DNA of 33,180 nucleotides from positions 1 to 33,180 of the forward strand of contig JAFVTV010000026.1 in NCBI GenBank assembly GCA_017502975.1, in the 5' to 3' direction. The notes below the pieces were generated by a model that worked only from the letters and a program-made list of their open reading frames with translations, searched no databases and had not been told where the DNA came from. A program made the position numbers and the translations under genes. Below, one piece after another: positions 1-33,180 of this stretch (the stretch's first letter is position 1; each line of letters opens with the position of its first letter). Origin of the DNA: Clostridia bacterium. GTDB taxonomy: Bacteria; Bacillota; Clostridia; Oscillospirales; CAG-272.

Positions 1-1
1 G

Positions 2-403
2 TGGGCTGTGATCGATCCCGGCAATGCAAAAGCACCCGATACGCTGAAGACAAACGGTGTAGCAGACGAAGCCAAAATCAAGGTGGCTACGGATGCACTT
101 CTCAGGGAGCTTAAGCTTCTTGATGACGGTTCTACTTCCGGCCGTGATGAGGATGATGAGCGTGACTACAACTTCGAGAGCCAAGAGGATATCAAGAATC
201 GTTTCTTCGGCACGAAGGATGAGGTTAAAGAGGAAGAAGGATTCCCGCTTGTTGCGCTGATCCTCATTATCGTTGGTGGCGTTCTCGTTGTTGGCGGTGG
301 TGTTGCTGCTGCAGTTATCTTCTTGGTTGTATTGCCCAAGAAGAAGAAGGCTGCTGCGGCTGCTGAGGATGCTCCTGCTGAGGATACTCCCGCTGAGGAA
401 TAA
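2..403 (+). CDS. C-terminal part of a membrane-anchored protein (5' truncated)
   Basis: The reading frame is open from base 2, so the gene starts upstream of the window; a GTG at 8 is in frame but has no ribosome site in view. The visible 133 residues are an acidic, Asp/Glu-rich segment, then one strong hydrophobic segment (GFPLVALILIIVGG onward, about 24 residues), then KKKK and an Ala/Glu/Pro-rich tail. This fits a C-terminal membrane anchor with a short cytoplasmic tail. No sortase LPXTG motif is present (the LP is followed by KKKK). Function not recognised. A strong hairpin terminator follows. Confidence 0.7.
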   Translation, partial: WAVIDPGNAKAPDTLKTNGVADEAKIKVATDALLRELKLLDDGSTSGRDEDDERDYNFESQEDIKNRFFGTKDEVKEEEGFPLVALILIIVGGVLVVGGGVAAAVIFLVVLPKKKKAAAAAEDAPAEDTPAEE

Positions 404-436
404 AAACATAAACGGAATGTAAATCAACCGTTTGAA

Positions 437-469
437 AAAGGGCAGTCACCCATTGGGTGACTGCCCTTT
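437..469. terminator. Bidirectional Rho-independent terminator
   Basis: A 15-bp perfect stem (437-451 with 455-469, AAAGGGCAGTCACCC) closes a 3-nt loop. The stem ends in A and T runs, so it can work in both directions, between the rightward partial gene and the leftward phosphopantetheinyl transferase gene. Confidence 0.85.
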
Positions 470-491
470 AAAATTTATTGGTTTGTTTCTG

Positions 492-1073
492 TTACAGAAA
501 AGTAGGCTTCTGATTACATTCTTGTGACAGACAAAGAGATATGAAAATATTTTTTTGGAGATATGAGTAAAAGCGCACGTCATTGCTTTGTTCAAATTGC
601 GGAGCCATGGTGTCGGTTTTGGAAAGATGCGCGCCAAGTCCGTCGCCGCAATATTTTGCATACGCTTCCTTTCGCACAAAAACCTCGGTAAAAGCGGCTT
701 GGCGGTCTGCGGCATGCTCGATATAGTCCTGCTCGTGCTTGCCAAAAAAGCGTAGAGAAAACTGCTTGATTTTGGCATCGCTGTACTGCGTTTTGGCTTC
801 TGCATCAACACCTACGCGAGGGGGTGTTCCGTTATCGCATTTTTGCAGAGCACAAACGGCAAAGCCATCTGTGTGAGCCAAGCTGAAATCAATTGTAGGC
901 AGAGCCTTAAAATAGGGTCTGCCTTTCTCTGTTTTGGCTATAAGGGAAGGGGGGAGATGCAGTGCTTGCACGACCTCTTCGAGCAGCATGTGTGCGGCTT
1001 CGCTTTGCGCCTCATGCAGAGCGCAACGGTTGTGCGGTAAGGGGGAGAGATGTTTGTAATGCAAGATCAGCAT
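492..1073 (-). CDS. 4'-phosphopantetheinyl transferase (Sfp/AcpT-like)
   Basis: This 193-residue protein has the two signatures of Sfp-type transferases: VGVDAE (D90, E92, the magnesium ligands) and the downstream FVRKEAYAKYCGDGLG block around residues 132-147 (K135-E136-A137, the family KEAxxK motif). Family knowledge: it moves 4'-phosphopantetheine from coenzyme A to a carrier-protein serine, in the cytoplasm. The gene starts 4 bp after the abrB-like gene, so the two are probably cotranscribed from the promoter at 1368-1396. No carrier protein or synthase lies nearby, so the partner could be the fatty-acid ACP or a distant synthase. At 193 residues it is slightly short for the family, but both motif blocks are intact. 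Confidence 0.85.
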   Translation of the reverse strand: MLILHYKHLSPLPHNRCALHEAQSEAAHMLLEEVVQALHLPPSLIAKTEKGRPYFKALPTIDFSLAHTDGFAVCALQKCDNGTPPRVGVDAEAKTQYSDAKIKQFSLRFFGKHEQDYIEHAADRQAAFTEVFVRKEAYAKYCGDGLGAHLSKTDTMAPQFEQSNDVRFYSYLQKNIFISLCLSQECNQKPTFL

Positions 1074-1077
1074 ACGG

Positions 1078-1320
1078 TTACATCTTTTTTAGCTGAGCAA
1101 GACATGCGGGACATACGTGCTTGTGTGCAAACAAAACGACGTTCTCAATTTCGCCGCAGAAGATACAACCGGGAGTATATTTTTGTAAAATGATACGGTC
1201 GCCTTCTGTGTAGATCTCAAGTTTGTCATTGTTGTTTAATTCAAATGAACGGCGCAGCTCCTTGGGAATGACAAAGCGTCCAAGGTCATCTACGGGTCTG
1301 GTAATGCCTGTGGATTTCAT
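1078..1320 (-). CDS. AbrB/SpoVT-type transition-state regulator with C-terminal CxxC pair
   Basis: The 80-residue protein opens with MKSTGITRPVDDLGRFVIPK, the classic AbrB-type swapped-hairpin DNA-binding domain (residues 1-50). Its tail carries CIFC (C52, C55) and CPAC (C70, C73), which probably bind one zinc. I chose the ATG at 1320 because AGGAGG lies 10 nt upstream; the in-frame ATG at 1329 sits only one base from that ribosome site. Family role: a growth-phase and sporulation regulator that binds AT-rich promoter DNA as a dimer or tetramer. It is the first gene of a two-gene operon with the phosphopantetheinyl transferase. AbrB proteins with such Cys tails are common in Clostridia, so the tail is not unusual in itself. 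Confidence 0.9.
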   Translation of the reverse strand: MKSTGITRPVDDLGRFVIPKELRRSFELNNNDKLEIYTEGDRIILQKYTPGCIFCGEIENVVLFAHKHVCPACLAQLKKM

Positions 1321-1367
1321 GGTACACATTCCTCCTTTTGCTATATGATGTTTTTTGATATGATTTT

Positions 1368-1396
1368 ATTATAATAGGTCGAGAAATGATTGTCAA
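1368..1396 (-). promoter_or_regulatory. Sigma-A promoter of the abrB-like operon
   Basis: Reading leftward, TTGACA (1396-1391) and TATAAT (1373-1368) are separated by exactly 17 bp. The start codon is 47 bp downstream of the -10. Confidence 0.85.
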
Positions 1397-1558
1397 TATC
1401 AAAAAATGGAAAATTTTAGACTTTGGGTGTTGCCCTTCTATTGTGATTGGGACAAAATTCCACAATTAGCGTGTATACGGTATGAAAAACACGTTGTTTT
1501 AGGATAGATTCTGATTGAAGAGCTTTTTTTGGGGTAAATACTGCTTTATATATCCTTT

Positions 1559-1600
1559 AAAAGAGCATGCCTGCATTGGTGATACGGCAGATGCTTTTTT
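1559..1600 (+). terminator. Possible terminator or attenuator hairpin
   Basis: AAAAGAGCAT (1559-1568) and CTGC pair with GCAG and ATGCTTTTTT (1587-1600), with a two-base bulge and a 12-nt loop, ending in six T. It lies 22 bp before the next start codon, so it may attenuate that gene or end an unseen small RNA. About 230 bp before it, beyond the abrB promoter, I see only AT-rich sequence. Confidence 0.35.
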
Positions 1601-1621
1601 GATTGATACGAAGGAGGGAAT

Positions 1622-1882
1622 ATGATGTTACGCGGATGCCAAAAACAAATGATCGTATTACAAACGCCGCAAAGCGGTGTGTTTGAGAGCGCTTTTTTTG
1701 TGTTACGCAGGGAAAATCAGTCGGTTGGGCAGGACGATATGATTGCGGAGGCGAATCGAATTATCGGAAACGGTGTCGGATTGTGTCGACGCGCGCGCCG
1801 CTTGCCCGAGCGCTTGCTGATCTTTTTGCTGGGTGTGGCGCTTGGAGCAGGTATTTTTGCACTCATTTGCTTTTTGCGGTAG
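1622..1882 (+). CDS. Small hypothetical protein with one C-terminal membrane helix
   Basis: The start ATG follows a good ribosome site (AAGGAGGG). The 86-residue product has a polar N-terminal half, a basic stretch CRRARRLPER (about residues 55-64), then one hydrophobic helix LLIFLLGVALGAGIFALICFL to the end. This predicts a tail-anchored membrane protein with the N-terminus in the cytoplasm. No family recognised. It stands alone between the abrB operon and rnj and is preceded by a terminator-like hairpin. The clear ribosome site and downstream promoter of rnj support a real, separate gene. Confidence 0.6.
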   Translation: MMLRGCQKQMIVLQTPQSGVFESAFFVLRRENQSVGQDDMIAEANRIIGNGVGLCRRARRLPERLLIFLLGVALGAGIFALICFLR

Positions 1883-1891
1883 ATATGATAC

Positions 1892-1920
1892 TTGACAAGC
1901 GTATATGAAATGTGTATAAT
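1892..1920 (+). promoter_or_regulatory. Sigma-A promoter of rnj
   Basis: TTGACA (1892-1897) and TATAAT (1915-1920) with a 17-bp spacer, a consensus promoter. It lies about 160 bp before the rnj start, giving a long leader. Confidence 0.85.
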
Positions 1921-1990
1921 TAATAATATATTAAAAATATATCAAAGTAATAATGCGCCAAGGCGCTTGATCGATAAAAATATACATGGG

Positions 1991-2033
1991 AGATCTGCAG
2001 GCGGGCAGGAGCGTGGTGCCGCGCCGGGGGTCT
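1991..2033 (+). ncRNA. Structured 5' leader hairpin of rnj (unassigned)
   Basis: Within the roughly 150-nt leader, AGATC (1991-1995) can pair with GGTCT (2029-2033) using one G-U, and GGCGGGCA (2000-2007) with TGCCgCGCC (2017-2025) with a bulged G. The segment is far richer in G and C than the AT-rich leader around it. There is no T-run after it, so it does not look like a plain terminator. It matches no riboswitch class I know; it may control translation or be a cleavage site. Confidence 0.35.
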
Positions 2034-2082
2034 TCGTTTCTTATGCTTATTGTGTGTAATATTTTGAAGTTAAGGAGGGCTT

Positions 2083-3765
2083 ATGCCGAAAGCAAAAAAA
2101 GAAAAGGGTAAAATTCGCATTATACCGCTTGGCGGGTTACACGAGATCGGTAAAAACATTACTGTGATCGAATATGAGAACGACATGATTGCCGTGGATT
2201 GCGGTCTTGCATTCCCGGATGAGGATATGCTTGGTGTAGATCTGGTTATTCCCGATATCACCTATCTTGAACAAAATGCGGATCGCTTGCGCGGTATTTT
2301 TCTCACGCACGGTCATGAGGATCATATCGGTGCCATTCCGTATGCATTGCGTACCGTCAATGCTCCTGTGTACGGCACAAAACTGACGCTTGGCATCCTA
2401 AAGCACAAATTAGAGGAGCATTCGCTTCCTTGGGATCCCGATCTTCGTACGGTTAGTGCAGGCACAACGGTTCGCGCGGGGGCACTGAACGTAGAATTTA
2501 TTCGCGTTAATCACTCCATTGCCGATGCTTGCTGTCTTGCCATTCATACCCCGCTTGGCACGATCGTGCATACGGGTGATTTTAAGCTCGATATTACACC
2601 CATCGAGGGTGAAATGATGAATATCACCCGTCTTGGTGAGCTTGGCAACAAGGGTGTTTTGCTCTTGATGTGCGAATCTACCAATGCGGAGCGCGCGGGC
2701 TTTGCCCCCTCTGAAAAAAAAGTTGGCGCATCGCTTGAGTATGTGTTTACAAAAAATGCCGATAAGCGAATTGTCATTGCGACCTTCTCCTCTAACGTGC
2801 ACCGCGTGCAGCAGATCATTGATATCAGCGCGCGACACGGTAGAAAGGTTGCCGTAACAGGGCGCAGTATGCTCAATATTGTGGGCGCGGCGGTCGAGCT
2901 TGGCTATATGAAGGTGCCAAAGGATACGCTCATTGATATTGGCGATATCAAGCGCTACCGCCCCAGTGAGATCACGCTGATCACCACGGGTAGCCAGGGC
3001 GAGCCTATGTCGGCACTGTATCGCATGGCATATTCCGATCATCAGCAGGTCACGCTTGGCAGAAACGATCTTGTCATTCTTTCCTCACACGCGATTCCCG
3101 GTAACGAAAAGCTGGTTGGACGTGTGATCAACGAGCTTGCAAGAAACGGTGTTGAGGTCCTTCACGACGCAGCGCTTGAGGTGCATGCCTCGGGGCATGC
3201 CTGCGCGGAGGAATTAAAGCTGATGCAGGCGCTTACCAAGCCGCGTTACTTTATGCCCATACACGGTGAATTCCGTCATATGGCAGCCAACCGTGAGTTG
3301 GCGCTGGAAATGGGTATGCCCGATCGAAATATATTCCTGTCCGATATCGGCAAGGTGCTGGAGATCGATGCAAAGGGCGCACGCTTTGCGGGCGCTGTGC
3401 CTGCGGGGCAGGTTTTGGTTGACGGCTACGGCGTTGGTGACGTTGGCAATATCGTGCTGCGCGACCGCAAGCATCTTTCGCAAGACGGGCTTATCGTGGT
3501 GGTGGCTACGGTGGATGAGGAGCGTGCGCAGCTTCTGTCGGGGCCTGACATCGTATCGCGCGGGTTTGTATACGTGCGCGAGAATGAGCCCTTGATGGAG
3601 GAAGCGAGAAAGGTTGTTTTAAAATCGCTTGAAAAGTGCCTTGGCGGCAGACAGTCGCGCGACCGTATGCATTTGAAAAATACGGTGCGTGACGAGCTTT
3701 CCAAGTTCCTCTTTGCAAGAACGGGCAGAAAGCCCATGGTTTTACCTGTCATTATGAACGTTTAA
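2083..3765 (+). CDS. rnj: Ribonuclease J
   Basis: The 560-residue length, the opening KIRIIPLGGLHEIGKN and the metallo-beta-lactamase motif HGHEDH (H76-H81) identify RNase J. Later family features are present: the beta-CASP core with STNAERAGFAPSE, TGSQGEPMSAL, HASGHA and the MPIHGEFRH block, and a C-terminal domain. Family role: a zinc-dependent 5'-3' exonuclease and endonuclease central to mRNA decay and rRNA maturation in Gram-positive bacteria. The ATG at 2083 follows AAGGAGGG at ideal distance. It has its own strong promoter and a long structured leader. The next gene starts 100 bp downstream with no clear terminator between them, so readthrough is possible. Whether it corresponds to RnjA or RnjB cannot be told here. 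Confidence 0.97.
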   Translation: MPKAKKEKGKIRIIPLGGLHEIGKNITVIEYENDMIAVDCGLAFPDEDMLGVDLVIPDITYLEQNADRLRGIFLTHGHEDHIGAIPYALRTVNAPVYGTKLTLGILKHKLEEHSLPWDPDLRTVSAGTTVRAGALNVEFIRVNHSIADACCLAIHTPLGTIVHTGDFKLDITPIEGEMMNITRLGELGNKGVLLLMCESTNAERAGFAPSEKKVGASLEYVFTKNADKRIVIATFSSNVHRVQQIIDISARHGRKVAVTGRSMLNIVGAAVELGYMKVPKDTLIDIGDIKRYRPSEITLITTGSQGEPMSALYRMAYSDHQQVTLGRNDLVILSSHAIPGNEKLVGRVINELARNGVEVLHDAALEVHASGHACAEELKLMQALTKPRYFMPIHGEFRHMAANRELALEMGMPDRNIFLSDIGKVLEIDAKGARFAGAVPAGQVLVDGYGVGDVGNIVLRDRKHLSQDGLIVVVATVDEERAQLLSGPDIVSRGFVYVRENEPLMEEARKVVLKSLEKCLGGRQSRDRMHLKNTVRDELSKFLFARTGRKPMVLPVIMNV

Positions 3766-3865
3766 AATTTTGATATCATTCACAGGATGTTCAATCGCAA
3801 CACACCCTGTTTGATTAGAATAAAGTCGCATGACTGTACAAAAAACTGAAAGGCGGTTCCTTAAA

Positions 3866-5644
3866 ATGGGAAAAGGAAACAGAACAAAAAAACAGCAGGC
3901 CGCAAATATTTTAAGCGGCACCGGTAAGAAGAGAAATGCCGGCAGAAAGCGCGAAATGCCCACTTGGGTAGGCACGATGATCGTGGTTTTGGTGCTTGTT
4001 GCAGTAGTGCTCTTTTCGGTATTCTGCATTCTCAACTCGCGCGGCGTATTTTTGCGCAGCAAGACGATCGTGAAGAGCGAGCATTTTGAAGTCAACGTGC
4101 CGATGATGTCTTATATGGTATATACCGAATACCAAAACTGGGTAAACAATTATCGGGACAGCGGTTATATGCAGTACATCAAGGGCGAGGGCGGTGACGG
4201 TCTTAACACTTCGCTTCCCCTTCGCGAGCAGAATTACAGCGTAACGACCGACTCCGCAACGGGTGCAACCACCACGGTGACTTGGTTTGATTATTTTGCA
4301 AATCAGGCGGCATCCAGTGTGGAGCAGGTTATTGTACTTTGCGAGCAGGCACATAGCCTTGGCATTACCCTCACGGATGAGGAGCTGGCAAAGATCGACT
4401 CATCGATACAGATGATCGAGCTCTATGCTGCATACAGCGGCTATACTACCTCGGGCTATCTTGCCGCTATGTACGGTAAGGGTGTTGGCTTGAAGGATGT
4501 GCGCGAGATGACAGAGCTCATTGAGCTTGCCACCAAAATGACCAACCTTAAGACCGAGGAATTCAAAAATGGCGCAACCGACGTGCGTATTGAAAACTAC
4601 TATAACGAGAACAAAGAGGATCTCGATATTTACGTAGACTTTATCGCCTATACCTTTGTAGCAACCTTTACCCCTGTGGCAGACAGTGAGACAGATGCTG
4701 CTACCAAGAATGAGGAAGCTTACGAAAAATATGAGGACGATAAGGCGTTGTACCAGGAGCGTGTGGATGCACTTGCCGCATGCACTACGGCAAAGGAGTT
4801 CTGCGACCTTTTGATCGAGTATCTTGTAGAAGACGGCATGACCGAGGTTGAGGCGATCAAAAAGCAATCCGATGCACATAATATCAATTATGAGAGAGAT
4901 GAGCTTGATATCGATCTTGAGGATTGGCTCTTCGATACCGAGTCGCCCGTGCAGGCAGGCGACGCGACTGCCATCAAGGACAAGGGCTCTGAGGCACGCG
5001 AGGAAGACGAGGAGGGCGGTTACGTCTATAATAAGGCCAATGCCACCTATACCGCGTGCTTTGTTCTCAAGCCCGTACACAGAGATGATGCTTATCTGCA
5101 AAACGTAGGTCATATCCTGTTCAAAACCGATACCTTTAAAAATTTGACGGATACCTCTACGCTTTCCGGCAAGACAAAGGAATTGGCACAAAGCCTTTTG
5201 GATAAGGGTCAGACCATTTCTTCTGAGAATATGGCAAAGGCTCTTGTAGAGCTTATGATCGCTGAGGGTAAGATGGTTACCAAGACCGCTGAAAACGGCG
5301 AGACCTACTACTACATGGAAAAGGACGCTTTTGAGGCATACGCTAAGGAGTATACCGAGGATAGCAGTGTGTTCTATGAGGATGTAAAGAGAGGGGATAT
5401 GGTAACCGAGTTTGATGCTTGGATCTATAATGACGCCCGCATTCAAAACGAGGTTTCCTTCTCTGCAGTCGAAACGACCTACGGTCATCATATTATGTTC
5501 TACAACGGTCATACCGATGAGATCAACTGGAGAGTAGCGGCGAGCGAAGCCATTGCTACTAAAGAGTATGAGGATTGGTATAAGGTTGTATCCTCTGCAT
5601 GCACGATCGATGTGAATGCAGAATACTGGGCAAAGATCAACTGA
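3866..5644 (+). CDS. Membrane-tethered PrsA/SurA-like foldase (putative peptidyl-prolyl isomerase)
   Basis: I place the start at the ATG at 3866, preceded by AAAGGCGG at 9 nt; the upstream in-frame ATG at 3830 has no ribosome site. The 592-residue product has a very basic N-terminus (residues 1-30), one membrane helix (about 33-57, TWVGTMIVVLVLVAVV) and a large acidic extracytoplasmic region. Near the C-terminus FSAVETTYGHHIMFYNG resembles the end of a parvulin domain, and FDAWIYN just before it also fits the family. Unlike PrsA, it has no lipobox, so it is held by a helix rather than lipid. Likely role: folding of exported proteins. The parvulin match is partial, so enzymatic activity is uncertain. 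It follows rnj by 100 bp. Confidence 0.65.
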   Translation: MGKGNRTKKQQAANILSGTGKKRNAGRKREMPTWVGTMIVVLVLVAVVLFSVFCILNSRGVFLRSKTIVKSEHFEVNVPMMSYMVYTEYQNWVNNYRDSGYMQYIKGEGGDGLNTSLPLREQNYSVTTDSATGATTTVTWFDYFANQAASSVEQVIVLCEQAHSLGITLTDEELAKIDSSIQMIELYAAYSGYTTSGYLAAMYGKGVGLKDVREMTELIELATKMTNLKTEEFKNGATDVRIENYYNENKEDLDIYVDFIAYTFVATFTPVADSETDAATKNEEAYEKYEDDKALYQERVDALAACTTAKEFCDLLIEYLVEDGMTEVEAIKKQSDAHNINYERDELDIDLEDWLFDTESPVQAGDATAIKDKGSEAREEDEEGGYVYNKANATYTACFVLKPVHRDDAYLQNVGHILFKTDTFKNLTDTSTLSGKTKELAQSLLDKGQTISSENMAKALVELMIAEGKMVTKTAENGETYYYMEKDAFEAYAKEYTEDSSVFYEDVKRGDMVTEFDAWIYNDARIQNEVSFSAVETTYGHHIMFYNGHTDEINWRVAASEAIATKEYEDWYKVVSSACTIDVNAEYWAKIN

Positions 5645-5651
5645 TTTTAGC

Positions 5652-5682
5652 GGGGACTGCTGCCAATATAGCGGCAGTCCCC
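5652..5682 (+). terminator. Hairpin after the foldase gene
   Basis: GGGGACTGCTGC (5652-5663) pairs with GCGGCAGTCCCC (5671-5682), with one G-U pair. No T-run follows, so termination may be weak or the hairpin may protect the mRNA 3' end. Confidence 0.5.
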
Positions 5683-5750
5683 AACTGTAAGTATGATCGT
5701 GCCATTCATAGGCATACTATACTGCGGATAGATTCCTGAAAGGAGCACAC

Positions 5751-6401
5751 ATGGTACTCAATACAAAGCAAACGACTGTGGCATATCGCTGCCCGTACTG
5801 CGGCGCAGGTGTGATGAGTGCGGTCAGTCCCTTTAACCTGCGCGGCAATATGTTGCGCCTGAAATGCACATGTGGAAAAAGCGTGATGGAGATAGAGCCC
5901 GCGGGGCAGGGTAAGGTGCGCATGACGGTACCCTGTATCATTTGCCCCAAGCCCCACCACTATACCGTGAGCGAAAAAATACTGTTTGGGGAAGAGCTTT
6001 TTGTGCTGCCTTGTGCGTATTCCGATATCAACATTGCGGCTATGGGTGAGCTCAATCACGTAAAGGCTGAGCTCGCACGCACCGAGCTGGAGCTGCTTGA
6101 TCTTATGGAGGAGAATGGCATTAGCGATTTCTCTAAGCTTCATGAGGAGGCCGAAGAATTTGTTAGCGATCCGCAGGTGCTGGATATCTTAATGTTTGTG
6201 ATACGCGACCTTGACGCGGAGGGAAAGATCTATTGCCGTTGTGATAAGAGCGAGGGCGAGGAGGGTGACTTTGATGTGGAGGTAACGCCACAGGGTGTGT
6301 GTGTCACCTGCCGCAAATGCGGTGCCACAAAAACTCTGCCGGCGGGGTCCCTGCTTGAGGCGCACGATTTTCTCAATGCCGATTCTTTAAAATTAGAATA
6401 A
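5751..6401 (+). CDS. Zinc-ribbon protein of unknown function
   Basis: ATG at 5751 follows GAAAGGAGC. The 216-residue protein begins with a CPYCGAG zinc-ribbon knuckle (around residue 14), a second CTCGK pair, and an internal IICPKPHHY. The middle is helical and acidic (MGELNHVKAELARTELELL onward). The C-terminal part has a second ribbon, CRCD and CVTCRKCGATK. The Cys pairs suggest two structural zinc sites. I recognise no enzyme motif and no named family, and it has no signal peptide, so it is probably cytoplasmic. It lies alone between two hairpins. Confidence 0.75.
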   Translation: MVLNTKQTTVAYRCPYCGAGVMSAVSPFNLRGNMLRLKCTCGKSVMEIEPAGQGKVRMTVPCIICPKPHHYTVSEKILFGEELFVLPCAYSDINIAAMGELNHVKAELARTELELLDLMEENGISDFSKLHEEAEEFVSDPQVLDILMFVIRDLDAEGKIYCRCDKSEGEEGDFDVEVTPQGVCVTCRKCGATKTLPAGSLLEAHDFLNADSLKLE

Positions 6402-6411
6402 CGCATGAATT

Positions 6412-6455
6412 AAGGCGGTCGCCAAGTGTATTTCACTTGGCGACCGCCCTTTTTC
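6412..6455 (+). terminator. Rho-independent terminator
   Basis: A 15-bp perfect stem (GGCGGTCGCCAAGTG at 6414-6428 with 6434-6448) followed by CTTTTT. It closes the zinc-ribbon gene. Confidence 0.9.
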
Positions 6456-6580
6456 ATGGCATCAAATTCGACCCTGTTCGACAACCCTTGCCCCATTGCA
6501 TATACTGAAAATGAGCATGCGTTTTATGCTCAAATTCCAAGGCTGCCATGCGGTGGCTTTTGGTAAGAAGGAGATATACT

Positions 6581-6844
6581 TTGATCAGTAATTATAACAA
6601 CGATCCGCTTTTCCGCTTCCTTGACACGGAGGATGAGGGAATGCGTAGCACTTGTCGTGGCCCGGGGCTTGTAAGCAACCCCTCGATGCCGGAAAACGGG
6701 TGTCTTTCGGGGCGGAGCCTTGCCATGGTGTATTCGCCCTGCCAGGAGTTTGAAGGCGTTTATGAGCCTGCGGCAGGGCTTATGGCGGGCACGATCTTCC
6801 GTGAGCTTGAAAAGCCCTTTTACGGGGCAAGGAGGCTGAAATGA
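6581..6844 (+). CDS. cotJA: Spore coat-associated protein CotJA
   Basis: I choose the TTG at 6581 because AAGAAGGAGATATAC lies just before it; an ATG at 6548 in the same frame has no ribosome site. The 87-residue protein has the family pattern: LAMVYSPCQEFEGVYEPAAGLMAGTIFRELEKPFYG, with the hallmark GLxxGTIFxELxKPF near the C-terminus. Family role: a small coat protein of the forespore, made with CotJB and CotJC under mother-cell sigma E in Bacillus. A possible sigma-E-like -10 (CATATACT, 6499-6506) lies upstream, but I see no convincing -35. The stop overlaps the cotJB start (ATGA at 6841-6844), so the two are translationally coupled. Confidence 0.9.
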   Translation: MISNYNNDPLFRFLDTEDEGMRSTCRGPGLVSNPSMPENGCLSGRSLAMVYSPCQEFEGVYEPAAGLMAGTIFRELEKPFYGARRLK

Positions 6845-7128
6845 ACAACAATATGATGAACGGCAATCAAAACGGCAACGGCGCGGGCAGCCTCCTGCGG
6901 CGTATCCAGGCAGAGGATTTTGCTCTTTATGAGGCGGTGCTCTATCTTGATGCGTATCCTACAAACAAAAAGGCGCTTGCCTTTTATCAGGAGCACCGAA
7001 AGATTTTGGCTGCGCTGAAGGAGGAGTATCGGCAAAAATACGGTCCCCTTACCATTTATGATAACGTTGACCCAAATGAATGGGACTGGGTAAAGGGTCC
7101 TTGGCCGTGGGAAAGGGAGGCAAACTGA
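6841..7128 (+). CDS. cotJB: Spore coat protein CotJB
   Basis: The 95-residue product follows an Asn-rich start with the CotJB domain: LLRRIQAEDFALYEAVLYLD, the NKKALAFYQEHR segment, and the ending YGPLTIYDNV...WDWVKGPWPWE, a family signature. The start ATG overlaps the cotJA stop by ATGA. It probably helps to assemble CotJC into the coat. The Asn/Gly/Met-rich N-terminal tail (about residues 1-17) is variable in the family. Confidence 0.95.
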   Translation: MNNNMMNGNQNGNGAGSLLRRIQAEDFALYEAVLYLDAYPTNKKALAFYQEHRKILAALKEEYRQKYGPLTIYDNVDPNEWDWVKGPWPWEREAN

Positions 7129-7131
7129 GTT

Positions 7132-7728
7132 ATGTGGATCTATGATAAAAAGCTGCAATATCCGGTAAAGATCAAAAACCCTAACGCAAATTACGCAAAG
7201 ATCATTATTAGCCAATTGGGCGGGCCCGACGGTGAGCTTGCTGCCTCGCAGCGGTATTTGCATCAGCGGTACAGCATGCCCTACGACAAGGTCAAGGGGA
7301 TTCTTACGGATGTTGGCACAGAGGAGCTGGCGCACCTTGAAATGATCGCGGCGATCTTGTATCAGCTCACAAAAGGGCTCTCGCCTGAGGAGATCAAAAA
7401 GGCGGGCATGGATATCTATTTTGTGGATCACACGATAGGACTTTATCCCGTTGCTGCTTCGGGCGTGCCCTTTGATATGAAGTACGTTGGCGTGAAGGGC
7501 GACGTGATTGCGGACCTCAATGAGGACCTTGCGGCAGAGCAAAAGGCGCGCGTGACGTATGACAATATTTTGCGTATGGTTGACGACCCCGACGTGCGTG
7601 AGCCTATCAAGTATCTGCGTCAGCGCGAGCTGGTGCACTACCAGCGCTTTGGCGATGCGCTGCGCATTGCGCAGGATAACCTCGACAGCAAAAACTTTTA
7701 TGCCTTTAACCCGTCGTACGACAAGTAA
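7132..7728 (+). CDS. cotJC: Spore coat manganese catalase CotJC
   Basis: The 198-residue protein shows the ferritin-like dimanganese catalase fold: E residues in QLGGPDGELAASQRYLHQRY, the TEELAHLEMIAAILYQL helix (E and H ligands), DLAAEQKARVTYDNIL and a final helix RQRELVHYQRFGDAL. These supply the Glu/His ligands of the dinuclear centre. Family role: breaking down hydrogen peroxide at the spore coat. It starts 3 bp after cotJB and ends at a strong terminator. Length is normal for the family. The operon shows that the organism carries sporulation coat genes. Confidence 0.95.
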   Translation: MWIYDKKLQYPVKIKNPNANYAKIIISQLGGPDGELAASQRYLHQRYSMPYDKVKGILTDVGTEELAHLEMIAAILYQLTKGLSPEEIKKAGMDIYFVDHTIGLYPVAASGVPFDMKYVGVKGDVIADLNEDLAAEQKARVTYDNILRMVDDPDVREPIKYLRQRELVHYQRFGDALRIAQDNLDSKNFYAFNPSYDK

Positions 7729-7750
7729 GGGCGTGGATCGTGTAACAAAA

Positions 7751-7783
7751 AAGGCAAGCACCAATTTTGGTGCTTGCCCTTTT
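7751..7783. terminator. Bidirectional terminator between cotJC and the convergent gene
   Basis: GGCAAGCACCAA (7753-7764) pairs with TTGGTGCTTGCC (7767-7778); A-run on the left and T-run on the right let it stop transcription from both sides. Confidence 0.85.
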
Positions 7784-7785
7784 CA

Positions 7786-8244
7786 TTATGCGATGGGATT
7801 TTTTTTGATATAGGCATCAAGGATATCCGCTGCCTCGCCCACCAGCTCTACGCAGGGGCGTTTTTCATAATATGCTTTGGTACGGTCAGTGGGGGTTGCG
7901 GTGGTATCTCTGCCATCGGTACCAAGCAGATCGCGGCAAATGATGCTGCCGCCTGCGCGTGTGCGGAATTGCGCGCAGAGCTCCTGCACCATTTTGTAGT
8001 GTGCAGCCTTGGCGGCTTTATCGTTGGTGTCCTCATAGCCATAGAGCGCGCCTGCTACCAGGCACATGCCGGAAACCGCGCCGCAGACCTCGCGCTGACG
8101 GCCAATGCCGCCGCCAAAGGGTGCTGCCAAGCGGAGTGCGGTTTTTTGATCAAAGCCCGTGAGGTCACAAAAGGCAAGAAAAACCGATTGCGCGCAGTTG
8201 TAGCCCTCTTTAAAATATGCCATAGCCTGTTCTTTTCTTGTCAT
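7786..8244 (-). CDS. C_GCAxxG_C_C family redox protein
   Basis: I use the ATG at 8244, which follows CCAAGGAGAAATAAC; the longer frame to 8304 has no ribosome site and would reach into the promoter. The 152-residue protein carries the family signature: YNCAQSVF near the N-terminus, GGGIGRQREVCGAVSGMCLVAG in the middle (written in parts: CGAVSG then MC), and a later ICRDLLG Cys. The family is named for this conserved cysteine pattern and often sits next to redox or metal-reduction genes, but its chemistry is not established. It has its own promoter and stands alone. Confidence 0.85.
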   Translation of the reverse strand: MTRKEQAMAYFKEGYNCAQSVFLAFCDLTGFDQKTALRLAAPFGGGIGRQREVCGAVSGMCLVAGALYGYEDTNDKAAKAAHYKMVQELCAQFRTRAGGSIICRDLLGTDGRDTTATPTDRTKAYYEKRPCVELVGEAADILDAYIKKNPIA

Positions 8245-8275
8245 GTTATTTCTCCTTGGTTTGCTGATTAACATC

Positions 8276-8304
8276 ATTGTAGCACAAAAGCCCGCGTTTT
8301 GCAA
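8276..8304 (-). promoter_or_regulatory. Promoter of the C_GCAxxG_C_C gene
   Basis: Reading leftward, TTGCAA (8304-8299) and TACAAT (8281-8276) with a 17-bp spacer, 31 bp before the chosen start codon. Confidence 0.7.
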
Positions 8305-8456
8305 TAAAAAAGCCGATACAAATTAGAGCGTCACTCTAAAGGACAGTTTTCAAAAATACGGCATATCTCGAAATAGGTATGGCGTATTTTTGCATTTGTG
8401 GACATAAATGCAGTGCTTGTCAGGAAAATTGACAAGTTATAGATGAACGTAAAAAA

Positions 8457-8579
8457 GGCTCCCTTGTGTAAAGGGAGCTGACGCCGAAGGCGGCTGAGGG
8501 ATTGTTTTATAGAAAATCTAACCTTTACAATCCCTCCGTCACGCTGACGCGTGCCACCTCCCTTTACACAAGGGAGGCT
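8457..8579. repeat. Palindromic MITE-like repeat, about 123 bp
   Basis: The left end AGGCTCCCTTGTGTAAAGGG is an inverted copy of the right end (CCCTTTACACAAGGGAGGCT) with a mismatch or two over about 25 bp. Inner parts also pair imperfectly: GAGGGATTGT with ACAATCCCTC. No transposase lies inside. The form is that of non-autonomous palindromic repeats that are scattered through many Clostridia genomes. The rest of the 8305-8672 gap is AT-rich and holds only a short hairpin (TTAGAG/CTCTAA near 8324-8340). Confidence 0.8.
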
Positions 8580-8672
8580 ATTATCGATTGGCATTTTAAT
8601 GTTTTCCGATAAACTGGTATTTGTTTGATAGTATCGCTAATGGTAAAATTGTATTTTCACCCAATACATATC

Positions 8673-9332
8673 TCAAAATTCTTGATTGATTATCCCCGCT
8701 TCTGTTAGTTTACACACGAATTCGTCTGATAGTTGATATGCTACATCAACTTCAACACAATACCACACATTGTCTATCAAATAAATTCTCTTGCGAGCGG
8801 TTATAATTGGAATATCTTTCACGTAAAAATCAACTGTTGCGGATTTTGTATATTTCTCGCGTGCAATATGATGATCGTAATCCGCCTTATCCGTCTTAAT
8901 AAAAGCTGATGTGAATTCAAATTCGAAAGAACCACCATTTAATACACAAACGATAGTGTCGCTGTATAGATCTTCTCTTAAGTAAACAAAATTTCCTTGC
9001 ATAGCGGAAGAGGTACCACCCATTATAAAACTTGGATTCTTATTCGTTTTTACATAATAATAGCTATTTGGAAAGAATGGAAAGTTACTGGTTTGACCAA
9101 GCAAAATGTCTTCTTTTGTTATGTCGATTTCACAATCCCCGTTAAGTTCTTGGACCAAAATATACTTGTTGTTTTGGTATATGACTGTGCCTTCTTCTTC
9201 GCCGCGAGAAAAACCATCTGCAGGGTCAATAATATTTCCCGATATAGAGTATTTTAGAGCTTCAATAGCCGAACAAGAAGTAAGTGAGAAGCAAAATAAT
9301 ATAAAAATGACTATTGTCAATATTTTTTTCAT
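8673..9332 (-). CDS. Putative lipoprotein of unknown function, AT-rich
   Basis: I start at the ATG at 9332 (GGCGGG six bases upstream) rather than the TTG 21 bases earlier. The 219-residue product begins MKKILTIVIFILFCFSLTSC: a lipoprotein signal with the acceptor at C20, so it should be lipid-anchored on the outer face of the membrane. The mature part is rich in Tyr, Asp and Asn and looks beta-rich; I recognise no domain. Base composition is clearly more AT-rich than the neighbouring genes and it lies next to a mobile repeat, which suggests acquisition by transfer. It has its own promoter. Confidence 0.75.
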   Translation of the reverse strand: MKKILTIVIFILFCFSLTSCSAIEALKYSISGNIIDPADGFSRGEEEGTVIYQNNKYILVQELNGDCEIDITKEDILLGQTSNFPFFPNSYYYVKTNKNPSFIMGGTSSAMQGNFVYLREDLYSDTIVCVLNGGSFEFEFTSAFIKTDKADYDHHIAREKYTKSATVDFYVKDIPIITARKRIYLIDNVWYCVEVDVAYQLSDEFVCKLTEAGIINQEF

Positions 9333-9429
9333 CAGTAGCCCGCCGTTTGTCAATTTCTTGTTTATCTATCTGCTTTATTTAAGTTTCGCTTTTTGTTTAA
9401 CGAATGAATCGAATTTAGTCCTTGTCCTT

Positions 9430-9458
9430 ATTATAACATAAAAACCGCAGAAAGTCAA
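9430..9458 (-). promoter_or_regulatory. Promoter of the lipoprotein gene
   Basis: Leftward TTGACT (9458-9453) and TATAAT (9435-9430), spacer 17 bp. The -35 box lies inside the loop of the upstream gene's terminator hairpin. Confidence 0.75.
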
Positions 9459-9468
9459 TCTGCGGTTT
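9442..9468 (-). terminator. Terminator of the symporter gene
   Basis: Leftward, AAACCGCAGA (9468-9459) pairs with TCTGCGGTTT (9451-9442) around a 7-nt loop, followed by TTTTATG. It ends the transcript from the symporter gene. Confidence 0.75.
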
Positions 9469-9547
9469 CTATTTTTCCTGTCGGTAGGTAATGTACGCCT
9501 AAAACTGTCCTTAAGAGTACAGCCCATTTGCATCGGCTTTTTTTAGT

Positions 9548-11194
9548 TTAACCTAACGAGTCGGTAATATCCGTTGTCACGCAGTGATCAAAGCAGCCAA
9601 AGATCTCCTCGGTTTCCTTGGGTACCCAACGCTGTGTAAACGCGCTGACAAGGGGCACAAGCACAAGTCCGCCAAGCATGGCGAACACACCCGAGTAGAG
9701 CGAGTTTTTAAAGAGGAACCCAAAGAAGCCGCCGTTTACGGTAAAGACCTTCATGCTAATGAGGAGCTGTACGATCTCAAGTCCCGTGCCAAACAAGAAA
9801 CAGGTGGCAACGGCGGGCTTGGAGATCTTTTTGCTGTAAAGACCGTACAGGAAGGGGGCAAGGAATGCACCCGCCAGCGCACCCCAGGAAACACCCATCA
9901 TCTGCGCAATGAATACCGAATCTGCCCAAATCGTATCCTTGAGAATGGCGATGACGGCAGAAAGCGCAACAAAGAATACGATCAAAAGGCGCATAAAGAG
10001 CACCGATTTTTCCTCATCAATTCTTTTTTTGCTCTTTTTGCTTGCAAGGGGAAGGATGACGTCAAGCGCAAGCGTAGACGAGGAGGTAAGCGCGAGGGAC
10101 GAGAGGGTCGACATCGATGCCGAGAGCACCAGCACGATCACGAGTGCAATGATGATGGCGGGGAGCGATGCAAGCATAGTGGGTACGATACGGTCGTTCA
10201 AGACTGTGCCGCCAATGATGCCGTCCTTGTAAATGGCAGGATTGGTGGTGTAAAGTCTGCCAAAGCCGCCAAGGAAGTAGCAGCCGCCCGCAACCACGAT
10301 TGCGAACAGGGTGGAAATGATGGTGCCTTTTTTAATGGCATCCTCATTTTTAATGGAGTAGAACTTACCCACCATTTGCGGCAAGCCCCAGGTGCCAAGC
10401 GAGGTGAGAAGCACCACGATCAGCAGGTAGAAGGGCTGCGTGCCAAAGAAGGAAGTAAAGGCGCCTGCCTGCCCTGCGGTTTCGGGATAGGGGGAGGGGA
10501 TCTGCGAGAGCTTGAAGATCGCCTCGCCGGCGCCGCCGTTTGCGTTTAGCACGGCAACGATCACAACTACGATGCCCACAAGCATGATAATGCCCTGAAT
10601 AAAGTCATTGATCGCGGTTGCCATGTAGCCGCCAAAGATCACATACACACCCGTCAGAGCCGCCATTATGATCACCACCGCGGCGTAAGGAACATCAAAG
10701 GCAGAGTTGAAAAGCCCCGAAAGCCCGTTGTAGAGCGATGCGGTGTAGGGGATCAGAAATACGAAAACGATGACAGAAGCCGCGATTTTTAACTTGGGAG
10801 ATCTGTAGCGCTTTTCAAAAAAATCGGGCATGGTGCGCGAGCCGAGCGCTTGCGTCATAATGCGGGTGCGCCTGCCAAGCACCACCCACGCGAGCAGCGA
10901 CCCGATAAAGGCGTTGCCAAGACCGATCCAGGTGGAGGCAAGGCCGAAGTTCCAACCAAATTGCCCTGCATACCCGACAAAGATCACAGCAGAGAAGTAG
11001 GAAGTGCCAAAGGCGAAGGCAGTAAGCCACGGGCCTACGTTACGACCGCCAAGCACAAACCCTGTTACGTTGGTTGCGTGACGGCGGCAATAGAAGCCCA
11101 CAAAAAGCATCAGTCCGAAAAAGATCAGAATAAACGGTAGTGTTACCAGCACATTTGTGGTGGTGGAGGAGAGTGGGGTTGCTGCGAGTGCCAT
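9548..11194 (-). CDS. Sodium:solute symporter (SSS family), putative amino-acid uptake
   Basis: The 548-residue protein is hydrophobic throughout with about 13 membrane helices. It opens with a helix, then FVLGGRNVGPWLTAFAFGTSYFSAVIFVGYAG, the typical N-terminal block of SSS proteins such as PutP, and has SMSTLSSLALTSSSTLALD, which matches the family sodium-site region (Ser/Thr-rich helix 8). SSS proteins import sugars, amino acids or vitamins together with sodium. The T-box leader with an apparent Tyr specifier suggests that tyrosine or a precursor is the substrate, but the sequence alone does not prove this. Ribosome site AGAAAGGA precedes the ATG. Confidence 0.9.
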   Translation of the reverse strand: MALAATPLSSTTTNVLVTLPFILIFFGLMLFVGFYCRRHATNVTGFVLGGRNVGPWLTAFAFGTSYFSAVIFVGYAGQFGWNFGLASTWIGLGNAFIGSLLAWVVLGRRTRIMTQALGSRTMPDFFEKRYRSPKLKIAASVIVFVFLIPYTASLYNGLSGLFNSAFDVPYAAVVIIMAALTGVYVIFGGYMATAINDFIQGIIMLVGIVVVIVAVLNANGGAGEAIFKLSQIPSPYPETAGQAGAFTSFFGTQPFYLLIVVLLTSLGTWGLPQMVGKFYSIKNEDAIKKGTIISTLFAIVVAGGCYFLGGFGRLYTTNPAIYKDGIIGGTVLNDRIVPTMLASLPAIIIALVIVLVLSASMSTLSSLALTSSSTLALDVILPLASKKSKKRIDEEKSVLFMRLLIVFFVALSAVIAILKDTIWADSVFIAQMMGVSWGALAGAFLAPFLYGLYSKKISKPAVATCFLFGTGLEIVQLLISMKVFTVNGGFFGFLFKNSLYSGVFAMLGGLVLVPLVSAFTQRWVPKETEEIFGCFDHCVTTDITDSLG

Positions 11195-11245
11195 AGTTCA
11201 TCAATCCTTTCTTTTTAAGATTTAATAGGAGGGAACGGAAGGCAC

Positions 11246-11522
11246 AAAAAAACCGCCCCTCTGCCAAAAAGACTGAGGGCGGATCACAAATGCGATACGC
11301 GGTACCACCTCTTTTTACCGCCCCCTCACGAGTGGCGGCCTTTGCGACACAAGCATGTCTTCTCGCGGTAACGGGCGACCCCGGCACAGCCTACCGCGCA
11401 TAAGGCGTTTCGGTGTGCGGCTCTCGAAATGTATTCGGCACAGTATGTCTACCGCCTTACACCAACCGGCGGCTCTCTTTGCGATATATCCGTGCGTACT
11501 GATTTTCGGTCACAGCCTTTAT
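11246..11522 (-). promoter_or_regulatory. T-box riboswitch, apparent Tyr (UAC) specifier
   Basis: The conserved T-box core GGTGGTACCGCG lies at 11309-11298 (leftward). Upstream is a long Stem I with AGAGAGCCGCC, an apical GGTTGGTGTAAG segment, and the specifier loop GAATACATTTCGAGAG; the pattern GAA-NNN-A gives UAC (11433-11431), a Tyr codon. Downstream, CCGCCCTC and GAGGGGCGG (11282-11253) form a terminator with seven T. Uncharged tRNA-Tyr should bind the specifier with its GUA anticodon and favour the antiterminator. The antiterminator bulge reads UGGU, which pairs with a tRNA ending in ACCA, as tRNA-Tyr does. Confidence 0.88.
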
Positions 11523-11528
11523 GCTGAC

Positions 11529-11557
11529 AGTTTAGCACATGCTGTTTCGTTTGTCAA
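11529..11557 (-). promoter_or_regulatory. Promoter of the T-box/symporter transcript
   Basis: Leftward TTGACA (11557-11552) and TAAACT (11534-11529), spacer 17 bp. Start of transcription is expected near 11522. Confidence 0.75.
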
Positions 11558-11612
11558 GCACTTTTTGAAAAATTATTCAAAGGAGCAGGCTGTGAGCGTG
11601 CCGCTTGATGAA

Positions 11613-11782
11613 GGTGGGTGATGGGATGTCGACTCTCCTCGCACTGCGTGCGAGTATGGAAGAACTCCTTGGCGCCTGAACGGCACCACTGCACGGCGGA
11701 TCGGTGTTCTTCCCCAAGCGCATATGAAAACATAAAACTTTTTAGGTTGGTACGCGCTTGGGGGCTCGCGCCCAAATCACCC
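11613..11782. repeat. Palindromic repeat element A with tRNA-end-like terminus
   Basis: The left end (GGTGGGTGATGGGATGTCGA, 11613-11632) resembles the antisense tRNA 3' end at 11997. The right end reads leftward GGGTGATTTGGGCGCGAG, an imperfect inverted copy. Inside are several hairpins: CTCGCAC/GTGCGAG, GGAAGAAC/GTTCTTCC and CCCCAAGCGC/GCGCTTGGGG. No protein gene is credible here; the overlapping frames contain no recognisable domain. Confidence 0.55.
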
Positions 11783-11785
11783 ACG

Positions 11786-11829
11786 CCATATGCAAAAAAG
11801 GCACCCGATTGGGTGCCTTTTGCATATGG
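11786..11829. repeat. Long perfect palindrome / terminator-like hairpin
   Basis: CCATATGCAAAA, two extra A, GGCACCC, loop GATT, then GGGTGCC and TTTTGCATATGG: 19 paired bases in one hairpin. Its right end overlaps the CCA-bearing copy of the tRNA 3' end at 11827. It may act as a terminator in either direction. Confidence 0.7.
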
Positions 11830-11954
11830 GGTGGGTGATGGGAAGTCGATTTATTTCGCACTCGCGCGCTCGCGCGAAATGGAAAGTTTCGTATAATATA
11901 ATTTAAATTTTAAGTAACTATGGAAACTTTCAGGGTTCGGCTCCGACATCACCC
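11827..11954. repeat. Palindromic repeat element B bounded by inverted tRNA-3'-end sequences
   Basis: The left 17 bp (11827-11843) are identical to the last 17 nt of the tRNA at 11997-12013, including C73 and CCA. The right end (GGGTTCGGCTCC then CATCACCC, to 11954) is an inverted T-arm/acceptor-like copy. Between them are ATTTCGC/GCGAAAT and GAAAGTTTC/GAAACTTTC inverted pairs around an AT-rich core. It looks related to element A: after GTCGA both run through TCGCACT and a GCG-rich hairpin to ATGGAA. Confidence 0.6.
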
Positions 11955-11962
11955 AAAAACGC

Positions 11963-11990
11963 AAAAAGCACCCCGTGAGGGGGTGCTTTT
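11963..11990 (-). terminator. Terminator of the tRNA cluster
   Basis: Leftward, AAAAGCACCCC pairs with GGGGTGCTTTT around a short loop, just after the last tRNA of the leftward cluster. Confidence 0.8.
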
Positions 11991-11996
11991 CGTGCT

Positions 11997-12073
11997 TGGG
12001 GTGGGTGATGGGAGTCGAACCCACGACCTCCAGGGCTACAACCTGGCGCTCTAACCAACTGAGCTACACTCAC
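11997..12073 (-). tRNA. tRNA with His-type body but GUA (Tyr) anticodon
   Basis: The cloverleaf closes well: D-stem GCTC, anticodon stem CCAGG/CCTGG, 5-nt variable loop, T-arm GTGGG-TTCGACT-CCCAT, encoded CCA. C73 and a G just before position 1 (12074) are the tRNA-His identity pair. The anticodon loop is TTGTAGC, so positions 34-36 are GUA, not GUG. Bacterial tRNA-Tyr has a long variable arm, which is absent here. The acceptor stem has an A4-C69 mismatch. It may be a mutated tRNA-His, a recoding tRNA or a decaying copy. First of three leftward tRNA genes in plus-strand order, last in transcription order. Confidence 0.8.
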
Positions 12074-12090
12074 CATATTTGATTTTGCAG

Positions 12091-12167
12091 TGGCGCGCCT
12101 TGAGGGACTCGAACCCCCGACCTACTGCTTAGAAGGCAGTTGCTCTATCCAGCTGAGCTAAAGGCGC
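12091..12167 (-). tRNA. tRNA-Arg(UCU)
   Basis: Acceptor stem GCGCCTT/AAGGCGC pairs fully, with G73 and encoded CCA. Anticodon stem ACTGC/GCAGT holds loop CTTCTAA, giving anticodon UCU for AGA/AGG codons. T-arm has GGGGGTTCGAGTCCC. Seventeen bases separate it from the GUA tRNA. Confidence 0.95.
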
Positions 12168-12172
12168 GTACT

Positions 12173-12248
<76 letters not shown>

Positions 12249-12447
12249 GTGGTGCGTTTCAAAACTGCCCTACAATCATACCACAATGCCACACCCTTTG
12301 TCAATAGAAAATTTGAAAAAACTGCGGTTTTTTTGCAAAAATCAGTGTTTTGTCATAGCAACGGCTTTTTTTGCGTGCGGTACTTGCCAAAAATATAAGT
12401 GTTATGTTAAAATATAATAGTATTAAGATAAAGGAGGGGGCTCTTAT

Positions 12448-13005
12448 ATGCCGTTGCTTGCACCACACTACACCTTTTGTGCATATTTTCATGTGACACC
12501 GACATTTTTAAAAGAGAAGGGCATTCGTGTGCTGTTGCTGGATATTGATAACACGCTTGCGCCTTATGAGCAGCCCTTGCCCGATGAACGGCTGAAAAAT
12601 TGGATTGAGAGTTTGATGGCTGAGGGGATCTCGGTGGCGTTTCTTTCCAATAATCACGGTGAGCGCGTAGAGCTTTTTAATAAGAGCCTTGGCTTGCCTT
12701 GTCGATATGATGCGTACAAGCCCTTACCGCACCGCGCAAAAAAACTGTTTTTGAGCCTTGGCGGTACAAAAAAGACCACTGCCTTTATGGGAGATCAGAT
12801 CTTTACTGACGTGTTGTGCGCAAGGCTTGCGGGAGCCACCGCCATATTGGTGCCGCCAATTTGGGATCGGCAGGATGCAGGCACGCGCTTTAAGCGCCGG
12901 CTTGAAAAGGGTGTTTTGCGCCGATTTTATAAAAAGCATCCTACCGATCCCGATGTGCGAGAGGGCAACCCCATTACCGAAGAAATAAGAGAGAGTAGAA
13001 AATGA
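12448..13005 (+). CDS. yqeG: YqeG family HAD phosphatase
   Basis: The 185-residue protein has the HAD motif I LLLDIDNTLAPYE (nucleophile D32, D34), motif II FLSNN and the C-terminal MGDQIFTDVLCARLAG, the arrangement of the YqeG family (HAD subclass IIIA). The N-terminus LAPHYTFCAYFHVTP also fits. Family role: a phosphatase conserved in Bacillota; in some lineages related proteins act on phosphatidylglycerol phosphate, but the substrate here is unproven. Ribosome site AAAGGAGGGGG precedes the ATG. Its TGA overlaps the next start (ATGA), so it leads an operon of five genes. Confidence 0.9.
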   Translation: MPLLAPHYTFCAYFHVTPTFLKEKGIRVLLLDIDNTLAPYEQPLPDERLKNWIESLMAEGISVAFLSNNHGERVELFNKSLGLPCRYDAYKPLPHRAKKLFLSLGGTKKTTAFMGDQIFTDVLCARLAGATAILVPPIWDRQDAGTRFKRRLEKGVLRRFYKKHPTDPDVREGNPITEEIRESRK

Positions 13006-13862
13006 GAAAACAAGCAATTTTCGGCCCCGGCGGGAACAGCGAAAGCTTTTACGCCGCAGGCTATAAATCTACCATACAGGCACCCGCCTATCTTGCCGCC
13101 CTTGGGCTTGGCGCTTACGAGTTTGAGGCGGGCAATGGCCTCAATGCCGGGGAAAAGACCCTGCGCGCCATTGGCGAGGAAGCAGTAAAATACGGCATTG
13201 AGCTTTCTTTGCACACACCTTATTTTATTTCGCTGTCGGGTGTTGACCCCGAAAAGCGCCTAAAGAGCGTAGGGTATATCGAGCGCTCGCTCGCGGCGGC
13301 GGCATGGCTTGGCGCCGATACCATTGTGGTGCATTGCGGCTCTGCTGCCAAGATCAGCCGTGAGGAGGCAATGTCGCTTGCCAAGGATACGCTTACCAAA
13401 ACTCTTGAGGCAGTAGGAGATACGCCGATCCATATCGGGCTTGAAACGATGGGCAAGATCAATCAGCTTGGCACGCTTGACGAAATGATCGAGCTTTGCA
13501 TGCTTGACAGGCATCTTTATCCCGTGGTTGATTTCGGGCACATGAATGCAAGAGAGCGCGGCGGATTTTTCCCCGACCGTGACAGCTATCGCAGAATATT
13601 TGATAAGGTCGCAGAGAAGCTCGGTGATGAAAAGGCGCGCTATATGCACTGCCATTTCTCAAAGATCGAATTCACGGACGCAGGCGAGAAGCGGCATCTT
13701 ACCTTTGCCGATACCGTATACGGCCCGCACTTTGAACCGCTTGCCGAGGCACTGGTAGCGGATGCGCTTTGCCCGCGCATTATTTGCGAGTCGGCAGGCA
13801 CGATGGCCGAGGATGCGCTGTTCATGCAAGCGGCATACAACCACGCAAGGGGGGCGAAATAA
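13002..13862 (+). CDS. Endonuclease IV-like TIM-barrel protein
   Basis: The 286-residue protein shows the AP-endonuclease-2/xylose-isomerase-like barrel with the metal-ligand pattern of endonuclease IV: LHTPYF, IVVHCGSA, IGLETMG, VVDFGHMNAR, YMHCHFSK and IICESAG along the chain. Endonuclease IV cuts DNA at abasic sites using three zinc ions; this protein is similar in length and ligand order but I cannot exclude a related sugar-phosphate enzyme. Its start overlaps the yqeG stop (ATGA), and its stop overlaps the next start (TAATG). Confidence 0.8.
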   Translation: MRKQAIFGPGGNSESFYAAGYKSTIQAPAYLAALGLGAYEFEAGNGLNAGEKTLRAIGEEAVKYGIELSLHTPYFISLSGVDPEKRLKSVGYIERSLAAAAWLGADTIVVHCGSAAKISREEAMSLAKDTLTKTLEAVGDTPIHIGLETMGKINQLGTLDEMIELCMLDRHLYPVVDFGHMNARERGGFFPDRDSYRRIFDKVAEKLGDEKARYMHCHFSKIEFTDAGEKRHLTFADTVYGPHFEPLAEALVADALCPRIICESAGTMAEDALFMQAAYNHARGAK

Positions 13863-14572
13863 TGGCGATAAAGGCGGTTTTGTTTGACCTTGACGGAACA
13901 CTGCTCCCCATGGACCAAAATCAGTTTTTAAAAGGGTATTTTGGGCTTCTTACCGAGAAAATGGTGAAAAGCGGATACGATGCCAAAACCTTTATGAAGG
14001 CATTGCTCACGGGCACCGATGCCATGGTGGCAAATGACGGAGCCACGACCAACGAGGCGCTGTTTTGGCGCGAGTTTGGAAAATTTTACACCCCCGAAAC
14101 GCTTCCCCCGATCACGCTTTTTGATGAGTTTTATGAAAAGGATTTCCCCAAAACCAGGGCATTTTGCGGCTATGATGCGCGCCCACGCAAGATCGTGGAT
14201 GCCGTAAAGGAAAAGGGGCTTTTGTCGGTGCTTGCCACCGCCCCCGCCTTTCCCGCCATTGCCACTGAAACGCGCATGGGGTATGTAGGGCTTTCACCCG
14301 ACGATTTTTTGTTTTACACCACCTACGAAAACTGCACCTACTGTAAGCCGAGTGAGGGCTATTACCGCGAGGTTGTGAAAAAGATCGGGTGCGACCCCTC
14401 GGAGTGCCTGATGGTCGGTAACGACGTGACCGATGATATGGTGCCTGCAAGTGCTGTCGGCATGCAGGTGTTTTTGCTCACCGACTACCTTATCAACAAA
14501 AACGGCGCAGATATCGGCGTATACAAAAACGGTGGCTACGACGAGCTTTTGGCATATATTGCGTCACTTTAA
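13862..14572 (+). CDS. HAD superfamily hydrolase
   Basis: I start at the ATG at 13862, which shares bases with the stop of the previous gene and gives the expected N-terminus MAIKAVLFDLDGTLLPMD (nucleophile D9, D11). The 236-residue product has a helical cap region and the motif III/IV ending CKPSEGYYREVVKK...CLMVGNDVTDDMVPA (the two acidic residues in GNDVTDD bind magnesium). Substrate unknown; phosphoglycolate-phosphatase-like enzymes have this layout. It is the second HAD protein of this operon. A 21-bp gap leads to the exporter genes. Confidence 0.85.
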   Translation: MAIKAVLFDLDGTLLPMDQNQFLKGYFGLLTEKMVKSGYDAKTFMKALLTGTDAMVANDGATTNEALFWREFGKFYTPETLPPITLFDEFYEKDFPKTRAFCGYDARPRKIVDAVKEKGLLSVLATAPAFPAIATETRMGYVGLSPDDFLFYTTYENCTYCKPSEGYYREVVKKIGCDPSECLMVGNDVTDDMVPASAVGMQVFLLTDYLINKNGADIGVYKNGGYDELLAYIASL

Positions 14573-14593
14573 AAATAACGGGAATTTAAACTT

Positions 14594-15382
14594 ATGGAAG
14601 CAATAAAGATAGATGTTGATAAGGAAAGCCTTGCCGAAACAGTGTTGCGCCTTGCACTTGATGTGGGCGAGGGGATGCTCAAAAACGGCGGCGAGGTCAG
14701 CCGTGTGGAGAATACGATAGAGCGTATCTGCCGCGCGTGGGGCGCTGAGCACGTAGAGGTGTTCAGCATTGTTTCTATGATCAATGCAACGGTACATATG
14801 CCCGACGGCACACGTTCCTCACAAATGCGGCGCATTCGTGCAACGGGCACGGATATGTATAAATTGGAGCTTTTAAACGAGCTCTCTCGCGAGATCTGCC
14901 AAAACCACCTTCGGACAGATGAGGTAGATGCACGGGTCAAAGCAATCAAGCGCAGCGCGGCGTATCCGCGCTGGGCGGCGGTGCCTGCTTCTGCGGTAGC
15001 CGCATCGGCATTTGCGGTGTTTTTTGGCGGTGGCTGGGTCGAAGCTGTGGTGGCGCTCTTTATTGGCGCTCTGCTCGGTGCAATCGAACTTTTTGCCGCA
15101 GGCCATGTAAACGAGCTTGCCAAAACCGTGCTGTCTGCGTTTGTGGCGGGTATTTTATCCTTTGCCGCGGCATTGATCGTCAGTGGGACGGGGAGCGGCA
15201 TCATTATGATCGGTACCATAATGCTATTGGTGCCGGGTGTTGCGTTTGGCACGGCGCTGCGCGACCTGCTGTGCGGAGATCTCATTGCCGGGGGACTCAA
15301 AACATTGCAGTCGATCCTTACCGCCTTGATGATCGCGTTTGGATATCTGCTTTCGATGGCAGTGATGGGAGGTGCCTTATGA
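14594..15382 (+). CDS. Threonine/serine exporter, large half (ThrE N-terminal type)
   Basis: The 262-residue protein opens with a cytoplasmic domain of the ThrE type: LALDVGEGMLKNGGEVSRVENTIERI, then INATVHMPDG, followed by about five membrane helices from residue 130 on (ASAVAASAFAVFFGG onward). These match the N-terminal half of ThrE, which exports threonine and serine using the proton gradient. In many Bacillota the transporter is split into two genes, as here; the partner starts inside its stop codon (ATGA). Confidence 0.9.
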   Translation: MEAIKIDVDKESLAETVLRLALDVGEGMLKNGGEVSRVENTIERICRAWGAEHVEVFSIVSMINATVHMPDGTRSSQMRRIRATGTDMYKLELLNELSREICQNHLRTDEVDARVKAIKRSAAYPRWAAVPASAVAASAFAVFFGGGWVEAVVALFIGALLGAIELFAAGHVNELAKTVLSAFVAGILSFAAALIVSGTGSGIIMIGTIMLLVPGVAFGTALRDLLCGDLIAGGLKTLQSILTALMIAFGYLLSMAVMGGAL

Positions 15383-15837
15383 GTACCTTCTTTTCGGCAA
15401 GCTTTTTTGTGCAGCATCTAACGGCATTGCTCGGCACGCTTGGTTTTGCAGTGCTTTTTAAGGTGCGTGCGCGGCATTTGCCCTTGGCGGGTGCGTGTGG
15501 GCTTTTCACTTGGCTTGTATACTATACGGTTACTTTTTTTGGCGGGACGCTGTTTTTGGCGGCGTTCCTCGCTAGCGCTGTGGCAACGGTGTTTGCCGAG
15601 TGCTGCGCGCGTGTGCGGCTTGCACCTGCCCCTGTGTTTTTGGTGCCGGGCACCATTCCCATTGTGCCGGGTAGTGACCTTTATTACACCATGCGTTATC
15701 TTTTGTTTGGCGACTTTGATGTATTTGCCAATTATTTGATGCGCGCGCTTCTTGTGGGCATCGGCATCGGCGGTGGCATTGTTGCCGTATCGGTGGCAGT
15801 GAGCCTCTTGCCGAAGAGAAAAAACAAGCTTAAATAA
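15379..15837 (+). CDS. Threonine/serine exporter, small half (ThrE_2 type)
   Basis: The ATG at 15379 overlaps the stop of the large half, so the frame upstream of it is not used. The 152-residue product has about five membrane helices and the motif FLVPGTIPIVPGSDLYYTM, the conserved VPG-x-PG-x-D loop of the small ThrE subunit. Together with the preceding gene it should form one exporter. It ends the five-gene operon before a strong terminator. Confidence 0.9.
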   Translation: MSTFFSASFFVQHLTALLGTLGFAVLFKVRARHLPLAGACGLFTWLVYYTVTFFGGTLFLAAFLASAVATVFAECCARVRLAPAPVFLVPGTIPIVPGSDLYYTMRYLLFGDFDVFANYLMRALLVGIGIGGGIVAVSVAVSLLPKRKNKLK

Positions 15838-15876
15838 AAACGCGAGGCGTATTGACTTTTTATGCAACTTATTAAG

Positions 15877-15912
15877 AAAAGGACGAAGAATTAGCATTCC
15901 TCGTCCTTTTTT
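15877..15912. terminator. Bidirectional terminator
   Basis: AAAAGGACGA (15877-15886) pairs with TCGTCCTTTT (15901-15910), with further pairing inside. It separates the rightward exporter operon from the leftward SPFH gene. Confidence 0.85.
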
Positions 15913-15929
15913 GTTTGAGCGTTTATCAC

Positions 15930-16997
15930 TTACGGGGTGGGATTGATGGGGATCATCACGGAGCCGGAGTCACCTGTGACTACGCCGGGGAGTTCACCGT
16001 TCCACTTCGCAAGGTATTCGATGTATTTAAGGTATTCGGTGATAAGCTTGATCTCATCGGCAGTCTTACCCTCAAAGTCGATCTCGTATTCGATCGACGT
16101 GACAACGCCTTCGGTATTTTTAATCTCAGTTTCGCTGATCGTAAAGCCAAGCGCACGTGCCACCTCAACGGATTTGAGCTTGACAGCCTGCGCCTCGGCT
16201 CTCGCCACCTCGATCTGTGCCTCGGCATCAGCCTTTGCCTTCTCAAGTTTGGCTTGCGCCTCAAGCTTGGCAACCTCAAGCTCTTTGTTCGCATTTACGA
16301 TAGCGGTTTCCTTTTCGTATTCTGCCTTCAGCTTTTCTTGCTCTGCAATCATCTTATCCTCTACCGTTTTTTCAAAGGCATCGGAAAAATCAATGTTGGT
16401 GAGCACAACAGCAACGATATCGACACAATACTCCTCGTTTACGGCTTTCTTAATGCTATCTTCCACGAGTGGGGAGATGGCAGAACGGGTTTCGATGATG
16501 TTCATTGCAGAGTACGAGGACAGGGTAGCTTTGGCTTTTTCAATTGCAATGGATTCTATGCGGCTTGCAAGAAGATTAATCGTACCGTATTGATTTGCAA
16601 TGTCGATCACTTTGGTATTGTCGATCTTATACTGCACGTTCATGGCAATAGTCATGGTTTGTGCATCCTTAGAATATGCCTGGGTTTGAATATCCATGTT
16701 TTGCACCTTGGCATCGTAAAACTCGTATTTTTCGGTCACCCAAAAATCAAAGTATGTGCCTGCGGTGCGCACGGTTCTGGCTTCGCCGAGGTGCTTTACG
16801 ACTGCAATCTCGCCCGCCTCAACGGTGTGAAAGCTTCCGGGGATCAGTACAAGGCAAAGGAGCGCCACAAGAGCGATGATCGCGCCGGGCAGACTGTGCT
16901 CTTTACGCTTGGTCTTGCGAGCGCGATATGCCATGAGTGCGATGCCTACGGCAAGCATAATCACAAAAACAACACTTAAAATAAAATTAATAGCCAT
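15930..16997 (-). CDS. SPFH/band-7 (stomatin/prohibitin-like) membrane protein
   Basis: The 355-residue protein has two N-terminal membrane helices (about residues 3-23 and 38-56), an SPFH domain (VEAGEIAVVKHLG through NIDFSDAF), then a long Ala/Glu/Lys coiled coil (EKLKAEYEKETAIVNANKEL to about residue 270), and a short Pro-ending tail. Family role: scaffold proteins that form large membrane rings or microdomains and guard membrane proteases and transporters. No NfeD-type partner lies next to it. Ribosome site TGGAGGAAAAAC precedes the ATG. It is a single-gene unit with its own promoter. Confidence 0.9.
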   Translation of the reverse strand: MAINFILSVVFVIMLAVGIALMAYRARKTKRKEHSLPGAIIALVALLCLVLIPGSFHTVEAGEIAVVKHLGEARTVRTAGTYFDFWVTEKYEFYDAKVQNMDIQTQAYSKDAQTMTIAMNVQYKIDNTKVIDIANQYGTINLLASRIESIAIEKAKATLSSYSAMNIIETRSAISPLVEDSIKKAVNEEYCVDIVAVVLTNIDFSDAFEKTVEDKMIAEQEKLKAEYEKETAIVNANKELEVAKLEAQAKLEKAKADAEAQIEVARAEAQAVKLKSVEVARALGFTISETEIKNTEGVVTSIEYEIDFEGKTADEIKLITEYLKYIEYLAKWNGELPGVVTGDSGSVMIPINPTP

Positions 16998-17094
16998 AGT
17001 TTTTCCTCCAAAAAGTTGTATAGCAATTTTTAGCGGTCACAATGTTTTAATATATTTCCGCTTTGCAGTAGAATGTGTTCCTCATTCCGGATAT

Positions 17095-17123
17095 ATTTTA
17101 CCACGGTTTTCCTTTTTTGTCAA
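17095..17123 (-). promoter_or_regulatory. Promoter of the SPFH gene
   Basis: Leftward TTGACA (17123-17118) and TAAAAT (17100-17095), spacer 17 bp, with a leader of about 90 nt containing a small GAATG/CATTC hairpin. Nothing else is seen in 17124-17250. Confidence 0.75.
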
Positions 17124-17250
17124 AAGCGGTTACACCTGTCCTTGTTCAACGGCAAATGACTACACGCACTTACATGCCACCTAGTCGCTGTTTCTTGTTT
17201 TTTCTCGTTTTTTCATTGAAATGGACGCAATTGACATTTGTGGGGGAATT

Positions 17251-17285
17251 AAAAAGAGCAAGCACGTTCGTGCTTGCTCTTTTGT
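17251..17285. terminator. Terminator of the glycyl radical operon
   Basis: AAAAGAGCAAGCACG (17252-17266) pairs with CGTGCTTGCTCTTTT (17269-17283), a 15-bp perfect stem directly after the activase stop. Confidence 0.9.
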
Positions 17286-17286
17286 A

Positions 17287-18165
17287 TCAGTAGGGTACCA
17301 CGTTGACACCAAGCGCTTTCATCTTTTCGCTTGCTGTGGCGATCTCCTCTTTCGTGGGGGTGGGGACGTCGGGAATGGGGTAGGTCATGCCAAGGCAGGT
17401 GTATTTATGCTCGGCGTAGCTATGGTAGGGCAGGATGCGCACCGCCTTTACCGACTTTAGCTTTGCGATAAACGCGCCGATCTTTTCTACCTCACCGTCG
17501 TTCATTGTGGGTACGTACGGGTAGCGGATCTCCATGGGGATGCCAAGGCTATCCACATACTTGATATTTTCAAGAATTTGCTTGTTGTAAACACCCGTGC
17601 AGGCAAAATGTACATCCTCATCGATTGCCTTGATGTCAAACAAAAACATGTCAGCGAAGGGTAAGATCTTGTCAATCGCCTCACGCGCGACAAATGCGCT
17701 TGTATCGATGGCAATATTGATGCCGTGCTCCTTGAGGAGTTTAGCGACCTTTACGCAAAAATCGACCTGCATCAGGGGCTCGCCGCCCGAGAAGGTGACA
17801 CCGCCGCCGCTGCCCTTCATGATCAGCTCGTCGCGCAGCAACTCCTCGACAAGTGCTTCGGGCGTGATGTCGTAGCCCGACACGTCAAACGCCTCGGCAG
17901 GGCAGACCGCCACGCATTTTTCACAGCGTACACATTTGTCGCGCAAAAATACGTGCTTGCCGTCGACAACAATATTGGCTTCGCAGAGCCCGACGCACTT
18001 GTGGCAGTTTTTGCACACGCCCTCATCGTACATAATCTGCTTTTTAAAGGCAAACGATTCCGGGTTGTGGCACCATTTACAACGCAAAGGGCATCCCTTA
18101 AAAAACACGGTGGTGCGAATACCGTCGCCGTCGTGGATCTCGAAGGGCTTAGTGGCAAAAATCAT
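17287..18165 (-). CDS. Glycyl radical enzyme activating enzyme (radical SAM)
   Basis: The 292-residue protein carries the radical-SAM motif CPLRCKWCHN (C25, C29, C32) that binds the catalytic 4Fe-4S cluster, and GGEP at 126-129 for SAM binding. Between them is a ferredoxin-like insert with two more clusters: C50-C53-C56-C60 and C77-C80-C83-C87. Activases with this insert serve non-PFL glycyl radical enzymes such as diol and hydroxyproline dehydratases; plain PflA lacks it. It takes a hydrogen from the enzyme glycine to form the radical. Its ATG overlaps the stop of the enzyme gene by one base, so the pair is translationally coupled. Confidence 0.95.
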   Translation of the reverse strand: MIFATKPFEIHDGDGIRTTVFFKGCPLRCKWCHNPESFAFKKQIMYDEGVCKNCHKCVGLCEANIVVDGKHVFLRDKCVRCEKCVAVCPAEAFDVSGYDITPEALVEELLRDELIMKGSGGGVTFSGGEPLMQVDFCVKVAKLLKEHGINIAIDTSAFVAREAIDKILPFADMFLFDIKAIDEDVHFACTGVYNKQILENIKYVDSLGIPMEIRYPYVPTMNDGEVEKIGAFIAKLKSVKAVRILPYHSYAEHKYTCLGMTYPIPDVPTPTKEEIATASEKMKALGVNVVPY

Positions 18166-20366
18166 TATCCCGATACCTCACATTGCTTGATGAATAGATC
18201 CTGCTTTACCTTGCTGAGTTTCACGAAGTATTCGTTCCAGCCGCAAACGCGAACCTGCAGAGTGGAATATTTTTCGGGGTGGGCTTGGGCGTCCTTCAGC
18301 ATCTCACCGCTGACGATGTTGCCCTGTGCGGCAAAGCCGCCGCCGGCAAAAAAGATTTTCATCAGGGATTCAAAGTCGTTAAGACCCTTGTCGCCCTCAA
18401 CAGCCGAGGGGTGCATGATGAAATCGAAGATGGTGGCGTCGACAAAATCGGCTGCATCTACCTTAAGGAGTGATTGCATGAGTGCCGTGATGCCGCCGCG
18501 ATCCTGACCCTCGGTTGCACACATATTCTTCGAGAAGGGTGTGCCGCAATTTCTGCCGTTGGGGGAGGCTGCCGTCATTTCACCAAATGCGACACAGTGG
18601 TAAACCGAGTCAAGACCCAGGCGCAAAACGCCGCCACGCTTCAATTTCCTGCCGCAGTAGCGGTCAGCCCAGTGCTTGGTGATCCTTGTCATAAGGGCAT
18701 CGGGCCCCGGCAGATTGTTGCCGTATTTCTCGGTGTCCTTGATGATTCTCGTTTGCAGATTCTCATAGCCGCGCCAGTCGTTTTTGAGTGCTTCGGTGAG
18801 CTCCGCAAGGGTAATTTCCTTTTTCTCAAATACGTATTTCTTGATCGCCATAAGGGAATCTACTACCGTAGCAAGCCCCAAGTGCTTGATCGAGAGGTTG
18901 TTGTATTTCAAGGGGTATTCGTGCACGTCGCGACCCTTTTCGATGCACGCATCAAAGGTGCTTGAGTAAATGGGCGCGGGGTTGATCATGGTGTTATACA
19001 CGCTCTGCTCGCGCAGGAAATCAAGCGACCACTCGGTACAGTAATCGACCTGCTCAAGGAAGAGCTCGAAGAACTGCTCAAAGCTTGTGATGTCGGTGGT
19101 GCTCTCAAACCCGACCTGATCACCCGTGATGAGATCCTTACCGCCATTGAGCGCGAACTCAATGCACTTGACGGTATTGAGGCGCACGGGCGCGATCTCG
19201 CCCTCCTCCTCGCCCATAATAATGGGCTCGTAGCAGCCAAGCACAACGTAATTTTGCGCATCCTCCACGGGGATGCCGATGCGCTCGTAGCCGGCAAACA
19301 CAGCCGCGTCGTTGATGATACAAATGCTGCTGTGACCGCCGCGGATCATCTTGAGTGCCTGACGGAAGATCTTGTTGTCAAGGTTTTTGTGGTAGCGAAC
19401 CTGGATCTTGGGATCGTAGATGTTCAGTTCATCATAGATCTCAAGGAGCTTTAAGCTCAGCTCGTTTGAAAGATCGTTCCCATCCTTGTCACAGCCGCAG
19501 ATGGTAAAGGGCTGCTCAGCGTATCTCTTTGCTGCGGTAAAGTGCATAAAGTAGTAGCGGAACAGATCCTCAATCTCCTCCATGGACACGCCGTTTGCAA
19601 GATCGTTTTTGTAGTAGGGAAGGTACAGGCGGTCAATGGGGCCAAGGGTTCTGCCACGCTCGCGACCAAACTCCTCAAAGTTGAGGTAGAGTGCGGAGAT
19701 CAGCATGACCTCATAAAGCGTTGCGGGCGCCTTGGTCGTGAGGTTCTTGATTGCTGCCGAGAATGCGGGCACGTCAAACTTCAGAGAATAATCATAAACG
19801 CGCGCAAGCAGGCGCAGAATCGCCTCATAGCAGATGATGACCGAGTCAAAGAAGTTGATCTGATCCTGATCGATCTTACCGCTGTCAAGCCATTTTTGCT
19901 TCGATGCCTTGGTGTTTTCAAGAATGCCTGCAAAGCCGTATTTGATCACGTTGGTCCAGTTTGGTACCGTGTGCCAAAAGTCGGTGAAGAAGTAGCCAAC
20001 ACCTACCTTGCGGAAAAGCTCTGCCTTCTTGAGGTCCTCGGGCATCTTCTCGCGCAGTACCTTGGTGCGCTGCGGGCGGGACATGACGGTTTCAAGAATG
20101 CTGTTGGTGGCAAAGTAGCTATAATCAATGCCAACATTAAATTTTACGGAAAAGGGTGTGTGCTCGTTGATCTCAAGCTGAAGGTTGTCGAGCAAATAGG
20201 CGTATGCCTTGGCAAAGACCAGCGCACGGGGCTCATCGGTAGGTGTATCCTGGATCTCCTGCAGCTTTTGGCGCAGGATCTCGACATCAAGACCCGTGGC
20301 GGGGTCGAACTTGGCAAGCTCGTATTCGTTTTCGATCATGGGGCGGTTTTGCGTAAAAGATTTCAT
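18165..20366 (-). CDS. Glycyl radical enzyme (PFL-like) of unassigned substrate
   Basis: The 733-residue protein has the two catalytic signatures of the superfamily: the thiyl-radical Cys in LGCYEP (C378, E380) and the glycyl-radical loop RVCGWNEYF (G709) near the C-terminus. A single Cys followed by x-Glu is the pattern of dehydratases and lyases; pyruvate formate-lyase has two adjacent Cys, so this is not a true PFL. The Tyr between C378 and E380 differs from the Val usual in characterised glycerol, choline and hydroxyproline enzymes. No microcompartment, alcohol dehydrogenase or reductase gene is nearby to hint at a substrate. The radical is oxygen-sensitive, so an anaerobic life is implied. 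Ribosome site AGGAGGTGA. Confidence 0.92.
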   Translation of the reverse strand: MKSFTQNRPMIENEYELAKFDPATGLDVEILRQKLQEIQDTPTDEPRALVFAKAYAYLLDNLQLEINEHTPFSVKFNVGIDYSYFATNSILETVMSRPQRTKVLREKMPEDLKKAELFRKVGVGYFFTDFWHTVPNWTNVIKYGFAGILENTKASKQKWLDSGKIDQDQINFFDSVIICYEAILRLLARVYDYSLKFDVPAFSAAIKNLTTKAPATLYEVMLISALYLNFEEFGRERGRTLGPIDRLYLPYYKNDLANGVSMEEIEDLFRYYFMHFTAAKRYAEQPFTICGCDKDGNDLSNELSLKLLEIYDELNIYDPKIQVRYHKNLDNKIFRQALKMIRGGHSSICIINDAAVFAGYERIGIPVEDAQNYVVLGCYEPIIMGEEEGEIAPVRLNTVKCIEFALNGGKDLITGDQVGFESTTDITSFEQFFELFLEQVDYCTEWSLDFLREQSVYNTMINPAPIYSSTFDACIEKGRDVHEYPLKYNNLSIKHLGLATVVDSLMAIKKYVFEKKEITLAELTEALKNDWRGYENLQTRIIKDTEKYGNNLPGPDALMTRITKHWADRYCGRKLKRGGVLRLGLDSVYHCVAFGEMTAASPNGRNCGTPFSKNMCATEGQDRGGITALMQSLLKVDAADFVDATIFDFIMHPSAVEGDKGLNDFESLMKIFFAGGGFAAQGNIVSGEMLKDAQAHPEKYSTLQVRVCGWNEYFVKLSKVKQDLFIKQCEVSG

Positions 20367-20387
20367 TTTCCGTCACCTCCTAGTTGC

Positions 20388-20415
20388 ATTGTATCATTTT
20401 GGCGGGCATGAGTAA
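20388..20415 (-). promoter_or_regulatory. Weak promoter of the glycyl radical operon
   Basis: Leftward TACAAT (20393-20388) preceded after 16 bp by TTACTC (20415-20410). The poor -35 suggests that an activator is needed. The direct repeats at 20424-20452 lie just upstream of it. Confidence 0.5.
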
Positions 20416-20423
20416 ATACAGTT

Positions 20424-20452
20424 ATCCGTCAAAAAAATATAAAAATCCGTCA
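20424..20452. promoter_or_regulatory. Candidate AraC-type operator: two ATCCGTCA direct repeats
   Basis: ATCCGTCA occurs at 20424-20431 and 20445-20452, start-to-start 21 bp, two helical turns, on the same strand. The pair sits between the divergent glycyl radical operon and regulator promoters. Relative to the leftward start near 20382, the repeats centre at about -46 and -67, a normal AraC activator position; the right repeat abuts the -35 of the regulator gene, which would allow autorepression. Confidence 0.55.
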
Positions 20453-20481
20453 TTGACATGTGGGCGAAAACATGATATACT
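20453..20481 (+). promoter_or_regulatory. Promoter of the AraC regulator gene
   Basis: TTGACA (20453-20458) and TATACT (20476-20481), spacer 17 bp. It excludes the upstream in-frame ATGs as start codons. Confidence 0.8.
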
Positions 20482-20509
20482 GCAAACAAGAGGAAAGGTG
20501 GGGAGCGCT

Positions 20510-21283
20510 GTGCTGAACGATCTTATCATTAAAAACGTTGTGCGTGCGTATTACGCAAAGCACCTTGCGTGGGAGCGAAACCGTTTTTCGCCGCGTGGGG
20601 CAGATGCCATCGTTTTATTTACTGAAGGTAAGATAGAGTACCACTTTGAGGGGAAAACACTCACTGCAGGGAAGGGTGATTTTTTGCTCCTGCCGGCAGA
20701 CCTTCCTTATTCGGGCAGGAAACTGGCGGATAAATGCGCCTTTTTCGTGCTTGATTTTGAGTGTGCGCCAAGGGATGCATTTGAAAGATTCCCCGCGCCC
20801 GCAGTGCTGCCCGCGGTGGATTTTGAGGAAGCAGTCCGGCTCTTTTCCGATGCGATCGATGTATGGAACGAGCATAGAAGCAATGTGAGTTTTAAAATAA
20901 AGGCGCTTGCCTACCAGCTGCTTTGTGAGGTGTTAAAGGAGAGCACGGTGCAAAAAAATACCGTGCCCGTGGATGTTATCGTTTCATATATCGCCAAAAA
21001 TATCGGTGATTCCACACTATCCGTAGCGGACCTTTGCCGCAAATTTTTCATCTCCGAGTCGCAGCTCCGCCGCAACATCCAGCGCGCCACGCGCCTAACA
21101 CCAAGTGAGTATATTTTAACCCTTCGCCTTAATCGCGCGAAAAACGAGCTTTCCTACACCGACCGTTCCGTCAAGGAGATCGCTGCGCGGTGCGGGTTCG
21201 CCAGCCCCTACTATTTTTCAAGGTGCTTTTCAGAGGAAATGGGCATGTCGCCCCTTGCATACAGAAAAAACAGCAGGGCATAA
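20510..21283 (+). CDS. AraC family transcriptional regulator with cupin sensor
   Basis: I place the start at the GTG at 20510: the promoter lies at 20453-20481, so in-frame ATGs at 20384 and 20408 are outside the transcript, and GGGGAG sits four bases before the GTG. The 257-residue protein has an N-terminal cupin-like sensor (TEGKIEYHFEGKTLTAGKGD, then LLLPADLPY) and a C-terminal double helix-turn-helix (LSVADLCRKFFISESQLRRN, and VKEIAARCGFASPYYFSRCF). Such proteins usually activate a neighbouring catabolic operon when the sensor binds its ligand. Its divergent position and the shared repeats point to the glycyl radical operon as target. Confidence 0.9.
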   Translation: MLNDLIIKNVVRAYYAKHLAWERNRFSPRGADAIVLFTEGKIEYHFEGKTLTAGKGDFLLLPADLPYSGRKLADKCAFFVLDFECAPRDAFERFPAPAVLPAVDFEEAVRLFSDAIDVWNEHRSNVSFKIKALAYQLLCEVLKESTVQKNTVPVDVIVSYIAKNIGDSTLSVADLCRKFFISESQLRRNIQRATRLTPSEYILTLRLNRAKNELSYTDRSVKEIAARCGFASPYYFSRCFSEEMGMSPLAYRKNSRA

Positions 21284-21341
21284 AAGGACCGCGCGTCAGC
21301 GGCGGTGGGGGGAGAGGGTCGGCACAAATGCTACGTAAGTG

Positions 21342-21371
21342 TTGACAGGACGCCCCTAAATATATTATAAT
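21342..21371 (+). promoter_or_regulatory. Promoter of the zinc-ribbon membrane protein gene
   Basis: TTGACA (21342-21347) and TATAAT (21366-21371), spacer 18 bp, 35 bp before the start codon. Confidence 0.8.
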
Positions 21372-21406
21372 GGAAACATCGAAGCGAAACGGAAGGAAGG
21401 GCTCTG

Positions 21407-21859
21407 ATGAAATATTGTACAAAATGCGACGCATACCTCCCTGATGAGGCGGTCGTTTGCGTAAAATGCGGTTGTCCTACTGATCCGATGTATGCATGTT
21501 TTGACGAGCCAAGAAAGCCCGCCCCTAAAGCCTCCGGGTTGCGGATCGCGGCGTTGGTGTTGATGAGTATCACCATGGCGATCGTTGCGCTGTGTGCGGT
21601 GATGTTTTTGCTTTTGACTTTAATTGGCACCCTTGTGGGCGTCAGAGAAGGATTTTTTTCCATGTTGGTGGTAGATTTTATTTTTTTGGCACCGCTTGCC
21701 TGGATGCTGCCGATGTTGGTCGTTTATTGCAAAAAGCTGAAATGCAGAGCTCCGATTGGCACGGGATTTAAAATTTGCACCCTCATTTTCTTCAATATCA
21801 TTGCGGGTGTTTTGCTCCTTTGCGACAACGCGGAAGGGACAAACGTGTACGTTGCTTGA
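21407..21859 (+). CDS. Zinc-ribbon membrane protein of unknown function
   Basis: The ATG follows GGAAGGAAGGG. The 150-residue product starts with a zinc-ribbon MKYCTKCDAYLPDEAVVCVKCG (two CxxC pairs), a short linker, then three membrane helices (about residues 45-72, 80-102 and 118-138). This domain order, a cytoplasmic zinc ribbon plus a small membrane domain, is common among uncharacterised Bacillota proteins. No role can be assigned. It has its own promoter and terminator. Confidence 0.8.
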   Translation: MKYCTKCDAYLPDEAVVCVKCGCPTDPMYACFDEPRKPAPKASGLRIAALVLMSITMAIVALCAVMFLLLTLIGTLVGVREGFFSMLVVDFIFLAPLAWMLPMLVVYCKKLKCRAPIGTGFKICTLIFFNIIAGVLLLCDNAEGTNVYVA

Positions 21860-21860
21860 C

Positions 21861-21897
21861 AAAAAACAGCAGATCGATGTGATCTGCTGTTTTTTAT
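21861..21897. terminator. Bidirectional terminator
   Basis: AAAAAACAGCAGATC (21861-21875) pairs with GATCTGCTGTTTTTT (21881-21895). It serves the zinc-ribbon gene and the convergent fakA copy 1. Confidence 0.9.
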
Positions 21898-21906
21898 TTT
21901 TTGTTA

Positions 21907-23589
21907 TTATTCTGCTACGAAGATAAAGGGATAAACATCTTGATCGCCGTCGATAAAGTAGGCTTCGATATCGGCATATGCATCTGCAAGATACGCCTCA
22001 AGATCTGCCTTTGCCTCGGCGGTGCACTCCTTGCCGCAGAATACCGTGAGCATAAACTTCTCGCCATTCTCCAGCATCTTGTCGATTAGCACGTGCGCGG
22101 TATCGGTCATCTTCTCGTTTGAGGTCAGCATTTGCTTGCCTACAAAGCCGATAAAATCGCCGTTTTTGATCTGTACGCCATTGAGTTCCGCATCGCGAAT
22201 AGAGGGGGAAACGTTGCCTGTAACAACGTTTGCCATGGCTTCCTTAAAGGCCTCGGCAATCGCTTCGGCATCATCGTTTTCAAAATCTGCGGCGCAGATC
22301 GCGACATATCCGTCACCTAAATTTTTGCTTTCGATGACGTGGATCTTGGCCTCGGTATAGATTTCAGCCGCCTGCTTTGCTGCCATTAAGATGTTGCCAT
22401 TGTTGGGGAACACGAAAATGTGCTCGGCATTTACCTTGGCAAAGGCATCTAAAAAGTCGTTGGTAGAGGGGTTTTGCGTTTGACCGCCCTCAACGATGGT
22501 ATCAACACCAAGCTCAAGGAAGGTTGCCGCAATGCCTGTGCCGCTGGCAACTGCTACCATGCCGTATTTCTTTTTCTCGGCAGGCACGTTGCTTGCCGCG
22601 GGCTTTTCTTCAACCGTGGTCTCACTGTGCTGAACCGACATATTTTCGATCTTTACCGTGAGAAATTCACCGAATTGACGGCAGAAGGCAAGCACTTTGT
22701 CGGGGGTGAGGGTGTGTACGTGGATCTTAACGATGGTGCCTGTTTTAAAGGACACTACCGAATCACCGATGCCGCAAAGGAACTCGGTGATGATGTCGTT
22801 ATCAAAGTTTTCAGCATCGACCTTGCTGTTTTGCAGCTGTAAAAGAAGCTCGGTGCAGTAGCCGTAGGTCATTTCGCTATCGGCGGTAAAGCCTGTGAGG
22901 TCCACAAGCTGTTTCTTTTCGGTCAGGGCCATCGGCTCTGCCTTGATCTCCTCACCGTTGAGGATCTTGTTGAAGCCATCCATGATGTAAAGAAGTCCCG
23001 CGCCGCCGCTGTCTACCACGCCTGCCTCCTTTAAGGTGGCAAGCAGCTCGGGCGTGCGGTTCAGCGACGCATTCATTTCCTTAACAAGGTCGCCAAAAAA
23101 GCTGCGGATCGTGCTGTCGGGGGTGACGCGAGAAACCGCGTATTCCACCGATTCGCGCGCAACGGTAAGGATCGTGCCCTCCGTCGGGGTCATAACAGAG
23201 TTATACGCCTGCTTTACGCCAAGCGTGAGCGCGTGACCAATGGTGTTGGCGTCTGCCCGCTCGCAGCTGTCAAAGCCCTTTGCCATGCCTGCAAACAACT
23301 GCGAGAGAATGACGCCCGAGTTGCCGCGCGCGCCAAGCAGCATGCCGTGAGAAAGGCTCTTCATGACCTCTGCAAGGTCGTTGGATTTGACCTTTTCGAG
23401 TGCTGCAATGCCGCTTTCAATCGTCATGCGCATATTGTCGCCCGTGTCACCGTCGGGAACGGGGAAAACGTTTAATTTGTTTACCTCCTCCGCATTGGAG
23501 CGAAGAAGCGCCGCGCCGCCCTGCGCCATTTGCGCAAGCAACGCACCGTCAAGAAACTGACCGTTGTTTTTTTCGGTATTGTTATCCAT
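21907..23589 (-). CDS. fakA: Fatty acid kinase catalytic subunit FakA, copy 1 (DAK2 domain)
   Basis: I use the ATG at 23589 with GAGGTG upstream; the longer frame to 23646 overlaps the preceding gene. The 560-residue protein has an N-terminal DAK2 kinase domain with the magnesium-ATP motif VPDGDTGDNM (D46, D48, D51), LGARGNSGVILSQ and the PTEGTILTVARE block, ending DSGGAGLLY, then a middle domain with the HVHT motif and a C-terminal DegV-facing domain. FakA phosphorylates fatty acids held by FakB to give acyl phosphate for phospholipid synthesis. It is not a dihydroxyacetone kinase, as no DhaK domain is present. It follows its fakB by 25 bp. Confidence 0.92.
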   Translation of the reverse strand: MDNNTEKNNGQFLDGALLAQMAQGGAALLRSNAEEVNKLNVFPVPDGDTGDNMRMTIESGIAALEKVKSNDLAEVMKSLSHGMLLGARGNSGVILSQLFAGMAKGFDSCERADANTIGHALTLGVKQAYNSVMTPTEGTILTVARESVEYAVSRVTPDSTIRSFFGDLVKEMNASLNRTPELLATLKEAGVVDSGGAGLLYIMDGFNKILNGEEIKAEPMALTEKKQLVDLTGFTADSEMTYGYCTELLLQLQNSKVDAENFDNDIITEFLCGIGDSVVSFKTGTIVKIHVHTLTPDKVLAFCRQFGEFLTVKIENMSVQHSETTVEEKPAASNVPAEKKKYGMVAVASGTGIAATFLELGVDTIVEGGQTQNPSTNDFLDAFAKVNAEHIFVFPNNGNILMAAKQAAEIYTEAKIHVIESKNLGDGYVAICAADFENDDAEAIAEAFKEAMANVVTGNVSPSIRDAELNGVQIKNGDFIGFVGKQMLTSNEKMTDTAHVLIDKMLENGEKFMLTVFCGKECTAEAKADLEAYLADAYADIEAYFIDGDQDVYPFIFVAE

Positions 23590-23614
23590 GATGCACCTCG
23601 TATTTAAATGTTGA

Positions 23615-24487
23615 TCAGCGCTCGCTTCCGACAAAGAAGAGCGCAAGCGTGCCGGGACCGGAATGTGCGCCGATCACAGGGCCTACATCGGTAATCAGCT
23701 CGACCTCAACGCCGTTTTGCTCATAGAGAAGCTTGGCAAGGAATTTGGCATCGTCCTCACAGTCGCCGTGTGAAATGAACACATGACCGCCTGCGGGATC
23801 CTTTGCGGTTTCCTTATATTTTGCTGCCATTGCGGCAATTGATTTTTTACGGCCGTGTGCCGTGGTGACCTTGGTGAGCTTGCCTGCGTCATCCACGTGC
23901 ATCACGGGCTTGATGTGCAGGGCGTTGCCGATGATCGCGGTGGTGGGGCTGACTCTGCCACCGCGCTTTAGGTACGTGAGATTGTCTACCGTAAACCAAT
24001 GGCAAAGATCGGGGCGGATCGCTTCTACATACTGCGCGACCTCCTCAATGGTGGCGCCCTCGTTTCTTTTTAGCGTGGCAAGGTAAACGAGCAGGCCTTC
24101 ACCGGCAGAAGCGCAAAGCGTGTCTACCGCAAAGATCTTACGTGCGGGGTGCTTCTCGCGCAGCTGCTCTGCAGCAAGTCTTGCGGCATTGTAGGTGTTG
24201 CTGATGCCCGACGAAAAGCCGAGGTAAAGCACATCCTTGTCAGCCGCAATGGCTTTCTCAAAGGCGGCGGAAAAGGTTTCGGTATTGATGGCGGCGGTTT
24301 TGGCAATGCCGCCGTCGCGCATTCTTTGGTAAAACTCCTTGGTGGGCATATCGCTGTTTCCGTATTCCCGGTCCGAATCGTTGAAGCGGAAGGTAAGCGA
24401 CTCACAGGCTACATCCCACTCGGCAAGAAGCGAGGGGGAGATATCACAGCCCGAGTCTGTAATGATTTGAAAAGGATAATTTTGCAT
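23615..24487 (-). CDS. DegV family fatty acid-binding protein (FakB type), copy 1
   Basis: The 290-residue protein has the DegV fold: IITDSGCDIS at the start, FSSGISNTYNAAR (the SGxSxTYN loop, around 91-103), WFTVDNLTYLKRGGRVS and the C-terminal IGAHSGPGT with H275. In FakB proteins this His and the Ser/Thr residues hold the fatty-acid carboxyl group for phosphorylation. The usual TSQPS loop is replaced by TAAIN (about 64-68). AGGAGG precedes the ATG. It heads a two-gene operon with fakA copy 1. Confidence 0.92.
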   Translation of the reverse strand: MQNYPFQIITDSGCDISPSLLAEWDVACESLTFRFNDSDREYGNSDMPTKEFYQRMRDGGIAKTAAINTETFSAAFEKAIAADKDVLYLGFSSGISNTYNAARLAAEQLREKHPARKIFAVDTLCASAGEGLLVYLATLKRNEGATIEEVAQYVEAIRPDLCHWFTVDNLTYLKRGGRVSPTTAIIGNALHIKPVMHVDDAGKLTKVTTAHGRKKSIAAMAAKYKETAKDPAGGHVFISHGDCEDDAKFLAKLLYEQNGVEVELITDVGPVIGAHSGPGTLALFFVGSER

Positions 24488-24549
24488 TTACTGCAACCTC
24501 CTGTAAATGTGTAGGCTAAAAAGCCATAAGTATACAGTTTAACAATTAC

Positions 24550-24578
24550 ATTATACTGTAAAATGCTGCCAAAGTCAA
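24550..24578 (-). promoter_or_regulatory. Promoter of the first fakB-fakA operon
   Basis: Leftward TTGACT (24578-24573) and TATAAT (24555-24550), spacer 17 bp, 63 bp before the start codon. Confidence 0.8.
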
Positions 24579-24692
24579 TCAAAAGTCATATAAAAATGAC
24601 TATACTCTCGATTTTGTAACAGTAGAATGGCAAAAAAACGGCTCTACTGACGGTAGAAATGGGCAAACGGTGCCAAAAAACAGAAGGAAGGC

Positions 24693-24721
24693 TTGCTTTT
24701 TTGACGGCGGTGTGGTATGAT
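24693..24721 (+). promoter_or_regulatory. Likely promoter of the XRE regulator gene
   Basis: TTGCTT (24693-24698) and TATGAT (24716-24721), spacer 17 bp. An overlapping TTGACG at 24701 offers a poorer alternative. Confidence 0.5.
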
Positions 24722-24754
24722 GATGTTATATAGGATAAAGCGAGGTGTGAGCGC

Positions 24755-25351
24755 ATGCTAAAGAACATTATTGCCCAAAATATAGCACAATTACGCCGTG
24801 ATAACAATATGACACAGCTTGAGCTTGCCGAAAAGCTGAATTACAGTGACAAGGCAATTTCAAAATGGGAGCGCGGAGAATCCTTGCCTGATGTGGCGGT
24901 TTTGAAAAACATTGCCGATATTTTTTTGGTGAGTGTGGATTATCTGCTTGAACAAACGCATAAAAAAATCGCACCGCCATCGGCAAGAACGACGGCAAGA
25001 AAGCGCCGCCGCGGCGTTATTACCTGGCTTGGCGTGTTGCTTGTTTGGATGGTGGCAACCATTGCGTTTGTCACGCTGCAACTGATATTCCCCGCAGAAA
25101 TGAACGCGTGGCTGACCTTTGTGTGGGCAGTCCCCGTTTCAGCCGTGGTATGGCTGATCATGAACTCGGTATGGTTCAACCGCCGCCGCAATTATTTCAT
25201 TGTATCCGTGCTGATGTGGACGGTGCTGGCTGCCGCGCATATCACATTGCTGGTGGTGGGAGTCAACGTGTGGCTCATTTATCTGCTCGGTATCCCCGCA
25301 CAAATCATCATTTTCCTGTGGTCGGGAGTAGCCGCACGGGATAAGGTATAA
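24755..25351 (+). CDS. XRE helix-turn-helix protein with four membrane helices
   Basis: The 198-residue protein has an N-terminal HTH domain (NIAQLRRDNNMTQLELAEKL, YSDKAISKWERGESLPD, residues about 8-64) followed by a basic linker RTTARKRRRG and four membrane helices (from residue 90 on). Such HTH-membrane fusions are common in Clostridia and are thought to sense the membrane, but targets are seldom known. It lies between the two fakB-fakA modules and reads the opposite way, so lipid state is one possible signal; this is inference from position only. Confidence 0.85.
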   Translation: MLKNIIAQNIAQLRRDNNMTQLELAEKLNYSDKAISKWERGESLPDVAVLKNIADIFLVSVDYLLEQTHKKIAPPSARTTARKRRRGVITWLGVLLVWMVATIAFVTLQLIFPAEMNAWLTFVWAVPVSAVVWLIMNSVWFNRRRNYFIVSVLMWTVLAAAHITLLVVGVNVWLIYLLGIPAQIIIFLWSGVAARDKV

Positions 25352-25352
25352 A

Positions 25353-25395
25353 AAAACCGCCCCTTCTGTTGCCAACGCAGCACAGGGGCGGTTCT
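25353..25395. terminator. Bidirectional terminator
   Basis: AACCGCCCCT (25355-25364) pairs with AGGGGCGGTT (25384-25393); inner CTGTTG/CAGCAC pairs partly. It lies between the XRE gene and the convergent fakA copy 2. Confidence 0.8.
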
Positions 25396-25400
25396 CTTTA

Positions 25401-27065
25401 TTATTCAATCACGAAAATGAAGTTGTAGATATCCTGCTCGCCGTTGATCTCGAAAAGCTCAACGCCGGGGTAGGTGCTTTTCACAAAGGCACGTACGGCA
25501 TCCATATCTGAGGCCGTGGTATCCTTACCGCAGATGGCAATGATCACCTCTTTGTCGGTCATGTCGATCGCGCCAAGCAGATCGCATGCGGCGGCAGATG
25601 CGGTTTTGGCGTCGGCAAGCATCTCCTTGCCCGCAAAGCCGATATAGTCGTTTTTGGAAATGTCAAGACCGCCAAGGTGTGAATCACGCACCGATCTTGT
25701 GACCATGCCCGTAATCACGCCCGACATGGCATCGGTGAGTGCTTGCTCGATCGCATCGGCATCACCGCTTTCAAAATCAAGCATGGTAAGCGCCGCATAG
25801 CCGTCGCCCACGGTCTTGCTGTTTAGCACGCGCACGTCGGCATTTTGATAAAGCCCTGCTGCCTGCCGTGCAGTTAAAACGATATTGCTGTTGTTGGGAA
25901 GCACAAATACAGTATCGGCATTGACCGCCTCAAACGCGGCAAGAAAATCCTCAGAGGAGGGATTCATGGTCTGCCCGCCCTCCACAATGACATCCGCGCC
26001 AAGAGAGAGGAAGGTTTCTTTGATACCCTCGCCTGCGGCAACCGCCACTACGCCAAAGGCCTTATGCGCCTGCTTTTGAGGCTTTTTTTCCTCAAAACGG
26101 TTTTCCACGGTTGCCTCGCTGTGCTGAAGTGCCATGTTTTCTACCTTTAGCGTTAAAAACTCACCGTATTTTTGACAGTGCGCAAGCACATTGCCGGGGG
26201 TCATGGTGTGTACATGCACCTTGATGACTGTGCCTGTTTTAAAGCAAACGATCGATTCGCCCCCCATAGCGGCAAGCTCGTTTGCAATCGTTTGCGCGGG
26301 GAATTGGTCGGCGTTGACCTTGCTGTTTTGCAGCTGCAACAAAAACTCGGTGCAGTAGCCAAAGCTCATTTTACTGTCGGCGGTAAAGGCGCTAAAATCG
26401 GGCGTTGCGGTTTTTGCGGCAGGTGCCTCGGGGGTGGCGGCCACCGCTTCGCCGTGCAGGATCTTGCTCATGCCCTCGATCACATATACAAGCCCCGCGC
26501 CGCCGCTGTCAATGACACCGGATTCCTTCAGAATCGGCAAAAGGTCGGGGGTGCGCTTCAGGGAAGCGCGCATTTCCCGAATGAAGTCGGAGAAGAAATC
26601 CTCCAGCGTGGTTTGGGTGGTAATGCGCGCAACGGCATAATCGGTTGCCTCTCGCGCAACGGTTAAAATCGTGCCCTCCGTGGGGGTCATGACGGCATCG
26701 TACGCTTGCTTTACACCTGCTTTAAAGGCTTTGCCAAGCGCCGCGGCATCGGCGCGCTCTATACCCGAAAGACCCTTTGCAATGCCTGCAAAGAGTTGTG
26801 AGAGGATCACGCCCGAGTTGCCGCGCGCGCCAAGCAGCATGCCGCCCGCCAGCTTTTCGGCAATGTAGGAGATCGAATCCGATGCGATGTCACGCAGCAC
26901 CGCGTCGCCCCCCTCCATTGTCAGGGACATATTATCGCCCGTGTCACCGTCGGGAATGGGAAATACGTTCAGGTCATTGACCACCTTTGCGTTGGCGCGC
27001 AGATTGCCCGCGCCGCCGCGAACCATATCGGCGAACAGTGCGCCGCTCAGTTCATAAGTTGCCAT
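25401..27065 (-). CDS. Fatty acid kinase catalytic subunit FakA, copy 2 (DAK2 domain)
   Basis: The 554-residue protein aligns by eye with copy 1 over its whole length: IPDGDTGDNM (D39, D41, D44), LGARGNSGVILSQLFAGIAKG, PTEGTILTVARE, DSGGAGLVY, VHVHTMTPG and GGQTMNPSSEDF. The kinase motif is intact, so it should be active. A second FakA next to the first is unusual: most genomes have one FakA and several FakB. It is the last gene of the plsC-DUF308-fakB2-fakA2 operon, 18 bp after its fakB. Confidence 0.9.
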   Translation of the reverse strand: MATYELSGALFADMVRGGAGNLRANAKVVNDLNVFPIPDGDTGDNMSLTMEGGDAVLRDIASDSISYIAEKLAGGMLLGARGNSGVILSQLFAGIAKGLSGIERADAAALGKAFKAGVKQAYDAVMTPTEGTILTVAREATDYAVARITTQTTLEDFFSDFIREMRASLKRTPDLLPILKESGVIDSGGAGLVYVIEGMSKILHGEAVAATPEAPAAKTATPDFSAFTADSKMSFGYCTEFLLQLQNSKVNADQFPAQTIANELAAMGGESIVCFKTGTVIKVHVHTMTPGNVLAHCQKYGEFLTLKVENMALQHSEATVENRFEEKKPQKQAHKAFGVVAVAAGEGIKETFLSLGADVIVEGGQTMNPSSEDFLAAFEAVNADTVFVLPNNSNIVLTARQAAGLYQNADVRVLNSKTVGDGYAALTMLDFESGDADAIEQALTDAMSGVITGMVTRSVRDSHLGGLDISKNDYIGFAGKEMLADAKTASAAACDLLGAIDMTDKEVIIAICGKDTTASDMDAVRAFVKSTYPGVELFEINGEQDIYNFIFVIE

Positions 27066-27083
27066 TATGTTCTCCTTGAAAAA

Positions 27084-27968
27084 TCAGATCGTAAGCTCCA
27101 CCTTTTTGCCAAAGCACCAAGCACCGATGGCATCGGGGCCAATGCAAACGCCAACAATGGGGCCGATAAAGTATATGTAAGCATCTTTAAATCCAACTTT
27201 TTCGATCAGCTCACGGCGCAGATATTTCGCATCCTCGGCACAGTCGGCATGCGCGATATATACCGTTTGTGATGCGGGATCGATCACGGATTCCCCGATG
27301 AGGGAAACCAATTTATCAAGCGAGGTCTTGCGCCCCTTTACCTTGACGATCGGTACGTTTTGACCGTTATAATCGGAAATGATGATGGGCTTTACACCGA
27401 GAAGATTGCCAAAGAATGCGGCAGAGCCCTTGACACGTCCTGCTTTTTTCAGCATATCAAGCGAGCCAACCGTTACAAACTGATTGACGCAGTGCTTTTT
27501 CTCCTCTACGGCACAAACGATCTCATCCACGCTCTTGCCCTCATCGCGCAGCGTTGCCGCATATACGGCAAGCATGCCCTCGCCCATGGAGCAGTTGGTG
27601 GCATCGATACAGCGTACGGTTGCATCGGGATATTTTTCGAGAAGCTGCTTTGCAACCATACTGCCTGTGTTCACGGAGCTTGACAGGGGAAGGGCACAGC
27701 CGATGTAGATTACGGCATAGCCTGCCTCAATTGCCTCGGTAAAGCCGCGCTCAAATTCGCTCATCGGTACCTGGGTGGTGAGAATACGCTTGCCCGTTTC
27801 CCGAATTTTTTGATATAGCCCTTTGATATATGCCACGTCGTTGAGATCGGCAGGGGTTTCCTTGCCGTCCTCAACCGTACACATTTTTAAAAATTCAATG
27901 TCGTATTTCCGGCGAATGTCAGCACCGAGATCGGCGCAGGAATCGGTTATGATTTTGATTTTTTGCAT
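27084..27968 (-). CDS. DegV family protein (divergent FakB), copy 2
   Basis: The 294-residue protein has the DegV start IITDSCADLG and the ligand loop TTQVP (64-68), closer to the family TSQPS than copy 1. Two other sites differ: the SGxSGTYN loop reads LPLSSSVN (93-100), and the C-terminal IGxHxGPG motif reads VGVCIGPD, putting Cys at position 275 where copy 1 has His. In characterised FakB proteins that His helps to hold the fatty-acid head group. The protein may bind another lipid or work less well. Ribosome site AAGGAG precedes the ATG. It is Cys-rich compared with copy 1. Confidence 0.88.
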   Translation of the reverse strand: MQKIKIITDSCADLGADIRRKYDIEFLKMCTVEDGKETPADLNDVAYIKGLYQKIRETGKRILTTQVPMSEFERGFTEAIEAGYAVIYIGCALPLSSSVNTGSMVAKQLLEKYPDATVRCIDATNCSMGEGMLAVYAATLRDEGKSVDEIVCAVEEKKHCVNQFVTVGSLDMLKKAGRVKGSAAFFGNLLGVKPIIISDYNGQNVPIVKVKGRKTSLDKLVSLIGESVIDPASQTVYIAHADCAEDAKYLRRELIEKVGFKDAYIYFIGPIVGVCIGPDAIGAWCFGKKVELTI

Positions 27969-27982
27969 GATATACTCCTTTT

Positions 27983-28564
27983 TTATTTGTTTTCCTCAAG
28001 CAGATCCTCAAAGCGGTCCTTGCCCTTGGCACGCACACGGACGGTAGCCATAGTGTTCCAAATGTTTTCCGCAGCATCAACGGCAAGTGCTACACCGGAC
28101 AGGATCACACGGTCCCATTCCGTAGCGCCGACAAGCACGGCGATACCGCACACGGAAACAGCGGCGGAGCAAACAAGAAGTCCGATCCACTTTCTCATGC
28201 CAAACTGCTTGGCATCAAACGCGGTCTGCAATTTAAACAGGCCGTCAAGTATGATATAGGCACCAAGCACGTAGGGTAGGAGTTCGGGGACGTTGTTGGG
28301 GTAGATAAAGATGAGAACGCCGAGGATGGCAGAGAGCCCGCCGATGGCAAGGTCATATTGAAATGCAAGGCGATAGAGGTCGTTTGAAAAATAGCCAAGC
28401 ATGCGTACGGCGCCGGTCAGAATGAGATTGGCGCCAACCAGCCAACGCGCGGCAACGCCGCCGATATCGGGCCAGGTGATAAGAAACACACCCGAGAAAA
28501 ACAGAAGTGCGGAAACGATGACGTGAATGACTCTAACCTCTTTTACAATATTTGCACGTTTCAT
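27983..28564 (-). CDS. DUF308/HdeD-like membrane protein
   Basis: The 193-residue protein has about six membrane helices arranged in short pairs (VIHVIVSALLFFSGVFLITWP, WLVGANLILTGAVRML, LAIGGLSAILGVLIFIYP, LLPYVLGAYIILDGLFKL and two more), with the G-x3-I-x2-G pattern of HdeD/DUF308 proteins. Its C-terminal tail is charged and cytoplasmic. Function unknown; members are linked to acid or membrane stress in some bacteria. Its start overlaps the plsC stop (ATGA), so it is coupled to the acyltransferase. Confidence 0.8.
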   Translation of the reverse strand: MKRANIVKEVRVIHVIVSALLFFSGVFLITWPDIGGVAARWLVGANLILTGAVRMLGYFSNDLYRLAFQYDLAIGGLSAILGVLIFIYPNNVPELLPYVLGAYIILDGLFKLQTAFDAKQFGMRKWIGLLVCSAAVSVCGIAVLVGATEWDRVILSGVALAVDAAENIWNTMATVRVRAKGKDRFEDLLEENK

Positions 28565-29238
28565 TGCTTATCCTTTCTTTTCTTGCGCTGATGCAAGATC
28601 TCTTGTAATTCCTTGGTTTTGGCGTGAAGCAGAGCACACTGTCGCTTTTGGTAGTCGTGCGGATGCTCGCCCTCGCCAATGGGATCGGGGTGGTAGGGGG
28701 AGCCCACCACCAAATGCAAGCGCTTTAAAAACGGTCTGTTATAGCAGCCCTCCATGTAGATGGGAAGCACGGGGGCATCCCCCAGTTCGGCAAGTTTTAA
28801 GAAGCCGGGCTTGAAGGGGCGCATTGCCTTACCGCCCGAAACCGCCATGCCCTCGGGAAAGATGAGCACGCTGTCTCCGCCGCGTATGGCGCGCACCGCC
28901 TCCTTGAGCCATGAGGTAGAGCAGGGGGCAATGGGAATGCTGTAGCCGCAAACAAGCAAGGGCTTTAAATACCACTTGCGATACCATTTTCTCGCGGCAA
29001 GCGAGTGAATGCGGCTGCGATAAAAGATCACAGAAATCACCGCCCCATCGCATCCGCGCAAATGATTGCAGGTCAGTACCGTAGGCTCTGCTACACGTCG
29101 AAACTTCAAAGAGGCTCTGTCGGTGTAGATCACCTTGGGGGAGTACAGAAGATAGGTTAAAATGATCAGCACCCGCCGCGCAAGCTGTATCCAGCAAAAT
29201 CGCAGAAAGTAACCGATTTTTTTCAGTATGTATTTCAT
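28561..29238 (-). CDS. plsC: 1-acyl-glycerol-3-phosphate acyltransferase (PlsC family)
   Basis: I use the ATG at 29238 with GAGGC upstream; the longer frame to 29313 begins inside the promoter. The 225-residue protein has an N-terminal membrane helix and the acyltransferase motifs: CNHLRGCDG (H59, D64, the HX4D catalytic pair) and LIFPEGMAVSGG (FPEG at 127-130). Family role: adding the second acyl chain to lysophosphatidic acid to give phosphatidic acid at the membrane. It leads an operon with a DUF308 protein, a FakB and a FakA, which would link uptake of exogenous fatty acid to its use in phospholipid. Confidence 0.9.
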   Translation of the reverse strand: MKYILKKIGYFLRFCWIQLARRVLIILTYLLYSPKVIYTDRASLKFRRVAEPTVLTCNHLRGCDGAVISVIFYRSRIHSLAARKWYRKWYLKPLLVCGYSIPIAPCSTSWLKEAVRAIRGGDSVLIFPEGMAVSGGKAMRPFKPGFLKLAELGDAPVLPIYMEGCYNRPFLKRLHLVVGSPYHPDPIGEGEHPHDYQKRQCALLHAKTKELQEILHQRKKRKDKQ

Positions 29239-29284
29239 TGCAAGCCTCGTTTCATTGGTTTGCGCTCTCCTTTTTGTTACGCAT

Positions 29285-29313
29285 ATTATAGTAAAGATCG
29301 ATGGGGTTGTCAT
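29285..29313 (-). promoter_or_regulatory. Promoter of the plsC-fakB-fakA operon
   Basis: Leftward ATGACA (29313-29308) and TATAAT (29290-29285), spacer 17 bp, about 47 bp before the plsC start. Confidence 0.75.
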
Positions 29314-29318
29314 CCGTC

Positions 29319-29352
29319 AAAAAAAGCACCGTGCCCGAAATTCGGGCACGGA
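29319..29352 (-). terminator. Terminator of the TetR gene
   Basis: Leftward CCGTGCCCGAA pairs with TTCGGGCACGG, followed by TGC and seven T. It lies just upstream of the plsC promoter. Confidence 0.85.
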
Positions 29353-29392
29353 AGCAAATGTACACAAATTTTGGGCAATTTATGTAAAATGT

Positions 29393-29968
29393 TTAAATTT
29401 GGCTGTATCCAAGCATCTCGTTTGTCCGCTGCTCTTGCTTGATAGCATCGCACACGCCCTGTGCCATGCGGGCAATGCGCGCGGCAAGCTTTTCGCCGTC
29501 GATCTTGCCTGTGGCATTGATCCAGTCTACAAACAGACCGATAAAGGCATGTCGCAAAAACACCGTTGCCGTGCGCAGCTCGGTTGCATCGGCAGAGCCT
29601 GTTTCGCGTTCAAGAACCGCGAACACGGTGCCATCAAAGCCTTTGGCAAAGTAGCGCTCGGCACCGCTTTGCCCGATAGAGGCGGCGATATGTGCCATTG
29701 CCTTGGGATGCCTTGCGGCATAATCGATCAGCACCAAAAAGAGGTCTGAGAGCATTTCACCAAGCGGCAGCTCCGGCTTCATTTTTGTGGTACCCGACAA
29801 GCAGATCTCCTCAAGCACGGCAAAAATATCTTGAAAATGATAATAAAAGGTGTTGCGATTGATGCCGCAATCGTCAACAACGTCGCGCACTGTGATCTTT
29901 TCCAGCGGCTTTTTGGAAGCCAGATGCAGAAATGACTCGATGATTGCCTTTTTGGTAAACGAGGGCAT
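29393..29968 (-). CDS. TetR family transcriptional regulator
   Basis: I use the ATG at 29968 with GAAAGGAG upstream; the longer frame runs into the promoter. The 191-residue protein has the TetR HTH: KKAIIESFLHLASKKPLEKI, then TVRDVVDDCGINRNTFYYHF, and a C-terminal ligand domain of about 130 residues. The TFYYHF helix is typical of the DhaS/TetR_C type. It lies directly upstream of plsC in the same direction and across from the lipid kinase gene, so lipid genes are plausible targets; no operator was found. Confidence 0.9.
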   Translation of the reverse strand: MPSFTKKAIIESFLHLASKKPLEKITVRDVVDDCGINRNTFYYHFQDIFAVLEEICLSGTTKMKPELPLGEMLSDLFLVLIDYAARHPKAMAHIAASIGQSGAERYFAKGFDGTVFAVLERETGSADATELRTATVFLRHAFIGLFVDWINATGKIDGEKLAARIARMAQGVCDAIKQEQRTNEMLGYSQI

Positions 29969-29999
29969 GTCGCTTCTCCTTTCACTAAAATATAGTAAT

Positions 30000-30028
30000 A
30001 GTATAACATATGAACGGTCTTTAATCAA
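30000..30028 (-). promoter_or_regulatory. Promoter of the TetR gene
   Basis: Leftward TTGATT (30028-30023) and TATACT (30005-30000), spacer 17 bp. Confidence 0.75.
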
Positions 30029-30119
30029 GGTCTTGACCTGTATCAGAGTTGGTCATTTTTTAAATTTTGTCGCATTTTATGCCATTTTTGTATAAATTTT
30101 TCTGCGTGATAATTGCCAC

Positions 30120-30148
30120 TTGCATTGCTTTTGTAATTGTGTTATAAT
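30120..30148 (+). promoter_or_regulatory. Promoter of the lipid kinase operon
   Basis: TTGCAT (30120-30125) and TATAAT (30143-30148), spacer 17 bp, 63 bp before the start codon. Confidence 0.8.
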
Positions 30149-30211
30149 GTAGATAATTGCAAAACCGTATGATCGGCAATAACGATTTTCGGGTAAGGAG
30201 AGCGTTTTGAG

Positions 30212-31165
30212 ATGAAGCATATTTTTATATACAATCCCTGCGCGGGGCGCGATAACAGCGAGAAAATTGCCGCATTGCAGGAGAAGATGAAGACCGATTA
30301 CGCTGACCTCTCCTATGAGTTTTATCCCACCAAGGCAGAAAAGGATGCCACCGCCTTTGTGCGTGCGCGCCTTGAGGCAGATCCAAACACCCAAATGCGC
30401 TTTTATGCGTGCGGCGGTGACGGCACTGCCAACGAGGTGCTGCACGGTATTATCGGCTTTCCAAACGCCTCTATGACCTGCTATCCGTGCGGTAGCGGAA
30501 ACGATTATGTTAAGTATTACGGCGGCGCTGCGCGCTTTCTCGATATCGATGCGCTCATTGCCGCAGAGGAAAAAACCGTAGACGTAATGCGCGTGGGCGA
30601 TCGGTATTCGATCAACGTTACCAACTTTGGCTTTGATACCACGGTGGCAAAAACCATGCACGAGGTGCGGCGCAAAAAGATCATCGGCGGCAAAAATGCC
30701 TATACCACGGGTATTATAAAGGCGCTGCTCACCTCAATGAAAAACGATTGCACCGTTTGGGTAGACGGCGAAAAGCTAAACGACGGCAAGATGCTGCTTT
30801 GCACCGTTTCAAACGGAAGGTACGTTGGCGGCGCTTACTGCTGCGCCCCCCACTCCCTTAATGATGACGGACTGCTTGATGTGTGCTTGGTAAAGCCCCT
30901 GTCGCGCTTTACGTTGGTCAAGCTCATCAACGTGTATAAGAAGGGGAAGCATTTGGATGATCCCCGCTTTAAAAATCTCATCACCTATCGCCGCGGAAAA
31001 AGCGTGCGCGTGGTAGCGCCCGAGGGCTTTGGTTACACGCTTGACGGCGAGATCGTGCTGGCTAATGATTTTACCATCGATATCTGCCCCGGTGCCGTGC
31101 GCTTTGCCGTTCCCAAATGCGCCTGCGAGGCAGAGAGAGAGCAGCCCGAGGCGGTGACGGTTTGA
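30212..31165 (+). CDS. Diacylglycerol kinase family lipid kinase
   Basis: The 317-residue protein has the DAGK catalytic-domain motif YACGGDGTANEVLHGI (GGDGT at 68-72), the phosphate loop IYNPCAG at the start, and the later PCGSGNDYVKY and VTNFGFDTTVA blocks, then a C-terminal YegS-like beta domain with the SLNDDGLLDV loop. Family role: ATP-dependent phosphorylation of diacylglycerol or another lipid at the inner membrane face; in Gram-positive bacteria it recycles diacylglycerol from lipoteichoic acid synthesis. AAGGAG precedes the ATG. The next gene starts one base after its stop, so the two form an operon. Confidence 0.93.
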   Translation: MKHIFIYNPCAGRDNSEKIAALQEKMKTDYADLSYEFYPTKAEKDATAFVRARLEADPNTQMRFYACGGDGTANEVLHGIIGFPNASMTCYPCGSGNDYVKYYGGAARFLDIDALIAAEEKTVDVMRVGDRYSINVTNFGFDTTVAKTMHEVRRKKIIGGKNAYTTGIIKALLTSMKNDCTVWVDGEKLNDGKMLLCTVSNGRYVGGAYCCAPHSLNDDGLLDVCLVKPLSRFTLVKLINVYKKGKHLDDPRFKNLITYRRGKSVRVVAPEGFGYTLDGEIVLANDFTIDICPGAVRFAVPKCACEAEREQPEAVTV

Positions 31166-31166
31166 T

Positions 31167-32159
31167 ATGATCACTACGAAAACACCCTTTCGCATGTCGT
31201 TTTTTGGCGGTGGAACCGATTTTCCCGATTTTTACCGCAAGCACGGCGGAACCGTTCTTTCCACCACCTTTGATAAGTATTGCTATGTGACGCTTCGCGC
31301 GTTGCCCGCGCTTTATACATACGATAGCGAGTTTGTTTACAGCAAGACCGAGCGCGTGAATGACAACCGCGATATTGCGCACCCCTTGATCCGTGAGGCT
31401 ATGCTTTGGCAAGACGTGCACCGTGTCAGGCTCTCTTATGATGCCGATCTGCCTGCAAGATCAGGGCTTGGCACCAGCAGTGCCTTTGCCGTTGGCATGC
31501 TGCATGCCATACACGCGGCAAGGGGAGAGAAGGTCACAAAGGATGGTTTGGCACGCGAGGCGATTTATCTTGAGCGCACGCTCTGCCGTGAAAGCGGCGG
31601 CGTGCAGGATCAGATCGCCACGGCATACGGTGGCTTTCACCGTATTGACTTTGAGGGCGAGGATTTTACCGTTACGCCCGTTCAGATTTCCCCCGCACGC
31701 AAAGTTGCGTTAAATGAAAGCCTGATGCTCTTTTTCACGGGTGTTTCGCGGGTTTCAGCGGAGCTGCAAACGGCGCATCAAGCGGCGCTGGGGGATCGCA
31801 CGGCAGAGCTTTGCCGCATGCGCGATATGGCAAGGGAGGCGACTGCGCTTCTTGAGGGGGATGCTCCTCTTGATGATTTTGGTGCTCTTTTGCATGAGGG
31901 CTGGTGCCTTAAGCGCGGTATTACCGACCGTATTACAAACGGATATATCGATGAGCTGTATGGGCGTGCTCTCGCTGCAGGTGCGCTTGGCGGCAAACTG
32001 CTTGGCGCGGGTGGCGGCGGATTTTTGCTGTTTTACGTGCCTGGGGAAAGGCAAGCGGCAGTGCGCGCCGCACTGAAAGAGCTAAGAGAAGCCCCCTTTT
32101 CATTTGAGAGTGAGGGGACAAGCCTGCTGCTAAATACAGGTAGTAAGCTTGACATCTGA
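31167..32159 (+). CDS. GHMP family sugar kinase (heptose/fucose-kinase-like)
   Basis: The 330-residue protein opens with TPFRMSFFGGGTDFPDFY, typical of D-glycero-D-manno-heptose 7-phosphate kinase and fucose kinase relatives, and has the ATP loop PARSGLGTSSA (96-106) and the C-terminal GAGGGGFLLFY. GHMP kinases phosphorylate small metabolites; relatives with this N-terminus make heptose bisphosphate for cell-surface nucleotide sugars. No other heptose-pathway gene is in the window. It is coupled to the lipid kinase gene by a one-base gap, so both may serve the cell envelope. The substrate is inferred from family resemblance only. Confidence 0.88.
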   Translation: MITTKTPFRMSFFGGGTDFPDFYRKHGGTVLSTTFDKYCYVTLRALPALYTYDSEFVYSKTERVNDNRDIAHPLIREAMLWQDVHRVRLSYDADLPARSGLGTSSAFAVGMLHAIHAARGEKVTKDGLAREAIYLERTLCRESGGVQDQIATAYGGFHRIDFEGEDFTVTPVQISPARKVALNESLMLFFTGVSRVSAELQTAHQAALGDRTAELCRMRDMAREATALLEGDAPLDDFGALLHEGWCLKRGITDRITNGYIDELYGRALAAGALGGKLLGAGGGGFLLFYVPGERQAAVRAALKELREAPFSFESEGTSLLLNTGSKLDI

Positions 32160-32204
32160 TTTCATGGCGTAACAGATTGTTTGTTTTGCCGCAAATAAAG
32201 ATTA

Positions 32205-32243
32205 AAACCGCTTTCTCGGAGCAACGCAACGGGAAAGCGGTTC
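32205..32243 (+). terminator. Terminator of the lipid kinase operon
   Basis: AACCGCTTTC pairs with GAAAGCGGTT around an 18-nt loop, followed by CTATGTTTTT. The T-run is broken, so efficiency is uncertain. Confidence 0.65.
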
Positions 32244-32312
32244 TATGTTTTTAAAAAGAATGCGCAGCTTGTGACGCCGAAATCTACCCCGAATTATTTT
32301 TTGAAAAAGCCC

Positions 32313-32341
32313 TTGACAAACAAGTAAGGGTGGGATATAAT
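32313..32341 (+). promoter_or_regulatory. Promoter of tRNA-Ser
   Basis: TTGACA (32313-32318) and TATAAT (32336-32341), spacer 17 bp: a full consensus promoter, as expected for a stable RNA gene. Confidence 0.9.
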
Positions 32342-32406
32342 AATAGGGCGAGTTTTGCAAACGGCGCTCGCAGGGTACACGGGAGAGTGAAAAGAATCCC
32401 GTATTT

Positions 32407-32501
32407 GGAGAAGTACTCAAGTTGGCCGAAGAGGCGCCCCTGCTAAGGGTGTAGGTCGGATTTAAACCGGCGCGAGAGTTCAAATCTCTCCTTCTCCGCC
32501 A
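32407..32501 (+). tRNA. tRNA-Ser(GCU)
   Basis: A 95-nt class II tRNA. Acceptor stem GGAGAAG/CTTCTCC pairs fully, with G73 and encoded CCA. Anticodon loop CTGCTAA gives GCU for AGC/AGU codons. A long variable arm (about GTAGGTCGGATTTAAACCGGC) marks it as Ser. Its last 27 nt recur at 32950-32976. Confidence 0.95.
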
Positions 32502-32503
32502 AA
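32477..32503 (+). repeat. tRNA-Ser 3'-end direct repeat, copy 1 (inside the tRNA)
   Basis: These 27 nt (AGTTCAAAT... through CCA and two more A) are identical to 32950-32976 in the same orientation, 473 bp apart. The copy covers the 3' part of the T-arm and the acceptor strand. Confidence 0.85.
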
Positions 32504-32543
32504 AAACAAGGGCATCCCCCTCGTGGGGATGCCCTTGTTTTTT
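32502..32543 (+). terminator. Terminator of tRNA-Ser
   Basis: CAAGGGCATCCCC pairs with GGGGATGCCCTTG (32507-32519 with 32525-32537), followed by TTTTTT. It begins immediately after CCA. Confidence 0.9.
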
Positions 32544-32548
32544 ATTGT

Positions 32549-32949
32549 GGAAGTTGAGCTTTGAACCGCGCGCCGCGGCGCGCGAGGGACGTGCGCGACC
32601 GCCGCCGGTGGCGGGGAGAGGGAGCGCTAAGGAGTGGCAGCCGTCGCAGAACGCGAGCAAACGATGGCTTGCGAAGCGCGATGCGGTAACGGCAACAGTG
32701 CGACGGCGCGAAGCGGCTAGATGATTGCACTCCCCTCGTGGGGGTGGTTCTATTTTTTTTGCCTGCGAAGCAGCGATTTGAACCTGTGCCGTCGTTTGCC
32801 ACGGCAAACGACGGCGCAGATAACCAAGTAAGCCGAGTCGGCAAGCTTGCTTGTCAGCGAGGCGGCGACGGTTGCTCTGCGGTGGCTCGGCATCGCCGAG
32901 CATAGTACGCAGTACCAAGGCGCGTGCGACTTGCACCGCAATGGAGTAT
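32549..32949. repeat. GC-rich palindromic noncoding segment between tRNA-Ser end copies
   Basis: About 400 bp with many inverted pairs (GCGCGCCGCGGCGCGC, CCGCCGCCGGTGGCGG, CCGTCGTTTGCC/GGCAAACGACGG, CTCGGC/GCCGAG) and no credible gene. Two places carry antisense T-arm-like TTTGAACC (32563-32570 and 32776-32783). The long reading frame across it on the minus strand runs through tRNA-Ser and is an artefact. Confidence 0.55.
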
Positions 32950-32976
32950 AGTTCAAATCTCTCCTTCTCCGCCAAA
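32950..32976 (+). repeat. tRNA-Ser 3'-end direct repeat, copy 2
   Basis: Identical to 32477-32503 for 27 nt, with no tRNA body upstream of it. Such a stranded tRNA 3' end is what integration at a tRNA gene leaves as the distal attachment site. Confidence 0.8.
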
Positions 32977-33004
32977 CAAAAACCGCAATTCTGATACAAA
33001 GGGA

Positions 33005-33033
33005 TTGCGTTTTTTGCGTTTTTATGTTATACT
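33005..33033 (+). promoter_or_regulatory. Promoter of the 32-codon ORF
   Basis: TTGCGT (33005-33010) and TATACT (33028-33033), spacer 17 bp. Confidence 0.65.
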
Positions 33034-33063
33034 ATATTTGACACTTAAAAACGGGAGATCGTT

Positions 33064-33162
33064 ATGAAAAAAAGAGATATACATATTGTAGTCGCAATGT
33101 TTGCCACCCTTACGTCAATGTTTACTGTTATAGCAATGATGCTTATGAGATTTTTTGGGTAA
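33064..33162 (+). CDS. Small hydrophobic membrane protein, 32 residues
   Basis: ATG at 33064 after GGGAGA, TAA at 33160-33162. The product MKKRDIHIVVAMFATLTSMF continues to MLMRFFG: basic N-terminus, then one membrane helix. A promoter lies 31 bp upstream and the next gene has its ribosome site directly after the stop. It could be a holin-like or type I toxin-like peptide or a small membrane subunit; no family is recognised and no antisense RNA promoter is evident. Confidence 0.5.
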   Translation: MKKRDIHIVVAMFATLTSMFTVIAMMLMRFFG

Positions 33163-33172
33163 GGAGGTTATC

Positions 33173-33180
33173 ATGAAGCA
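33173..33180 (+). CDS. Start of a further gene (truncated by window end)
   Basis: AAGGAGGTTATC followed by ATGAAGCA at the right edge: a near-perfect ribosome site and a start codon ten bases after the small membrane ORF, so the two are probably cotranscribed. Nothing more can be said. Confidence 0.55.

Follow-up and report, generated by a model that had tools for sequence, protein, structure and literature searches.

The question raised by this locus is what to make of a tRNA gene whose body is that of a tRNA-His and whose anticodon, GUA, is that of a tRNA-Tyr. Such a gene could be a tRNA of altered identity, a gene in decay, or an ordinary tRNA-His in which a single base was mutated or wrongly called. 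The gene lies in a 33,180-nucleotide stretch of DNA from a draft metagenome assembly of a Clostridia bacterium (hereafter, the whole stretch is called the window). Comparison with its relatives, its neighbours and the rest of its genome indicates that the altered base probably reflects a mistake in the assembly or a mutation private to this genome, and not a new kind of tRNA.

A tRNA-His body with a GUA anticodon

The gene occupies positions 11997..12074 on the minus strand, counted from G-1 to CCA. It was called by ARAGORN (11997-12073, minus strand, anticodon gta) and by the Rfam tRNA family RF00005, with 65.1 bits against a gathering score of 29, and is therefore not a chance match. Read in the tRNA sense, the acceptor stem GTGAGTG/CACCCAC carries an A4:C69 mismatch and is preceded by G-1, the anticodon loop is TTGTAGC, giving GUA followed by G37, and the variable loop is the five-base AGGTC. 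The preliminary description of this DNA had reported a tRNA with C73, G-1, a short variable loop, CCA and this GUA-containing loop, and sequence, ARAGORN and Rfam bear it out in each of these features. The anticodon lies at 12037..12039 (minus strand, read from the sequence), with tRNA position 36 at 12037, where the plus strand of the window has T; a C there would give GUG. In transcription order on the minus strand, the gene follows tRNA-Gly(UCC), the first gene of the cluster (12173..12246), and tRNA-Arg(UCU) (12091..12167), both called by ARAGORN and both identical in the closest relative.

The gene resembles bacterial tRNA-His(GUG) in its class I body, its G-1:C73 pair, its encoded CCA, its place in a Gly-Arg-His cluster and its 15 congeneric orthologs, and differs from it by one anticodon base, at position 36. 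With bacterial tRNA-Tyr(GUA) it shares the anticodon only. The long variable arm and A73 of a tRNA-Tyr are absent, whereas the normal tRNA-Tyr(GUA) of the same genome, on contig C54, is a class II tRNA of 85 bases with A73. We also considered a pseudogene with several changes that weaken the cloverleaf and rejected it: the score of the window gene falls within the 61.9-66.7 bits spanned by the 15 congeneric GUG orthologs, 11 of which score 64.7 bits.

Orthologs with a GUG anticodon

Our ortholog search covered 59 genomes, comprising 58 relatives and the genome of origin. An ortholog with 96-99% identity is present in 15 of the 20 congeneric genomes, and all 15 have G at position 36 and the anticodon GUG. 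The order Gly-Arg-His is found at 13 of these loci, the other two being Arg-His at contig ends, and the core tRNA-His pattern matches once in every genus genome that has the gene, 16 counting this one. By sequence and gene order alike, the window gene is an ortholog of these genes, and so the ordinary tRNA-His gene of this genus of gut bacteria. That it is a tRNA-His body with base 36 changed from G to A, as had been proposed, is borne out by the 15 GUG orthologs and by the shared cluster wherever the flank suffices. ARAGORN called tRNA-His(GUG) in all 29 related loci that were scanned, 15 within the genus and 14 beyond it.

The A4:C69 mismatch had earlier been read as a second G-to-A change, fitting either decay or adaptation. 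A4 is present in 15 of 15 congeneric orthologs, whereas G4 is found in 13 of 14 orthologs outside the genus, the fourteenth (L073) being out of register in the ungapped comparison behind this count. A mismatch shared by the whole genus speaks for neither decay nor adaptation here, and that part of the earlier reading falls away.

No tRNA-His was detected by similarity or pattern in the remaining 5 of the 20 congeners, among them G003, which is given as 97% complete; there, an assembly gap at a repeat-flanked place is the probable cause. Six of the 15 congeneric orthologs have less than 220 bases of flank to one side, so the gene often lies near a contig end.

The closest relative found is the record locus L113, which contains locus L049 of the congener G020 and is 94.5% identical over 2.9 kb. 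Between the two, the three tRNA genes differ at 1 of 229 bases, namely position 36, while three neighbouring coding stretches diverge by 3.5-7.7% and the intergenic stretch by 8.5%. A pattern allowing G or A at position 36 matched 73 of 398 genomes of the phylum, 72 with G and one, the window, with A; with so many bases fixed, such a scan reaches only a minority of tRNA-His genes. The GUA form of this pattern, equally restrictive, was not found in the genome_contigs or IMG/VR collections, from which records of this genome or near ones may be absent. Scanning named genomes with a pattern gave 16 records, all GUG, of which 10 are titled as gut metagenome-assembled genomes of roe deer, goat, sheep or water deer; at least 13 of the 16 share exact sequence with loci already compared and are not independent of them. 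A natural bacterial tRNA-His(GUA) is described in none of the titles retrieved on the identity of tRNA-His and on anticodon changes or errors. In the set of genomes compared, the GUA change is private. The preliminary description had itself reasoned that a normal tRNA-His at this place in close relatives would make the change an error or a private mutation, and a normal tRNA-His(GUG) is what close relatives have.

The tRNA set, HisRS and codon use of the genome

The genome of origin is a draft of 1.66 Mb in 56 contigs, 83.91% complete. Its 39 RF00005 matches, 38 of them typed by ARAGORN, include no tRNA-His(GUG); tRNAs for Asn, Ile(GAU) and Trp are absent from the same list, which implies that some tRNA genes are missing from the assembly. 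The one match of the 39 that ARAGORN did not accept is weak, at 30.4 bits, and lies on contig C17 (3793-3861, corresponding to 194-262 of locus L044); it is also present in G020 (contig C7, 130368-130436).

One gene for histidyl-tRNA synthetase (HisRS) scored above the cut-off. It is intact and encodes a protein with 97.9% identity to the G020 enzyme. Compared with six relatives, the protein has no His/Tyr exchange and one residue of its own, D412 (N in all six), near the end of its 435 residues; we gave this single residue no weight as a sign that the synthetase had changed together with the tRNA.

For codon use, we compared up to 12 window proteins with those of congeners, column by column. 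Against the closest congener, 46 of 50 His columns and 69 of 71 Tyr columns are conserved, and the exchanges amount to two columns with Tyr in the window and His in the congener and one of the reverse. Pooled over all pairs, Tyr in the window faces His in a congener 38 times and His faces Tyr 8 times, but these pairs come from a handful of columns counted again and again across many related and duplicate loci. Counted once per column, His occurs in some congener at 7 of 114 Tyr columns and Tyr at 4 of 73 His columns; for this count loci were merged by a table of our own, in which 13 of 15 pairings are confirmed by shared sequence and those of L052 and L058 are not. On these up to 12 window proteins, we rejected as weak the idea that mistranslation is visible in the protein columns. 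His and Tyr codons look normally used in this genome, and any viable cell with CAU and CAC in its genes must, we infer, have a tRNA that reads both.

Elsewhere in the window, at 21907-24487 and 25401-27968, open reading frames form two similar neighbouring gene pairs, each encoding a larger protein (550-580 residues) and a smaller one (about 290 residues). The pairs look like a tandem duplication, and we presume their products to be DAK-like and DegV-like.

Explanations for the altered anticodon

The simplest account, and in our view a probable one, is that the A read at position 36 is a false consensus call of the draft metagenome assembly and that the living cell most likely carries GUG. Its source would be an error of sequencing or assembly, or else a read from a minor strain that entered the consensus. 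A sole tRNA-His reading GUA could not decode CAU and CAC, which appear normally used, and for this reason we infer that the base is wrong rather than mutated. Consensus errors are also plausible given the coverage of 2.1 to 6.3x in the 5 of 16 related records that state it, a figure for those records and not for this assembly. Against an error, the tRNA is otherwise intact, scores like its orthologs and has error-free tRNA neighbours, as it would with a real single mutation, and G-to-A is a common true mutation. The next most likely reading, to which we give clearly less credence, is a real, recent mutation private to one strain or species and tolerated through a second, intact but unassembled tRNA-His or through a mixed population; the gene would then be a chance suppressor-like allele or be heading for loss. 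A single transition in an otherwise intact gene suits this reading, and an assembly 84% complete, lacking tRNAs for Asn, Ile(GAU), Trp and His(GUG), could well be missing a second tRNA-His. However, with one copy by pattern in each of 15 congeners, a duplicate would itself be new, and a GUA tRNA with histidine identity would misread Tyr codons, which should be harmful. The consensus error ranks before the private mutation, with a functional tRNA that inserts histidine at tyrosine codons as a remote third.

This last reading, which we hold to be very improbable, has the gene expressed and charged by HisRS through G-1:C73, placing histidine at a fraction of Tyr codons while a normal tRNA-His, missing from the assembly, sustains the cell. 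G-1 and C73 are indeed kept. In a review, G-1, possibly as the G-1:C73 pair, is described as essential in Escherichia coli tRNA-His, with the anticodon also involved (PMC9976931), and another paper describes an E. coli tRNA-His with a CUA anticodon that, together with E. coli HisRS, places histidine at UAG in Caulobacter (PMC3875453). By analogy a tRNA-His(GUA), if it existed, might be charged with histidine; easy charging is opposed by work cited in the same review, according to which the anticodon-binding domain of HisRS matters in vivo (PMC9976931). Further against such a tRNA, the GUA form was seen in only one draft genome among those scanned, Tyr-to-His and His-to-Tyr columns stand at two and one against the closest congener, and the synthetase shows a single unique residue and no His/Tyr exchange. 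The remolding of alloacceptor tRNAs in animal mitochondria (PMC4783518) is alike in that an anticodon change would shift a gene to another codon family. It differs in that remolding starts from a duplicate and ends in a functional tRNA, whereas for the window gene we found neither a duplicate nor a sign of use. Mischarging, a regulatory role and wider decay, all raised in the preliminary description, found no support.

A nearby T-box leader

A T-box leader identified with Rfam lies at 11522-11272 on the minus strand, ahead of a gene for a sodium:solute symporter (9548-11194; Pfam SSF, E 1.5e-49). We take its specifier loop to read GAA-UAC-A and so to call for tyrosine (UAC). An apparent tyrosine T-box in front of the symporter gene suggests a tyrosine transporter.

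The closeness of this leader and the UAC in its specifier loop would suit a decoy, a tRNA whose GUA anticodon binds the tyrosine T-box of the symporter gene and alters its control. Two observations led us to reject this idea, which we regard as even less credible than a mistranslating tRNA. The T-box bulge, UGGU, presumably fits the A73 of a normal tRNA-Tyr and not C73, and the congener record L105 has the same T-box, with GAATACA and GGTGGTACC unchanged, beside a GUG tRNA-His. As the leader is kept beside a GUG gene, it did not arise with the anticodon change, and its proximity to the GUA anticodon looks like coincidence. Eight Rfam matches in the spacer at 11523-12000, with E values of up to 5 and all below the gathering scores, were taken as chance.

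Units that copy tRNA 3′ ends

Downstream of the tRNA-His terminator, the window contains two units on the minus strand, at about 11826-11955 and 11613-11787. In each, part of the tRNA-His 3′ end is repeated twice, as an inverted copy where the unit starts and as a direct copy where it stops. The fold predicted for the first unit is much stronger than that of shuffled sequence (z -5.8). In the predicted fold, the tRNA-His and the inverted copy that follows it form one long hairpin (z -7.0) that absorbs the T arm and the 3′ acceptor strand, compared with a z-score of -0.7 for the tRNA alone; the inverted copy can, on this model, pair with the T arm and acceptor strand of its own tRNA. In record L108 (5915-6751), five tandem units of 165 bases, 97% matching, lie directly 3′ of tRNA-His, each containing the tRNA-His tail and a terminator hairpin. 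In locus L056 (1367-1464, minus strand), just 3′ of the tRNA-His of G007, there is a match to the Gut-1 RNA (RF01706, 53.8 bits, gathering score 50), within a series of short palindromes at the place taken by tRNA-tail units in other congeners.

Such copies also follow tRNA genes other than tRNA-His. For every cluster-ending tRNA gene whose flank was long enough, we compared the downstream sequence with the end of its own tRNA and with the ends of the same genome's other tRNAs, counting a copy when an equal score was reached by no more than 5% of the other ends. In the genome of origin, a copy of the own end follows 18 of 21 such genes (13 inverted, 13 direct and 8 both, with about one expected per column of the count), and in G020, among the best 30 of 42 tRNA matches, 18 of 22 (14 inverted, 17 direct, 13 both). 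A genome of another genus in the same family, G028, gave 3 of 22, inverted only and with low scores, among the best 30 of 40 matches, and one of the same order, G043, gave 0 of 21 among the best 30 of 54. Fourteen pooled tRNAs from the loci of other genera yielded no inverted and three direct copies, where 0.7 were expected; among the three, the direct copy that follows tRNA-His in L067 clearly repeats the end of that tRNA. A stricter, ungapped test gave 11 of 37 in the genome of origin, 8 of 32 in G020 and 0 of 37 in G043, the latter two on sequence drawn from the same best 30 of 42 and of 54 matches.

At tRNA-Ala(GGC), a unit is present in G020 and absent from the genome of origin; the downstream sequences are otherwise unalignable, and no clean empty site was seen at this gene between the two genomes. 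In other pairs the units are common to both, as after tRNA-Val(GAC), at 98%. Judging from these sequences, the units could be small mobile elements tied to tRNA ends, inverted copies that arose by template switching at the terminator hairpin and have since been homogenized by gene conversion, or RNA units with a function in transcripts that read through tRNA genes. The few titles retrieved on elements beside tRNA genes include none on units that copy tRNA ends.

Implications

A single altered base in a draft metagenome assembly can mimic a change of tRNA identity, and it is the congeners that show it to be private. If the GUA anticodon were real and used, this gene would be a natural case of histidine at tyrosine codons. 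The units beside it look more interesting and may matter more than the anticodon: the presence of tRNA-end copies after most of the cluster-ending genes examined in two genomes of the genus points to some element or process that is linked to the 3′ ends of tRNAs.
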